Assembly (NCBI RefSeq): GCF_003207825.1
Contig: NZ_NKTY01000020.1
Span: 1-59,170 of the forward strand
DNA length: 59,170 bases
Direction of reading: 5' to 3'
Source: Komagataeibacter saccharivorans
GTDB lineage: Bacteria > Pseudomonadota > Alphaproteobacteria > Acetobacterales > Acetobacteraceae
Made by a program: the position numbers and the translations under genes
The notes under the pieces: generated by a model
The model's database searches: none
The model's input: only the letters and a program-made list of their open reading frames with translations
What the model was told of the DNA's origin: nothing
Shown here: positions 1 to 59,170 of the stretch, in pieces
Position numbering within the stretch: position 1 is the stretch's first letter
How the letters are laid out: each line of letters starts with the position of its first letter

Positions 1-24
1 CTCGTCCGTCAGGTCGCCACGCAT
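1..24 (-). CDS. IS5-family transposase, first eight codons only
   Basis: The ATG is at 24-22 on the minus strand and the frame MRGDLTDE runs off the window edge. IS5-family transposases commonly begin with M(R)GDLTDEQW, so this is probably the start of a DDE transposase. Catalytic residues are not visible. A GGAG-like stretch (GCGGAGACC, 40 down to 32 on the minus strand) sits about 10 nt before the ATG and could be its ribosome binding site. Confidence 0.5.
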
Positions 25-97
25 CCACAGGTCTCCGCAAAGACCAACGTTGAATCACGTCCAAGCCAGTCTGAAAAGACCTTTTGTCAACAGAACC
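1..97 (-). mobile_element. Left-edge fragment of an IS5-family (IS1031-like) insertion sequence
   Basis: Read on the minus strand, the first 24 bases start an open frame MRGDLTDE, which matches the usual beginning of IS5-family transposases. Upstream of it lies about 70 bp of non-coding sequence that ends in GGTTCTGTTGACAAAAGG (97 down to 80), which looks like a terminal inverted repeat. The outer edge at 97 is followed by TAG (98-100), which fits the 3-bp TNA target duplication of the IS1031 group. The rest of the element and its other end lie outside the window, so the repeat and the duplication cannot be matched here. The family call rests on a short N-terminal motif and is inference. Confidence 0.55.
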
Positions 98-484
98 TAG
101 GCACGCGACATATTCCAAGAAGCCAGACAGTAAAGTTGCGTTGAACGGTACACAGGTCTGTAGACAGGTATTGAGAGCAGTTGGTTCGATAAAAAAAGTA
201 TAACGCATAGAAAACATGTGCGTCTTTATATACTTATGATCGCTTTCTTTCGGATATCAGCATTACGTTGCTATTGCTCAGTAAGGTAATGAATTCTTAA
301 GGTCGGGTTTGATCCGGGTCATGTATCGATAAGAAGCTGTTTGAAAGTCTGCCCGGGAAACATATAGAAATCATAAGGAAGTTTTTGGTGAAGCTTTTTT
401 CAAAAAGCTTCGGAAGACATCGCCTTTTTGAAAAAAAAGGCGATACCCAGAAAACTTTTCCTGTTTTTTGTCAAAGATTTATTT
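98..484. other. AT-rich intergenic stretch between the IS edge and the quinone oxidoreductase gene
   Basis: No convincing gene is present. The sequence is clearly lower in GC than the rest of the window (for example 181-260 and 361-484). It contains the three-stem palindromic repeat described separately at 377-461. Together with the neighbouring IS end, this looks like a tolerant insertion zone. A short open frame across the repeat has no coding character. Confidence 0.6.
377..461. repeat. Three-stem (three-way junction) palindromic repeat element
   Basis: Two nested hairpins sit inside an outer stem. Outer arms: AAGTTTT at 379-385 pairs with AAAACTT at 451-457, with further GG/CC pairing next to it. 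Hairpin 1 (390-411) is a perfect 10-bp stem GAAGCTTTTT/AAAAAGCTTC. Hairpin 2 (419-444) is an 11-bp stem ATCGCCTTTTT/AAAAAGGCGAT closed by a GAAA tetraloop. This is the architecture of a small interspersed palindromic element or MITE rather than a simple terminator. It also lies immediately downstream of the stop codon of the minus-strand oxidoreductase gene (485), so it may serve as that gene's transcript end. Confidence 0.65.
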
Positions 485-1450
485 TCAAACAATTTTTAAA
501 ACGATTTTCCCTGCAAAGTTGCGATCTTCAAGCAGTCGATGCGCATCCTGACCTGCATTCAGGGGAAAGGTCCTGATATGGGGTAGCGTGATCCGGCCTG
601 CATGCAGTGCCGCGAAAAGGCGGTCCACACGACCCTGTCGGCCCTCGCGATCATTGAGATAGGTCCATAAGTCTCCACCAATGATGCCTTTGGACCCTTC
701 CATAAGTTCAAGCGGATCGATGAAGGGGGGCGTCCCACCCGCCTTGCCGAAGATGACGGCACGGCCGCCGGGACGCAGTGCGGCGACACTTTGCATCAGG
801 GTCGTTCCGATCGAATCATAAGCGATATCGACACCCTTTCCCGTTGCCTGCTGAACCCGCGCTACCCAATCTTCCTGATAATCATATGCCGCCACGGCCC
901 CATTCTCGCGCGCCAGTTCGCGTTTTGCGGGTGTCGATGCGAGTGCATGCACCTGCGCACCAAGTGCCGTCGCCATCTGCGTCACCAGTCGACCGACGCC
1001 TCCCGCAGCCGCCTGGATCAGGACCGTGTTACCGGAACGTACAGTCACGCTATCCTCCACCAGATATTGAGCTGTCAGCCCTTGCAGCAACAGGGCGGCG
1101 ACGCTTTGGTCCGCAATATCATCCGGTAACGTTACCAATTGATCGGGGCGGGCCATTACCAGTTCGGCATGGGCACGCGGCACGTCAACAAACCCCACGC
1201 GCTGGCCGATTTTCCAGCCACATACATCGGCACCAATCGCCACAACATGACCGACGCCTTCATAGCCGCCAATCCACGGTGCTTCGCCTTGCAATACATA
1301 ATTGCCCTGACGGCGATAAATGTCCGCGAAGTTAAGCCCGACAAAAGTCGGTGCCACCAATACTGATTGTGCATCCAGAGCGGGAGCAGGCAAGTCGCCA
1401 TAGGACAGGACATCCGCATCCCCAAACCGGTCAAAAAACAGGGCTTTCAT
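485..1450 (-). CDS. Zinc-independent quinone oxidoreductase (MDR superfamily, QOR type)
   Basis: The 321-residue protein has the medium-chain dehydrogenase fold. It has an N-terminal GroES-like domain (about 1-120, with GGYEGVG at 61-67) and a Rossmann domain whose nucleotide motif AAAGGVG is at 147-153. The cysteine and histidine zinc ligands of alcohol dehydrogenases are missing at the usual places, so it belongs with NADPH:quinone reductases (E. coli QorA class) that reduce quinones or enones in the cytosol. It is transcribed divergently from the LysR-type gene at 1590, a common arrangement in which the regulator controls the oxidoreductase. The exact substrate cannot be told from sequence. 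Confidence 0.85.
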   Translation of the reverse strand: MKALFFDRFGDADVLSYGDLPAPALDAQSVLVAPTFVGLNFADIYRRQGNYVLQGEAPWIGGYEGVGHVVAIGADVCGWKIGQRVGFVDVPRAHAELVMARPDQLVTLPDDIADQSVAALLLQGLTAQYLVEDSVTVRSGNTVLIQAAAGGVGRLVTQMATALGAQVHALASTPAKRELARENGAVAAYDYQEDWVARVQQATGKGVDIAYDSIGTTLMQSVAALRPGGRAVIFGKAGGTPPFIDPLELMEGSKGIIGGDLWTYLNDREGRQGRVDRLFAALHAGRITLPHIRTFPLNAGQDAHRLLEDRNFAGKIVLKIV

Positions 1451-1589
1451 CGCTGTGTGTCCTTAAACAAAAAAGATCCAGATTTGGTTTATTTGGTTCG
1501 GAATGAAAGATATGACACAACAGTAGGGTTGGATTAATCGCCCGTAAGTGCGTTGTATTAAAACCTGTGGTTTGAAATGAAGGCCGGTT
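1451..1589. promoter_or_regulatory. Divergent promoter region between oxidoreductase and LysR regulator
   Basis: This 139-bp spacer separates two divergently transcribed genes and is AT-richer than its flanks. LysR-type regulators usually bind T-N11-A dyads in such spacers. Several AT-rich half sites are visible (for example around 1485-1515), but no single dyad stands out. The regulatory role is inferred from gene arrangement. Confidence 0.4.
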
Positions 1590-2507
1590 ATGGATCGATT
1601 GACAAGTATGGCCGTTTTCCTGTCGGTCGTTGATCTGGGCAGTTTTACTGCTGCCGCGGAACACCATGCGATTTCCGGAACCATGGTGGCCAAGCACATC
1701 AACGCGCTTGAGGCACAGTTTCAGACGCGCCTGCTGCACCGGACAACGCGCCGGATGGCGCTGACAGAAGTCGGGGCGCTGCTTGCTGAACGGTACCGCA
1801 GGATACTGGCGGATGTGGCGGAGGCGCAGGCCGTCGCCCACACATCGGCAGTCAGTCCCTCCGGTCGCCTGCGTATCAGTGCGCCAGTGACGTATGGGAG
1901 CCTTAAGGTTGCGCCATTACTGGCTGCCTATCTCGAACTTTATCCGGATGTGCAGGCTGAACTTGTTCTGGATAATCGCAAGGTCGATCTGATCGAAGAT
2001 AGTTTCGATGTCGCCTTTCGTATCGGGGATCTGGAAGATGAATGGCTTGTTGCACGACCACTCGGCCTTTACCGGACGATCCTTGCCGCATCTCCTGCAT
2101 ATCTTGCCAGATATGGCTGTCCTCACGGGATAGAAGAGCTATGCTCCCATCGTCTGATTGGTTACCCGCAATGGCAGTCAGATGATGTGTGGACGCTACA
2201 TGGCCCCGGAGGTGACTATAAGATCCCGCTGCCTTCGCCCCGGATACGGATCAATCATGCTGCTGGCCTGCGCGAAGCTTGTGTTGCGGGGTTTGGCATT
2301 ATTCTTCAGTCGTCGCTGGCCCTGAAAGCCGATCTTGCGGCTGGACGCCTCGTTCCCGTCTTGCCTGACTATGCGCCGGTCCCACGCCCCATTACCCTTG
2401 TTCATCTGCCTGATCGCCGCATGACGGCAAGCCTCCGCGCTTTCATCGCCTTCGTAAGTCAGGCCCATCTTTCGCGAAGCAGTGAGAGTGAACGTAGTAA
2501 TTCCTGA
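1590..2507 (+). CDS. LysR-family transcriptional regulator
   Basis: The 305-residue protein has an N-terminal winged helix-turn-helix (about residues 1-60; the segment SFTAAAEHHAISGTMVAKHI is the HTH) and a C-terminal periplasmic-binding-like effector domain (about 88-295). The motif GRLRISAPVTYG marks the start of the effector domain and is typical of the DsdC/AaeR-like subgroup of LysR regulators. It very likely controls the divergent quinone oxidoreductase at 485-1450 and itself, in response to an unknown small electrophile or aromatic ligand. The start ATG at 1590 gives a normal family length. Confidence 0.9.
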   Translation: MDRLTSMAVFLSVVDLGSFTAAAEHHAISGTMVAKHINALEAQFQTRLLHRTTRRMALTEVGALLAERYRRILADVAEAQAVAHTSAVSPSGRLRISAPVTYGSLKVAPLLAAYLELYPDVQAELVLDNRKVDLIEDSFDVAFRIGDLEDEWLVARPLGLYRTILAASPAYLARYGCPHGIEELCSHRLIGYPQWQSDDVWTLHGPGGDYKIPLPSPRIRINHAAGLREACVAGFGIILQSSLALKADLAAGRLVPVLPDYAPVPRPITLVHLPDRRMTASLRAFIAFVSQAHLSRSSESERSNS

Positions 2508-2997
2508 AGGATTAAACGGATTCCTGAGAGAAAAATGTCTGTTCCCGGCAGTAGTCGACAGTAAGGATGACGACATTACCTGTCCACTTTCTGAATAATC
2601 GGACAGGCAGAAGGGGACTTATTATAGAACTGCTACCTCTGCTCTGTCTTCCAGAAGCAGGGCTTGGGAAAAATGACAGGATATGGGTACCATGAAGGGC
2701 AGCATCACGCCTGGGTCGTGTCCGGTTGCCGCCTGATGGATGGCAGGGGCAGGCTGTCCAGTGCAGGGACCATGGCGATTGCACGACTGGCCAATTCGGC
2801 CTGTTGGCGGCTGATCCATACGTGAGGCAGGTTTGAAATGTAGGACGCAAGGCGCGGCAACGAAGGTCTCTTGCTGCCGTTTAGAACAGGCAGGTGCCAG
2901 ACCCGATGGGCAGGGAGTGCCAAAAATCCCGACAACCCCAATAGAAAGGAGATTCGGAAAAGCACAAAAATGTAAGGAAAATCAATCCTAACGCAGA
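2508..2997. other. 490-bp stretch without a recognised gene
   Basis: I find no gene I can support. A 7-bp inverted repeat CCTGTCC/GGACAGG (2579-2607) follows the LysR gene and could be a transcript end, but it has no T-run. On the minus strand about 55 codons ending at 2705 stay open with protein-like content, without a recognisable domain or start; this could be a decayed gene fragment. The right end carries the arm of the inverted repeat flanking the tRNA. Confidence 0.5.
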
Positions 2998-3085
2998 TGG
3001 TAGCGGTGGACGGATTTGAACCGCCGACCAAGGGATTATGATTCCCCTGCTCTACCGCTGAGCTACACCGCCATCGCGTTAGGAT
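2985..3085. repeat. 10-bp inverted repeat framing the tRNA-Met gene
   Basis: ATCCTAACGC (2985-2994) and GCGTTAGGAT (3076-3085) are exact reverse complements and sit three bases outside the two ends of the tRNA (2998-3072). In the precursor transcript, leader and trailer could pair and extend the acceptor stem by 10 bp beyond a 3-nt internal loop. This could guide end processing, protect the precursor or help termination. Confidence 0.7.
2998..3072 (-). tRNA. tRNA-Met (anticodon CAU, elongator type)
   Basis: The minus strand folds as a standard tRNA. The acceptor stem GGCGGTG pairs with CACCGCT, the D arm contains AGCTCAGCGGTAGAGC, the anticodon stem-loop is GGGGA-ATCATAA-TCCCT with CAT in the middle, and the T arm carries GGTTCAAATCC. 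The discriminator base A is followed by an encoded CCA (3000-2998). A fully paired first stem and the lack of initiator features (no C1:A72 mismatch and no run of three G:C pairs above the anticodon loop) favour the elongator. A CAU tRNA-Ile2 with lysidine cannot be excluded by eye but fits less well. Confidence 0.9.
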
Positions 3086-3249
3086 GAGTGCGAAATACCC
3101 GCGCTTATGGGGGAAGTCAACCCGCGTTTTGGGCACCTGCATGAAAAAGCGCAAAAAGTCGCCTGATTTGTCAGGCTCAGTCGTTAGGGGGTAAAAGTGT
3201 CCGCTCACCCCATGGCACGCACACAACCCGAAAAGGCTGCGTATCCTTT

Positions 3250-4476
3250 GTGAGAACTGAATTCCTTAGATTTCTGACTGCCCTGCGCCTGATGTTCGGC
3301 TGGTTGCCCGGCCTGCTGTCTTCCATCCTCATGCTCTGCGTGGCGGGTCTGGCTGCTGAAATGTTCAGCCGATTCATCACGAAACTGATCCTGCGTATTC
3401 CGGGACAGAAGCGTGGGGCTTTCATACGCTCCTTCACCATGGCCATGCAGCGCCCCGTGCGCATCATGCTGGTGCTTCTTTTCGTGGGCACGGCGCTGCC
3501 GGTTTCGGGGCTGCCTTATTCAATCATGCAGGTCGCCACCCATACGCTGGTGGTGCTGTTCGTGCTGATGCTGGGTTATGCGGCGGTTGTCGCCACCCGT
3601 ATCCTGTCCGACGCCTATCTCAGGCGGATCAATGGCAAGGATGACAAGGACGACATCCTGCTACGCACGCATATGACGCAGGTGCGCGTCCTGCGCCGCA
3701 CGACGGATCTGCTGATCGGACTGCTGACCATCGGTGCTGCGCTGATGACGTTCGAGCCGGTGCGGCAATATGGCCTCAGCCTGTTCGCTTCCGCCGGTGC
3801 GGCATCGCTGGTTGTCGGTCTGGCAGCGCGCCCGCTGCTGACCAACCTGTTCGCGGGCATGCAGATCGCCATGACGCAGCCCATCCGTATGGAAGACCTC
3901 ATCATCATCAACGGGGACTGGGCGTGGGTGGAGGAAATCACCTCAACCTACGTCGTGCTGCGTGTGTGGGACTGGCGGCGGCATATCGTGCCGATTTCCT
4001 ATTTTCTGGAAAATACATTCCAGAACTGGACCCATAATTCGGCAGCATTGATCGGGGTTGTGTTCATCTATGTGGATTTTAACGCGCCGATGGACCGGAT
4101 ACGGGCACGGCTGCGTGAAATCGTGCATTCCGCCCCCTTGTGGGATGGCAAGGAATTCGCCGTTCAGGTTTCCGACTGCAACGCCCATGTCATGACGATC
4201 CGTGTGATCGCAAGCGCGCGCTCCGCCATGCAGAGCTGGGACCTGCGCTGTGAAATCCGCGAACAGATCCTCGCCTTCCTGCGCGATGAATGCCCCGAAG
4301 CCCTGCCGCGTGACCGGCTTTCGCACGTCGCATCCGCATCGGGGCTGGATATGATGGGGGATCCGGCCATGCTGTCACCACCCATCTCACGCCCGCCGCC
4401 GGGCGCCTATATGGGGCCGCGTAATGGCATGAGCGGCGGTATGGGATCGACCGATGGCGGGCAGGGGCATGGCTGA
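3250..4476 (+). CDS. MscS-family mechanosensitive ion channel
   Basis: The 408-residue inner-membrane protein has about four N-terminal transmembrane helices (near residues 8-38, 75-95, 98-120 and 155-172). These are followed by the glycine/alanine-rich pore helix (near 178-200, LFASAGAASLVVGLAARPL) and the cytosolic MscS beta and alpha-beta domains. The segment PIRMEDLIIINGDWAWVEEI is the characteristic MscS_2 beta strand. Such channels open on hypo-osmotic shock and release solutes. The C-terminus ends in a glycine/methionine-rich tail (about 385-408) that is outside the conserved fold. The start codon is GTG with only a weak ribosome binding site. Confidence 0.88.
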   Translation: MRTEFLRFLTALRLMFGWLPGLLSSILMLCVAGLAAEMFSRFITKLILRIPGQKRGAFIRSFTMAMQRPVRIMLVLLFVGTALPVSGLPYSIMQVATHTLVVLFVLMLGYAAVVATRILSDAYLRRINGKDDKDDILLRTHMTQVRVLRRTTDLLIGLLTIGAALMTFEPVRQYGLSLFASAGAASLVVGLAARPLLTNLFAGMQIAMTQPIRMEDLIIINGDWAWVEEITSTYVVLRVWDWRRHIVPISYFLENTFQNWTHNSAALIGVVFIYVDFNAPMDRIRARLREIVHSAPLWDGKEFAVQVSDCNAHVMTIRVIASARSAMQSWDLRCEIREQILAFLRDECPEALPRDRLSHVASASGLDMMGDPAMLSPPISRPPPGAYMGPRNGMSGGMGSTDGGQGHG

Positions 4477-4497
4477 CCCCCACCGGCCGGTTATGGG

Positions 4498-5337
4498 TCA
4501 GGACAGGTAAAGGAACGCCGCCGCGCCGGCGCCAATGCAGTACCAGCCGAAGGGGCGTAGCGCCCAGTCCTCATGTTCGCGGAAATAACGCATCAGGATG
4601 CCGGTGCAGACCAGTGCGACGACAGCGGCGACGATCGCGGCGATAACGGCCACGTGCATCTGTCCCGGCAGGGGCGGGGCATGCCGCAGTTTCAGCGCTT
4701 CAAGCACGGTGGCGGCCAGAATGACCGGCTGCGCCATGAGAAAGGCGAAGCGCGCCGCGTTTTCATGCGACAGGCCGCGCAGCAGCCCGCCTGCGATGCA
4801 TGCCCCCGAACGCGACAGGCCGGGAAAGAATGCCAGACACTGGAACAGCCCGATGACCACGGCTTCCCCAAATCCCAGTGAAGCAAGGGGGCGATCGCTT
4901 TCGGGCAGCAGGTTTTCGCGCATCCGGTCTACCAGCAGCAGCATGACGCCATTGAGTGCCAGGAAAACCGCTGCGTAACGCGCCGTGCCGAACAGGCTGC
5001 GGATGGCATGTTCGAACAGGCCGCCAATCAGCACCGCCGGAATGGTGGCCACGATCAGCAGTGCAAGGATACGGATGCTGTCCATCTGGATGGTGACGCC
5101 GTAGCGGCCGGTTGTACCGGTAAACAGCGCCACCCAGTCGCGCCAGAAAAATACCAGCAGTGCGACGCATGTGCCCAGATGCAGCATGACCAGCAGGGGC
5201 AGGAACATTTCCCCGTGCAGGTCCACCGGCCATTTCAGGATGGCGGGCACGATGGCCGCGTGGCCAAGGCTGCTTATGGGGAACTGTTCGGTAGCCCCCT
5301 GAATGATCGCTATAATAATTGCCTGAAGGAGTGTCAT
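4498..5337 (-). CDS. uppP: Undecaprenyl-diphosphatase (UppP/BacA)
   Basis: UppP removes a phosphate from undecaprenyl diphosphate at the inner membrane so that the C55 carrier can be reused for peptidoglycan and other glycans. The start at 5337 (MTLLQAIIIAIIQG) gives 279 residues and matches the family N-terminus; a second ATG at 5352 is possible. The (E/Q)xxxE motif is present as QGATE, and the second motif is PGLSRSGACIAGG. The usual SSTGH sequence reads SSLGH, an uncommon change next to the active site. About eight membrane helices are visible. The gene is divergent from the MCE-domain gene at 5461. Confidence 0.9.
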   Translation of the reverse strand: MTLLQAIIIAIIQGATEQFPISSLGHAAIVPAILKWPVDLHGEMFLPLLVMLHLGTCVALLVFFWRDWVALFTGTTGRYGVTIQMDSIRILALLIVATIPAVLIGGLFEHAIRSLFGTARYAAVFLALNGVMLLLVDRMRENLLPESDRPLASLGFGEAVVIGLFQCLAFFPGLSRSGACIAGGLLRGLSHENAARFAFLMAQPVILAATVLEALKLRHAPPLPGQMHVAVIAAIVAAVVALVCTGILMRYFREHEDWALRPFGWYCIGAGAAAFLYLS

Positions 5338-5460
5338 TGTCCGCTCGTCCATGACGCAGTAGGATGAAAAAAGAAGGTACGGCGTAGCGCCGGTCCCACC
5401 TTGTCCCGCATTGCGGCGGATTTCAGGATGGTACGGGGCCGCATCGGGCAGGGGGCCAGC

Positions 5461-5919
5461 ATGGCACGGGAAAGAAGTGGCGCGATCATATCCAGCGGGC
5501 TTGTCCTTCTGGTTGCGGGAGGATTCTGTTTTTATGCCCGTGCATCGCAAAGTGGCGGATACCATGACCGCTACCCCGTAACCGCGCGTTTCGTGTCGGC
5601 TAACGGGCTGTCCGTGGGCGCGGATGTCGCCATGGATGGTGTGCCAGTGGGCCGGGTTACCTCCATCATGTTAGACCCGACGACTTATATGGCCAATGTG
5701 GGTTTCACGGTGGACCGTACATTGTCCCTGCCTGAAGATACAAGCATTTCAATCGGTAGCCCCACCCTTACCGCCGATAACGCCCTGATGATCGAAGCCG
5801 GGCATGCGACCACCATGCTCCGCCCCGGCGCCGTGATTACCAATACGCGCGAACCGGTCAGTCTGGAGCAGCAGGTCAGCAATTATATTTTCGGCAATGG
5901 CGGCCTGCCCACGGACTGA
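5461..5919 (+). CDS. mlaD: MlaD-like MCE-domain lipid-transport protein
   Basis: The 152-residue protein has one N-terminal transmembrane anchor (about 7-27, AIISSGLVLLVAGGFCFYA) and a single MCE domain (about 38-115, with VSANGLSVGADVAMDGVPVG). MlaD proteins form periplasmic hexamers that carry phospholipids between the membranes with the MlaE/MlaF ABC transporter. No mlaE or mlaF lies nearby, so it is an orphan component here. The helical tail after the MCE domain is short. The ATG at 5461 was chosen because the anchor follows directly; upstream starts (5428 ATG, 5401 TTG) are possible. Confidence 0.8.
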   Translation: MARERSGAIISSGLVLLVAGGFCFYARASQSGGYHDRYPVTARFVSANGLSVGADVAMDGVPVGRVTSIMLDPTTYMANVGFTVDRTLSLPEDTSISIGSPTLTADNALMIEAGHATTMLRPGAVITNTREPVSLEQQVSNYIFGNGGLPTD

Positions 5920-5939
5920 CCGGGGCAGGCGATCGGCTT

Positions 5940-7034
5940 TCAGTCGTTCAGGGGGTAACTGGCCATCAGCCTGCGCTGGCGCAGCCAGCTCCGCAGCATG
6001 GTCATCGCGCCGCTGCTTTTCCAGCCATCGCGCCGTTTGCGCGCGCCGATGCGGAAGGTCTCGCGGTAGTGCATGAACTGCGTGGCGTAGGCATCGCGCA
6101 GGGTGGTGCGCGCATCCCATATATGGGTGGCTTCGGAACCCACGCCATTGATTTCGATGATCTGGAAATCTTCCCCCCGGCGCAGGGCGGCGAGGCTCTG
6201 CGCCTTGGCATCGATACGGCCGAAGTGGAAATCGGGAATGTCGCGCATGATGGTGTTGACGCGCGCGACAAGGGCCGGGGTGATGTCCACCGCCCGGTCG
6301 TGGAAAATCGAACCCTTGCAGTGATTGCCCGCGAATACCAGCGGCAGGGACTGACCCAGGGGCAGAACGTCGCGCAGGCGGTCCTTCAGACGGGGCAGGT
6401 AGATATGCGGCACGAGCCGGGTGCGGGCATCGGCGTGGATCAGTTCCTCCACCGTGGAATGGCCATCGCCGGTCAGGTGCGGCACCTCCTTGTAGGTGAG
6501 GGAGGTAATGCGGCCCTCCGCCTCGTCAGGGTGGCGGATATAGAACAGCCCGACTTCATGTCCGTAGGGGATCAGGTGCTGGAGCATGACCGCCACATTG
6601 CGGCCAAAGGCGGCAAGCCCGGTGCGCAGGCTGTCCACGTCGCGCATGATCCGCACGCCCGTTCCGTTGCAGCCGATATCGGGCTTGAGCACGACGGGAA
6701 AGGACAGGCCGGCCTTTTCCATGGCGTCGAGCGCGCGGGGCAGGTCGTTGTCGCCAGTGGTCAGCACGGCGTAGGGGGCGATCCATTCGCGCGCCACATC
6801 GCCCGCCATGTCAAGGATGGAGCTTTTGCTTTCACCGCACAGCCCGCCGGTTTCGATGCGCGGATTGGCGGCGGTGGGCAGGCTGAAATCCCGGTACCAC
6901 AGTCCCAGCACGATCCAGTACAGGACGACCGGCGTGTAGAAGATCCACCCCGGCCAGAACTCGAAAGCCGACACGGTGGGGGCGGCTGCAGGTGACGGCG
7001 GCCGGTGGTCAAGGGTGGTGGTCATGTCGGTCAT
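5940..7034 (-). CDS. Membrane-anchored ATP-grasp ligase, substrate unknown
   Basis: The 364-residue protein has an N-terminal hydrophobic segment (about 26-48, FEFWPGWIFYTPVVLYWIVL) followed by an ATP-grasp fold. The nucleotide loop FPVVLKPDIGCNGTGVRI and the metal-binding segment IIEINGVGSEATHIWD are clear. ATP-grasp enzymes of this kind (D-Ala-D-Ala ligase and cyanophycin synthetase relatives) join a carboxylate to an amine through an acyl phosphate. Its stop side follows the MlaD-like gene convergently, and its ATG overlaps the stop of the DedA gene by 4 bp, so the two are translated together. The membrane anchor and the DedA partner suggest modification of a lipid-linked or envelope substrate; this is inference. 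Confidence 0.72.
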   Translation of the reverse strand: MTDMTTTLDHRPPSPAAAPTVSAFEFWPGWIFYTPVVLYWIVLGLWYRDFSLPTAANPRIETGGLCGESKSSILDMAGDVAREWIAPYAVLTTGDNDLPRALDAMEKAGLSFPVVLKPDIGCNGTGVRIMRDVDSLRTGLAAFGRNVAVMLQHLIPYGHEVGLFYIRHPDEAEGRITSLTYKEVPHLTGDGHSTVEELIHADARTRLVPHIYLPRLKDRLRDVLPLGQSLPLVFAGNHCKGSIFHDRAVDITPALVARVNTIMRDIPDFHFGRIDAKAQSLAALRRGEDFQIIEINGVGSEATHIWDARTTLRDAYATQFMHYRETFRIGARKRRDGWKSSGAMTMLRSWLRQRRLMASYPLND

Positions 7035-7609
7035 CGGGTCTCATTGCTCTGCAAACGTGCGATCATGCGGCTGATCAGGAAAATGGTCAGGACAAAACCG
7101 GCCATGCCCGCCCATTTCCATGTTCCCAGATGGTCAATCAGGAACTGTCCCACGCGTAGCGAGACCAGAAAAAGCAGGGATGTCCATATCAGGGTTGCGA
7201 GGACCGCGGCGATACAGAACAGTCCGAACCGGGCGCGAAAGAAACCACATGCCGTATAAAGCGGCAAGCGTGCGCCGGGCACGAAGCGGCTTATGAACAC
7301 GATGCGGAACACGTTGCGGTCAAACCAGCGGCCTTCCTGCACGTGATCGGGCAATGTGATCCACCGTCGCGCCGGGGGCCACAGCGCGGCCAGACGGCCC
7401 ATGCCATAAAGCCCCATGTCCCCCACCACGATGCCGATATACAGCGCGACCAGCGCCACCATGATATCGACATGCCCGGTGCGCACCTGCATGGCGGTCA
7501 GGATTGTCGCCGCATCCTCCAGTATAAAGGTACCGACAATGATCGCCATCGCCTGCACGAAGGGGGAGGCACCGGCGGCGGCCAGACAGGACATCAGGTA
7601 TGTTGGCAT
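7031..7609 (-). CDS. DedA-family (VTT domain) membrane protein
   Basis: The 192-residue protein has four or five membrane helices and the DedA signature region FISRFVPGARLPLYTACGFFRARF (about 101-124), which carries the conserved arginine, glycine and proline residues of the re-entrant loop. DedA/VTT proteins include flippases for undecaprenyl phosphate and phospholipids and are driven by the proton gradient. The gene is co-translated with the downstream ATP-grasp gene (4-bp overlap) and lies about 1.7 kb from uppP, which suggests a C55-lipid or phospholipid role. The exact cargo cannot be read from sequence. Confidence 0.85.
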   Translation of the reverse strand: MPTYLMSCLAAAGASPFVQAMAIIVGTFILEDAATILTAMQVRTGHVDIMVALVALYIGIVVGDMGLYGMGRLAALWPPARRWITLPDHVQEGRWFDRNVFRIVFISRFVPGARLPLYTACGFFRARFGLFCIAAVLATLIWTSLLFLVSLRVGQFLIDHLGTWKWAGMAGFVLTIFLISRMIARLQSNETR

Positions 7610-7864
7610 ACAGGCTGTTTCAGTACATCCGGCGGGGATGGAAGGGAAAAACCGTAACCACGTAACACAAGCCCTTCGGTCGGCCCGTCAGGCGGGCAGG
7701 GAAATACAGGCCATAAGGCCAACGCATGAACTGCTGTTGGCGTTCTTGTGGCATGCTTCGTCCATGGCCACAAACCGGAAATTATGTCGCGTATTGTATC
7801 ACGCCTTATCCGATCTGCTTATCAGTGATTGAAACGGGCGGAACGGCGTGGCACAGCATCGGGT

Positions 7865-8887
7865 ATGCTCGTACGTCGTCGCCTTCTTCATGTTGCCGCC
7901 GCTTCCCTCGCCGGGGCGGGTGCGTCGTGGCTGCTGCCCGCCCATGCGGCACTTCCGCATGCAGGCGCGAAAGCGGCGGCGGCGCCGGGGGATTACGCCA
8001 GTTTTGTCGCAGGCATCAGGCGTGATGCGATTCGGCAGGGACTGACGGCGGATGCCGTAACCCAGGCGCTTGCTGCCCTGACCACGCCCAACATGCAGGT
8101 GATCCAGCGCGACCGGCACCAGCCCGAATTCCACCTGACATGGGCGCAGTACCGCAGCCGTGTGCTGACACAGCGCAAGATAGATGACGGACGCGCCGCC
8201 TTCGCCGCCCAACGCGCCGTGATGGAGCAGCAGGTCCTGACCCGTTACGACGTGTCGCCGGGCGCGGTTATGGGGGTATGGGGGCTGGAATCGGCCTATG
8301 GTACGCTGACCGGCAGGTTCGACGTGGTCGATGCGCTGTGCACCCTTGCCTATGAAGGGCGGCGGGCGAAGTTCTTCCGCGATGAACTGTTCCATGCGCT
8401 GGCCATCCTCAATGCGGGTGATGTCGCCCCGGGGGACATGACCGGCAGTTACGCGGGTGCCATGGGCCAGCCACAGTTCATGCCAGGCGCCTACCTGAAA
8501 TACGCCGTGGATATTGATGGCGACGGGCGACGCGACATCTGGCATTCGATGCCTGACATATTCGGTTCCATCGCCAGCTACCTTGCCGGTTCCGGCTGGG
8601 TGGGGGGCGAAAGCTGGGGGCAGCAGGTCACGATGCCCGACAGCGTGCCGCAAGCCATACTGGGCCATGCCCGTATCCGTACACTGGCGGAATGGACGGC
8701 AATGGGCGTGCGCCAGATCGGTGGCGCGCCCTTCGCCCAGCCCGACATGACGGGCGCCGTGCTGCGCCCGGACGGGCCGGGGGGCGAAGCCTTCATGGTC
8801 TATCGTAATTTCGCCGCGATCCGTCGCTACAATCCATCTGATTTCTATGCGCTGGCCGTTGGCCTGCTGGGGAACGAAATCGCGTGA
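7865..8887 (+). CDS. Lytic murein transglycosylase, MltB type
   Basis: MltB-type enzymes cleave peptidoglycan between MurNAc and GlcNAc with formation of 1,6-anhydro ends in the periplasm. The product is 340 residues with an N-terminal export signal (MLVRRRLLHVAAASLAGAGA, cleavage near the AHA-AL motif). The catalytic glutamate lies in GLESAYGTL, and AGAMGQPQFMPGAYLKYAVD is the second family block. There is no lipobox, so it appears to be a soluble form. The ATG at 7865 puts the signal peptide first; a TTG at 7829 would add 12 residues. It is followed closely by dacA and may be co-transcribed with it. Confidence 0.88.
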   Translation: MLVRRRLLHVAAASLAGAGASWLLPAHAALPHAGAKAAAAPGDYASFVAGIRRDAIRQGLTADAVTQALAALTTPNMQVIQRDRHQPEFHLTWAQYRSRVLTQRKIDDGRAAFAAQRAVMEQQVLTRYDVSPGAVMGVWGLESAYGTLTGRFDVVDALCTLAYEGRRAKFFRDELFHALAILNAGDVAPGDMTGSYAGAMGQPQFMPGAYLKYAVDIDGDGRRDIWHSMPDIFGSIASYLAGSGWVGGESWGQQVTMPDSVPQAILGHARIRTLAEWTAMGVRQIGGAPFAQPDMTGAVLRPDGPGGEAFMVYRNFAAIRRYNPSDFYALAVGLLGNEIA

Positions 8888-8949
8888 CGGGCACCGTCAC
8901 CCCGACCGGCGGTCCGCGCCCGGTCGGTACCTACCGGACCAAGGATGCA

Positions 8950-10170
8950 ATGCACACCCGACGTTTCCTTCTGGCTGGGGCAACCAGCCTTCTTGTATCC
9001 ACCACGGCGCTGGCCGCCCCGGCACGTCGCCGCCATGCGGCCCCACACGCGGCCGATGGCGCGGCGCAGGCTTCAGCCGTACCATCCACCCCGGCGAACA
9101 GCCTGATCGGTCCCATCGACACGATTGCGCGCTGGGCGTGCATTGTCGATTACACCACCGGGGCGGTGATACTGGAAAAGGCGGCTGATGAACGGATGCC
9201 GCCATCCTCGCTGACCAAGATGATGACGGCCTATGTCGTGTTCGGCATGCTGCATGCGGGCAGGCTGACGCTGGAGCAGACGCTTCCGGTCAGCGAGAAG
9301 GCATGGCGGATGCAGGGCTCGAAAATGTTCGTGCCGCTGAACGGAACCGTCACGGTCGCCGAACTGATTCAGGGCATGGTGATCCAGTCCGGTAACGATG
9401 CCTGCATCGTGCTGGCCGAAGGCATTGCCGGATCGGAGGACCAGTTCGTCAGCCTGATGAACGCGCAGGCGGCCCAGTTGGGCATGACCAACAGCCACTT
9501 CCTGAACGCGACGGGCTGGCCGATGGACGGGCATTACATGTCCGCGCGCGATGTGGCGACGATCGCCATGCACCTGATCCACGACTTTCCGGAATATTAT
9601 CATTTCTTTTCGGAAAAAAGTTTCCAGTTCAACAAGATCACGCAGGAAAACCGCAACGCGCTGGTGGTCAAGGGCATTGCGGACGGCCTGAAGACCGGCC
9701 ACACGGACGCAGGCGGATTCGGCCTGTGCGCCAGCGCCGAGCGTGGCGGCAACCGTGTCGTCATGGCGCTTAATGGCCTGCCCAGCAGCAACGCCCGCGC
9801 GCAGGAAGGCGAACGGCTGTTTGAATGGTCCTTCGTCAATTTTGAAAATGCGACGCTGATCCATAAGGGCGTAGCCATGGACAACGCGCCCGTATGGCTG
9901 GGGCAGGCGGCGACCGTGCCGCTGGTGGCCACAAGGGACGTGACGCTGACCCTGCCGCACGGCTGGCAGAACAGGGTGCATGTCAGCATGGATTACAGCA
10001 GTCCCATTCCCGCCCCGGTCATGGCGGGGCAGCAGGTGGGCGAACTGGTCATCGCCAATACCGGGCTGGCTGAAATCCGGGTACCGCTGGTCGCGGGCGC
10101 CAGCGTGCCCCGACTTGGGCTTATGGGGCGGGCTACGGCGGTTCTGGGCCAGAAGCTGGGACGGGGCTAG
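8950..10170 (+). CDS. dacA: D-alanyl-D-alanine carboxypeptidase (PBP5/DacA family)
   Basis: This serine-type low-molecular-mass penicillin-binding protein trims the terminal D-Ala from peptidoglycan pentapeptides. The 406-residue protein starts with a signal peptide (MHTRRFLLAGATSLLVSTTA, cut after ALA-AP). All three active-site motifs are present: SSLTK (SxxK), SGN in VIQSGNDAC, and KTG in LKTGHTDAGG. The C-terminal PBP5 beta domain follows (about 310-400). The ATG at 8950 has an AAGGA ribosome binding site just upstream; a GTG at 8884 overlapping the previous stop is less likely because it would bury the signal peptide. The stop is 2 bp before tmk. Confidence 0.92.
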   Translation: MHTRRFLLAGATSLLVSTTALAAPARRRHAAPHAADGAAQASAVPSTPANSLIGPIDTIARWACIVDYTTGAVILEKAADERMPPSSLTKMMTAYVVFGMLHAGRLTLEQTLPVSEKAWRMQGSKMFVPLNGTVTVAELIQGMVIQSGNDACIVLAEGIAGSEDQFVSLMNAQAAQLGMTNSHFLNATGWPMDGHYMSARDVATIAMHLIHDFPEYYHFFSEKSFQFNKITQENRNALVVKGIADGLKTGHTDAGGFGLCASAERGGNRVVMALNGLPSSNARAQEGERLFEWSFVNFENATLIHKGVAMDNAPVWLGQAATVPLVATRDVTLTLPHGWQNRVHVSMDYSSPIPAPVMAGQQVGELVIANTGLAEIRVPLVAGASVPRLGLMGRATAVLGQKLGRG

Positions 10171-10172
10171 GC

Positions 10173-10829
10173 ATGTCCGGCCTGTTCATTACGTTTGAAG
10201 GAGGGGAAGGCGCGGGCAAGTCCACACAGGCGGGCCTTCTGGCCGGTTTCCTGCGCGCGGCGGGGCATGAGGTGGAGCTTACGCGCGAACCCGGCGGCAC
10301 GCCGGGGGCGGAGGCGCTGCGTGATTTCCTGCTGTTCGGTGGCCATGACCTGTGCGCCCGGGCGGAGGTGCTGGCCCATTTCGCCGCCCGGGCCGATCAT
10401 GTCGAACGGCGCATCCTGCCTGCCCTGCAACAGGGGCGGATCGTCATCTGTGACCGCTTTACCGATTCAACCGAAGCCTATCAGGGCTATGGGCTGAGCC
10501 ATGCCGATCCTGCCATGCTGGACATGATCGCCCGTCTGCGCGCGCTCATTCCGGTCGTGCCGGATCTGACCTTCGTGCTGCAGGTGCCTGCCGCCATCGC
10601 CCATGCCCGCATGGCGCAGCGTGGCAGCGACCGCACGGATCGGTATGAAGCGCTGGATACCGCTTTTCACGCCCGCGTGGCGCAGGGGTTTGACGCCGTG
10701 GCCAGCCGTGACGGCACGCGCTGCCGCCGCATTGATGCAAGTGGTGCGGTGGACGGGGTGCAGGCAGCGCTTCGCGCGGAACTGGAGCCTTTCCTTGCGG
10801 ATATGGCGGGCAGGGCTGGCAATGGATGA
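10173..10829 (+). CDS. tmk: Thymidylate kinase
   Basis: Tmk phosphorylates dTMP to dTDP for DNA synthesis. The 218-residue protein has the P-loop EGGEGAGKST (residues 9-18), the thymidine-binding ICDRFTDST segment and a lid region with arginines near MAQRGSDRTDRYE. It begins 2 bp after dacA and its last codons overlap the start of holB at 10822. The tmk-holB pair is a very common bacterial arrangement, linking dTTP supply with the replisome. Confidence 0.96.
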   Translation: MSGLFITFEGGEGAGKSTQAGLLAGFLRAAGHEVELTREPGGTPGAEALRDFLLFGGHDLCARAEVLAHFAARADHVERRILPALQQGRIVICDRFTDSTEAYQGYGLSHADPAMLDMIARLRALIPVVPDLTFVLQVPAAIAHARMAQRGSDRTDRYEALDTAFHARVAQGFDAVASRDGTRCRRIDASGAVDGVQAALRAELEPFLADMAGRAGNG

Positions 10830-11784
10830 TCCCCGCGCCTGCCGTCGCCTGATCGGGCATGACGCGGCATGGCAGGAGTTTCTTGCGGTCATAAGGTCAG
10901 GCCGGTTGCACCACGCATGGTTGCTGACCGGGCCGGAGGGGATCGGCAAAACCACCATGGCCTTCATGATGGCCCGTGTGCTGCTGGGCGCGGAAGATCA
11001 TGACAGCGCCGTGGGCCGCCGGGTCACGGCTGGCACGCATGCCGATCTGCTGGTGGTGGCCCGCGGGATGGACGATCGGCGTCACCGCCAGCGGCGCGAG
11101 ATCGTGGGCGATGACGTGCGTCCCATTTCAGCCTTCCTGCGTCGCACCGCAGCCGAGGGCGGCTGGCGCGTGGTGATCGTGGATGGTGCGGAATACATGA
11201 ACCGCACGGCGGCCAACGCCATCCTCAAGATCCTTGAGGAACCGCCCGAACGCGCCATCCTGATCCTGACCTGTTCCGTGCCGGGGCGTCTGCTGCCCAC
11301 GATACGCAGCCGGTGCCGGGTGCTGGGCCTGTCCCCGCTGGATGACGCAGCCATGCGCACCGTGTTCGCCGGGCGCACGGGTGGTCCCGATGCGGGCAGT
11401 CTGGCCACTATCCTGTCGCAGGCCCGTGGCGCGCCGGGCAGGGCGCTGGCGCTGCTTGATGGTGAGGGGGATGTGCTGGCCGGCCTTGTCGCGCGCGTCA
11501 TGGAAGGTGAAGGGGGCGAGGCGGCAGGCTATGATATTGCCGAACAGGTCACAAAACGGGAAAATGGCTTTTCCGTCTTTTTCGATCTGCTGTGTAATGC
11601 CATATCTGAAAAGACGCGCGCGCTGGCCTGCAATCCCGGCCCCGCGCGCATGAGTGACCTTCGCCCGGCCCGCCTGGCCCTGCTGTGGCAGGAAATGGTA
11701 CGGCTGCGTGCGGAAACCGAACAATTCAATCTGGATAAACAGCAGGCGGTCCTAACGGCGCTTGCGCGGGTGAGTGAAACATGA
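10822..11784 (+). CDS. holB: DNA polymerase III delta-prime subunit
   Basis: HolB is part of the clamp loader that places the beta clamp on primed DNA. The ATG at 10822 (MDDPRACRRLIGH) overlaps the end of tmk by 8 bp and gives 320 residues. An AAA+ Walker A loop GPEGIGKT is at 37-44, and the segment VVIVDGAEYMNRTAANAILKI is the delta-prime Walker B/SRC neighbourhood. The zinc-module cysteines seen in enterobacterial HolB are not present, which is common in Alphaproteobacteria. The stop overlaps the metG start by 4 bp (ATGA). Confidence 0.93.
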   Translation: MDDPRACRRLIGHDAAWQEFLAVIRSGRLHHAWLLTGPEGIGKTTMAFMMARVLLGAEDHDSAVGRRVTAGTHADLLVVARGMDDRRHRQRREIVGDDVRPISAFLRRTAAEGGWRVVIVDGAEYMNRTAANAILKILEEPPERAILILTCSVPGRLLPTIRSRCRVLGLSPLDDAAMRTVFAGRTGGPDAGSLATILSQARGAPGRALALLDGEGDVLAGLVARVMEGEGGEAAGYDIAEQVTKRENGFSVFFDLLCNAISEKTRALACNPGPARMSDLRPARLALLWQEMVRLRAETEQFNLDKQQAVLTALARVSET

Positions 11785-13319
11785 CACGGCGCTACTACGT
11801 CACAACACCAATCTATTACGTGAACGGGGCGCCACATATCGGCCACGCCTACACATCCGTCGCAGCCGACGTGATCGCGCGTTTCAAGCGGCTGGCGGGT
11901 TTTGATGTCTTTTTCCTGACCGGCACGGATGAACACGGGCAGAAGGTGGAACAGGCCGCGCAGACGGCGGGCATGGAACCGATTGCGTTTGCCGACCGCG
12001 TGGCGGCCGATTTCCGCGATATGTACGATACGATGGCCATCTCCTACGATGATTTCATCCGTACGACCGAACCCCGCCATGCCGAAGGGGCATCCGCCCT
12101 GTGGAAGCGGCTGGAAGAAAATGGCCATATCTACCTTGATGCGTATGAAGGCTGGTACGCGCTGCGTGACGAATGTTTCTACGGCGAAGACGAACTGGTC
12201 GATGGTCCCGATGGCAGGAAGGTGGCCCCCACCGGCGCTGCCGTGGAATGGGTGCGCGAGCCGTCCTACTTCTTCCGCCTGTCGGCCTTTGGCGACAGAT
12301 TGCTGGAACTGTATGAAAACCGTCCCGGCTTCATCGAACCGCAGAGCCGCCGTAACGAGGTCGCAAGTTTCGTGCGTCAGGGCCTGCGTGACCTGTCCAT
12401 AAGCCGTACCAGCTTCAACTGGGGCATTCCCGTTCCGGGTGACCCGAAGCATGTGATGTATGTGTGGGTGGATGCGCTGGCCAACTACCTGTCCGCCCTT
12501 GGCTTCCCGGATGAAAAAGGGCCGCGATGGGATTTCTGGCCCGCCAACCTGCATCTGGTGGGCAAGGACATCCTGCGCTTCCATGCCATCTACTGGCCCG
12601 CGCTGCTGATGGGGGCGGGGCTTGAACTGCCTGAGCGTGTGTTCTCCCATGGCTGGTGGACCATCGAAGGCCAGAAGATGAGCAAGTCGCTGGGCAACGT
12701 GGTGGACCCGCGTGACCTTGTTAAGACCTTCGGCCTCGACCCGATCCGCTTCTTCCTGATGCGCGAGATGCCCTTTGGCGGGGACAGTGATCTCAGCCGC
12801 CGGGCCATCGTCTCGCGCATGAATGTGGAACTGGCGAACGATCTGGGGAACCTTGCACAGCGCACGCTGTCCCAGATCGCGCGCAACTGTGAAGGGGTGC
12901 TGCCCCCGCAGGGTGCCCACACGGCGGAAGACACCGCCCTGCTGGCCCCGGCAAGCCTGCTGCCGCAGATCATGCATGAACAGATCGACCGTCAGGCCCT
13001 GACCGATGCGCTGGAGGAGGTGTGGAAGGTCATCCGCGCCTGTAACGCCTATATCGACCATCAGGCCCCGTGGAAGCTGAAGAAGACAGATGCCGCGCGC
13101 ATGGCGGACGTGCTGCGCGTGCTGGCTGATGCGCTGCGGATCATCGCCACCGTGCTTCAGCCCTACATGCCCGGCAGCATGGACCGGATGCTGACCCAGC
13201 TTGGCGTGGAAGCCGGGGAACGTGATTTCGCGGCCCTTGATACGCCGCTGCCTGGTGGCCGGGTACTGCCCGCGCCGCAGGGCATCTTCCCCCGCTTTGT
13301 CGAACCGGAGGCCACATGA
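11781..13319 (+). CDS. metG: Methionyl-tRNA synthetase
   Basis: MetG charges tRNA-Met with methionine. The 512-residue class I enzyme has HIGH at 19-22 (APHIGHAYTS) and KMSKS near residue 299-303 (GQKMSKSLGN), followed by the anticodon-binding helical domain. The C-terminal EMAP/tRNA-binding dimerisation domain of E. coli MetG is absent, which is a normal variant. The gene overlaps holB and tatD by 4 bp each, so all three are translationally coupled. An elongator tRNA-Met lies about 9 kb upstream. Confidence 0.97.
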   Translation: MTRRYYVTTPIYYVNGAPHIGHAYTSVAADVIARFKRLAGFDVFFLTGTDEHGQKVEQAAQTAGMEPIAFADRVAADFRDMYDTMAISYDDFIRTTEPRHAEGASALWKRLEENGHIYLDAYEGWYALRDECFYGEDELVDGPDGRKVAPTGAAVEWVREPSYFFRLSAFGDRLLELYENRPGFIEPQSRRNEVASFVRQGLRDLSISRTSFNWGIPVPGDPKHVMYVWVDALANYLSALGFPDEKGPRWDFWPANLHLVGKDILRFHAIYWPALLMGAGLELPERVFSHGWWTIEGQKMSKSLGNVVDPRDLVKTFGLDPIRFFLMREMPFGGDSDLSRRAIVSRMNVELANDLGNLAQRTLSQIARNCEGVLPPQGAHTAEDTALLAPASLLPQIMHEQIDRQALTDALEEVWKVIRACNAYIDHQAPWKLKKTDAARMADVLRVLADALRIIATVLQPYMPGSMDRMLTQLGVEAGERDFAALDTPLPGGRVLPAPQGIFPRFVEPEAT

Positions 13320-14113
13320 CCCGTACGGGACTGACTGACTCCCACTGTCATCTCGACCATTTTTCTGACGGGGAACTGCCCGAAATCCTGGCCCGCACGC
13401 AACAGGCCGGGGTGGATGGCATGGTCACCATCGGCACGCGTCTGTCGCGCGCGCAGCAGCAGAAGAAACTGGCGACGCTGGATCAGCCCGACCTGCGGGT
13501 GTGGTGCACCATCGGTACCCATCCCGACCATGTGACGGAAGAAGACCTGCCCGACGCCGCCACCATCGCCGCCATGGCGGATGATCCCTGCGTGGTGGGA
13601 ATCGGGGAAAGCGGGCTGGACTATTTCCACGGTCAGGCCGATGTCCGCCCGCTGCAGCACGAAAGCTTCCGCGTCCACATCGACGCCGCGCGCAGGACCG
13701 GCCTGCCGCTGGTGATTCATACGCGTGAGGCTGATGAGGACACGCTGGCGATCCTGCGCGATGAGACGACGCGCAACGGTGCTTTCCCGTTCCTGATCCA
13801 CTGCTTTTCGTCGGGGCCGGAACTGGCGCGCGGGGCGCTGGAACTGGGGGGATATATCAGCTTCTCGGGTATTGCGACGTTCAATCGTGCGCAGTCCGTG
13901 CGCGACGTGGCGAAAGACGTGCCTGCCGACCGGCTGCTGGTGGAAACCGATTCGCCATATCTTGCTCCCGTGCCCCGGCGTGGCAAGCGTAACGAGCCGG
14001 GTTATGTCGCCTATACCGCCCGCGTTCTGGCGGAACTGCGCGGGATGGAAGATGCGGCGTTTGCCGAAATGACCACGGCCAATTTCAGCCGCCTGTTCAC
14101 GCAGGCGGTCTGA
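13316..14113 (+). CDS. TatD-family metal-dependent hydrolase/DNase
   Basis: TatD-type enzymes are TIM-barrel metal hydrolases; bacterial members have 3'-5' exonuclease or D-aminoacyl-tRNA-related activities. The 265-residue protein carries the metal ligands in SHCHLDHF (His10, His12), GIGESGLDYF, VIHTREAD, LIHCFSSG and LLVETDSPYLAP, which are the five signature blocks of the family. The ATG overlaps the metG stop (ATGA). The metG-tatD-MBL order is conserved in many Alphaproteobacteria. Confidence 0.93.
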   Translation: MTRTGLTDSHCHLDHFSDGELPEILARTQQAGVDGMVTIGTRLSRAQQQKKLATLDQPDLRVWCTIGTHPDHVTEEDLPDAATIAAMADDPCVVGIGESGLDYFHGQADVRPLQHESFRVHIDAARRTGLPLVIHTREADEDTLAILRDETTRNGAFPFLIHCFSSGPELARGALELGGYISFSGIATFNRAQSVRDVAKDVPADRLLVETDSPYLAPVPRRGKRNEPGYVAYTARVLAELRGMEDAAFAEMTTANFSRLFTQAV

Positions 14114-14117
14114 CGGG

Positions 14118-14903
14118 ATGGAAATGATCATCCTCGGCTGCGGTGGGTCGGCTGGCGTGCCCATGCTCGGCGGTCCGGACGGGGCAGGGGACTGGGGCGA
14201 ATGCGATCCGGCGGAGCCGCGTAATCGCCGTACCCGGTCTTCCGTCATCATCAGTGACGGGCCGGGACGCACATTGCTGGTCGATACGGGGCCGGACCTG
14301 CGGGACCAGTTTCTGGCGCAGCGTGTCAGCGTGGTGGATGCGGTTCTGTATACCCATGCCCATGCCGACCATGTGGGCGGGCTGGATGAACTGCGGGCGA
14401 TCAACCGTATTATCGAGGGACCACTGCCCGTCTACGGAACGGCGGAGACGCTGGATGAAATCGCCATCCGGTTCGACTATGCCTTCCGCCCGTGGACACC
14501 GCCGCGCATTTTCCGTCCCATACTGGACGCGCATCCCCTTACGCTGCCCTGCCGTCATGTGATGGCGGGGATGTCCATACACCTGTTCAGCCAGCGGCAT
14601 GGCCGGACCGAAACGATCGGCCTGCGGGTGGGGCCGATGGCGTACTGCACCGATGTGGTCGAACTGAGCGACGCGGCCCTTGATACGCTGCGCGGGGTCG
14701 ATACGTGGGTGGTAGACTGTTTCCAGCGTGACGATCATCTTTCCCACGGATGGCTGGATCAGGTGCTGTACTGGCGCGGGATCATACAGCCCCGCCGCAC
14801 GGTGCTGACCCATATGGGGCCGGACATGGACTGGGGCTGGATGCAGGAAAACCTGCCCGCAGGGGTCGAGGCCGCCTATGACGGGATGCGGCTGTACGCC
14901 TGA
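14118..14903 (+). CDS. MBL-fold metallohydrolase (PhnP-like)
   Basis: The 261-residue metallo-beta-lactamase-fold protein has the HxHxDH zinc motif at 80-85 (THAHADHVGG), preceded by the SAGVPMLGG block typical of PhnP/RNase Z-like proteins. PhnP is a cyclic phosphodiesterase; no other phosphonate genes lie here, so a general cyclic-phosphate phosphodiesterase role alongside TatD is more likely. It starts 4 bp after tatD and probably ends the tmk-holB-metG-tatD transcript. Confidence 0.85.
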   Translation: MEMIILGCGGSAGVPMLGGPDGAGDWGECDPAEPRNRRTRSSVIISDGPGRTLLVDTGPDLRDQFLAQRVSVVDAVLYTHAHADHVGGLDELRAINRIIEGPLPVYGTAETLDEIAIRFDYAFRPWTPPRIFRPILDAHPLTLPCRHVMAGMSIHLFSQRHGRTETIGLRVGPMAYCTDVVELSDAALDTLRGVDTWVVDCFQRDDHLSHGWLDQVLYWRGIIQPRRTVLTHMGPDMDWGWMQENLPAGVEAAYDGMRLYA

Positions 14904-14977
14904 TCCCGCACAGTGTACGGGCCACGAGGGGCAGAAAACGTACGGACCATGCGTGTAATGCTTGCCAGCAGCGGTTT

Positions 14978-14996
14978 CGCACCCTATGAGGGTGCG
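14978..14996. promoter_or_regulatory. Hairpin in the guaB leader
   Basis: A perfect 7-bp palindrome CGCACCC-TATGA-GGGTGCG lies about 60 bp before the guaB start. No T-run follows, so it is unlikely to be an intrinsic terminator of the upstream operon. It could be a leader hairpin or an operator that senses purine status, but no known motif is recognised. Confidence 0.45.
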
Positions 14997-15041
14997 CCAA
15001 CGGTCGGTGACCCGAGGCGCGGGGAAGCCGCCATCTGCTGA

Positions 15042-16559
<1,518 letters not shown>

Positions 16560-16598
16560 CCCTGCCGGTTCCATGACAGTATAACGGTTCCATAATCC

Positions 16599-17894
16599 AT
16601 GACACCCAGCGCACGGCTTTCCGCCGCCATTGATCTTCTTACCGCAATGGAGGCGACGCCGCTGCGACCGGCGGACGCTCTGGCCAATGCCTTCTTCCGT
16701 GAACGGCGCTATATCGGCGGGGGCGACCGCCGGGCCATATCGGCGCGGGTGTGGGGCATCCTGCGGCACTGGCGCAGGATGCACTGGTGGATTGAAAACG
16801 CTGACATGCAGCCGACGCCCCGCCTGCTGGCGCTGGCGATGATGGCGCTGGAGGCACAGGGGCGTGAAAACCCCGATGATCTGTTTACGGGTGAACGCTA
16901 TGCCCCGCTGGGCCTGACCGGACCGGAACGGCGGCTGTATGACCGGCTGCGGGGGCAGGACCTGCTCCATCCGGACATGCCGCGCGCCGTCAGGCTGGAA
17001 GTGCCCGACTGGCTGCTGCCCCGGCTGGAACGCACGTTCGGCGATGCGCTGGAAGCAGAACTGGCGGCCATGGAAGGTGAAGCGACACTCGACCTGCGTG
17101 TAAACCTGCTCAAGTCCGACCGTCCCACGGCGCGCGCGGCACTGGGGACGGAGGGCATCCATGCCGTGGAGACCACGCTTTCCCCGTGGGGGTTGCGGGT
17201 AACGGGGCGCCTGCCGGTTACATCCAGCGCTGCTTTCCGCAGTGGCCTGATCGAAATACAGGACGAAGGCAGCCAGCTTGTCGTCGCGGCCGTTGGTGCG
17301 CGACCGGGCATGCGGGTGCTGGATTATTGCGCGGGTGCTGCGGGCAAGACGCTGGGCATGGCCATGACCATGGAAAATCGCGGTCATATCGTGGCCTGCG
17401 ACGTATCCGAACCCCGGCTGGAAGGGGCGGTGCGCCGCCTGCGCCGTGCGGGCGTGCATAATGCCGAACGTCACTTGCTGGTAGCGGGCGACCGCTGGGC
17501 GCGTCGGCGTAGCGGCAGTTTCGACCGTGTTCTGGTCGATGCGCCATGCACGGGCACGGGTACGTGGCGTCGTAACCCTGATGCCCGCCTGCGCCTGCGT
17601 GAACAGGACCTGCTGGAACTGACCGCCAAACAGGCCGAAATCATTGACCGTGCCGCAGCACTGGTCCGTCCCGGCGGACGCATGGTCTATGCGACGTGTT
17701 CCGTGCTGCGCGAAGAAAATACGGACCAGATCACGGCCTTTCTGGCGCGCAATCCCGACTTCGCACTGGTTCCCCCTGATTCGGAACACGATGACCTGCC
17801 GCCCGGACTGAGTACGGATGGTCAGGTCAGCCTTACCCCCCGCCAGCATCATACGGATGGCTTTTTTGCTGCCATGATGCAGCGTAAATCCTGA
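16599..17894 (+). CDS. RsmB/NOP-family RNA (cytosine-5) methyltransferase
   Basis: The 431-residue SAM-dependent enzyme probably methylates C5 of a cytosine in 16S rRNA. The SAM-binding part shows motif I as VLDYCAGAAGKTLGMA. The catalytic cysteine pair lies in VDAPCTGTGTWRRNP (motif IV) and YATCSVLREEN (motif VI). The N-terminal about 140 residues form an NusB-like or RNA-binding domain. It lies just behind guaB, probably in the same transcript. It cannot be assigned with certainty to position 967 (RsmB) over another cytosine. Confidence 0.87.
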   Translation: MTPSARLSAAIDLLTAMEATPLRPADALANAFFRERRYIGGGDRRAISARVWGILRHWRRMHWWIENADMQPTPRLLALAMMALEAQGRENPDDLFTGERYAPLGLTGPERRLYDRLRGQDLLHPDMPRAVRLEVPDWLLPRLERTFGDALEAELAAMEGEATLDLRVNLLKSDRPTARAALGTEGIHAVETTLSPWGLRVTGRLPVTSSAAFRSGLIEIQDEGSQLVVAAVGARPGMRVLDYCAGAAGKTLGMAMTMENRGHIVACDVSEPRLEGAVRRLRRAGVHNAERHLLVAGDRWARRRSGSFDRVLVDAPCTGTGTWRRNPDARLRLREQDLLELTAKQAEIIDRAAALVRPGGRMVYATCSVLREENTDQITAFLARNPDFALVPPDSEHDDLPPGLSTDGQVSLTPRQHHTDGFFAAMMQRKS

Positions 17895-17987
17895 TATACA
17901 CGAACCATTACGCCCGGTCGTATTTACGCGCATGAACTGGATGCCGGCCAGGCGGCAGGGGTGTTTGCAACAAAGTGGGATACGGGC

Positions 17988-19847
17988 ATGCAGGCCACAA
18001 ACCTTGCCATAGGAATTCTGTGCGTTCTGGGCGGCGGGATCGCCGCGCAGTGGGTGGCGTGGCGCTTTCAGCTACCTGCCATCGTGCTGCTGTTCGCCCT
18101 TGGGCTGTTTTACGGGCCGGGGGTGGGGATGCTGCATCCGGCGGCGACCATTGGCCCCTATTTCCATCCCCTGGTTTCCATGGCCGTGGCCTTCATCGTG
18201 TTCGAGGGGGGACTCGCCCTGAACCTGCGCCAGTGGCGTGAATCGGGGGAAGGGGTGCTGCGGCTGACTGCAGCGGCCCTGCCGGTCAACTGGGTACTTG
18301 CATCCATTGCCGCGCATTATGTCGGGCACCTGAACTGGGGCACGGCATGGCTGTTTGGCGCGATCGTGGTCGTGACCGGGCCGACCGTGGTGCTGCCGCT
18401 GCTACGGCATACCAAGCTGCAACCCCGGGTGGCAGCCTTCCTGCGGTGGGAAGCCATCGTCAATGACCCGATTGCGGCCATCCTTGCGACGCTGGTTCTG
18501 GAATACCTGCTGATCCGGCCTTCGCATATGGGGGGCATTTCGCTGGAAGCGGTCGAGATCGGGCCGCAACTACTGTTCGCCACCATGGTTGCGATCGGGT
18601 GTGGTGTCTTTGCCGCCCTGCTGATCAAATTCCTCTCCTCACGCGATCTGCTGCCCGAGATCCTGCGTATCCCGATGATCCTGGCCTTCGCCGTGGGGGT
18701 TGCGGCGGTGTGCAATCTGGTCATGCAGGGGGCAGGGCTTATGGCGGCGACCGTGTTCGGCATGGCGCTGGCCAACCTGCAGGTCTCGGGCATGTCGGAA
18801 CTGCAGCGCATCAAGGAATCCCTCGGCGTGATCGTGGTTTCATGCCTGTTTGTCCTGCTGACGGCCGATTTGCAGCGTACTCTGCTGAACCAGCTTTCTC
18901 TGCCGATCATGGCGCTTACGCTTACGGTCATGTTCGTGGTGCGTCCGCTGGGTATTTTCCTGTCCACCATCGGGGCCAGCATGTCATGGCAGGAGCGGCT
19001 GTTCGTGGGCTGGATCGCGCCGCGCGGGATCGTGGCCGCCGCCGTGGCGGGGGTGGTCGGGTTGCAGTTGCAGGAAGCGGGCTATCCGGGGGCGGACCTG
19101 ATTACGCCCGCCGTGTTCGCCCTGATCGCATCGACCATGATCCTGCATGGCTTCTCGCTGCGTCCACTGGCGCGCGCGCTGCGGCTTACGCTGTCTGATG
19201 AACCGGCGCTGGCCATCATGGGGGCCAATGCGTGGTCCACCAACCTTGCCCGCGTGGTGCACGAGGTGGGAGTGCCGGTGCTGCTGGTCGATACCTATGC
19301 CCCGGCACTGGACAAGGCCGCGCGGTTTGGCGTGCCGGTGCTCAAGGCGGAACTGTTATCGGTCGAAGGACAGGAGAGCCTTGAGGAGCGGCCTGCGGAC
19401 TACCTGATCGCGGCGACGCCGGATGCCATCTATAACGGTCTTGTCTGCGCGCGCATGGCGCCTGATCTGGGGCGGCAGCGTGTGTTTCAGGTCAGTCCGG
19501 GACTGGCGCGACTGGACCTGTACCATGGCCTGAGCCGGGATTCGCGCGGGAAGGTTCTGGGGGAACCGGGCTGGAATTTCTCCCTGATCGATTCCCGTTA
19601 TGCGAAAGGCTGGCGTTTTAGCAGCCACGTCATCGAAGAATCCGATAACGAGGATGAAAACCCGTTACCCTCTGATCCGGTCATGCTGTTCATGATTATT
19701 CGCAAGGGAACCGCGATCTGGGTCTTTTCGGCCGAGGACGTAACCCCGATCGAGCCTGCGGCGGGTGACATCATCATTACCTACGTGCCGCCAGAAGAGG
19801 CCGCAGCGCCGGATGCGCCCCAGGTGGCGGCGCCTATACCGGCCTGA
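17988..19847 (+). CDS. CPA1-type Na+(K+)/H+ antiporter with regulatory C-terminal domain
   Basis: The 619-residue protein has about twelve membrane helices (residues 5-405) of the NhaP/CPA1 type. It includes the VIVVTGPTVVLPLLR segment and the ND motif in EAIVNDPIAAILA that are central to cation/proton exchange. The cytosolic tail (about 410-600) begins LAIMGANAWSTNLARVV and resembles a degenerate RCK/TrkA-N nucleotide-binding domain. Such antiporters regulate internal pH and Na+ or K+, relevant to growth in acid. The ATG at 17988 begins directly at the first helix; a GTG at 17961 would add nine residues. The last 14 bp overlap the convergent L,D-transpeptidase gene. Confidence 0.87.
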   Translation: MQATNLAIGILCVLGGGIAAQWVAWRFQLPAIVLLFALGLFYGPGVGMLHPAATIGPYFHPLVSMAVAFIVFEGGLALNLRQWRESGEGVLRLTAAALPVNWVLASIAAHYVGHLNWGTAWLFGAIVVVTGPTVVLPLLRHTKLQPRVAAFLRWEAIVNDPIAAILATLVLEYLLIRPSHMGGISLEAVEIGPQLLFATMVAIGCGVFAALLIKFLSSRDLLPEILRIPMILAFAVGVAAVCNLVMQGAGLMAATVFGMALANLQVSGMSELQRIKESLGVIVVSCLFVLLTADLQRTLLNQLSLPIMALTLTVMFVVRPLGIFLSTIGASMSWQERLFVGWIAPRGIVAAAVAGVVGLQLQEAGYPGADLITPAVFALIASTMILHGFSLRPLARALRLTLSDEPALAIMGANAWSTNLARVVHEVGVPVLLVDTYAPALDKAARFGVPVLKAELLSVEGQESLEERPADYLIAATPDAIYNGLVCARMAPDLGRQRVFQVSPGLARLDLYHGLSRDSRGKVLGEPGWNFSLIDSRYAKGWRFSSHVIEESDNEDENPLPSDPVMLFMIIRKGTAIWVFSAEDVTPIEPAAGDIIITYVPPEEAAAPDAPQVAAPIPA

Positions 19848-20343
19848 CCTCGATTTCCCCCAGTCCCGCCGCCAGCAGGTGACGCAGCACGGGTTCAGGC
19901 AGGGCGATGCAGCCTTCCGTCGGTCTGCCACCGGCGGGCGGCAGGTGCATGAATATGGCCGACCCCGCGCCACGGCGTACAGGCGCGTCGTTATAACCAA
20001 GTACCACGATGATGTCGTAAACGTGATCATCCCGCCAGAGCCGTTCGTGGCGGGCGGAATGGGGCAGCGTGATATGGCGGTTATAGTCGGGATGGGTGGG
20101 GTCATCGCACCATCCATCAAGCGCGGAGAGGGGTTCCACCGGCAGATGACAGACTGGTGATGACACGCGGTCCGCGCGGTAGAAAACCCGCCGTAGCGGC
20201 AGAATACCGGCAGGCGTTGCGTGATCTCCCTCCGTTTTGTGGTTTTTTATGCCCCCTGCGCCGATGATGGCGGGAACAATTTCGCGCATGCAATGCAGTT
20301 GTGCATCCAGCCCTGTATTCGTTTGCAAAATTGCGCGTATCAT
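19834..20343 (-). CDS. L,D-transpeptidase (YkuD domain)
   Basis: The 169-residue protein is almost entirely a YkuD catalytic domain. The active-site block reads IFMHLPPAGGRPTEGCIALP, with the His and Cys of the HxxxGGRPTxGCIAL signature. L,D-transpeptidases form 3-3 peptidoglycan crosslinks or attach proteins to the wall. No signal peptide is visible at this start, which is seen in a subgroup of alphaproteobacterial homologues; export, if any, is unexplained. Its 3' end overlaps the antiporter gene by 14 bp. Confidence 0.87.
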   Translation of the reverse strand: MIRAILQTNTGLDAQLHCMREIVPAIIGAGGIKNHKTEGDHATPAGILPLRRVFYRADRVSSPVCHLPVEPLSALDGWCDDPTHPDYNRHITLPHSARHERLWRDDHVYDIIVVLGYNDAPVRRGAGSAIFMHLPPAGGRPTEGCIALPEPVLRHLLAAGLGEIEVRPV

Positions 20344-20497
20344 GGATTCCTCTGGATTGGGTCGTATTTATGTTTATCTCCGGCCCTGATCTGACTGCGT
20401 ACGGCATCATGACCGGGGGTTGTGGGGCCGGGCATGAACAGGCAAGACAAAGACCGGACCGATAACGGGCCGGGACTAAAGTGATAAAGAGGGTTCG

Positions 20498-21217
20498 ATG
20501 GCAGGAGCACGTCCCATACTGATAGCGGACGACGATCAGACTTTACGTCAAATGCTCGTTGAACAGCTACAGGTTGATGGTGAATTTGAAGCGATCGAGG
20601 CTGGCTCCGTCGCCGAAGCCTGGGAGAAACTGCAGACGCCGGGCGCCCGGTTCGATGCAATTATTCTGGATGTTTCCCTTCCCGACGGGGATGGCCGCGA
20701 TTTCTGCGCCGAGCTGCGCCGCAAGGGCAAGCGCATTCCCATCATCATCCTGACAGGTTCCGATGATGAAACGGATGTCGTCCGCGGGCTTGACGCCGGG
20801 GCGAATGACTATGTCGCCAAGCCGTTCCGTATCGCGGAACTTCTGGCCCGTCTGCGCGCGCAGATGCGTATTTTTGAAAACAGCGAGGACGCGGTTTTCG
20901 CTATCGGGCCTTATATCTTCCGCCCGTCCGCCAAGCTTCTGCAGGAAACGGCGAAGAACCGCCGCATCCGCCTGACGGAGAAGGAAGCGGCCATCCTGAA
21001 GTTCCTGTACCGCGCCGGCACGCGTCCCGTGCCCCGTCAGGTACTGCTGAACGAGGTATGGGGTTACAACGCAGCGGTCACCACCCACACGCTGGAAACC
21101 CATATCTACCGCCTGCGCCAGAAGATCGAGCCGGACCCCACCAACGCCACGCTGCTGGTGACGGAAGGGGGCGGTTACCGTCTGGACCCCGAAGGTGGCA
21201 AGACGGTCCTCGCCTGA
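20498..21217 (+). CDS. Orphan OmpR/PhoB-family response regulator
   Basis: The 239-residue protein has a receiver domain (about 7-120) with acidic pocket Asp11/Asp12, phospho-acceptor Asp58 (IILDVSLPDGDG), Thr86 and Lys108, all intact. A winged-helix DNA-binding domain follows (about 135-230), with RPVPRQVLLNEVWGYNAAVT and THTLETHIYRLRQKIE. No histidine kinase gene is adjacent, so its partner is elsewhere. Targets cannot be inferred; the neighbouring L,D-transpeptidase and antiporter genes are possible but unsupported. Confidence 0.92.
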   Translation: MAGARPILIADDDQTLRQMLVEQLQVDGEFEAIEAGSVAEAWEKLQTPGARFDAIILDVSLPDGDGRDFCAELRRKGKRIPIIILTGSDDETDVVRGLDAGANDYVAKPFRIAELLARLRAQMRIFENSEDAVFAIGPYIFRPSAKLLQETAKNRRIRLTEKEAAILKFLYRAGTRPVPRQVLLNEVWGYNAAVTTHTLETHIYRLRQKIEPDPTNATLLVTEGGGYRLDPEGGKTVLA

Positions 21218-21252
21218 GGACGCTCGCCCCTGGATTTACAGGCTGATTATGA

Positions 21253-21277
21253 CGGGCCACCTGTTACGGGTGGCCCG
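21253..21277. terminator. Stem-loop after the response regulator
   Basis: CGGGCCACC and GGTGGCCCG (9-bp arms, 7-nt loop) form a GC-rich hairpin 35 bp behind the regulator stop, between two convergent genes (regulator and xthA). There is no clear T-run on either strand, so it may be a weak terminator or an RNA-stabilising stem. Confidence 0.5.
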
Positions 21278-21358
21278 GTCGCATTTCAGGGGGAAGCCAT
21301 CCGCATCGGGCGTTAACCGGCGGCCTGTTTCTTCCCGCCCTGTGTCGAAAAAACGCCG

Positions 21359-22153
21359 TTAGACGGCAAGATCGACAATGACCGGCACATGGTCGGATGG
21401 CTTGTCCCAGTCACGGGCGGGGCGAAGCACTTCCATGCCACGCAGCGCGTCCTTCAGGTCCGGCGTGACCCATACATGGTCCAGGCGGCGCCCACGGTTC
21501 GATGCGCTCCAGTCCCGGTTGCGATACGACCACCACGTATAAAGCTTCTCGCTGGCCGGGACGAAGTGACGCATGGCGTCAACAAAACCGGTATCCTGCC
21601 ATTTCAGCAATCCCTCGGTCTCCACGGGCGTATGGCTGACGATCTTGAGCAGTTGTTTGTGGCTCCACACATCATGTTCCAGCGGGGCGATGTTCAGATC
21701 CCCCACCAGAACCGTGCGCCGCATCGCGCGGGCGGAAAACCAGTGCCGCGCTTCCTCGATAAAGGCGAGTTTGTGCGCGAATTTCGGATTTTCCACCGGA
21801 TCGGGAATATCGCCGCCCGCGGGGACGTAGAAGTCATGCACATCAATGGCGTCCGCGCCTGTGCCATGGCGCACGGCGATATGGCGGCAGTCGCCGCGCT
21901 GGCACCAGTCGGGCGTATCCTCCAGCACGGTTACGGGCTGGCGTGACAGGATGGCGACCCCGTTATACCCCTTCATGCCCCGGAAAACGACATGATCGAA
22001 TCCCAGCGCCCGGACCTGTTCCATGGGGAACAGATTGTCCGGTACCTTGGTTTCCTGCAGGCACACCATATCGGGTGCCGTATCCCGGCAGAGCTGTTCC
22101 AGCAGGGGCATCCGCAGGCGAAGGGAATTGATATTCCAGGTGATGATACGCAT
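21359..22153 (-). CDS. xthA: Exodeoxyribonuclease III
   Basis: XthA is the main AP endonuclease of base-excision repair and a 3'-5' exonuclease. The ATG at 22153 gives a 264-residue protein starting MRIITWNINSLRLR, the standard family start; the frame stays open for another 77 codons upstream without homology-like content. Catalytic blocks are LQETK (Glu34), VGDLNIAP and the terminal SDHVPVIVDL. It is divergent from the repair gene uvrC with a 380-bp AT-rich spacer. Confidence 0.94.
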   Translation of the reverse strand: MRIITWNINSLRLRMPLLEQLCRDTAPDMVCLQETKVPDNLFPMEQVRALGFDHVVFRGMKGYNGVAILSRQPVTVLEDTPDWCQRGDCRHIAVRHGTGADAIDVHDFYVPAGGDIPDPVENPKFAHKLAFIEEARHWFSARAMRRTVLVGDLNIAPLEHDVWSHKQLLKIVSHTPVETEGLLKWQDTGFVDAMRHFVPASEKLYTWWSYRNRDWSASNRGRRLDHVWVTPDLKDALRGMEVLRPARDWDKPSDHVPVIVDLAV

Positions 22154-22533
22154 ATCGGGTGCATTGCCGATCCGGCGCGGGCTGACAAGAATATTTTTGC
22201 CACCATCGGGAAGCGGGCAGGACAAAAACAGGAACGAATTGCAAAAGGCGGCTGATATTTCGTGTGAAAAGGAAAACAACCCTCTTGAACACAGGGATGC
22301 CACAATTTGTCCACTTGTGGGGTTGACAGGGTTAAATTTGGCTAATGTTGCGAAGGAATTTTGTTCCGGTCTATGGGTTCCCAAATATATTTATTTAAAA
22401 CCAATGGGTTAGCATTAGTGATGTTTTTTTGGGCAATCCAAGTTCAGGAAAGGAAAACCGCCATCCGCACGTTTTTTTCTGCTTCTGCTCCACAGACTTA
22501 TCCACATCATCGGTGGATGAACGGCTACCATCC
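22154..22533. other. AT-rich divergent spacer between xthA and uvrC
   Basis: The 380-bp region is noticeably AT-rich (especially 22375-22440, with runs such as ATATATTTATTTAAAA). It holds a TTGACA hexamer at 22323-22328 that may be the -35 of a promoter toward uvrC, several CCACAA/TTGTGG-type words at 22300-22320, one perfect DnaA-box word at 22498-22506 and a small hairpin TCATC-GGTG-GATGA at 22507-22520. No alphaproteobacterial LexA box (GTTC-N7-GTTC) was found. No protein gene is supported beyond the flanking starts. Confidence 0.5.
22498..22506 (+). promoter_or_regulatory. Perfect DnaA-box sequence
   Basis: TTATCCACA matches the consensus DnaA box (TTATNCACA) exactly, 28 bp before the uvrC start. 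A single 9-mer can occur by chance in a window this size, but it lies in the most AT-rich spacer and near degenerate versions (TTGTCCACT at 22307-22315). DnaA might regulate uvrC or titrate here; an origin function is speculative. Confidence 0.35.
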
Positions 22534-24420
22534 ATGACAACAGCCATTTCAGCCCCCTCCACCCGTCCCAAAGGGGTGGAGGCGATTCACCATGCCCTGC
22601 AGACCATGCCGCAATCGCCCGGCGTGTACCGCATGCTGGGGCCGAAAGGCGATGTGCTGTATGTGGGCAAGGCGCTGAACCTGAAAAAACGGGTGACGTC
22701 GTATACCCATATCAGCCGCCTGACCGAACGGCTGCGCCGCATGGTGTCCGAAACGGGCAGCATGGAAATCGTCACGACCCATACCGAGGCCGAAGCCCTG
22801 CTGCTGGAGGCCAATTACATCAAGCGTATGCAGCCGCGTTACAATATCCTGCTGCGTGACGACAAAAGCTATCCATGGATCATGCTGACCGACCGGCACG
22901 ATTTCCCCCAGATCAGCAAGCACCGGGGCAAGCCGGTCAAGGGGGCGTCGTACTGGGGGCCATTTGCATCCGCATGGTCGGTCAACCAGACGCTCAACCT
23001 GCTTCAGCGGACTTTCCTGCTGCGTTCATGTTCCGACAGCGAAATGCAGGGCCGCACCCGTCCGTGCCTGCTGCACCAGATCCACCGCTGTTCCGCGCCC
23101 TGCACCGACCGCATAAGCCGTGAGGAATATGCCGAACTGGCGCGCGAGGCCCGTAACTTCCTTGCCGGAAAAAGCACCCACCTGCGCGAGGAACTGGGCC
23201 GGGAGATGGAACAGGCCGCCGAGGCGCTGGAGTTCGAGCGCGCCGCCGCCATCCGTGACCGGATACGCGGCCTGTCCGCGCTGCAGCAGGATTCCAGCGT
23301 GATCAATCCCTCTACCGTGAGCGATGCGGACATCATCGCCATCTGGCAGATTGCAGGACAGTCCTGCATTCAGGTGTTCTTCATCCGCGGCGGGCGCAAC
23401 AACGGCAATCGCGCGTTTTTTCCCAGCCATGCGCGCGATGAAAGCGCGCCCGACGTGCTGGCCGCCTTCATCGGGCAGTTTTACGATGACAAGCCGCCCC
23501 CCGCGCAGGTGCTGGTCAATCAGGACCTGCCGGAATGCGATGTGCTGACATCTGCCCTCAGCATACGGCGTGGGCGCAAGGTGGAAATCACCCATCCGCA
23601 GCGCGGGGAAAAGCGCGGCGTGATCGAACATGCCGAAATCAACGCGCGCGAAGCGCTGGAACGCAGGCTGGCCGAAAGTGCCGGGCAGGCCCGGCTGCTT
23701 CAGGGGGTTGCCGACCTGTTCGGGCTGGATGCCCCGCCCAGGCGGATCGAGACCTACGATAACAGCCACATTCAGGGCGCGAATGCCTATGGCGTGATGG
23801 TGGTTGGCGGGCCGGAGGGGTTCGACAAACGTGCCTACCGCAAGTTTTCCATCAAGGGACCGGTCACGCCGGGCGATGACTTCGGCATGATGCGCGAAGT
23901 GCTGGAACGCCGGTTTCGCCGCGCCCTGCGCGACCGGGAAGAAGGCAACCGCCCAGAAGACTGGCCCGACATCCTGCTGATCGATGGCGGTGCGGGGCAG
24001 TATTCAGCCGTGCGGGCGGTGCTGGATGAACTGGGGGTGACGGGCGTGACGCTGGTGGCCATTGCCAAGGGGCCGGATCGTGACGCGGGGCGGGAGTGGT
24101 TCCATATGGCTGACCGTCCACCCTTCCAGCTCCCGCTGCGCGACCCGGTTCTGTACTACCTTCAGCGCCTGCGTGATGAAGCCCATCGGTTTGCCATCAC
24201 CACCCACCGCGCGGGGCGGTCCAGGACGCTGGTGCGCTCGGAACTGGATGATATTCCCGGCGTTGGTCCGGCACGCAAGCGTGCGCTGCTCAATCACTTC
24301 GGCTCGGCGCGCAGTGTACGGCAGGCGGGGCTGGGGGAACTGGAAAATGCGCCTGGCATCAACCGTGACATGGCGCGTGCCATATACGGATATTTCCATC
24401 CGGACTGGACAGGGGACTGA
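22534..24420 (+). CDS. uvrC: Excinuclease ABC subunit C
   Basis: UvrC makes both incisions in nucleotide-excision repair. The ATG at 22534 gives 628 residues. The GIY-YIG nuclease domain comes first (SPGVYRML... [14 protein letters not shown]), followed by the cysteine-containing region ([20 protein letters not shown]), the UVR domain and the RNase H-like second nuclease ([19 protein letters not shown]). The tail carries a double helix-hairpin-helix ([18 protein letters not shown]). The frame extends 35 codons upstream, but that part shows no family similarity. The gene is divergent from xthA. Confidence 0.95.
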
Positions 24421-24421
24421 G

Positions 24422-24464
24422 CGCCTGTCATGCAGGTGTGAGCGCAGAACCTGCCTGACAGGCG
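24422..24464. terminator. Long imperfect hairpin between uvrC and pgsA
   Basis: CGCCTGTCA-T-GCAGGT (24422-24437) pairs with ACCTGC-C-TGACAGGCG (24449-24464): 15 pairs, one mismatch and an 11-nt loop, starting 1 bp after the uvrC stop. The sequence after it is T-rich but lacks a clean T-run. It probably ends or stabilises the uvrC transcript, and it separates uvrC from pgsA. Confidence 0.55.
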
Positions 24465-24512
24465 TTATCGGTATTTCGATTTTTCCTCATCCTTGGCTAT
24501 AGCAGTATCAGC

Positions 24513-25112
24513 ATGCTTACCGACCTGCCCAATCTCCTGACCCTGTCCCGCATTGTCGTGGTTCCCATTGTTGTGGGACTGGTCGTCATCCATACCCCGC
24601 AGACCGATTGCGCGGCCTGCGTGCTGTTCATCCTTGCGGGGATCACGGATTATCTGGACGGAAAGCTGGCGCGGGCGTGGAACCAGAATTCCGATCTGGG
24701 CCGGATGCTCGACCCCATTGCGGACAAGCTGCTGGTCGGTGCCTCGCTCATGGTCATGGCCGGACTGGGGCGGCTGCCCTATGGCTGCCTGTATCCGGCC
24801 ATCATCATCCTTTCACGCGAAATTCTGGTCAGCGGCCTGCGTGAATATCTGGCAGCGACCCGTGTGGGGCTGCCGGTAACGCGGCTGGCGAAATGGAAAA
24901 CCGGCTTCCAGATGACGGCCATCGGCTTCCTGCTGGCCGGGGACAGCACGGCGGCCCTGCTGCATATCGGCTGGCTGCCGGTTGATGCGCTGGGGGCGGT
25001 AATGATGTGGATCGCGGCGGCGCTGACCCTCATCACCGGATGGGATTACCTGTCCACCGGGCTGCGCCACGTCAACGGAACCGGTACGGGCGCGACCAAA
25101 TTATCTTCCTGA
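24513..25112 (+). CDS. pgsA: CDP-diacylglycerol-glycerol-3-phosphate 3-phosphatidyltransferase
   Basis: PgsA makes phosphatidylglycerol phosphate, the precursor of phosphatidylglycerol and cardiolipin, at the inner membrane. The 199-residue protein has the CDP-alcohol phosphotransferase signature DGxxAR-x8-GxxxD-xxxD in YLDGKLARAWNQNSDLGRML followed by DPIAD. About five membrane helices are visible. The uvrC-pgsA-(lipoprotein)-moaD order resembles that of other Alphaproteobacteria, where pgsA and moaD are neighbours. Confidence 0.94.
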   Translation: MLTDLPNLLTLSRIVVVPIVVGLVVIHTPQTDCAACVLFILAGITDYLDGKLARAWNQNSDLGRMLDPIADKLLVGASLMVMAGLGRLPYGCLYPAIIILSREILVSGLREYLAATRVGLPVTRLAKWKTGFQMTAIGFLLAGDSTAALLHIGWLPVDALGAVMMWIAAALTLITGWDYLSTGLRHVNGTGTGATKLSS

Positions 25113-25202
25113 CCTACATGAAAAATTAACGCGTATCGTTGTTGTTCTTTCCTGCGGGCCGATGCGCCCGCCTGTTGCCAGACAGATCAAGGGGGAAGAA
25201 CG

Positions 25203-25697
25203 GTGCGCCATGTCTTGATGCTGCCAGTGCTGGTCGGTCTGGCGGGATGCGGTGGATTCGGCAAAATCCTGTCCGATAATACGGAACTGCCCGGCTCGCT
25301 TCCCAATACTCCGCGTGCCGATGTGGAAAACATGCGGCGCGTGGCGGGCGAAGCGCCACAGGTGCTGCCGATCCTGCCGCAGGAAACCAATATATGGCCG
25401 GTCGTGCCCCGGGGGCAGTCGATGCTGGCGGATACGGACGATACATCCGGCACAACGGTCGGCGCGCGCATGGCGGTGCGTGAGCAGGACCTGCCCGCGG
25501 GTGGGGAGATGCAGATCGGCAACGATGGCGTGCTGCTTGCCATGCCGGGGCAGGGGGCGCGCGTTTCTGCATTGTCTTCGGGGGCATCGCCGACGCATAA
25601 GGGCGTGTCGGATACGGCCATCATCGTGCCCAACGGCGATGGCACCAATACCGTGGTCGCATCAGACGGCACGGTGCAGGAACAGCAGACCCCCTGA
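25203..25697 (+). CDS. Putative lipoprotein of unknown function
   Basis: The 164-residue protein begins with a lipoprotein signal peptide (MRHVLMLPVLVGLAGCGGFG) whose lipobox LAGC places the lipidated cysteine at residue 16. The rest is low-complexity and probably extended, with prolines, glycines and acidic residues and no recognised domain. The GTG start at 25203 is preceded by a good purine-rich site (AAGGGGGAAG). Codon use is like the neighbours, so it is a genuine gene. It lies between pgsA and moaD; a functional tie to either is not evident. Confidence 0.75.
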   Translation: MRHVLMLPVLVGLAGCGGFGKILSDNTELPGSLPNTPRADVENMRRVAGEAPQVLPILPQETNIWPVVPRGQSMLADTDDTSGTTVGARMAVREQDLPAGGEMQIGNDGVLLAMPGQGARVSALSSGASPTHKGVSDTAIIVPNGDGTNTVVASDGTVQEQQTP

Positions 25698-25748
25698 CAG
25701 CGAGTGGCTGTCAGTTTTCGGCCTGGCGTTAAGGGAGATAAGACCGGA

Positions 25749-26003
25749 ATGCTGCGCATTCTCTATTTTGCATGGCTGCGGGACCGGCTCGGTCGTTCAG
25801 GTGAAACGCTGGACCTGCCACAGGGCGCGCGTTCCGTGCAGGATCTGGTTGACCAGTTGCGTGCCCGTGGTGGTGAATATGGCGAAATCTTTGCCCGGCC
25901 CGAACTGATCCGCGTTGCCGTCAACCAGAGCTTCGCCGCCATTTCGGCCCCCATCGCCGCCAATGACGAAATTGCCTTCTTCCCGCCGGTCACGGGGGGC
26001 TGA
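25749..26003 (+). CDS. moaD: Molybdopterin synthase sulphur-carrier subunit
   Basis: MoaD is the ubiquitin-like sulphur donor that, with MoaE, turns cPMP into molybdopterin. The ATG at 25749 (MLRILYFAWLRDRLG) gives 84 residues and follows a GGGAG-type site. The protein ends in the required di-glycine (FPPVTGG), whose C-terminus is thiocarboxylated. The moaE ATG comes 7 bp after its stop. Confidence 0.93.
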   Translation: MLRILYFAWLRDRLGRSGETLDLPQGARSVQDLVDQLRARGGEYGEIFARPELIRVAVNQSFAAISAPIAANDEIAFFPPVTGG

Positions 26004-26010
26004 TCCGGTC

Positions 26011-26475
26011 ATGCCGCGCATCACGATCCGGGTTCAGGCCGAAGTCTTCGATTCCGGCCATGAAACCACCCTGCTGCTGGACGGGCAGGAGAGTGTGGGC
26101 GGGGTTGCCGCATTCACTGGCATCGTCCGTGGCGGTGACGGCCTGTGTGCGCTGGAACTGGAACATTATCCCGGCATGACCGAGTCCATGATGCAGCGCA
26201 TCGCCGAATCGGCATGTGCGCGATTCGGGCTGGTTGGCTGCACGGTCATCCATCGCGTAGGGCGGCTGGAGGTGGGCATGCCCATCGTGCTGGTATTATG
26301 TGCCGCCGCGCATCGCAGTGCCGCCTTCGATGCGACCGAATTCATGATGGACTGGCTCAAGACCAGCGCACCCTTCTGGAAACGCGAGGAATTCGGAAAT
26401 GGTCGCAGCGCGTGGGTCGAACCCCGGGCGCAGGATGACGCGGCGACGGCGCGCTGGGGCACTCTGGAATCCTGA
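26011..26475 (+). CDS. moaE: Molybdopterin synthase catalytic subunit
   Basis: MoaE is the large subunit of molybdopterin synthase. The 154-residue protein has the family blocks GGVAAFTGIVRGG, LELEHYPGMTESMMQ and the lysine-containing catalytic region LKTSAPFWKREEF. The ATG at 26011 begins 7 bp after moaD, so both subunits are made together. Molybdenum cofactor in acetic acid bacteria supplies, for example, aldehyde dehydrogenases; that link is general knowledge, not seen here. Confidence 0.94.
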   Translation: MPRITIRVQAEVFDSGHETTLLLDGQESVGGVAAFTGIVRGGDGLCALELEHYPGMTESMMQRIAESACARFGLVGCTVIHRVGRLEVGMPIVLVLCAAAHRSAAFDATEFMMDWLKTSAPFWKREEFGNGRSAWVEPRAQDDAATARWGTLES

Positions 26476-26572
26476 TGGCGGCGGGACGGAAAATTTAAAA
26501 AATATTCTGCCCCTTTTCGTGCTTGACCCAGCTTCCCCGCTGATTCGGACAATCCGTCCACAATTTTGTCCC

Positions 26573-26588
26573 CTACATTATATAGTGC
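26573..26588. promoter_or_regulatory. NrdR box 1
   Basis: CTACATTATATAGTGC matches the 16-bp NrdR consensus (acaCwAtATaTwGtgt) at 12 positions, including the central TATAT and the conserved C and G. It lies 110 bp before nrdA. NrdR is the nucleotide-sensing repressor of ribonucleotide reductase operons. Confidence 0.75.
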
Positions 26589-26603
26589 AATCGGGCGCGC
26601 GGT

Positions 26604-26619
26604 GGTCCATATATAGGGG
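26604..26619. promoter_or_regulatory. NrdR box 2
   Basis: GGTCCATATATAGGGG keeps the core C-ATATATA-G of the NrdR consensus but is weaker at both ends. Its start is exactly 31 bp from box 1, about three helical turns, which is the standard spacing of paired NrdR boxes and strengthens both calls. The nrdA start is 79 bp downstream. Confidence 0.72.
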
Positions 26620-26698
26620 GCAAATCAGAAAACCTTGCCCCCAGCCACAGGCTCGAAAGACCCTGTGCATTGGCACGAGCCGATTACGGAGAATGTAA

Positions 26699-28633
26699 AT
26701 GGTCCTGGATGACGTATCCGAAGGCATGTCCGACTGTTCTGCCTACGGGGACGGTAGCGTCCGGGGAAAGGACAGTGAGACAATGTCTGACATGCTGGAT
26801 AACGTGGTCCAGTTGCCCGGTCATCATCCCGTGCGCGTGGACCATTCCCGCGATGCGCTGCTGACGGCATTTGGCAAGGCCACGCTTGATAACCGCTATC
26901 TCCTGCCGGGTGAAAGCTATCAGGACCTGTTCGGGCGGGTTGCGTCCTATTACGGTGCCGATGCCGCCCATGCGCAGCGGCTGTATGATTATATTTCCCG
27001 CCACTGGTTCATGCCCGCAACCCCGGTGCTGTCCAATGGTGGCACCACGCGCGGCCTGCCCATTTCGTGCTTCCTGAACGAAGCGAATGACAGCCTGCGC
27101 GGCATTGTCGACCTGTGGAACGAGAATGTATGGCTGGCCTCCAAGGGTGGGGGCATCGGTTCCTACTGGGGCAACCTGCGTTCGATTGGCGAGAATGTGG
27201 GCCGCAACGGCAAGACATCCGGTGTCATCCCCTTCATCCGCGTGATGGACAGCCTGACGCTGGCGATCAGCCAGGGATCGCTGCGCCGTGGATCGGCTGC
27301 GGTATACCTGCCGGTCTGGCACCCCGAGATCGAGGAATTCATCGAACTGCGCCGTCCGACCGGCGGCGATCCCAACCGTAAGGCGCTCAACCTGCACCAC
27401 GGCGTGCTGGTGTCCGATGCGTTCATGCGCGCGGTGGCGGACGATGCGGAATGGGCGCTGCTTTCGCCCAAGGACAATACGGTCATCCGCAAGATTTCGG
27501 CGCGGGCGCTGTGGATCCGGATTCTGACCGCGCGCATGGAACAGGGTGAGCCGTACATCATCTATTCCGACCATGTGAACAATGCCCGTCCCGAGCACCA
27601 CAAGCTGGCGGGGCTGGAGGTCAAGACATCCAACCTGTGCGCGGAAATCACGCTGCCCACGGGCATGGACCATCATGGCCGGGAACGTACGGCGGTGTGC
27701 TGCCTGTCCTCGCTCAACCTTGAGACATGGGATGAGTGGAAGGACGAACCGCAGTTTATCGAGGACGTGATGCTGTTCCTCGATAACGTGCTGCAGGATT
27801 TCATCGACCGCGCGCCTGACGATATGGAACGCGCCCGCTACGCCGCCATGCGCGAACGTTCGGTAGGGCTGGGGGTCATGGGTTTCCATACCTTCCTTCA
27901 GGCCAATAACGTGCCGTTCGAAAGCGTTGTGGCCAAGGTGTGGAACCGCAAGATATTCAAGCATATCCGTGAGCAGGCGAATGCGGCGTCCATCAAACTG
28001 GCGCAGGAACGCGGGCCGTGCCCCGATGCCGCCGAATACGGTGTGATGGAACGCTTTTCCAACAAGATGGCGATTGCGCCCACGGCGTCGATTTCGATTA
28101 TCGCGGGCAATGCCAGCCCCGGAATCGAACCGATCGCGGCCAATGTGTTCCTGCAGAAGACGCTGTCGGGTTCTTTCACCGTGCGCAACCGCCACCTTGA
28201 CCGCCTGCTGACCGAAAAGGGAAAGAACACCAGCGAGATCTGGTCCTCCATCACCCTGAACAAGGGCAGCGTGCAGCATCTGGATTTCCTGACCCAGCAG
28301 GAAAAGGACGTATTCAAGACCGCGTTTGAACTGGACCAGCGCTGGGTGATCGAACATGCCGCCGACCGTGCGCCGTTCATCTGTCAGGCGCAGTCGATCA
28401 ACATCTTCCTGCCCGCCAACGTGAACAAGCGCGACCTGCACCAGATCCATTACATGGCATGGAAGCGGGGCGTGAAGTCGCTGTATTACTGCCGTTCGCT
28501 GTCCATCCAGCGCGCCGATGCGGTAAGCGACGGACAGGAAAAGCGTGACATGACCCAGAAGGAAGGCTCCGCGCCCGCTCCGGCGGCCACGGGCACTTCC
28601 ACCGATTACGAGGAATGCCTGGCCTGCCAGTAA
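26699..28633 (+). CDS. nrdA: Ribonucleoside-diphosphate reductase, alpha subunit (class Ia)
   Basis: NrdA reduces ribonucleotides to deoxyribonucleotides. The 644-residue protein has Cys124 in GLPISCFLN, the radical cysteine Cys314 in SNLCAEI, the redox cysteine in AVCCLSSLNL (334/335), the tyrosine pair in KSLYYCRSL and the C-terminal cysteine pair in ECLACQ. Compared with E. coli NrdA (761 residues) the N-terminal ATP-cone is missing, so overall activity control by dATP through that domain is absent. It is preceded by two NrdR boxes and followed by nrdB after 87 bp. Confidence 0.95.
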   Translation: MVLDDVSEGMSDCSAYGDGSVRGKDSETMSDMLDNVVQLPGHHPVRVDHSRDALLTAFGKATLDNRYLLPGESYQDLFGRVASYYGADAAHAQRLYDYISRHWFMPATPVLSNGGTTRGLPISCFLNEANDSLRGIVDLWNENVWLASKGGGIGSYWGNLRSIGENVGRNGKTSGVIPFIRVMDSLTLAISQGSLRRGSAAVYLPVWHPEIEEFIELRRPTGGDPNRKALNLHHGVLVSDAFMRAVADDAEWALLSPKDNTVIRKISARALWIRILTARMEQGEPYIIYSDHVNNARPEHHKLAGLEVKTSNLCAEITLPTGMDHHGRERTAVCCLSSLNLETWDEWKDEPQFIEDVMLFLDNVLQDFIDRAPDDMERARYAAMRERSVGLGVMGFHTFLQANNVPFESVVAKVWNRKIFKHIREQANAASIKLAQERGPCPDAAEYGVMERFSNKMAIAPTASISIIAGNASPGIEPIAANVFLQKTLSGSFTVRNRHLDRLLTEKGKNTSEIWSSITLNKGSVQHLDFLTQQEKDVFKTAFELDQRWVIEHAADRAPFICQAQSINIFLPANVNKRDLHQIHYMAWKRGVKSLYYCRSLSIQRADAVSDGQEKRDMTQKEGSAPAPAATGTSTDYEECLACQ

Positions 28634-28720
28634 GGCGGGGCATTCCACCCTTGGTATAGTATTCCATGCGTTCCCCAGCCTGTCCGGGCCGGGGGGCGCA
28701 TATCGATGTACAGGACAGGC

Positions 28721-29734
28721 ATGGCCATGACCGACAACGCCCCCGGCGCAGATGCCACGACCAGGCAGGAACATAACCTGCTGACCTCCAACCCCGTCTA
28801 CAAGCCCTTCCGCTATCCCTGGGCCTATGATGCGTGGCTGACGCAGCAGCGCGTCCACTGGCTGCCCGAGGAGGTGCCGCTGGCCGATGACGTGAAGGAC
28901 TGGCACCGCACGCTGAGCGAAAGCGAGCGCCATCTGGTCACCCAGATCTTCCGCTTCTTCACGCAGGCGGATGTGGAGGTGAACAACTGCTACATGAAGC
29001 ACTACAGTCAGGTGTTCAAACCGACTGAAGTGCTGATGATGCTGTCAGCCTTTTCCAATATCGAAACGATCCATATCGCTGCCTACAGTCATCTGCTCGA
29101 TACCATCGGCATGCCCGAGACCGAGTATTCCGCTTTCCTTAGTTATAAGGAAATGAAGGATAAATATGACTACATGCAGAAATTCTCGGTCTCCGATAAC
29201 TACCAGATTGCCCGCACGCTCGCGGCTTTTGGCGCGTTTACCGAAGGGCTCCAGCTTTTCGCATCCTTCGCGATCCTGCTGAACTTCCCGCGTTTCAACA
29301 AGCTCAAGGGCATGGGGCAGATCGTCTCGTGGTCCGTGCGTGACGAATCCCTGCACTGTGATTCGATGGCGCGGCTGTTCCGGGTCTTCGTGCAGGAAAA
29401 TCCGGAAATCTGGACCGATACGCTGCGTGACGACATCCGCCAGATCTGCCGCGACATTGTCGAACACGAGGACGCCTTCATCGACCTCGCGTTTGAAATG
29501 GGCGCGGTCGAAGGGCTGGATGCCGGGCAGGTCAAGCAGTACATCCGCTTTGTCGCCAACCGCCGTCTGGGACAACTCGGGCTTGATGGCATCTACGATG
29601 TCGCCACCAACCCGCTGCCGTGGGTGGATGAAATGATCAACGCGGTCGAACACGCCAACTTCTTTGAAAACCGGGCGACCGAATACAGCCGTGCCTCGAC
29701 CACCGGCACGTGGGAAGAAGCTTTCGCCGACTGA
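28721..29734 (+). CDS. nrdB: Ribonucleoside-diphosphate reductase, beta subunit
   Basis: NrdB carries the di-iron centre that generates the tyrosyl radical for NrdA. The ATG at 28721 follows an AGGA site 5 nt upstream and gives 337 residues. Iron ligands and radical site are visible: TQADVEVNN, ETIHIAAY (Glu, His and the radical Tyr in ExxHxxxY), FTEGLQLF and RDESLHCD. The tyrosine marks this as a conventional class Ia enzyme rather than a Mn-Fe class Ic one. A short extended -10-like sequence (TGGTATAGT, near 28660) in the nrdA-nrdB gap could give an internal promoter. Confidence 0.95.
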   Translation: MAMTDNAPGADATTRQEHNLLTSNPVYKPFRYPWAYDAWLTQQRVHWLPEEVPLADDVKDWHRTLSESERHLVTQIFRFFTQADVEVNNCYMKHYSQVFKPTEVLMMLSAFSNIETIHIAAYSHLLDTIGMPETEYSAFLSYKEMKDKYDYMQKFSVSDNYQIARTLAAFGAFTEGLQLFASFAILLNFPRFNKLKGMGQIVSWSVRDESLHCDSMARLFRVFVQENPEIWTDTLRDDIRQICRDIVEHEDAFIDLAFEMGAVEGLDAGQVKQYIRFVANRRLGQLGLDGIYDVATNPLPWVDEMINAVEHANFFENRATEYSRASTTGTWEEAFAD

Positions 29735-29737
29735 ACC

Positions 29738-29756
29738 GGCGGCAGGGCCGCCCTTT
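29738..29756. terminator. Short GC hairpin behind nrdB
   Basis: GGCGGC-AGG-GCCGCC followed by CTTT lies 3 bp after the nrdB stop and 8 bp before the convergent methyltransferase stop. The 6-bp stem with a 3-nt loop is a compact intrinsic-terminator candidate, but the T-run is short. Confidence 0.45.
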
Positions 29757-29763
29757 GCCCGTA

Positions 29764-30558
29764 TCAGGGCAGCAGGGCGGCCCCATCTTCCAGCACCGCG
29801 CGGGCGGTGGCGGTAAAGCGGCCATCGGCTTCATGCAGAACCAGTCCGGGCAGCATTTCGCTGCCCGCGCGTGCGTTCGCGCATCCCTGTAGCAGCACGA
29901 TACGCGCCGGGCGGCCCTGCCGGGGCCAGCATGGGAAAATCCTGATCCGTCCCAGCCCGGCGTCTTCCATGGCGGCGACCCCCATGGCCAGCAGCGTGGC
30001 GGGCAGGGCGAGTGTCAGCGTGCCATGATGGCGAAGCTGGCTGCCAAGGGCGTTTACCCATCCCGCCAGCGTGCCTGCGGGCAGACGGCGGGCAAGATCA
30101 CGGCGCAGATGGGGCGAAGGGGACGAATCATGCCCATGCCATGGCGGATTGGCAAAAGCATGGTCGATCCGGCGCTTGCCCGGCCCTGACAGCAGGGGGT
30201 CATCGGGCAGGGCGGGAATGGTGGCAGCGCATATACGCAGGTCGTGGCGTCCGTTCAGTTCGAAATTATGGCCGGCGAGCGCGGCGGTCGCCGTGTCATG
30301 CTCCAGCCCGATTCCGGCAAGACCGGATATCCGATTCGTCAGGCAGAGCAGCCCTGCGCCAGCGCCGCATCCACCCTCCAGCACGGTCTGACCGGCGCGC
30401 GCGGGCACGAAAGCAGCCATCAGAACCGGTTCCAGTCCGGTCCTGTTTCCCGTGATAAACTGGCGATAGATCACCTTTCCGCCCAGCAGCGCACCGGTCG
30501 AGACCGGGGGCAGGCCGACAGGTGGCGCGGGCAGCAAATCACCCGTCCCGGACCCCAT
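29764..30558 (-). CDS. SAM-dependent methyltransferase (TrmN6-like N6-adenine type)
   Basis: The 264-residue protein has a class I methyltransferase fold with motif I as VLEGGCGAGAGLLCL and the N6-adenine or N5-glutamine signature NPPW in HAFANPPWHGH. This NPPY/W motif plus size fits tRNA1(Val) A37 N6-methyltransferase (TrmN6/YfiC). The ATG at 30558 has GGGAG 9 nt upstream and was preferred to 30624, which would add 22 residues without homology-like content. It is divergent from the polyprenyl synthase gene. Confidence 0.75.
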   Translation of the reverse strand: MGSGTGDLLPAPPVGLPPVSTGALLGGKVIYRQFITGNRTGLEPVLMAAFVPARAGQTVLEGGCGAGAGLLCLTNRISGLAGIGLEHDTATAALAGHNFELNGRHDLRICAATIPALPDDPLLSGPGKRRIDHAFANPPWHGHDSSPSPHLRRDLARRLPAGTLAGWVNALGSQLRHHGTLTLALPATLLAMGVAAMEDAGLGRIRIFPCWPRQGRPARIVLLQGCANARAGSEMLPGLVLHEADGRFTATARAVLEDGAALLP

Positions 30559-30646
30559 GCCTGTCTGCTCCCGCTTGACCGTTATTCCAGCGCCGCCCAT
30601 ATACTCATATTCATGTTCATACATTCGGAACCCGGAGAGTAACCTT

Positions 30647-31723
30647 TTGGCCCTAGCAGTTAGTCTGCCGGAATCCGACGAAACGGCAAGTCAGAAAGAC
30701 GAAGGGGCTCGCCGCCCGATGGCAGATGGATCAGAAGTCGCCCTGCGCGATCTGGCGGAATATCTCGCTGATGACATGGCTGCGTGCAATCGCGCCATTG
30801 TCGAGCGGATGGACAGCCCGGTTGCGCTTATTCCCCAACTTGCGGCCCATCTGGTCGCCGCTGGCGGCAAGCGGCTGCGGCCGCTGCTGACGCTGGCCTC
30901 AGCGCGGCTGTGCGGTTACCAGCCCGATGCCACCCATCAGCGGCACGTGGCGCTGGCAGCCTGTGTGGAGTTCATCCATACCGCGACCCTGCTGCATGAT
31001 GACGTGGTGGACGAAAGCGCCCTGCGTCGCGGCATGGCGAGCGCCAATGCCGTATTCGGCAACAAGGCATCGGTGCTGGTGGGCGATTTCCTGTTCGCGC
31101 GCTCCTTCCAGCTCATGACCGATGACGGTTCGCTCAAGGTCATGAACATCCTCTCCTCCGCTTCCGCCACGATTGCGGAAGGGGAGGTGCTGCAGATGTC
31201 CACCCAGAACGATCTTTCCACCAGGATCGATCAGTATCTGGAAGTCATCCATGGCAAGACGGCGGCCCTGTTCGCCGCAGCCTGCCGTGTGGGGGCGGTC
31301 GTGGCCGAACGTGACGAGCGTGAGGAACGTGCGCTTGAATCCTACGGCACCAATCTGGGCATGGCGTTCCAGCTTGTGGATGACGCGCTGGATTACGCCG
31401 CCGATCAGGCCCGTCTGGGCAAGACGGTGGGCGATGATTTCCGTGAAGGCAAGATCACCCTGCCGGTGCTGGCGGCCTATGCCGCGGGATCGGAGGAAGA
31501 CCGTGCCTTCTGGCAGCGTGTGATCGAGGAAAGCGAGCAGCGTCCCGACGATCTGGATCATGCGCTTAGCCTGATTGAAAAGACCGATGCGATCCGCATC
31601 ACCCTGGACCGTGCGACGGAATATGCACAGGCAGCCTGCGAGGCCCTGTCGATCTTCCCGCCGGGCCGCCTGCGCCAGCTTTTGCAGGATACGGCAAGCT
31701 ACACGGTCAACCGCCTGCGTTGA
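30647..31723 (+). CDS. Long-chain polyprenyl diphosphate synthase (octaprenyl/decaprenyl)
   Basis: This enzyme extends farnesyl diphosphate with IPP units to make the ubiquinone side chain. Both aspartate-rich motifs are present: LLHDDVVDESALRRG (first DDxxD) and QLVDDALDYAADQ (second). The substrate helix AAGGKRLRPLL is also clear. Acetobacteraceae mostly use Q-9 or Q-10, but chain length cannot be read here. The TTG at 30647 has a GGAG site about 9 nt upstream (358 residues); the first good ATG at 30719 gives 334 residues and is the alternative. Confidence 0.9.
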   Translation: MALAVSLPESDETASQKDEGARRPMADGSEVALRDLAEYLADDMAACNRAIVERMDSPVALIPQLAAHLVAAGGKRLRPLLTLASARLCGYQPDATHQRHVALAACVEFIHTATLLHDDVVDESALRRGMASANAVFGNKASVLVGDFLFARSFQLMTDDGSLKVMNILSSASATIAEGEVLQMSTQNDLSTRIDQYLEVIHGKTAALFAAACRVGAVVAERDEREERALESYGTNLGMAFQLVDDALDYAADQARLGKTVGDDFREGKITLPVLAAYAAGSEEDRAFWQRVIEESEQRPDDLDHALSLIEKTDAIRITLDRATEYAQAACEALSIFPPGRLRQLLQDTASYTVNRLR

Positions 31724-31732
31724 TCCCGGACA

Positions 31733-31757
31733 GGGGCGGTGAAAGCCGCCCCCTTTT
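31733..31757. terminator. Intrinsic terminator between polyprenyl synthase and murI
   Basis: GGGGCGG (31733-31739) pairs with CCGCCCC (31746-31752), with a GAAA-containing loop, followed by CTTTT. It lies directly behind the plus-strand gene and overlaps the end of the convergent murI, and so separates the two transcripts. Confidence 0.78.
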
Positions 31758-32604
31758 ATGGGGCAGTCATCTTTCGAGGGGGCTCAGTCCCGTCTTCGTC
31801 AAAAAAGCCGATATTGCTGGCGTCATACCCCATCTGGTCCAGACCCGGCAGCAGGGCATCCAGATCAGCGGGCATTGCGGTGAACAGCACCTGCTCGGCT
31901 CTGGCAGGCATGGTTTCCCGTAGGGGGAAACTGCATGTCGTCAGCATGCTGGCGGCCTGTCTTGCAACCGCAGGGGCGGGGTCCAGCCATGTTACATCAG
32001 CCGGTCCCAGCGCCCGCATGGCATCCAGCACAAAGGTGTAGTGGGTGCAGCCAATGCCCACGACGTCAATACGCTCGCCACCCGGTTGGCCAAACAGGCC
32101 AGCCAGTTCGGCTTTCAGTCGTTCGGGGTCAGGCGGGATCTGCCGGAATGCGGCTTCCCCCATATCCGCCAGATGGCGCGCACCATGGGCCAGCAGCGTG
32201 CAGGCCGGTGCAAAGCGCATCTGTAGATCATGCAGATAGGGACGGCGCACTGTCGCGCGCGTAGCCAGCAGGCCAATCGTGCCGGTACGGGTATGATCCG
32301 CCGCCCATTTGATCGGGGGCACACACCCGACAAAGGGCACGGCATAGGCAGCGCGCAGGCTGTCCAGCGCAAGGGTGCTGGCGGTATTGCAGGCAATGAC
32401 CACCACATCGGGTTTCAGCCGGGTGATGGCATGGCCCAGAAGCCTGACGATGCGCTCCCGCAGGAGCGCATCGGGCTGTTCCCCATAGGGAAAGACGGCG
32501 GTATCGGCCAGATAGTCAATCGGAACGGCGGGCAGGAGCGTGCGCAACCGGGCGACAACGCCCAGCCCCCCGATACCGGAATCAAAAGCCAGGATACGCG
32601 ACAT
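31756..32604 (-). CDS. murI: Glutamate racemase
   Basis: MurI makes D-glutamate for peptidoglycan. The 282-residue protein starts MSRILAFDSGIGGLG with the catalytic Asp8/Ser9 region. The two catalytic cysteines are Cys72 (IACNTAST) and Cys186 (GIGCTHYT). It follows pyrE by only 15 bp on the same strand, which suggests a pyrE-murI operon. Confidence 0.94.
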   Translation of the reverse strand: MSRILAFDSGIGGLGVVARLRTLLPAVPIDYLADTAVFPYGEQPDALLRERIVRLLGHAITRLKPDVVVIACNTASTLALDSLRAAYAVPFVGCVPPIKWAADHTRTGTIGLLATRATVRRPYLHDLQMRFAPACTLLAHGARHLADMGEAAFRQIPPDPERLKAELAGLFGQPGGERIDVVGIGCTHYTFVLDAMRALGPADVTWLDPAPAVARQAASMLTTCSFPLRETMPARAEQVLFTAMPADLDALLPGLDQMGYDASNIGFFDEDGTEPPRKMTAP

Positions 32605-32619
32605 CAGCAGGGATGCGGA

Positions 32620-33381
32620 TCAGGCTCCGGCGTCGCGCTTGGCCTTGAGCGCAAGCGCTTCTTCCGCGCTGCCCACGCCACCATGCTTTGCGGACCATGC
32701 GCAGGGATCTTCAAGGAAGCGGCGGACCTCGGCTGCATCCTTTTCCGAGAAATAGGGCTTGCCCGCGCAGGCTTCCAGCACGTCCCACCATGTGCACAGG
32801 GCATGCAGGCTGATGTTCATGTCAGCCAGCGTACGGTAGGCGCCGGGGAACACGCCATAGAAGAACACGACGAATGTGTGGTCCACGATCGCGCCCGCAT
32901 TGCGCAGGGCATTGGCGAACTGCACCTTGGAAGAACCGTCCGTGGTCAGGTCTTCCACCAGCAGGGTGCGCATGCCTTCGGGCACATCGCCTTCAATCTG
33001 CGCATTGCGGCCAAAGCCCTTGGGCTTTTTACGCACATAGGCCATGGGGGCCATCATGCGGTCCGCAATCCATGCGGCGAAGGGAATCCCGGCCGTCTCG
33101 CCGCCGACTACCGCGTCGATGCTTTCATAGCCGACATGGCGGCCAATTTTCTCGACCGCCAGTTCCATGATCTTCTGCCGCGCGCGGGGGAAGAAGATGA
33201 TGCGGCGGCAATCGATGTAAACCGGGGACTTCCAGCCGGACGTAAGGGTATACGGATCATCGGGACGGAAGTTGACGGCCTTGATTTCCAGCAGAAGGCG
33301 CGCCGTCATCAGTGCCGCATCGCGATCCCACGCTGTTGAACCTGTTGACAGTCCAGCCCCGTTTCCCGTGGCGTCGTGCAT
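32620..33381 (-). CDS. pyrE: Orotate phosphoribosyltransferase
   Basis: PyrE makes OMP from orotate and PRPP in pyrimidine synthesis. The 253-residue protein has the substrate loop LTSGWKSPVYIDCRR and the PRPP-binding motif LLVEDLTTDGSSK. It is longer than E. coli PyrE (213 residues), mostly through an N-terminal extension and extra C-terminal helices, as in other Acetobacteraceae-like homologues. The ATG at 33381 follows GGAGATAGGG. It is the first gene of the probable pyrE-murI transcript. Confidence 0.93.
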   Translation of the reverse strand: MHDATGNGAGLSTGSTAWDRDAALMTARLLLEIKAVNFRPDDPYTLTSGWKSPVYIDCRRIIFFPRARQKIMELAVEKIGRHVGYESIDAVVGGETAGIPFAAWIADRMMAPMAYVRKKPKGFGRNAQIEGDVPEGMRTLLVEDLTTDGSSKVQFANALRNAGAIVDHTFVVFFYGVFPGAYRTLADMNISLHALCTWWDVLEACAGKPYFSEKDAAEVRRFLEDPCAWSAKHGGVGSAEEALALKAKRDAGA

Positions 33382-33552
33382 ACCCTATCTCCGGCCAAAT
33401 GATATTCGCTGTCGTGAATGACAGGACAGACGATTAACCGCAACAGATGGGAAAATCCATCGGTCTGCACGGCCTGCGGCCAAAAATGCGTAAAAAAGCG
33501 GTCCGGGAAATATAATGTGACAACTCGGCGCGGGATGAGGGGCATGTATACC

Positions 33553-33581
33553 TTGCCCAATCAGTCCATTCGCTCTAGTAT
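33553..33581 (+). promoter_or_regulatory. Sigma-70-like promoter of the small Fur-box gene
   Basis: TTGCCC (33553-33558) and TAGTAT (33576-33581) are separated by 17 bp, the ideal spacing. Each hexamer matches its consensus at four of six positions. The predicted transcription start, near 33588, falls at the edge of the Fur-like box, as expected for repression by iron-loaded Fur. Confidence 0.6.
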
Positions 33582-33589
33582 CCCAGTAT

Positions 33590-33604
33590 TGATAATCATT
33601 CTCA
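33590..33604. promoter_or_regulatory. Fur-like box (7-1-7 palindrome)
   Basis: TGATAATCATTCTCA matches the Fur 7-1-7 consensus TGATAATnATTATCA at every defined position except one. It is placed directly downstream of the promoter hexamers and 18 bp before the GTG start of the 79-residue gene, the usual place for an iron repressor. Confidence 0.78.
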
Positions 33605-33622
33605 ATAATAGGTCATCGCATC

Positions 33623-33862
33623 GTGTCTGTTGAAAACAGTCGCATCGCTCGTAAATGTGAGCGTGCCGTAATCACCGCCTACCAGGAACTGCGTGGCGTT
33701 GGGACCAGCGATGTGTCGGCTTTCCATGCCTGCACGACCCTTTACCGCATCCACCATCCCGAATCCTCGCTGAACGAGGCCCGGCGGCTGGTGTCGGAAT
33801 GGATCGACCATCACGTGATCCAGAAGCGCCCCGGTCCCACAAACGGCTGCGAGTGCGACTGA
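33623..33862 (+). CDS. Small protein of unknown function, probably iron-regulated
   Basis: The 79-residue protein (start GTG at 33623) has no domain that I recognise. It appears alpha-helical and basic, with histidines in the middle (FHACTTLYRIHHPES, DHHVIQ) and a cysteine-rich tail, GCECD; four cysteines are at 12, 36, 76 and 78. Codon use and third-position GC match the neighbouring genes. A sigma-70-like promoter and Fur-like box precede it and a strong terminator follows, so it is a complete monocistronic unit. A role in iron or haem handling is inferred from regulation only. Confidence 0.75.
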   Translation: MSVENSRIARKCERAVITAYQELRGVGTSDVSAFHACTTLYRIHHPESSLNEARRLVSEWIDHHVIQKRPGPTNGCECD

Positions 33863-33890
33863 CCCCACTGGCTGGGGCCAAAGACATGAG

Positions 33891-33924
33891 AAAGGCAGGC
33901 ACATGAATGTGGCCTGCCTTTTTT
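33891..33924 (+). terminator. Strong rho-independent terminator
   Basis: AAAGGCAGGC (33891-33900) pairs with GCCTGCCTTT (33912-33921), with extra ACA/TGT pairing inside the loop, followed by a run of six T that overlaps the 3' arm. It closes the transcript of the 79-residue gene 29 bp after its stop. Confidence 0.88.
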
Positions 33925-34019
33925 GTATCGGGGGTAAATCCCGATGCGACCCTATCGCGTTATTTCAGTCCTGAAATCAGGCCGGTGACGGGAGAGGGCG
34001 GCTGGTTGTCATCATGTCC

Positions 34020-34051
34020 ATGCCGGGCGACATTCCTGCCGCCCGGCATGA
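34020..34051. terminator. Inverted repeat behind citrate synthase
   Basis: CATGCCGGGCG and CGCCCGGCATG are perfect 11-bp arms around a 10-nt loop, 8 bp behind the gltA stop on the minus strand. The T-run expected of an intrinsic terminator is lacking, so it may act as a 3'-end stabiliser or with Rho. A smaller palindrome ATTTCAG-TC-CTGAAAT (33963-33978) lies further on. Confidence 0.6.
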
Positions 34052-34058
34052 AATATGA

Positions 34059-35357
34059 TCAGCTCCGTTTGTCGAACCCGACGAAGTCACGCTGCGGCGA
34101 ACCGACATAAAGCTGGCGGGGACGACCGATGCGCTGGCCCGGTTCTTCGATCATTTCCTTCCACTGGCTGATCCAGCCGGTGGTGCGGGCGACGGCAAAC
34201 AGCACGGTGAACATGCTGGTAGGGATGCCCATGGCCTTCAGGATGATGCCCGAATAGAAATCGACATTGGGGTAGAGGCTGCGCTTGACGAAATATTCGT
34301 CATGAATGGCAATCTTTTCCAGTTCGATCGCCAGATCCAGCAGCGGATCATCCTTGATCCCCAGTTCGCCCAGCACCTCATGGCAGGTGGCCTGCATGAT
34401 CTTCGCACGCGGGTCGAAGTTCTTGTATACGCGGTGGCCAAAGCCCATCAGGCGCACGCCGCTGGTCTTGTCCTTCACCTTGGCGATGAATTCGGGAATG
34501 TTGTCCTTGTGGCCGATTTCAGCCAGCATCTTCAGCACGGCTTCGTTGGCGCCACCATGCGCAGGCCCCCACAGCGCCGCGATACCGGCGGAAATACAGG
34601 CAAACGGATTGGCGCCCGTGGACCCGGCCAGCCGCACGGTGGAGGTCGATGCGTTCTGTTCGTGGTCGGCATGCAGGATCAGGATGCGATCCATCGCGCG
34701 CGCCAGAACCGGGTTGATCTTGTACGGTTCGCTGGGCACCGCAAACATCATGGACAGGAAGTTTTCCGCATAGGACAGGTCGTTACGCGGGTAGATGAAG
34801 GTTTCACCCTGCGTATATTTGTACGCCCATGCGGCGATGGTCGGGATCTTGGCGATGATGCGCAGGGCCGACTGGTAGCGCGTCGCCGCGTTCGAGACAT
34901 CCAGCCCTTCATGATAGAAGGAGGACAGCGCCCCGACCGTCCCGCACAGGATGGCCATGGGATGCGCATCACGGCGGAAACCGTTGAAGAAGTTGCGGAT
35001 CTGTTCGTGCAGCAGGGTGTGGTGCTTGATCGAGTTCACGAAGCCGTCGTACTGCGCCCGGTCCGGCAGTTCACCGTTAAGCAGCAGGTACGCCACTTCC
35101 ATGAACGTGGCCTGTTCGGCCAGTTGGGCGATGGGGTAGCCGCGATGCAGCAGGATGCCCTTTTCACCATCAATGAAAGTGATCTTGCTGGAGCAGGATG
35201 CGGTTTCGCCATAACCGGGATCGTAGGTGAATACGTCGGCCTGTGCTGGCAGCTTGCGGATATCGACGACATCGGGGCCCATCGTGCCGGACAGCACGGG
35301 CAGTGACACATCCTTGCCGTTTAGCGAGATTGTGGCGGTTTTTGCGGACTCGCTCAT
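34059..35357 (-). CDS. gltA: Citrate synthase, type II (AarA-like)
   Basis: Citrate synthase condenses oxaloacetate with acetyl-CoA; in acetic acid bacteria it is the acetic acid resistance gene aarA. The 432-residue protein has the family's catalytic histidine blocks [13 protein letters not shown] and [13 protein letters not shown], and the catalytic aspartate in NVDFYSG. A good ribosome binding site (GAGGAGAG) precedes the ATG. The gene lies behind sixA-like and chorismate mutase genes on the same strand but has its own 222-bp upstream spacer with a TATAAA-like hexamer (35477-35472), so it probably has its own promoter. Confidence 0.95.
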
Positions 35358-35578
35358 CTACAACTCTCCTCTTGGGTGCCAGCCCCGGCGCGCTATGGGG
35401 CAGGGCGGGCACATGTCTCCATCCTCCGGGCGGTCTGTTGTTCGGCAACAGTTTGTAAGTCTGCCCGGATTTTATATTCCCGCCTGCCCATGTGGCGGCA
35501 GTCGGCGGGTCTCGGGTGTGACGATAGGAACGAAACCCCCGGCGTGGCAATCCATGCACCCGTCCTGTGGCAATGACA

Positions 35579-36127
35579 TTATTGGCAAGACAGCTCCACA
35601 AGCCGTATTTCACCATCAGTCGCGGTATTCCACCGCTGGTCCGTGGTGAAACAGGCGATTGATGCCGGTGGAAACCCGCGTATCAGCATGTTTTCCAGTC
35701 CGGGCGGGCAGTGCCCCCCGGCCCAGTGAAGCACCAGTCCCTGCAGGCCGGGATTGTGGCCTAATATCATGATATTGTTAATTTTATCGGGAACGGCATA
35801 CAGGCTGTCACGGATTGTTTCCGCCGTGGCGTCATACAGCGTGTTCACATATCGGATATCGGGTGCCTGATCGCCATAAAATGATCCGATGGCGTCCAGC
35901 GTCTGGCGCGTACGCAGCGACGGACTGACCAGAACCAGTTCCGGCGCGAAATGCCGCGCGCGCAGCCACGCCCCCTGCCGGGCGGCTGTTTCATGGCCAT
36001 GGGGGGTAAGCGGGCGCTCAAGGTCGGCGTGCATTCCCATCTCCCCGAACGGGGCGGGGGCGGCCTGCGCGTGGCGCATCACAATCAGCCGCCGGGTGGG
36101 GAAGCCCCCTTCGGATCGGTCCGGCAT
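35579..36127 (-). CDS. SixA-like histidine phosphatase (aarB position)
   Basis: The 182-residue protein has the phosphohistidine RHA motif near the N-terminus (LIVMRHAQAAP) and the second histidine in MILGHNPGL, the hallmarks of SixA/phosphoglycerate-mutase-fold phosphatases. In Acetobacter the gene between aarA and aarC encodes such a protein. Its substrate is unknown; SixA removes phosphate from phosphohistidine in phosphotransfer proteins. The ATG at 36127 lies 7 bp after the chorismate mutase stop, so the two are co-transcribed. Confidence 0.82.
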   Translation of the reverse strand: MPDRSEGGFPTRRLIVMRHAQAAPAPFGEMGMHADLERPLTPHGHETAARQGAWLRARHFAPELVLVSPSLRTRQTLDAIGSFYGDQAPDIRYVNTLYDATAETIRDSLYAVPDKINNIMILGHNPGLQGLVLHWAGGHCPPGLENMLIRGFPPASIACFTTDQRWNTATDGEIRLVELSCQ

Positions 36128-36134
36128 CTGGGAT

Positions 36135-36458
36135 TTACCGGCTTTCGCGTGCGAAGGCTTCGTGATGGCGGATGACCTCGCGGATGATGAAGGCGAGGAA
36201 TTTTTCCGCGAAGTCTGGGTCAAGCTGTGCCGCCGTGGCCAGTTGCCGCAGCCGGGCGACCTGACGGGCTTCGCGCGCGGGGTCGGCGGGCGGCATCTCG
36301 TTGGCGGCCTTGAGTTTGCCCACCGCCTGCGTATGGCGGAAGCGTTCGGCCAGCATGTAGATCAGGGCGGCATCGATGTTGTCGATGCTGCGGCGCAGTT
36401 CTTCCAGTTTCTGCTGCGCTGCGTTTGCTGCGTCATGCGTGGCCTGGGTGGTGTTCAT
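36135..36458 (-). CDS. Chorismate mutase, AroQ type
   Basis: The 107-residue all-helical protein has the AroQ pattern: ELRRSIDNIDAALIYMLAERF at the N-terminal helix, with the catalytic arginine and the downstream lysine, then DPAREARQVARLRQLA. It converts chorismate to prephenate for Phe and Tyr synthesis. The ATG at 36458 has GGAGAA upstream. It lies between the phosphoesterase and the SixA-like gene, an unusual place beside acetate-metabolism genes. Confidence 0.85.
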   Translation of the reverse strand: MNTTQATHDAANAAQQKLEELRRSIDNIDAALIYMLAERFRHTQAVGKLKAANEMPPADPAREARQVARLRQLATAAQLDPDFAEKFLAFIIREVIRHHEAFARESR

Positions 36459-36510
36459 CTGTTTCTGTTCTCCTGGAAGGGGCGTGCGGAAGGCATGTCG
36501 TATGCCCCTG

Positions 36511-37311
36511 TTATATGACAGGTGGCAGGTCGATCCATGCCAGATGGCCGCCCTTGCCTGCGCCCGTATCGGTAAAGATGGCCTTGCCGCCCATGCGGCC
36601 CTGCCGGACCCAGGGCCTGCCATCGGTCGAACGGCGGTCATGCCCGCAATAGACGGTGTAGCCCGCAGGAATATGATCGACCCAGTTCAGCCGCCGTTCC
36701 GGGTAGCCGTCTTTCTGCATGTGGCCTGTTGTCTCGCCAAACAGGGCGCGTGACAGCAGGGGACTGACCGTGCCCAGGCCCGGCGGCGGCAGTTCGCCCA
36801 GCATGCGGACATGAAAACCCCCATGCACGAATATGGACTGCCCCAGCACGATCCACGCGGGCGCACGCGACAGGTCGGCCAGCGCGCGCTGGTACACATC
36901 GCTGTTTTCTTCCGCCATGAACTGCGCCAGCGTTTCCATAAGCGGCGGGTCGCGCCGCATCTTGCGCCCCTGTAGCGCGCGGGCCAGCTTGCGGTCGTGA
37001 TTGCCCAGAATGAACAGGCCCCGGCGTTCGTCTATCAGGCGCTGCATGAGGCGGAACGCCCCCGCGCTGTCCGGTCCGTAATCGACAAGATCGCCAAGCT
37101 GGATGACAAAACGGTCCGTCGCGGCCGCATGGCGGAAGGCGTGAAGATCGCCATGCACATCGCCCACAACACGCAGTGGCCGCCCGGCCAGAAGTTCGGT
37201 CAGCGGGTGCGCAGGCATGGCCGTGGGCAGCACGGATGCCTCCGCTGCCGGGGGCGGGGCGGAGTCCTCGCGCGCCATGACAGGCCGGTAAGAGGGAAAT
37301 CGACGTCTCAA
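36511..37311 (-). CDS. Calcineurin-like metallophosphoesterase
   Basis: The 266-residue enzyme has all metal-binding blocks: GDVHGD, GDLVDYGP, GNHD, VHGGFH and YCGHDRR. This pattern places it with PP2A-like and diadenosine tetraphosphatase (ApaH) relatives. The substrate cannot be fixed; a small protein phosphatase or nucleotide hydrolase are both plausible. It is 52 bp upstream of the chorismate mutase gene on the same strand and divergent from aarC. Confidence 0.82.
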   Translation of the reverse strand: MRRRFPSYRPVMAREDSAPPPAAEASVLPTAMPAHPLTELLAGRPLRVVGDVHGDLHAFRHAAATDRFVIQLGDLVDYGPDSAGAFRLMQRLIDERRGLFILGNHDRKLARALQGRKMRRDPPLMETLAQFMAEENSDVYQRALADLSRAPAWIVLGQSIFVHGGFHVRMLGELPPPGLGTVSPLLSRALFGETTGHMQKDGYPERRLNWVDHIPAGYTVYCGHDRRSTDGRPWVRQGRMGGKAIFTDTGAGKGGHLAWIDLPPVI

Positions 37312-37479
37312 GCGAAAAACCTCTCCTGTCTGTTGCTGGCTATGCCGTGTGGATACCCCTTGCTGGGTCTGGTTTCCTATTATTCACAAGATTGGTCGCC
37401 ATGCACTAGGGGATGGTCAATAATGTGTCGGGAATGACACGAAATGGTTGCAGGCGGGTAACGTCATGCGCGGGGGAAG

Positions 37480-37518
37480 GCGGTGTATTGCCAAAAATAC
37501 ATCCAAAAAATACACCGC
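37480..37518. promoter_or_regulatory. Operator-like inverted repeat upstream of aarC
   Basis: GCGGTGTATT (37480-37489) and AATACACCGC (37509-37518) are exact reverse complements, with an A-rich 19-bp spacer. The centre-to-centre distance is 29 bp, close to three helical turns, which suits a dimeric regulator contacting two sites or a looped complex. No matching known motif is recognised. Confidence 0.5.
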
Positions 37519-37784
37519 ATGTCTGATCGCGCTTCCCGATGGAGCAAACGTGAAACCGCAAAGCGAAGCCTGCCGCCCGGTGTCACACTTTTTTGTTGTG
37601 ACGTGGCCCGCAGGACGGAGAACAGATGATGACGTCATGCTGAAGTCAAACGCAGCGCCACGGCATAAGGTGCAAAGGGAATACCCACACCGGATGCGGC
37701 ACGCGGGCTGACGGGGACAGGCCAGAGGTACTATCGGGGGCACGCTGCCCCGCCTGCCGGACCGTGGCTGAAGCATCTGACATA

Positions 37785-37809
37785 TCCGGCCCGGCGCAGG
37801 CTGGCCGGA
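37785..37809. promoter_or_regulatory. Leader hairpin before aarC
   Basis: TCCGGCC (37785-37791) and GGCCGGA (37803-37809) form a 7-bp stem with an 11-nt loop, ending 29 bp before the ATG. One further mismatched pair would extend it. It may modulate leader stability; it overlaps no obvious ribosome binding site (GAGGGAAA, about 37826-37833). Confidence 0.4.
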
Positions 37810-37820
37810 CATAACAATAA

Positions 37821-39356
<1,536 letters not shown>

Positions 39357-39407
39357 TTGAGGACCGGCTGCGCGTGCATGGCATGCGCGGCCACCCGATA
39401 AAAGCGG

Positions 39408-39434
39408 CAGGACGGGATTTTTCAGCCCGTCCTG
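39408..39434 (-). terminator. Terminator between aarC and smc (bidirectional)
   Basis: CAGGACGGG and CCCGTCCTG are perfect 9-bp arms. On the minus strand the stem is followed by CCGCTTTTATC, which fits the end of the smc transcript; on the plus strand the T-run is weaker (GCGTTCGTGTTTT). It lies in the 90-bp gap between the two convergent genes. Confidence 0.65.
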
Positions 39435-39446
39435 GCGTTCGTGTTT

Positions 39447-42400
39447 TCAGGATACGGAAACGGGACGTTCCTCATCCACCATTTCGGTGGCGCGTTCCAG
39501 ATCGACGGACAGTACACGGCTGACGCCGCGTTCCTGCATGGTCACGCCATACAGTCGGTCCATATGGGCCATGGTCAACTGGTGATGGGTCACGACAAGG
39601 AAACGCGTGCCCGCTTCGGCCACCATGTCGCCCAGCAGGCTGCAAAAGCGCCCGACATTGGCGTCATCCAGCGGGGCGTCCACTTCGTCCAGCACGCAGA
39701 CAGGGGCCGGATTGCACCGGAACACCGCGAAGATGAGCGAAAGCGCCGTCAGCGCCTGTTCCCCGCCCGAAAGCAGCGAAAGCGTCGCCAGCTTCTTGCC
39801 CGGCGGCTGGGCATAGATTTCCAGCCCGGCCTGTAGCGGGTCGTCATTGCCGACCATGCCCAGATGGGCGCGGCCACCGTTGAACATGCGCGCGAACAGG
39901 GACTGAAAGTGCTGGTCGATCTGCGAAAACACGGCCATCAGCCGTTCGCGGCCTTCGCGGTTGAGTTGCCCGATCATGCCGCGCAGACGCGCGATGGCGG
40001 AGTTCAGCTCATCACGCTCATGCAGGATCGTGTCGATTTTGGTCGATGCGTCCTGTGCCTCGATTTCCGCACGCAGGTTGACCGGTCCCAGTTCATCGCG
40101 CTGGCGGCCAAGGCGCGCCACCTTGCGGCGCAGGCTGGTTTCGGCGGCGACACTCAGGTCGGTCGGGACAATATCGGCAGGCGGGGAGGATTCCGCCTGT
40201 AGCTGCGCCAGCAGCACCTGCGCCTGTTCACGCCTGCCTTCGGCGCGTACCAGTGCCTCACGCGCGGTCCCCAGCGTATCTTCAGCCATGCGGCGGCCCT
40301 GCTGCATTTCCGCCAGCCGGTTTTCCGCCTGTTGCAGTTCCTGCGCCGCCTGATCGTGCGCGGCGGTATGCTGTTCCAGTTCGGTGGCGATGGCGTCCCG
40401 GCGGGCACGTACGGCTACGGGCTGTGGCGCCAGACGCTCATGTTCCGTCCGGGCGTTGTCCAGCCGGGTCCGGGCTGCTTCGGCTTCCAGTGTTGCAGCT
40501 TCCACGCGATCGGCCCATTGCGTCCTGTCCTGTTCCAGCGTGGTCTGGCGCTGGTGCAGGGCTGCCTGTTCCGTCTGGAGCCGCGCCATGTCATCACGAC
40601 TGGCCTGTTCCTGCGTGCGCAGGGTTTCCGCCTGTTCGCGCAGCGTGGTCAGGGCCTGTTCCAGTTCTCCGGTATCGGGGAGGGCGACCATGCGGGCCTG
40701 TGCGGCCTGCATCGTTGCGTCCGCCTGTTCCAGCGCGTGCGACAGGTCGGTCATACGGGCACGGCGTGCTTCCAGCCGCGCGCCCGTCTCACGCGATTTC
40801 TGTTCCAGTTCGGCGCGTGCGGCGCGGACGTGTTCCAGATGGGCGCTGGTCGTATCCACCGCTTCACGTGCTTGCCGCAGGGCCTGTTCGGCCTGTGCTG
40901 CGGCATCCGTGGCCTGTGTGGCGGCGGTTTCGGCAATGGCGGGCAGGGGCAGGCTGGCCAGATGGGCCTGTTTGGCTTCAAGTTCCATACGCAGGGCATC
41001 GTGGTCGTTTTCCAGCCGCGCCTTTTCCGGCAGCATGGAATGCAGACGCGTTTCGGCTTCGCTATGGCTGGTTGTGGTGGCGTGCAGGGCCTGACGGGCC
41101 TGTTCCACGGTGGTTTCAGCCTGCTGGCGTTCCGCGCGCAGGCGGCTTTCCGTTGCCTGCGCCTCGGCAGTCTGTCGTGCGGCCTGCTGCTGCACCTGTT
41201 CCAGTTGCGCCAGTTCCGGCAGGGCGGATGCCTGCGCCATGGCCCGGTCAAGGGCCGCATCGGCTTCGCCCAGGGCCGCCTGCGCGGTTTCGTGCTGCAT
41301 GCGGACGGCGTTGATCTGCGTGGCGATGGTGGCATGCCGTCGGGACAGGTCGGATTCCTTGGCCCGGCAGGTTTCCAGCACGTTTTCGGCTTCGGTCCGT
41401 GCGGTACGGGTGGTGTCCAGAAGCCCTGTTGCCTGCTGGCGGGCCTGCATGGCGTCCTGACATGCCTGTTCCAGCGCGGGCAGGGCATCGCGTGCGTGTT
41501 CCAGTTCCGCGCGCAGTTCCCGCAGGCGGCCAAGCTGTTGCAGGCGCAGCGCCGCGCGTCCCGGCAGATTGGGGGCCTGAACATAACCATCCCAGCGCCA
41601 TAGCGCGCCGTCACGGGTTACAAGGCACTGCCCCGCTGCCAGACGGGGCTGTAAATCCGCCCCATCGCGCCCATCCGCCAGCAGTCCCGCCGCATTCAGC
41701 GCGCGCGACAGGGCCGGTGGGGCATCCAGCAGGGTGGAAAGCGGCGTAATATCCGCATCCGCGAAGGGAACGGGCGTGCCGGGTGGCAGGTCGCGCCATT
41801 CACGCGGGGCCTTGCCATCAATCGTGGCATCGAGGCCATCCGCCAGCACTACCGCCAGCGCCGTTTCCAGACCGGCGGGCACATGCAGGCTTTCCGCCAG
41901 CGTCACGCCGCTGGCCGGGGTCTGCTCCGTATCGCTTTGCAGGGCGCGGGCCAGACCGTCGGCCTCCGCTTCCAGACCCGACAGGCTGGCGCGGGCCTGC
42001 GCCAGTCGGGCAGTGCAGGATTCTTCCGCCTTTGCCGCGGCAACCTGTTCGGTTTCGGCGGCGGTCATGGCCTCACGGGCGGCTTCAAGCGTCCGTTCGG
42101 CTTCCGTGCGACGGTCAACAAGCCGTGCCAGATCGGCATCGGGTATGGCCTGTGCCTGCAACTGTTCCAGACTGGCGGCCAGCGTATCCACTTCGCTACG
42201 GGCACGGGCCTGTGCCGCCTGTGCGCCACGAAGTGCTTCCTCGGCTGCCTGCCGGGTGGAGCGGGCTTCCTTCAGCCGCGCATTGGCCTGTATTTCAGCC
42301 TGCGTGGCCTGCGTGCGGTTTTCTTCCGCAACAGTCAGTTCCCCGCGTATCTGCGCAAGGCGATTATCCGCCTGCGCCACCACCTGCGCCAGACGTTGCC

Positions 42401-43991
42401 GTTCGGCTTCGGGCACAAGGCTGGCACGGGCTTTTTCCACATGGGCATTCAGGGTGGCGACATCGCGCTCCAGCGCTTCCAGCCGGTCGCGCAGCGCCAT
42501 GGTGTCGCGCGTGGCCTGTTCATGCACGCGACGGCTTTCCACGCTGGCATTACGCGCCAGCCCGGCCTGTAGCACGGCTTCGGAATGGGTGCGGGTTGCT
42601 TCTTCCCGCGTGGTCAGGGCCGTGGTGGCCTGTTCCTGCGCGATACGGATCTGTTCATCATGGGCCGCGATTGCGGCTTCGGTCGGCATGGCCGCTTCAA
42701 GGGCCGCGATTTCTTCGCTCAGGGCCGCATGCTGGGCCGCCAGTTTTTCGTGCGCAAGGGTTGCGGCATCCAGTACTTCGCGGGCCTGCGTGGCCTGTAA
42801 CTGGGCTTCACGCAGGGCCACGGTGGCCTGTTCCACCCGCGCGGCCATATCGCCGCTGGCCTGCGCCAGTGCCACGCATTCATCCTGTCTGGCGTCCCGC
42901 AGGGCGGGCAGTGCGGACAGGCGTTGTGCGATCCCGGTCCGTTCGGCCTCAAGCTGTTCGAGCATCGTCTGCGCATCATCGCGCCGGGTCAGGGCGGCGG
43001 CCTGCACGCTTTCGCACTCGGCAAGGCGGGTGCTGGCCTGTTCCAGGGCGGATTCCGCGCGGGCCAGTTCCTCGGCAATGGTTTCGGCCCGGACCCGGAA
43101 ACGTTCCAGCGCGGTGCGTCGATCATCCACCTGCGCCCGGAGCTGGGGCAGGGCCTGCGTCATTTCGTAATCGGCAATGACCGCGCCTTCGGCCATTTCC
43201 TCGGCGGCCCTGAGGTCGGCGCGGGCCGCATGCAGCGCCGCCTCGCTTTCGGTCACGCCGTGATGCGCGCGGGCATGCAGCAGGGCCAGAAGGGCGACTT
43301 CCGATGCCCGCAATTCCTGCGACAGCGTGCGGTAGCGGCCTGCCTGCTCGGCCTGTTCATGCAGGTCGCCCAGCCGGGATTCAAGCTGGATGCGCAGGTC
43401 TTCCGCGCGGGCCAGATTGGCTTCGGTCGCCCGCAGTTTCAGTTCGGCTTCATGCCTGCGGCCATGCAGGCCGGTAATCCCGGCCGCTTCTTCCAAAATG
43501 GTGCGGCGTTCTTCGGGCCGGGCATTGACCAGTGCCGATACGCGCCCCTGACTGACCATGGCCGACGACCGTGCGCCCGATGCCAGATCGGCAAACAGGG
43601 TCTGCACGTCGCGCCCGCGCATGGTGCGCCCATTGACGCGGTAACCGCTGCCAGCCCCCCGATCCGCCCGGCGGCAGACCTGCAGTTCGTCCTGGCCCTG
43701 AAACGGGGCGGGGGCGACGCTGGCGGCGCCTTCCAGCGTAAGGGTCACTTCCGCCATGTTGCGCGCCGCACGGGCCGCAGTTCCCGCGAAGATCAGGTCA
43801 TCCATCTCACCCCCGCGCAGCGAGCGGGCGTTGGTTTCCCCCATCACCCAGCGCAGGGCCTCGACCACGTTGGACTTGCCGCAGCCATTCGGCCCGACAA
43901 TGCCCGTCAGGCCGGGCAGGATGTCCACGGCGACCGGGTCGGCAAAACTCTTGAACCCGGCGATGCGCAGCCGGACGAAACGGGCGGTCAT
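39447..43991 (-). CDS. smc: Chromosome segregation protein SMC, unusually long
   Basis: SMC forms the condensin ring that organises the chromosome. Walker A is GPNGCGKS (33-40), the ABC signature LSGGEQALTALS is near residue 1405 and Walker B is LDEVDAPLDD near 1435. The hinge domain lies around residues 690-820. At 1514 residues it is about 30% longer than the usual 1150-1200; the extra length is alanine-, glutamine- and glutamate-rich coiled coil on both sides of the hinge. It starts 16 bp after dsbA, on the same transcript. Partners ScpA and ScpB are not in the window. Confidence 0.95.
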   Translation of the reverse strand: MTARFVRLRIAGFKSFADPVAVDILPGLTGIVGPNGCGKSNVVEALRWVMGETNARSLRGGEMDDLIFAGTAARAARNMAEVTLTLEGAASVAPAPFQGQDELQVCRRADRGAGSGYRVNGRTMRGRDVQTLFADLASGARSSAMVSQGRVSALVNARPEERRTILEEAAGITGLHGRRHEAELKLRATEANLARAEDLRIQLESRLGDLHEQAEQAGRYRTLSQELRASEVALLALLHARAHHGVTESEAALHAARADLRAAEEMAEGAVIADYEMTQALPQLRAQVDDRRTALERFRVRAETIAEELARAESALEQASTRLAECESVQAAALTRRDDAQTMLEQLEAERTGIAQRLSALPALRDARQDECVALAQASGDMAARVEQATVALREAQLQATQAREVLDAATLAHEKLAAQHAALSEEIAALEAAMPTEAAIAAHDEQIRIAQEQATTALTTREEATRTHSEAVLQAGLARNASVESRRVHEQATRDTMALRDRLEALERDVATLNAHVEKARASLVPEAERQRLAQVVAQADNRLAQIRGELTVAEENRTQATQAEIQANARLKEARSTRQAAEEALRGAQAAQARARSEVDTLAASLEQLQAQAIPDADLARLVDRRTEAERTLEAAREAMTAAETEQVAAAKAEESCTARLAQARASLSGLEAEADGLARALQSDTEQTPASGVTLAESLHVPAGLETALAVVLADGLDATIDGKAPREWRDLPPGTPVPFADADITPLSTLLDAPPALSRALNAAGLLADGRDGADLQPRLAAGQCLVTRDGALWRWDGYVQAPNLPGRAALRLQQLGRLRELRAELEHARDALPALEQACQDAMQARQQATGLLDTTRTARTEAENVLETCRAKESDLSRRHATIATQINAVRMQHETAQAALGEADAALDRAMAQASALPELAQLEQVQQQAARQTAEAQATESRLRAERQQAETTVEQARQALHATTTSHSEAETRLHSMLPEKARLENDHDALRMELEAKQAHLASLPLPAIAETAATQATDAAAQAEQALRQAREAVDTTSAHLEHVRAARAELEQKSRETGARLEARRARMTDLSHALEQADATMQAAQARMVALPDTGELEQALTTLREQAETLRTQEQASRDDMARLQTEQAALHQRQTTLEQDRTQWADRVEAATLEAEAARTRLDNARTEHERLAPQPVAVRARRDAIATELEQHTAAHDQAAQELQQAENRLAEMQQGRRMAEDTLGTAREALVRAEGRREQAQVLLAQLQAESSPPADIVPTDLSVAAETSLRRKVARLGRQRDELGPVNLRAEIEAQDASTKIDTILHERDELNSAIARLRGMIGQLNREGRERLMAVFSQIDQHFQSLFARMFNGGRAHLGMVGNDDPLQAGLEIYAQPPGKKLATLSLLSGGEQALTALSLIFAVFRCNPAPVCVLDEVDAPLDDANVGRFCSLLGDMVAEAGTRFLVVTHHQLTMAHMDRLYGVTMQERGVSRVLSVDLERATEMVDEERPVSVS

Positions 43992-44007
43992 GACAGAAGG
44001 GCTCCGC

Positions 44008-44649
44008 TCACTGTGCCGCGGCTTCGACCTTTTTGGCGAACTCCTCGTAGGTCAGTTCCTGCGAGACCTGCTCCTTGTCATTGAAGCGGAAGGTGGGGGT
44101 GCCGTCGATCTTGTACTGCATCTGGGCGCGGTCTTCCTCCTCCATGATGGCATGACGCAGCGTTTCGTCATGGATCGTCTGCTGGAACAGGTCGGGCGAC
44201 ATGCCGGCAAGGGCCGCCATCTTCTGGATTTCCGCCTCATGGTTGACTTCGTTGCCATAGGCGTCCTTGCCAAAGGCCCAGCGGTCCTGACTGGACAGCA
44301 GGGCCAGCACGAAGGCTTCATACCGTTCGGGGGGCAGGGCGCGCGCCACCATGGAGGCCGTGAGCGCCACCTGATCGAGCGGGAAGTCGCGGAAGATGTA
44401 ATAGACCTTGCCCGTATCGATCAGCTTGCTGCGCACCTCGGGAAAGATTTCCGCCGCGAAGCGGGCGCAATGCGTGCAGGTAAGGGAGAACCATTCCTCC
44501 ACCCGCACCCTGGCCGAAGGATTGCCCGCCGCGCGGATGGTCAGGCGCGGATCGGATGCCTGCGCCATCGCCCGGCTGGAAAGCAGGCTGCCGCCCGTCA
44601 TCAGCGCGGGGGCAAGGGCAAGCAGGGTGCGGCGGTTGATGGGCTTCAC
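44008..44649 (-). CDS. DsbA-family thiol:disulfide oxidoreductase
   Basis: The 213-residue periplasmic protein has a twin-arginine-like signal (NRRTLLALAPALMTGG, cleavage near AMA-QA) and a thioredoxin fold with the active site CTHC (Cys58-Cys61). The cis-proline loop is GTPTFRFND. Members of this subgroup act like DsbA or DsbG/ScsC; the CTHC pair favours an oxidase-type role. It is followed by smc after 16 bp, an association also seen in other Alphaproteobacteria. Confidence 0.85.
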   Translation of the reverse strand: MKPINRRTLLALAPALMTGGSLLSSRAMAQASDPRLTIRAAGNPSARVRVEEWFSLTCTHCARFAAEIFPEVRSKLIDTGKVYYIFRDFPLDQVALTASMVARALPPERYEAFVLALLSSQDRWAFGKDAYGNEVNHEAEIQKMAALAGMSPDLFQQTIHDETLRHAIMEEEDRAQMQYKIDGTPTFRFNDKEQVSQELTYEEFAKKVEAAAQ

Positions 44650-44780
44650 GGGTCACTCTCCGGTATGGAAATCAGGTGGGGACATCGCCCCGGCGGGTTA
44701 AGTGTAAAGATGCGGGCGATCCGCGTAAATCCGTCCCGCCATGCGAAGGCACGCCCCCGGGTAGGAGACGTGCCCTGCGT

Positions 44781-45704
44781 TCAGGCCGGCTGCGGGGCTT
44801 CTGCGGGCGGCAGGCGCACGCGCACATGGCGGATATGGCGGGCATCCGAATCAAGGGTGCGGAAAACCATGCCGCTTTCGTGGGTTACGATTTCGCCGCG
44901 CGTGGGGACATGGCCTGCGAGACGGAAGACAAGCCCGCCCACGGTTTCGATCTCGGCCTCGCGTTCGTCGCGCGTCAGGATCTGGCCGACCTTTTCCTCA
45001 AACGCCGCGACAGGGGTGCGGGCATCCACGTCAATCGTGCCGTCGGGCCTGTCGCGCATCATGTTGACGGTGGGTTCGTCATGCTCGTCCGAGATGTCGC
45101 CCACGATGGTCTCGATCAGGTCCTCGATGGTGACAAGGCCATCAATGCCGCCATATTCGTCAATTACCAGCGCCAGATGGACATGGCGCAGGCGCATCTG
45201 CAACAGCAGGTCCAGCACGGGCAGTTGCGGCGCCACCATGAGCGGCTGGCGCAGCAGCGGTTCCATGCGGAAGGCCTCGCTCGTGCCGACATAGGCGATC
45301 AGGTCCTTCACATGGATCATGCCCACGATATCGTCGAGCTGTTCGCGATAGACCGGCATGCGGGAATGGTTTTCCCGCCGCATCATCGCCAGCGCCTCAT
45401 CAAGGCTGATATCCACGGGCATCGCCACGATGTCGGCGCGCGGGATCATGACGTCATCGGCGGTAATGCCGCGCAGACGCAGCACATTGGCCAGCAGGGC
45501 GCGTTCCTGCCGGTCCAGTTCGGATGAACGGGGGTCGTCCCCCTCGCTGCCCGCGGCTTCATCCGCTTCCTTGACCAGCGCGGCAATGGAATGACGCAGC
45601 CCCTGTTCGCCGCGCTTGCGGCTGAACAGCGACAGGAATCCCCTGCCGCGCGACCCGGACGGAGGTTCCGCGCCCCCTCCCGCATCAGTGTTGGGACGGC
45701 TCAT
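44781..45704 (-). CDS. CorC/HlyC-type CBS-domain protein
   Basis: The 307-residue cytosolic protein has two CBS domains (about 80-210; VMIPRADIVAMPVD and the second near LVIDEYGGIDGLVT) and a C-terminal CorC_HlyC domain (about 220-300). It lacks membrane helices, so it is the soluble CorC form linked to divalent cation (Mg2+/Co2+) efflux. Its ATG overlaps the ybeY stop (ATGA). The miaB-phoH-ybeY-corC order is conserved; the lnt gene that often follows is absent, replaced by dsbA-smc after about 130 bp. Confidence 0.85.
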   Translation of the reverse strand: MSRPNTDAGGGAEPPSGSRGRGFLSLFSRKRGEQGLRHSIAALVKEADEAAGSEGDDPRSSELDRQERALLANVLRLRGITADDVMIPRADIVAMPVDISLDEALAMMRRENHSRMPVYREQLDDIVGMIHVKDLIAYVGTSEAFRMEPLLRQPLMVAPQLPVLDLLLQMRLRHVHLALVIDEYGGIDGLVTIEDLIETIVGDISDEHDEPTVNMMRDRPDGTIDVDARTPVAAFEEKVGQILTRDEREAEIETVGGLVFRLAGHVPTRGEIVTHESGMVFRTLDSDARHIRHVRVRLPPAEAPQPA

Positions 45705-46282
45705 GACCGGTTCTCCCGCGCGGAAGCCATGCGGCCCGCTTTCCATGGATTGGCCACGCGCAGGCCGGACAGGGTGCGGGCTTCAAGCATTTCCATCTCC
45801 CGCGCCTCGCCGGGGTGATGATGGTCATACCCGGCCAGATGCAGGACACCGTGAATGACCAGATGCGTCAGATGGGCGGCCATGTCGCGCCCGGCGGCGC
45901 GGGCTTCGCGCTGGACCGTCTCGAAGGCGATGATGATGTCGCCACCCCACACGCCGCCGCCCATCTGCATGGGAGCGTATTCGAATGTCAGGACATTGGT
46001 GGGTTTGTTGCGCCCGCGATGCTGCCAGTTCATATGGCGGACCGTGCGGTCATCCGCCAGCACGACCGTAACCGGTCCATGGCAGCCGGTGGCCTGCAAC
46101 GCGGCATCCACCGCGCGCGTGACCAGACGGACGGGGCAGGGGACGGCGCGGTTCCAGCGCCTGTCCGCCACTGTTACATCGGGTTCGTCCATTCCGGCCG
46201 GAAGGACGGGCATCGTGGCCCGTCCCGCTGCATCCGCGACCCCGCCATGATGGGCGGGGCCTGTGCTACTTCGAGGTTTCAT
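45701..46282 (-). CDS. ybeY: Endoribonuclease YbeY
   Basis: YbeY is a metal-dependent RNase needed for 16S rRNA 3'-end maturation and ribosome quality control. The 193-residue protein ends in the zinc motif HGVLHLAGYDHHH (H3xH5xH). The ATG at 46282 overlaps the end of phoH by 17 bp; the N-terminal about 30 residues before the domain are poorly conserved and a later start is possible. Its stop overlaps the corC start by 4 bp. Confidence 0.9.
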   Translation of the reverse strand: MKPRSSTGPAHHGGVADAAGRATMPVLPAGMDEPDVTVADRRWNRAVPCPVRLVTRAVDAALQATGCHGPVTVVLADDRTVRHMNWQHRGRNKPTNVLTFEYAPMQMGGGVWGGDIIIAFETVQREARAAGRDMAAHLTHLVIHGVLHLAGYDHHHPGEAREMEMLEARTLSGLRVANPWKAGRMASARENRS

Positions 46283-47408
46283 CGTTCTCCTGCTGCGATC
46301 GTGCGCGATGCGGGCGGCGTTCGGCCGCAGCACGCTGATCGTATGCCTCCACTATACGCGCCACCAGGGGGTGGCGCACCACGTCACGCGATTCAAATCG
46401 CATCATGCCGATCCCGGGCAGGCCGTCGAGTGTCTCGACAGCTTCCCGCAGGCCGGATGTTACACCGCGCGGCAGGTCAATCTGGCTCAGATCGCCTGTA
46501 ATGACCATGCGCGTGCCTTCCCCCATACGGGTCAGGAACATCTTCATCTGGGCGGGGGTGGTGTTCTGCGCCTCGTCCAGAATGACAAAACAGTGCGCGA
46601 GCGTGCGCCCGCGCATGAAGGCGAGGGGGGCGACCTCGATCTCGCCCGTGCCCATGCGGCGGATCACCTGATCGCCCGGCATCATGTCATGCAGGGCATC
46701 ATAGAGCGGACGCAGGTAGGGATCGATCTTTTCCTTCAGGTCGCCGGGCAGGAAGCCAAGCCGTTCCCCGGCTTCCACTGCCGGGCGGGACAGGACGATG
46801 CGGTCCACCTGTCCGGCCTGCAGCATGGCCACCGCCTGGGCTACGGCCAGATACGTCTTGCCCGTACCAGCGGGACCAAGGCCGAACACCATGTCCTGAC
46901 GCGCCAGCATGGACATGTACTGCCCCTGACCGACCGAACGCGGGGCGATGGGGCCACGGCGGGTCATGATGGTGGGCAGGTCCGACAGCGCGGGGCTGGT
47001 GGGGATGACGGCGGTACGGACGTCTGGCATGGGCAGTTCCCCTGTCGCGGCGGACGGAGCGGAAAAGGCATGGGCCGCCATGCGGATGGCGGTATCGACG
47101 GCGGCTGTATCCACGGCCTGCCCGGTGCTGGCGCGGCGGTAGAGTTCAGTCAGCGTGTCCTGTGTCAGTCCCACCCGCTGGGCCGCACCCGTAATGGCGA
47201 TACGGTTCCCCCGGCAGGACAGCCGGACATCAAATCCACGTTCAAGGTGCAGGAGATGCCGGTCATGATCCCCTACAAGCCGGGCCAGAAGCGCATTGTC
47301 CTCAAACTGCATGGTGACCGTGCGGTCATTCGCCGCCGTGCCATCCGGGGAGCGCCGGCCGCCGCTACGACGGGGCGCGTGGAGCGTGGATTGTGTCTGT
47401 TCTCTCAA
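46266..47408 (-). CDS. phoH: PhoH-family ATPase
   Basis: The 380-residue protein contains the PhoH nucleotide-binding domain with Walker [14 protein letters not shown] and Walker [16 protein letters not shown]. PhoH proteins pair with YbeY in RNA metabolism. The N-terminal third (about 30-140) is the usual KH-like region. Its start overlaps the miaB stop by 4 bp, consistent with translational coupling. Confidence 0.93.
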
Positions 47409-48808
47409 GCCCTGTCTGCCTCCTCTGTCAGGACACCACCAAGGGAGTTGGTGTAGGTATGGCCGACCGCCACCGTGGCGATGCGCCCGATCAGGCTGTC
47501 CGGGCCTTCAACGTTCACGGCCTGTAGCCACGGGCTTTTGCCTGATATCTGGCCCGGTTTGCGTCCGCGCCCGGTAAAGAGCACCGGCACGACCTGACCC
47601 ACGGTTGCAGCGTTGAACGCATCCTGCTGCACGCGCAGTACGGCCTGAAGTTCCTGCAGGCGCGCATCTTTCACGTCCTCGGGCACCTGCATGCCCGCAC
47701 CTGCGGCCGGTGTGCCGGGGCGCGAGGAATATTTGAAGGAATAGGCCTGCGCGAAACCGATCTCGCCAATCAGGCGCATCGTATCGGCAAAGTCGGCATC
47801 CGTCTCCCCCGGATGGCCGACGATGAAATCGGATGACAGCGCCAGATCGGGCCGGGCGTCGCGCAGGCGGGCGACCAGCGTGCGGTATTCATCGGCCGTA
47901 TGGCCCCGGTTCATGGCGGCCAGCACACGGTCGGACCCGGACTGCACCGGCAGATGCAGGAACGGCATGAGCTGCGGCAGGTCACGATGGGCCGCGATCA
48001 GGTCGTCTTCCATGTCGCGCGGGTGGGACGTGGTGTAGCGGATGCGCTGTATTCCCACCTCATCGGCCAGCACGCGGGCAAGACGGGCCAGCCCCCATGT
48101 TGCGCCATCGGGGCCTTCGCCGTGATAGGCGTTGACGTTCTGTCCCAGCAGCGTGATTTCCGCGATCCCCGCCGCCGCCAGCTGGCGCGCTTCCGCAATC
48201 ACCGCCGCAGCCGGGCGGCTGCTTTCAGCCCCGCGCGTATAGGGCACGACGCAGAAGGAGCAGAACTTGTCGCACCCTTCCTGAATGGTCAGGAACGCCG
48301 AACCGCCCGCCGGGGCGACGCGGTCGGCAGGCAGGAAATCGAATTTCTGCTCGACCGGGAAATCCGTCTCGATCACGGCACCCGCCGCGCGCGCGGCGCG
48401 GGCCACCATTTCGGGCAGCCGGTGATAGGTCTGTGGCCCCAGCACGATATCGACATAGGGTGCGCGGGCCAGGATTTCCTTGCCTTCGGCCTGCGCCACG
48501 CAGCCGGCTACGGCCAGTACGGTGCCTTCGCCCCGTTCGGCGCGGGCTTCCTTCACCTTGCGCAGGCGGCCCAGTTCCGAAAACACCTTTTCCGCCGCCC
48601 GGTCGCGGATATGGCAGGTGTTGAGGATGATCATGTCCGCAGCTTCCGGCGTGCCCACCGCGCGGTAGCCCAGCGGGCGCAGCACGTCGGTCATCCGCTC
48701 GCTGTCATACACGTTCATCTGGCAGCCCCATGTTATGACATGAAGCCCCCTGACGGATGCTGTGCTGGGCTGCGGCGTGGCCACGGAGAAGGGAGACAGG
48801 CTGTTCAC
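47405..48808 (-). CDS. miaB: tRNA-2-methylthio-N6-dimethylallyladenosine synthase
   Basis: MiaB is a radical-SAM methylthiotransferase that modifies A37 of tRNAs reading UNN codons. The 467-residue protein has the N-terminal cluster cysteines ([27 protein letters not shown]), the radical-SAM triad [15 protein letters not shown] and a C-terminal TRAM domain. The start is GTG at 48808 with GAGG about 10 nt upstream, within the last codons of a possible small upstream frame. It heads the miaB-phoH-ybeY-corC operon. Confidence 0.94.
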
Positions 48809-48811
48809 GGG

Positions 48812-48934
48812 TCAGGTATCCTCGGGCATCATCGCGGGCATGGACCCGCCTAACGGGCGCAACACATCGTAGCTCCCGTGCGTGCGGTCAAGTGCCTTGC
48901 GACCAATATGCCAAGGAACAAATGGTCTGCCCAT
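48812..48934 (-). CDS. Possible 40-residue upstream ORF of miaB
   Basis: An ATG at 48934 with GGGAG 5 nt upstream opens a 40-codon frame (MGRPFVPWHIGRKALDRTHG and onwards) that ends at 48812, 3 bp before the miaB GTG. The tight spacing and good ribosome binding site resemble a coupled leader ORF. No family is recognised and a GC-rich chance frame is possible. Confidence 0.35.
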   Translation of the reverse strand: MGRPFVPWHIGRKALDRTHGSYDVLRPLGGSMPAMMPEDT

Positions 48935-49210
48935 CAACGCTCCCGGTCCGTATGGTGGGGATGCCGGGCGCGGCAACCCCTTCCTGCCTGCTGCGATCAT
49001 GCCCGCCGGAATCGGGGTGCTGTCAAGCCAAGATCAATGCAGTGGATACAGTTTGCCACACAATCGCCCCCGTTTCGGGGCGCAGACATGGTATTGGGAA
49101 CTTATTAAGGGACTGGTGTTAATATCGGTTTGATCATGCATGCCGGGAATGGCAGACATAACACAGTGGGAACCTAACCGCACGGAAGACAGGAACAGGG
49201 GCGGCACCGT
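48935..49210. promoter_or_regulatory. Divergent spacer between miaB and tamA
   Basis: This region must hold the promoters of the miaB operon (minus) and tamA-tamB (plus). A hairpin CGCCCC-CGTTTC-GGGGCG (near 49065-49083) is visible. Part of it (49100-49135) is AT-rich, with TTAATATCGG-type words that could be a -10 region for tamA. No RNA gene is recognised. Confidence 0.4.
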
Positions 49211-51178
49211 TTGACAGGATTGCGTCATCTCCGCATGGCATGCAGCGCAAGCGCGTATGTCAGGCGCGGTGTCAGTTACATAGGCCTGTATACCATGATG
49301 ATGGTTTCCCTGACCGGGGGGAATTCCGCATGGGCGGCGGACCCGCAGGATTACCTGACCACCATCCGGCCCACCGGCAATGCGGACCTTGATGCGGCGC
49401 TGCGGGCTTCTTCGGACCTTCTGTCGCTACAGAAAACGCAGGCCGTCAGCCCGTTTGCCCTTACGGGGCGTATTCACAACGATTATTCCCGCCTGATCAG
49501 CGCGCTGGAAAGTTATGGCTATTATGCCGGTTCCATCAGCATCTCCGTAACCGACGCCAGCACCAGACCTGCTGACGGAGCCGACAGGGGGCATGACGGA
49601 CGTGACCCGGACCTGCCCGAGTGGCTGCAGACCATTCCCACGGGCCACAAGGCGCAGATCACCATAACCGCCACCCCCGGCGTGCAGTTTACCATCGGCA
49701 CCGTTACGCTGACGCCGGACAAGGGTGATCCCCCCATCCACCTGAACGCGGATGAGGCGAAAGCTTTCGGCATGAAGCCGGGCATGCCCGCGCAGGCTGA
49801 AACTGTTCTGGGCGCGGGCAGCGCCCTTCAGACCGCGATGACGGAGGAAGGCTACGCCCTTGTTCATGTCAGCACGCCGCAGGCATGGCTGCGGCCTGCC
49901 ACCCATACGCTGGATATTGCCTATACCGTCCATCGCGGGCCGGTGGTCAATCTGGGGGCATTTGACTTCGCGGGGCTGCAGCGCACGCATCCGGCCTATA
50001 TCGTAAGGCGGCTGACCATTGCGCCGGGAGAGCTGTACCAGCCGTCACGCATCGAACGCGCGCGACAGGATATTGCCTCCACCGGGCTGTTTTCGGACGT
50101 GCAGGTCAATCACGGCGATACGCTGGCGTCGGATGGCACGATGCCGCTCAATTTCGCCTTCCGGGAGGGCAAGCGCCACAGCGTGGGTGCCGAAGGCGGC
50201 TATTCGACCGATCTGGGTGGCCGCGCGGGTGTGACATGGACGCATAACAACCTGTTCGGCAATGCCGAGCGGCTGCGGCTGACCGCGCTCATGACCGGAC
50301 TTGGCGGTTCGGCGGAGCAGGGGCTTGGCTATGATTTCTATGCCGATCTGATGAAGCCGGATTTCGGTTCGCGCCAGCAGAATCTGAGCGTCCGGCTGGA
50401 AGGGATAAAGCAGGAACTCTATTCCTACCGGCAGACGGCCCTGCTGGCGCGCATCGGTATCGTCCGGCATATCAACCGTCGCTGGAACGTATCCTTCGGC
50501 GGTCAGATCGAGCAGGAACAGATCGAGCAGATGGGCAACACCAACAGCTATTTCATCCTGTCGGTGCCCCTTTCGGCCAATTACGACGGGACCGGCGTGG
50601 ACAACCCCATAACCCCCGCCACCCATGGCGTGCGCATCGGGGCCAATATCACCCCTTCCGCATCCCTGACCGATGGGACATCGTTCTTCACCATCATGCA
50701 GGCTACGGTCTCGACCTATTTCGACCTTACGCATCTGGGCATCTCGCGGCCCGGTCGCAGCGTGCTGGCATGGCGGGGAACGATCGGGAATGTGGAAGGG
50801 GCCTCAACTTTCGCCATTCCGCCTGACCAGCGGCTATACGCCGGTGGCAGCGCGACGGTGCGCGGGTACCGTTATCAGGGTGTCGGGCCGCAGTTTGCCA
50901 ATACACGTTATGCCATTGGCGGCACGTCCATGGATGCGGGTTCGTTTGAATACCGCCAGCGCATCTTGCAGAAATTCGGGGCCGTGGGCTTTGTCGATGC
51001 CGGGCAGGTCACGGCGGGACATGCCCCCTTCAATGGCACGGTGCGCGTGGGTGCCGGGGCGGGAGCGCGGTATTATACCCCCATCGGCCCGGTACGGCTG
51101 GATGTGGCCGTGCCACTCAACCGGCCTGCGCGCGGGGACAAGTGGGAACTTTACGTCGGCCTGGGGGAAACCTTCTGA
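49211..51178 (+). CDS. tamA: TamA-like Omp85-family outer-membrane assembly protein
   Basis: TamA is the outer-membrane part of the translocation and assembly module and works with TamB. The 655-residue protein has a signal peptide (cleavage near SAWA-ADP), three POTRA-like repeats (about 45-340, for example NLGAFDFAGLQRTHPAYIV) and a C-terminal 16-strand barrel with the Omp85 block GSATVRGYRYQG and a terminal Phe (VGLGETF). The start chosen is TTG at 49211 with AGGGG 9 nt upstream; an ATG at 49232 would also keep the signal peptide. Its stop overlaps the tamB ATG (TGATG). Confidence 0.9.
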   Translation: MTGLRHLRMACSASAYVRRGVSYIGLYTMMMVSLTGGNSAWAADPQDYLTTIRPTGNADLDAALRASSDLLSLQKTQAVSPFALTGRIHNDYSRLISALESYGYYAGSISISVTDASTRPADGADRGHDGRDPDLPEWLQTIPTGHKAQITITATPGVQFTIGTVTLTPDKGDPPIHLNADEAKAFGMKPGMPAQAETVLGAGSALQTAMTEEGYALVHVSTPQAWLRPATHTLDIAYTVHRGPVVNLGAFDFAGLQRTHPAYIVRRLTIAPGELYQPSRIERARQDIASTGLFSDVQVNHGDTLASDGTMPLNFAFREGKRHSVGAEGGYSTDLGGRAGVTWTHNNLFGNAERLRLTALMTGLGGSAEQGLGYDFYADLMKPDFGSRQQNLSVRLEGIKQELYSYRQTALLARIGIVRHINRRWNVSFGGQIEQEQIEQMGNTNSYFILSVPLSANYDGTGVDNPITPATHGVRIGANITPSASLTDGTSFFTIMQATVSTYFDLTHLGISRPGRSVLAWRGTIGNVEGASTFAIPPDQRLYAGGSATVRGYRYQGVGPQFANTRYAIGGTSMDAGSFEYRQRILQKFGAVGFVDAGQVTAGHAPFNGTVRVGAGAGARYYTPIGPVRLDVAVPLNRPARGDKWELYVGLGETF

Positions 51179-54100
51179 TGCCTGAGCAGACAGCAACACC
51201 TGCCCCGCCGCGTCGCCGCTACCGCACGGTCCTGCGTGCCGTCGCCTTCGGGCTGGGAATTCCCGTGGGGCTGGTGGCCGTGGCGCTGGGCATGGTGCTG
51301 GTCGCGGGCAATACCGGCATCGGCCAGCGCGAGATCGAACGCCGCCTGCCCGGCCTTACGGGGGGCAGCGTGCATCTGTCGGGGCTGGGCGGACGTTTTC
51401 CCGATGCGCTGCATGTCCGGCATCTGGAACTTGATGACTATCGTGGCGCGTGGCTGTCGATTGATGACCTGCAACTGGACTGGTCACCACTGCGGCTGCT
51501 GACCCGGCAGGCGGTCATAAGCAACCTGTCCATGGCGCGGCTGTCCATCCCGCGCCTGAGCGAGGACGATCCCGCCCATCCGCCAAAGTCGGAAAAAGAG
51601 TCCGGCGAGAGCATCCATATGGGTGTCAGCATCCATGCGGTAAACGTGGCGCGGATAGAAGTGGGCGCGCCGATTGCCCGCATACCTGCCGCCTTCAGCC
51701 TGAACGGCCATGCCAGCCTTGCCGATATCGCGCCCGTTCTGGACCATTTTTCCGTCGCCACCCTGCCGCCTGCCGATATTGCGCTGAAGCTGATCCGGCT
51801 GGACCATCCCGGCAGTCTGGATCTGGATACCCGGCTGGACCGGCGCACCGTATCGCTGAACCTGCACGCGCATGAGGATGCGCAGGGCTTCCTGTCCACG
51901 CTCACCCAACTGCCAGCCCTTGCCCCGCTGGACCTGACGCTTGGCCTGCATGGACCGCGCGATCAGGCGGAACTGGCCCTTGCGCTGACCACGGGGGCCG
52001 TAAAGGCGGGTGCGAACGGGCAGGTGGGGCTGATCGACCGGCATATGGCGCTGGATGTCACGGCCAGCAGTACGGACCTTGTGGCGGGCAGCGGACTGAG
52101 CTGGCAGGGGGCCAGTCTCAAGGCGCATCTGGGTGGGACCCTGAACCGGCCCAAGGGGAATGGCGTGTTCGATATCGACCGCCTGACGACCGATACCGCC
52201 GGTTTTACTTCGCTGCATATGGTGGCCGATGGATTGAGCGGGCAGGAAAATGGCCAGCCCGAACATGCCGCCATCCATGCGACCCTGACCGGCCTGCGTA
52301 TTCCCGGCAGCCAGCCCACCCTGTTTGCGGATGAACCGGTCAGGCTGGACCTGATGTGGCATCCCGATGCGGCGGGCGGTCCGGTTGACCTGACGCTATC
52401 GCACCCGCTGGTCCAGCTTGCGGGCCAGATCATGACGGCGGGTGAAATGGCGGCCACTTTCCACGCGGACCTGCCCGATCTCGCGCCACTGGCGGCTGCG
52501 GGCGGGACGAAACTGCACGGTCACGCCGGACTGTCCGGGAACGTGACACTGCCGGGCAAGGGCCATGACGGGCGGTTTGGTCTTGACAGCAAGGTGGTGC
52601 TGGATGGCGGCCTGCCGATCGCCGTTGGCCTGATCGGGGACAAGGGACAACTGAACGCCGCGGGCACCATCAGCCGCGACAGGCATGGTGCCAATACCAT
52701 TACCTTCACCTCGCTTGCGGTGCAGGGCAGCACCCTGCAACTGGATGCCCCACAGCTCCGTCTGGTTACGGGCAAGCCGCTCCGTGTGGATGCGGATGCC
52801 CATCTTGGCCTGTCTGATCTGCATGTGCTTGCGCCCACGCTGCATGGAAAGATGCAGGCTGACCTGCATGCGGCGGGACCAGTGGACGACCTTATGGCCA
52901 GCGTGAAAACTCAGGCCAGCATCGCCGCGGGCAATACGGTGGCGGGCGACATGCAGGCCAGCGTAAGCATGGCGCACCTGCCGCAGGTGAAGCAGGGGGC
53001 ACTGGATATTTCAGGCACCCTGGACCGTGCGCCCATCGCTGTATCGGCCCGTCTGGACAGCAATGCCGATGACAGCCGCCATATGCAGGTGGAGCATCTG
53101 GGCTGGAAAAGCCTTACCGGTCAGGCGGACATGACGCTGCCTGCGGGCCATGTCGTGCCATCGGGAACGCTGGACCTGCATATGACCCGTCTTGCGGACC
53201 TGCATGAACTGACCGGGCAGGACATAAACGGCCACCTGTCGGCCACGGTGCGCACCACGGCCGCCACGGCAACGGCGCCTGCCGAACTGGATGTGAACGT
53301 GGACAGCGCGCTTGGCGCCGCCATGGCGCGGGTCGACCGGCTGGTGTTGCGGGGCAGGGTGCTGGACCCGGTCGGCACCCCCACGACCGATCTGGACCTT
53401 GTGGTGGATAACGCCCATTTCCGCGATATGGGCGGTCATGGTCATGTTACGGCCAAGGGACCGATATCCGGCCTGAACATTACGGCGCAGTCCGGGGTGG
53501 ACACGCCATGGACGGGAGCCGCCACCCTTGATACCGCGCTGCTGGCCAACGTCCCCGGTCACTCCGTAACCGTTCACCGGCTGGCGGCGGAAGCGCGGCA
53601 TGAGCAGGTGCGCCTTGATGCGCCTGTCAGCGTCACCTATGGCAAGGAAACCGCCATTGACCACCTGCGGGCCACCATCACGCCCCCCCACGGGCAGGCG
53701 GGTAACGTGGAAGCCAGCGGCAGGATTGCGCCCACGCTGGACCTGCACGCCAGCATCACGCGCCTCTCGCCCGACCTGCTGACGCCCTTCATCGCGAACC
53801 TGCAGGCACAGGGCATGCTTTCGGCCGACGCACGGCTGACCGGCACGACCACCAACCCTTCGGGCAAGGTCAGCGTGCATGGGACGGACCTGAAATATCA
53901 TACCGATTACACATCATCCCTTGCACCTGCATCGCTGGATGCAACGGCCAACCTGAATGCCGGGATGGCGCAGGTCGATGCCCGTCTTCAGGCAGGCACG
54001 CAGGTCAACCTGTCGCTGCGTGGAACCGCGCCGGTCAACAGGACGGGACAGCTCAACCTGCAGGCCGATGGCAATCTGGACCTTGCGGTCGCCAATGCCT

Positions 54101-55380
54101 ATCTGGGTGCGCAGGGCATGCAGGCTGGCGGCAACCTGCAGATGGGCATTGGCATGCGGGGTACGCTGGGCCAGCCGCGCATGAGCGGCACGCTGACGCT
54201 GGCGAATGGACTGTTCCACGATTTCGGGCAGGGGATTCAGCTTTCCGCCATGCGTGGCACGGTCAACGCCATGGGGGACAGGCTGGTGATTTCCTCCCTG
54301 ACCGCGCAGGCGGGCAAGGGAACGCTTGCGGCATCGGGCAGCTACGGGGTGTTGCAGCCCGGCCAGCCGATCGACCTGCATATCCATGCGGATAATGCCC
54401 GCCCGCTGGCCAGCGACCTGATTACCGCCACACTGGATGGTGATCTGGGTGTAAAGGGGCTGCTGTCCAGCCGGATTGATGCGACAGGGGACATTACCCT
54501 GAAGCAGGTGGATATCAACATTCCGGATTCCCTGCCCACTTCGGTCGCCCATCTCAATGTCATCCGGCCGGAAGATGAAAAGAACGCACAAACGGTTGTC
54601 CATACCTCGCCACTGGTGGTGGGGCTGGGGCTGGATGTGCGGTCGCCGGGGCGGTTCTATGTGCGCGGGCATGGGCTCAATACGGAAATGCATGGCCGTA
54701 TCCATACCGGGGGCACCGCCACCGCGCCGGTGGTGACGGGGGCTTTCTCTCTGGTCAAGGGCGGATTCTCTCTGGGTGGCATCTCCCTTGATTTCAGCAA
54801 GGGACAGGTGGGGTTCAACGGTGTCGGCGTTACCCATGCCATTGATCCCACGCTGGATTTCGTGGCCGAACGCAGCACCAACGATGGCACGGCCCGGCTG
54901 AACGTAGGGGGTTATGCCAGCGCCCCGAAGATCACGTTCTCATCCTCCCCGCCGCTGTCACAGGATCAGATTCTGGCCATCCTTCTGTTCGGCACGGATT
55001 CGCAGTCGCTCTCGGCCACGCAGATGGCGTCCATCGCGGCGGCGGTCGCAACGCTGAGTGGTGGTTCCGCCTTCGATCCGCTGGGGATGGTGCGCAAGAC
55101 CCTGCATCTTGACCGGTTGCAGATGAGCAGTTCATCCAACGGGTCAGGCGGAAACGATACCGGCGCGATCGAGGCCGGGAAATACGTGATGCGCGGCGTG
55201 TATGTGGGCGCCAAGCAGGCTACATCGGGTTCCGGCACGCAGGCGCAGGTGCAGGTTGACCTGACCAAGCGGCTCAAGATCAATACGACCGTGGGTACGG
55301 GTGGCAACGTGACCGGCTTCACCACGCCGGAAAACGATCCGGGCAGCAGTATCGGCCTGCTGTACCAGTTCAAGTACTGA
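51178..55380 (+). CDS. tamB: TamB-like inner-membrane/periplasmic assembly protein
   Basis: TamB spans the periplasm as a long beta-taco bridge and helps move phospholipids or assemble outer-membrane proteins with TamA. The 1400-residue product has an N-terminal membrane anchor (about 20-45, VAFGLGIPVGLVAVALGMVL) and many repeated beta-strand units. The conserved C-terminal TamB (DUF490) domain contains DQILAILLFGTDSQSLSATQ and ends SIGLLYQFKY. The ATG at 51178 overlaps the tamA TGA by one base. A 7-bp hairpin (CTCCGCT/AGCGGAG, near 55397-55415) follows the stop. Confidence 0.92.
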   Translation: MPEQTATPAPPRRRYRTVLRAVAFGLGIPVGLVAVALGMVLVAGNTGIGQREIERRLPGLTGGSVHLSGLGGRFPDALHVRHLELDDYRGAWLSIDDLQLDWSPLRLLTRQAVISNLSMARLSIPRLSEDDPAHPPKSEKESGESIHMGVSIHAVNVARIEVGAPIARIPAAFSLNGHASLADIAPVLDHFSVATLPPADIALKLIRLDHPGSLDLDTRLDRRTVSLNLHAHEDAQGFLSTLTQLPALAPLDLTLGLHGPRDQAELALALTTGAVKAGANGQVGLIDRHMALDVTASSTDLVAGSGLSWQGASLKAHLGGTLNRPKGNGVFDIDRLTTDTAGFTSLHMVADGLSGQENGQPEHAAIHATLTGLRIPGSQPTLFADEPVRLDLMWHPDAAGGPVDLTLSHPLVQLAGQIMTAGEMAATFHADLPDLAPLAAAGGTKLHGHAGLSGNVTLPGKGHDGRFGLDSKVVLDGGLPIAVGLIGDKGQLNAAGTISRDRHGANTITFTSLAVQGSTLQLDAPQLRLVTGKPLRVDADAHLGLSDLHVLAPTLHGKMQADLHAAGPVDDLMASVKTQASIAAGNTVAGDMQASVSMAHLPQVKQGALDISGTLDRAPIAVSARLDSNADDSRHMQVEHLGWKSLTGQADMTLPAGHVVPSGTLDLHMTRLADLHELTGQDINGHLSATVRTTAATATAPAELDVNVDSALGAAMARVDRLVLRGRVLDPVGTPTTDLDLVVDNAHFRDMGGHGHVTAKGPISGLNITAQSGVDTPWTGAATLDTALLANVPGHSVTVHRLAAEARHEQVRLDAPVSVTYGKETAIDHLRATITPPHGQAGNVEASGRIAPTLDLHASITRLSPDLLTPFIANLQAQGMLSADARLTGTTTNPSGKVSVHGTDLKYHTDYTSSLAPASLDATANLNAGMAQVDARLQAGTQVNLSLRGTAPVNRTGQLNLQADGNLDLAVANAYLGAQGMQAGGNLQMGIGMRGTLGQPRMSGTLTLANGLFHDFGQGIQLSAMRGTVNAMGDRLVISSLTAQAGKGTLAASGSYGVLQPGQPIDLHIHADNARPLASDLITATLDGDLGVKGLLSSRIDATGDITLKQVDINIPDSLPTSVAHLNVIRPEDEKNAQTVVHTSPLVVGLGLDVRSPGRFYVRGHGLNTEMHGRIHTGGTATAPVVTGAFSLVKGGFSLGGISLDFSKGQVGFNGVGVTHAIDPTLDFVAERSTNDGTARLNVGGYASAPKITFSSSPPLSQDQILAILLFGTDSQSLSATQMASIAAAVATLSGGSAFDPLGMVRKTLHLDRLQMSSSSNGSGGNDTGAIEAGKYVMRGVYVGAKQATSGSGTQAQVQVDLTKRLKINTTVGTGGNVTGFTTPENDPGSSIGLLYQFKY

Positions 55381-55486
55381 GCCGTGGCCTGTCATCTCCG
55401 CTGGTGAAGCGGAGCGCGGACACCCCTGTCTGGTAAGCTAATTTCACCGTGACCGTAACCGTCATCCCCTGTTCCGCAGGGGGGAA

Positions 55487-56689
55487 ATGCATTACGGTCC
55501 CGACATGATTGCTCAAGCTGACGGCCGTGGCGGCCTGTTGCCCCTCATGCTGGCCATTGCCAGCGGCATGCTGGCGATGGGGATGGCGCTGCCGGCCCTG
55601 CCACTGGAATTCCAGTCACGTTTTGGCAGTGGCACGACCCTGATCGGCCTTGTGATGGGTATCCAGTCCGCCGCCACCCTGCTGTCGCGTCCATGGGCGG
55701 GCCGGATGGCGGACCGGCGCGGCGGTCGGGACACGCTGCTGTCGGGGCTGGCCTGCACGGCATGTTCGGGCATGGCGTACAGTCTCGCCCTGCTGCCGTT
55801 TCTTTCGCCACCCGCGCAGCAGGCCGTAATTGTCGTTGGCCGGTTGCTCATGGGACTGGGTGAAGGGCTTATGGTCACGGGCGGCGGGGTATGGGCCGTC
55901 GTGATCGTGGGGCGTGCACGGGCGGGGGCTGCGATGTCGTGGGTCGGGCTGGCCATATTCGCCGGGCTGGGCATGGGTTCCGCGCTGGGCGACGTGATCG
56001 AGGCGCAGGCCGGTTTCCTGCTGTTGTGCATTGTCGCCATCGCCCTGCCGGTGGGTGGCATGCTGCTTATCCTGTCGCGTCCATCGCCCCCCGCGCTGCA
56101 TGATGGCACGCATGCGGAGGTGCGCTGGAAGGACCTGATTGCCCATACATGGATATGGGGGCTGACGCTGGGACTGTCCGCCGTGGGATTTGCGGCGATT
56201 TCATCCTTTCTGGTCATTTTCTATTCGGCCCGGGGCTGGCATGCGGGCGGCTGGGCGCTGGCGGCCTTTGGTGTCGGCCATATGATTGCAAGGCTGATTG
56301 GCAGCCGTCATGTGGACCGGCATGACGTGCGGCCCATGGTCGCCATCATCATGCTGACCGAGGCCGCGGGGCTGGCCATGATCTGGCAGGCATCGGGACC
56401 GACGGAGGCCGCGATGGGCAGTTTCCTGAGCGGGCTGGGCTATTCGCTGACCTATCCGCTGCTGGCCGGGCCAGTGCTCCGGCAGGTGCCGCCGCAGGCC
56501 GCGGGTTCGGCCATTGGGCTGTTTGATGTATTTTTCGATATTGCGGCAGGGTCCGGCGCTGTGCTGTCGGGCGTGCTGGCGGGACTTGCCGGGCCGCGCA
56601 GCCCCTTCGTGCTGGCCATGCTGGCCGCCCTTGCGGGCAGCGCGATCATGCTGATGGTGCGCTGCCCCCCGTCAGGCCGCACGGAATAA
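55487..56689 (+). CDS. MFS transporter
   Basis: The 400-residue protein has about twelve membrane helices and the MFS motif between helices 2 and 3 (RPWAGRMADRRGGRDTLL). The central cytosolic loop around residues 195-215 separates the two halves. It resembles the YhhS/EmrD-like drug or small-metabolite exporters, but substrate cannot be told. The ATG at 55487 directly follows a GGGGGGAA site; an in-frame ATG at 55505 is the alternative. Confidence 0.88.
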   Translation: MHYGPDMIAQADGRGGLLPLMLAIASGMLAMGMALPALPLEFQSRFGSGTTLIGLVMGIQSAATLLSRPWAGRMADRRGGRDTLLSGLACTACSGMAYSLALLPFLSPPAQQAVIVVGRLLMGLGEGLMVTGGGVWAVVIVGRARAGAAMSWVGLAIFAGLGMGSALGDVIEAQAGFLLLCIVAIALPVGGMLLILSRPSPPALHDGTHAEVRWKDLIAHTWIWGLTLGLSAVGFAAISSFLVIFYSARGWHAGGWALAAFGVGHMIARLIGSRHVDRHDVRPMVAIIMLTEAAGLAMIWQASGPTEAAMGSFLSGLGYSLTYPLLAGPVLRQVPPQAAGSAIGLFDVFFDIAAGSGAVLSGVLAGLAGPRSPFVLAMLAALAGSAIMLMVRCPPSGRTE

Positions 56690-56720
56690 CCCGTGCACAG
56701 GCGGCGGTCAGCGCGGCCCG

Positions 56721-57068
56721 TCAGGATTTTTTGACGAATTCCGATTTCAGGTTCATCGCGCCAATCCCGCTGATCTTGCAGGCGATGTCATGCCCGTCCG
56801 TTCCGTCTACCAGACGGATGTTCTTGACCTTCGTCCCGCCTTTGACGACGGAGGAAGACCCCTTGATCTTCAGGTCCTTGATAACCGTTACCGTATCGCC
56901 ATCTGTCAGTTCATTGCCGTTGGCGTCGCGGATGACGCGCGGTCCCTGCGTATCGGTGGCGCTGTCCTGCGGGTTCCATTCATGGCCACATTCGGGGCAC
57001 ATCCACAGGCTGCCATCGGGATAGACATGCTCGCACCCACAGGTGGGGCATTTCAGGTCGGTCGTCAT
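56721..57068 (-). CDS. PhnA/YjdM-family zinc-ribbon protein
   Basis: The 115-residue protein starts with a zinc ribbon (LKCPTCGC... WMCPECGHEW, two CxxC pairs) and continues with the PhnA domain (DGDTVTVIKDLKIKGSSSVV). E. coli YjdM/PhnA lies near phosphonate genes but is not itself a phosphonate hydrolase; function is unclear. The ATG at 57068 gives the standard start MTTDLKCPTC. It is convergent with the MFS gene and lies behind a strong palindromic terminator of carD. Confidence 0.88.
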   Translation of the reverse strand: MTTDLKCPTCGCEHVYPDGSLWMCPECGHEWNPQDSATDTQGPRVIRDANGNELTDGDTVTVIKDLKIKGSSSVVKGGTKVKNIRLVDGTDGHDIACKISGIGAMNLKSEFVKKS

Positions 57069-57135
57069 TAATGTCCTCGTTATCGGGACGCGTGCGACAG
57101 GAGCCACCGGGCATCCGTTGCCATGCGCCCATATC

Positions 57136-57161
57136 AAAACCGCCGGCCCATGGGCCGGCGG
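57136..57161 (-). terminator. Perfect palindrome terminator of carD
   Basis: CCGCCGGCCCA directly followed by its reverse complement (57140-57161) is a perfect 22-bp palindrome. On the minus strand it is followed by TTTTGAT, so it ends the carD transcript 37 bp behind its stop, before the phnA-like gene. Confidence 0.8.
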
Positions 57162-57198
57162 ATCAGGTTGGGGGTAAGGGGGCAGGAAAGAAGCTGTT

Positions 57199-57804
57199 TC
57201 AGGCCGCTTTCATGACTTCGGTCAGCTTTTCCAGCACTTCGGTGGGTTCCTTGCCTTCCAGCACGGCAACCTCGGCCACGAAGCGTTCCTGTGCCGCTTC
57301 GAACAGCTTGCGCTCACTGAAGCTGCCATCAAGGCTGTCGACATTACGGCGCAGGTCACGCAGCACTTCGGCAATCTGCACCAGATCGCCCGAATTGATC
57401 TTTTCCTGATAGGCGACGGCGCGACGTGCCCACATGCCGCGGCTGACATGCGGCTTGCCCTTGATGATGGCCATCGCCTTGTCCACGATCTCGCGCGAGA
57501 CGATCTTGCGCAGGCCCGACCGCCGGGCCTTGGACAGCGGAATGCGCAGTGTCATCTGGTTGCCGGGGAAGGAAATCTGGATCATCTCCAGCTTCGTTCC
57601 GGCAATTTCGTCGACGCCGATCCGGTCGACACGTCCGACCCCGTGCGCCGCGTAGACTATGGCGTCACCTTCGCGGAACGGATCTTCGTCTTTTACAGCC
57701 TTGCTGGACTTTGCTTCGGCAGCCGTGGTCGCCGCGGCCGTCCGTGCCATGGCATCGGTCACAGTGCCCTTCTGGGTGGTTCTGAACATGCTCATGGGAA
57801 TCAT
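57199..57804 (-). CDS. CarD-family RNA polymerase-binding regulator
   Basis: CarD/CdnL proteins bind the RNA polymerase beta subunit and stabilise open complexes, especially at rRNA promoters. The 201-residue protein has the CarD N-terminal Tudor-like domain (FREGDAIVYAAHGVGRVDRI, about 40-100) and the helical DNA-contact domain (about 110-190). A low-complexity Ala/Lys leader of about 35 residues precedes the domain. ATGs at 57804, 57795 and 57789 are all in frame; the first was taken. It is followed by a perfect palindromic terminator. Confidence 0.9.
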   Translation of the reverse strand: MIPMSMFRTTQKGTVTDAMARTAAATTAAEAKSSKAVKDEDPFREGDAIVYAAHGVGRVDRIGVDEIAGTKLEMIQISFPGNQMTLRIPLSKARRSGLRKIVSREIVDKAMAIIKGKPHVSRGMWARRAVAYQEKINSGDLVQIAEVLRDLRRNVDSLDGSFSERKLFEAAQERFVAEVAVLEGKEPTEVLEKLTEVMKAA

Positions 57805-57864
57805 ATAACATAAATTCCGCCTTCTGTCTTGATCCCTTCCTGCATGTTCGGGCAGGGTCAATGA

Positions 57865-58740
57865 TCAGCCCACTATTCCCCTTACCGGCGCCAGTGGCGG
57901 CGGGGCGGGCAGTCCGCAGGACTGGAGCAGGTCAATTTCGATCGTGCGGGAAATCGTCAGCATCGGCATGCCGTGCGGCGTGGCGCTGAACGGGTCCTGC
58001 AGGTCACTGCCGATCTTGTCGAGTGCAACGAACAGCAGCCCCACCAGTGACGACCCCAGCGGCGTGATCCATCCCAGCGTCTGCACCATGGATAGCGGCA
58101 GGATAATGCAGAATACCGCCGCCACCACCTTGGGCAGGACGGAAAACTGGATGGCCAGTGGCGTATTGCGTATGCGCTCCAGCCCGCCCTGCGCATTGCT
58201 CATGTCCGACAGGATGCGGTCAATCTGTCCCTGCAGCGCCCCGTCAATGCCCAGCCTGCGCGATTCCTCATCCACCCGCAGCCCGATCTGGAACAGGATG
58301 GCGGCGGGGATGTTCGCCTTGCCCTCCACGCCCGCCTTCATGGAATCGGGCAGCAGGCGCATGATGTCATCCGTTGCGTCCAGACGGCCCAGCGCACCGC
58401 GCAGCGCGTAAGGGTAGGCGGCCATGGCGCATGCAAGATCGGGACATCCGCGCAGGATGGTGCCCGCCTGCCGCGCGAAGGACCGGCTGTTGTTGGTGAC
58501 CGCTCCCCACAGGGTGCGTCCTTCCCACCATCGGTTATAGGCGGTGTTGTTGCGAAAGCTCATGAACAGCACCAGCGCCGAACCGATGAGCGAGACGGGC
58601 AGGGTCGGCTGTTCCATCCATTCCTGATGGAAGATCTGGAACATGACCACGACGACTACGTCCCATGCGCATAAAAGCACCAGCGACAGCAGGCTTTCGC
58701 GCATCAGGATCCACAAACCAATTCTGCGATTGATGACCAT
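57865..58740 (-). CDS. Bestrophin-like (YneE/UPF0187) membrane channel
   Basis: The 291-residue protein has about four membrane helices and the bestrophin hallmark FRNNTAYNRWWEGRTLWG (about 65-82). Bacterial bestrophin homologues form pentameric channels for anions or, in some species, cations. The ATG at 58740 (MVINRRIGLWILMRESL) starts the family region; the frame runs further upstream without similarity. It lies just upstream of carD on the same strand and may share its transcript in part. Confidence 0.85.
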   Translation of the reverse strand: MVINRRIGLWILMRESLLSLVLLCAWDVVVVVMFQIFHQEWMEQPTLPVSLIGSALVLFMSFRNNTAYNRWWEGRTLWGAVTNNSRSFARQAGTILRGCPDLACAMAAYPYALRGALGRLDATDDIMRLLPDSMKAGVEGKANIPAAILFQIGLRVDEESRRLGIDGALQGQIDRILSDMSNAQGGLERIRNTPLAIQFSVLPKVVAAVFCIILPLSMVQTLGWITPLGSSLVGLLFVALDKIGSDLQDPFSATPHGMPMLTISRTIEIDLLQSCGLPAPPPLAPVRGIVG

Positions 58741-58957
58741 ATGGCGTTCCCGATAGTGGCGACAGGTCGACAGGCATATCACATCCATGCCGCGCTGCGG
58801 GACTGTGTCCGGCCTGTGGCATGATTTGTAACCGAAGCGGGGAAGGATGGATCGATCGCCACGGGCGGCATTGACGTCCGCGGTTCTCATGCCCTTAATC
58901 GTAACGAAATTATCCGGGCCGAGTGGCGCGTAACATATCAGGGGATAAAGACGGGTT

Positions 58958-59170
58958 ATGGACGTAAGGGCAGCCGTTGCATTTGAAGCGGGCAAACCGC
59001 TGGAAATCGAGACCGTACAGCTTGAAGGCCCGCGCGAGGGCGAGGTTCTGGTGGAAATCAAGGCCACCGGGCTGTGCCATACGGACAAGTTCACCCTGTC
59101 CGGCGCGGACCCCGAAGGGCTGTTCCCGGCCATTCTGGGCCATGAGGGCGCAGGCGTGGTGGTGGAAGTT
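58958..59170 (+). CDS. Class III (glutathione-dependent) alcohol dehydrogenase, 5' part
   Basis: The first 71 codons are visible before the window ends. The sequence [20 protein letters not shown], then [19 protein letters not shown] and [13 protein letters not shown], shows the zinc ligand cysteine, the GHE motif and the long-loop pattern of S-(hydroxymethyl)glutathione dehydrogenase. This enzyme removes formaldehyde and is NAD+-dependent. A weak GGGGA site lies 14 nt upstream. The rest lies beyond the window. Confidence 0.82.

Follow-up and report, generated by a model that had tools for sequence, protein, structure and literature searches.

Fur is usually described as sensing free Fe2+ alone. 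Small proteins linked to Fur are known, among them HemP/HmuP, and the FbpA, FbpB and FbpC proteins of Bacillus are small Fur-controlled proteins of the iron-sparing response. The iron regulons of alphaproteobacteria were reportedly compared in a study of 2006. In the window analyzed here, which is the whole stretch of 59,170 nucleotides from Komagataeibacter saccharivorans, we found a 79-codon gene preceded by a Fur-like box. Its product shares with HemP/HmuP the small size and a putatively iron-regulated context, but no Pfam family matches it even at E 10. With FbpA/B/C it shares the small size and repression by Fur, the latter predicted here from the box. It differs from them in gene context, and a search of 299 genomes of the phylum gave only two marginal relatives outside Alphaproteobacteria (E 4.7e-4 and 8.4e-4). 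Literature searches, including parts of PMC9368920 and PMC3751524 (Caulobacter), returned no paper on this gene. PMC9368920 describes iron RNA-seq in Gluconacetobacter diazotrophicus; the terms 'hypothetical protein' and 'citrate synthase' did not occur in a term search of its main text. According to the same paper, loss of fur may be lethal in acetic acid bacteria.

The gene is a single short unit on the plus strand. It lies between a divergent pyrE-like phosphoribosyltransferase gene (32620-33381, minus strand, PF00156) and the convergent citrate synthase gene gltA (34059-35357, minus strand, PF00285), both of which are context only. The promoter-like element TTGCCC-17-TAGTAT occupies positions 33553-33581 of the plus strand, with the -35 at 33553-33558, a spacer of 17 nt and the -10 at 33576-33581. 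It agrees with the consensus at 8 of 12 positions, which is below the threshold of the promoter scan, and the simple scan listed no plus-strand promoter at 33553-33581. The box TGATAATCATTCTCA (33590-33604, plus strand) begins 8 nt beyond the -10 and would correspond to roughly +1 to +15 of the predicted transcript, the start of which is assumed from the position of the -10. The initial annotation had called the box a palindrome with one deviation from the Fur 7-1-7 consensus and had placed it at this promoter. Both statements hold, the single mismatch being to TGATAATCATTATCA.

The coding frame starts with GTG and extends over 33623-33862 of the plus strand; a three-helix protein is predicted. 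An intrinsic-terminator-like hairpin with a U run follows at about 33890-33926 (plus strand), between this gene and gltA. Folding of 33855-33935 gave a long G+C-rich stem and then the U run, with -36.9 kcal/mol and z -3.77, which bears out the earlier description of a complete unit closed by a strong terminator. The simple scan, with its loop limit of 8, found no terminator after the gene. We also considered the antisense frame 33602-33904. In all 13 Komagataeibacter loci compared, it is interrupted by one to three stops, and therefore the antisense frame is not the gene.

A homology search across Acetobacteraceae had been set beforehand as a check on the frame. It turned out that the gene is matched in 259 of the 299 sampled genomes of the family. 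A second sample of 200 genomes, drawn from the order and overlapping the first, contains 182 carriers. Nearly all of the 259 carriers have one match, and two (G059 and G271) have two. The nearest named sequences are those of Komagataeibacter. Compared with 12 Komagataeibacter sequences, the gene has 14-22 codon changes that are only synonymous and 1-2 that are non-synonymous. This indicates that the 79-codon frame is a real gene under purifying selection. From 314 confirmed loci we kept 80 as a named set, and in 60 of these 80 both pyrE and gltA flank the gene. A phage origin was rejected: the search of 50,697 phage records gave no match, and there was only a weak hit to phrog_4436 (E 0.032).

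Within the 59-kb window, 33590-33604 is the sole place with three mismatches or fewer, and it matches once on each strand. The box scan of the window thus counted 2 matches against an expected 0.43 (sd 0.71), and 11 of 100 shuffles also reached 2. The box statistics of the window alone are weak evidence, so the relatives have to carry the case. When the whole genome was scanned with the pattern TGATAATNATTNTCA at two mismatches or fewer, we obtained 79 strand-hits, compared to 7 for the reversed control, and 33590-33604 is among three places that match the pattern exactly. Several other good sites of the genome adjoin open reading frames that resemble TonB receptors, haem oxygenase and ExbD, the names being read by eye. 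The two other exact matches are at C38:40064-40078 (L172), which is a perfect palindrome, and at C19:17223-17237 (L170). The genome has three genes of the FUR family, of which the Fur-like one is P0002 on contig C9. A Fur-like site with two mismatches (C9:82556-82570) lies about 130 nt before the profile match of this Fur gene, and its position is as expected for a putative autoregulation of Fur.

In the relatives, we searched the 150 nt upstream of the gene. The E. coli consensus TGATAATNATTATCA, with at most 3 mismatches in 14, was present in 49 of the 80 named loci. Shuffles gave a mean of 0.71 and a maximum of 4, and the control window of these loci, from -450 to -300, gave 0/80. A degenerate pattern, which accommodates TGCAAATCGTTCGCA and TGCGAATNATTCGCA as well and was partly shaped on the same 80 loci, was found in 71 of them (shuffles: mean 3.2, maximum 8; control 0); the remaining 9 fall below 13 of 15 positions. 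The 12-13 near-copies from Komagataeibacter among the 80 loci inflate both box counts, and close species are not independent of each other. In most of the upstream regions an A+T-rich -10-like element, recognized by eye, precedes the box at a near-constant distance, and where the promoter is readable the box always lies just past the -10. The locus thus has what is expected of a Fur-repressed gene, namely a palindromic box at the promoter or at the start of transcription (assumed from the -10) and its retention in relatives. The comparison of upstream regions that the initial annotation had proposed thus came out in favor of its claim, and neither of the sequence results that would have spoken against it, loss of the box or of the frame in related genomes, was seen. 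Since an uncharacterized conserved protein is combined with a box that recurs just past the -10, a Fur-controlled iron-response protein is a good reading of the gene. The argument from the haem- and iron-rich oxidative enzymes of acetic acid bacteria, which had accompanied the claim, plays no part in the evidence for the Fur-linked reading.

The protein had been described as small, bearing histidine and cysteine and having no recognizable domain. This description agrees with our results. At E 10 neither Pfam nor NCBIfam gave a single family for the 79 residues, and a search of PDB sequences gave nothing significant. When 27 diverse members were compared with Pfam, NCBIfam and PDB sequences, nothing consistent was found; the stray best matches were DUF7426 (E 0.0018) and SGM_3592 (E 0.033), in one member each. 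AlphaFold with 68 sequences predicts three confident helices, 2-25, 30-44 and 50-66, with a pLDDT of 87.8 and a pTM of 0.76. Foldseek with the predicted model returned no significant match in PDB or in viral models. The four cysteines C12, C37, C76 and C78 and the histidines H44, H45, H63 and H64 are invariant in the 68 aligned close members, which thus have a conserved Cys/His set of the kind expected in small metal-binding proteins. Across the 27 diverse members, C12, Y20, H45, P46 and W60 are nearly invariant, so that of the eight Cys/His residues only C12 and H45 keep this status. The cysteine pattern depends on the branch: outside Acetobacteraceae there is CxC or CC at the N-terminus, and within the family there is C37 with a C-terminal CxC. 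In two small-genome relatives H44 is replaced by Tyr. The FUR family PF01475 matches neither the 79-residue protein nor the 27 members. Judging from its homologues, the protein belongs to an alphaproteobacterial family that has no name, whose members have about 58-80 residues and a predicted three-helix structure.

A profile search found distant members in 20 genomes outside Acetobacteraceae among 289 genomes of the class, and a broader profile found them in 37 outside genomes among 385, a sample that overlaps the 289. Thus, the idea of an uncharacterized protein of acetic acid bacteria was right in that the protein has no known domain and is family-wide, and it failed in confining the protein to these bacteria, as homologues occur in other alphaproteobacterial families. 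We examined the loci of 40 of the 41 outside-family matches. In 20 of the 40, the family gene immediately follows fur in the same orientation, with 29-126 nt between the profile edges; these loci belong to 19 genomes, 17 genera and 10 families. There was no case among the 40 of fur directly upstream on the opposite strand. The Fur neighbors were confirmed by Pfam for L059 and L060, and the rest were recognized with a profile from seven Fur proteins, six of which come from these loci. Of the 20 fur-linked members, 15 have His as the last residue. The other 20 loci have no fur nearby, and most of them have no metal gene in the regions read. We also tried the idea that the fur-linked operons are themselves repressed by Fur. 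A Fur-like site with three mismatches or fewer precedes fur in only 2 of the 20, and therefore the evidence for putative Fur control covers the Acetobacteraceae branch only.

Several loci have further genes beside the family gene. L225 has two consecutive FUR-family matches: one immediately precedes the family gene, and the other, which is weaker, is at a distance of about 820 nt. In L063 a BFD-like [2Fe-2S] gene (5742-5969, minus strand) comes immediately before fur, and fur before the family gene. The neighbor in L051 was considered imelysin-like; by Pfam it is an M20 peptidase, and thus the iron link of L051 was dropped. The reading of the L056 neighbor as a 2Fe-2S ferredoxin was discarded, as it had no Pfam support.

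A search of plasmids gave 12 records of Azospirillum and Indioceanicola, of which seven were inspected. On two Azospirillum plasmids the family ORF (L245:4016-4192 and L246:3998-4174) is located between a metal-sensing repressor (PF02583) and dmeF (PF01545), a gene of Co/Ni efflux. One of the two records lists this ORF as a hypothetical protein, and the other lists no gene there. In two different genomes a family member directly follows the gene of the Mn efflux protein MntP (PF02659; L240 near 4169-5074 and L249 near 3526-4210). Among the inspected plasmid records, one has the family gene after the MntP gene, one has it near heavy-metal RND efflux genes, and in L248 a Fur-like ORF, recognized by eye, stands before it. 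The four members linked to dmeF or mntP form one starred clade of the family tree with one further row, and the acetic-acid-bacterial members form another, in a tree that has few columns and many unresolved forks.

We compared the presence of the gene with the presence of Fur. The non-carriers are a listed part of those in the family and order samples, and the counts ignore kinship. In genus g31 a Fur match was found in 11 of 11 tested carriers and was missing from the one non-carrier; in genus g102 it was found in 15 of 15 tested carriers and was missing from both non-carriers. Taken together, a Fur match is present in all 26 tested carriers and absent from all three non-carriers, and all of these genomes are at least 97% complete. 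Further carriers have a Fur match in 32 of 32 cases within Acetobacteraceae and in 37 of 37 outside it, carriers alone being considered there. Among the 32 listed non-carriers, the Fur match is ordinary in 12, diverged in 13 (48-55% identity), fragmentary in one and absent from six; three of these six are assemblies that are 77-93% complete. Because 12 non-carriers have an ordinary Fur match, the link is suggestive rather than strict, and the presence of the gene appears to follow Fur in part. The genomes G203 and G267 of g102 and G210 of g31 are 99% complete and have no match to the Fur of our own genome at E 0.001.

The explanation that we prefer, with a probability of about 40%, is that the protein is a small metal-binding helper of Fur-type regulators that exchanges metal with its cognate regulator and, in Acetobacteraceae, is repressed by Fur. 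The genomes themselves provide a conserved gene, a conserved position of the box, the adjacency to fur and to metal genes, and the joint absence in two genera. A metal-binding helper fits best because the family stands beside metal sensors (Fur, the PF02583 repressor) and exporters (DmeF, MntP) and has conserved Cys and His. The protein would bind a divalent metal, Fe2+ in this case, via the conserved Cys/His set, and would hand the metal to Fur or take it from Fur, thereby tuning the readiness of Fur to switch. In Acetobacteraceae, Fur would repress the gene at ample iron through the box at the transcription start. When iron is short, the protein would be made and would exchange metal with Fur or keep Fe2+ available, which would close a feedback loop. 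In other lineages the gene would be part of the fur operon, and a side branch of the family may have been recruited to the Co/Ni (dmeR-dmeF) and Mn (mntP) genes. We infer the binding of Fur to the box, the response to iron, the binding of metal by the protein, its contact with Fur and the direction of the effect.

In the main rival to the helper model, the protein would buffer metal in the cytosol or spare iron and would have no contact with Fur, so that the co-location would reflect shared physiology only. Cells short of iron would make it to store or distribute Fe2+, or to bind leaking Mn, Co and Ni. Conserved Cys and His would suit such a protein, as would the separate Fur-box unit in Acetobacteraceae and the relatives that stand beside Co/Ni and Mn exporters and not beside fur alone. 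A ferritin gene about 1.2 kb from the family gene in L053 and an NifU_N gene upstream of it in L052 agree with this too. However, the same-strand place immediately after the regulator gene in 20 of 40 loci points more to the regulator, and the joint absence with Fur in two genera also points more to the regulator than to metal stores. We consider the buffer somewhat unlikely. The same fur operon position could mean that the protein is an antagonist or tuner of Fur that acts by protein contact alone, with no metal transfer, and exerts negative feedback on it. The predicted Fur-repressed feedback layout in Acetobacteraceae is consistent with this, and the invariant surface-like stretches RIHHPE and EWIDHH could serve for contact. 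But the branch at dmeR-dmeF and mntP would then need to have exchanged Fur for an unrelated repressor or to have lost its partner altogether, and the near-invariant Cys/His would stay unexplained, which makes such an antagonist distinctly unlikely in our estimation.

Two further explanations were considered. It is improbable that another protein of the FUR family binds the box and that the gene responds to some other metal or signal instead of iron. The genome does encode three FUR-family proteins, and relatives of the gene are tied to Mn and Co/Ni genes; yet the box closely resembles the classical Fur consensus, and other good sites of the genome lie beside the TonB-receptor-like, haem-oxygenase-like and ExbD-like ORFs named by eye. 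An RNA-acting helper of an iron-sparing response, by analogy with FbpA/B/C of Bacillus, could likewise be small, have a Fur box and form its own transcription unit. We find this very improbable, as a helper of small RNA would not be expected next to genes that regulate or export other metals, and no RNA family reached the gathering threshold in 33300-34100.

The metal-binding helper of Fur-type regulators also has a more far-reaching form. The family may be a dedicated partner of metalloregulators in Alphaproteobacteria, that is, a small metallochaperone for the loading or unloading of Fur, with a side branch for Co/Ni and Mn. We regard this form as rather doubtful. If it were true, Fur would not be a stand-alone iron sensor and would sense iron through or with the family protein. 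The gene is adjacent to fur in at least 17 sampled genera, has a Fur-like box in most acetic-acid-bacterial relatives and is missing together with Fur in two genera. The protein would therefore be a candidate for a missing part of iron sensing and a promising piece of iron management. It is small and soluble, and most genomes carry a single copy of its gene. The analysis also yields named loci for a family whose members are now annotated as hypothetical proteins or not called at all.

Besides HemP/HmuP and FbpA/B/C, three known systems have a partial likeness to the family. BFD-like [2Fe-2S] proteins (PF04324) are also small, Cys-bearing and linked to iron, and the fur-linked branch has a CxC near the N-terminus as they do; in contrast to them, neither the 79-residue protein nor any of the 27 members matches PF04324. 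The dmeR-dmeF operons consist of a repressor of the RcnR/CsoR type and a CDF exporter, and on the two Azospirillum plasmids a family member stands between the repressor and dmeF. The repressor has a domain of its own, PF02583, which matches 0 of the 27 members scanned. The genes of the Fur regulon have the same 7-1-7 palindrome, here one mismatch off the consensus, just past the -10, whereas the product at this locus comes from an unnamed family and is not a protein of uptake, siderophores or storage. Thus, what is new here is the family, and by its layout it appears in a role of a known kind, that of a Fur-repressed accessory gene.
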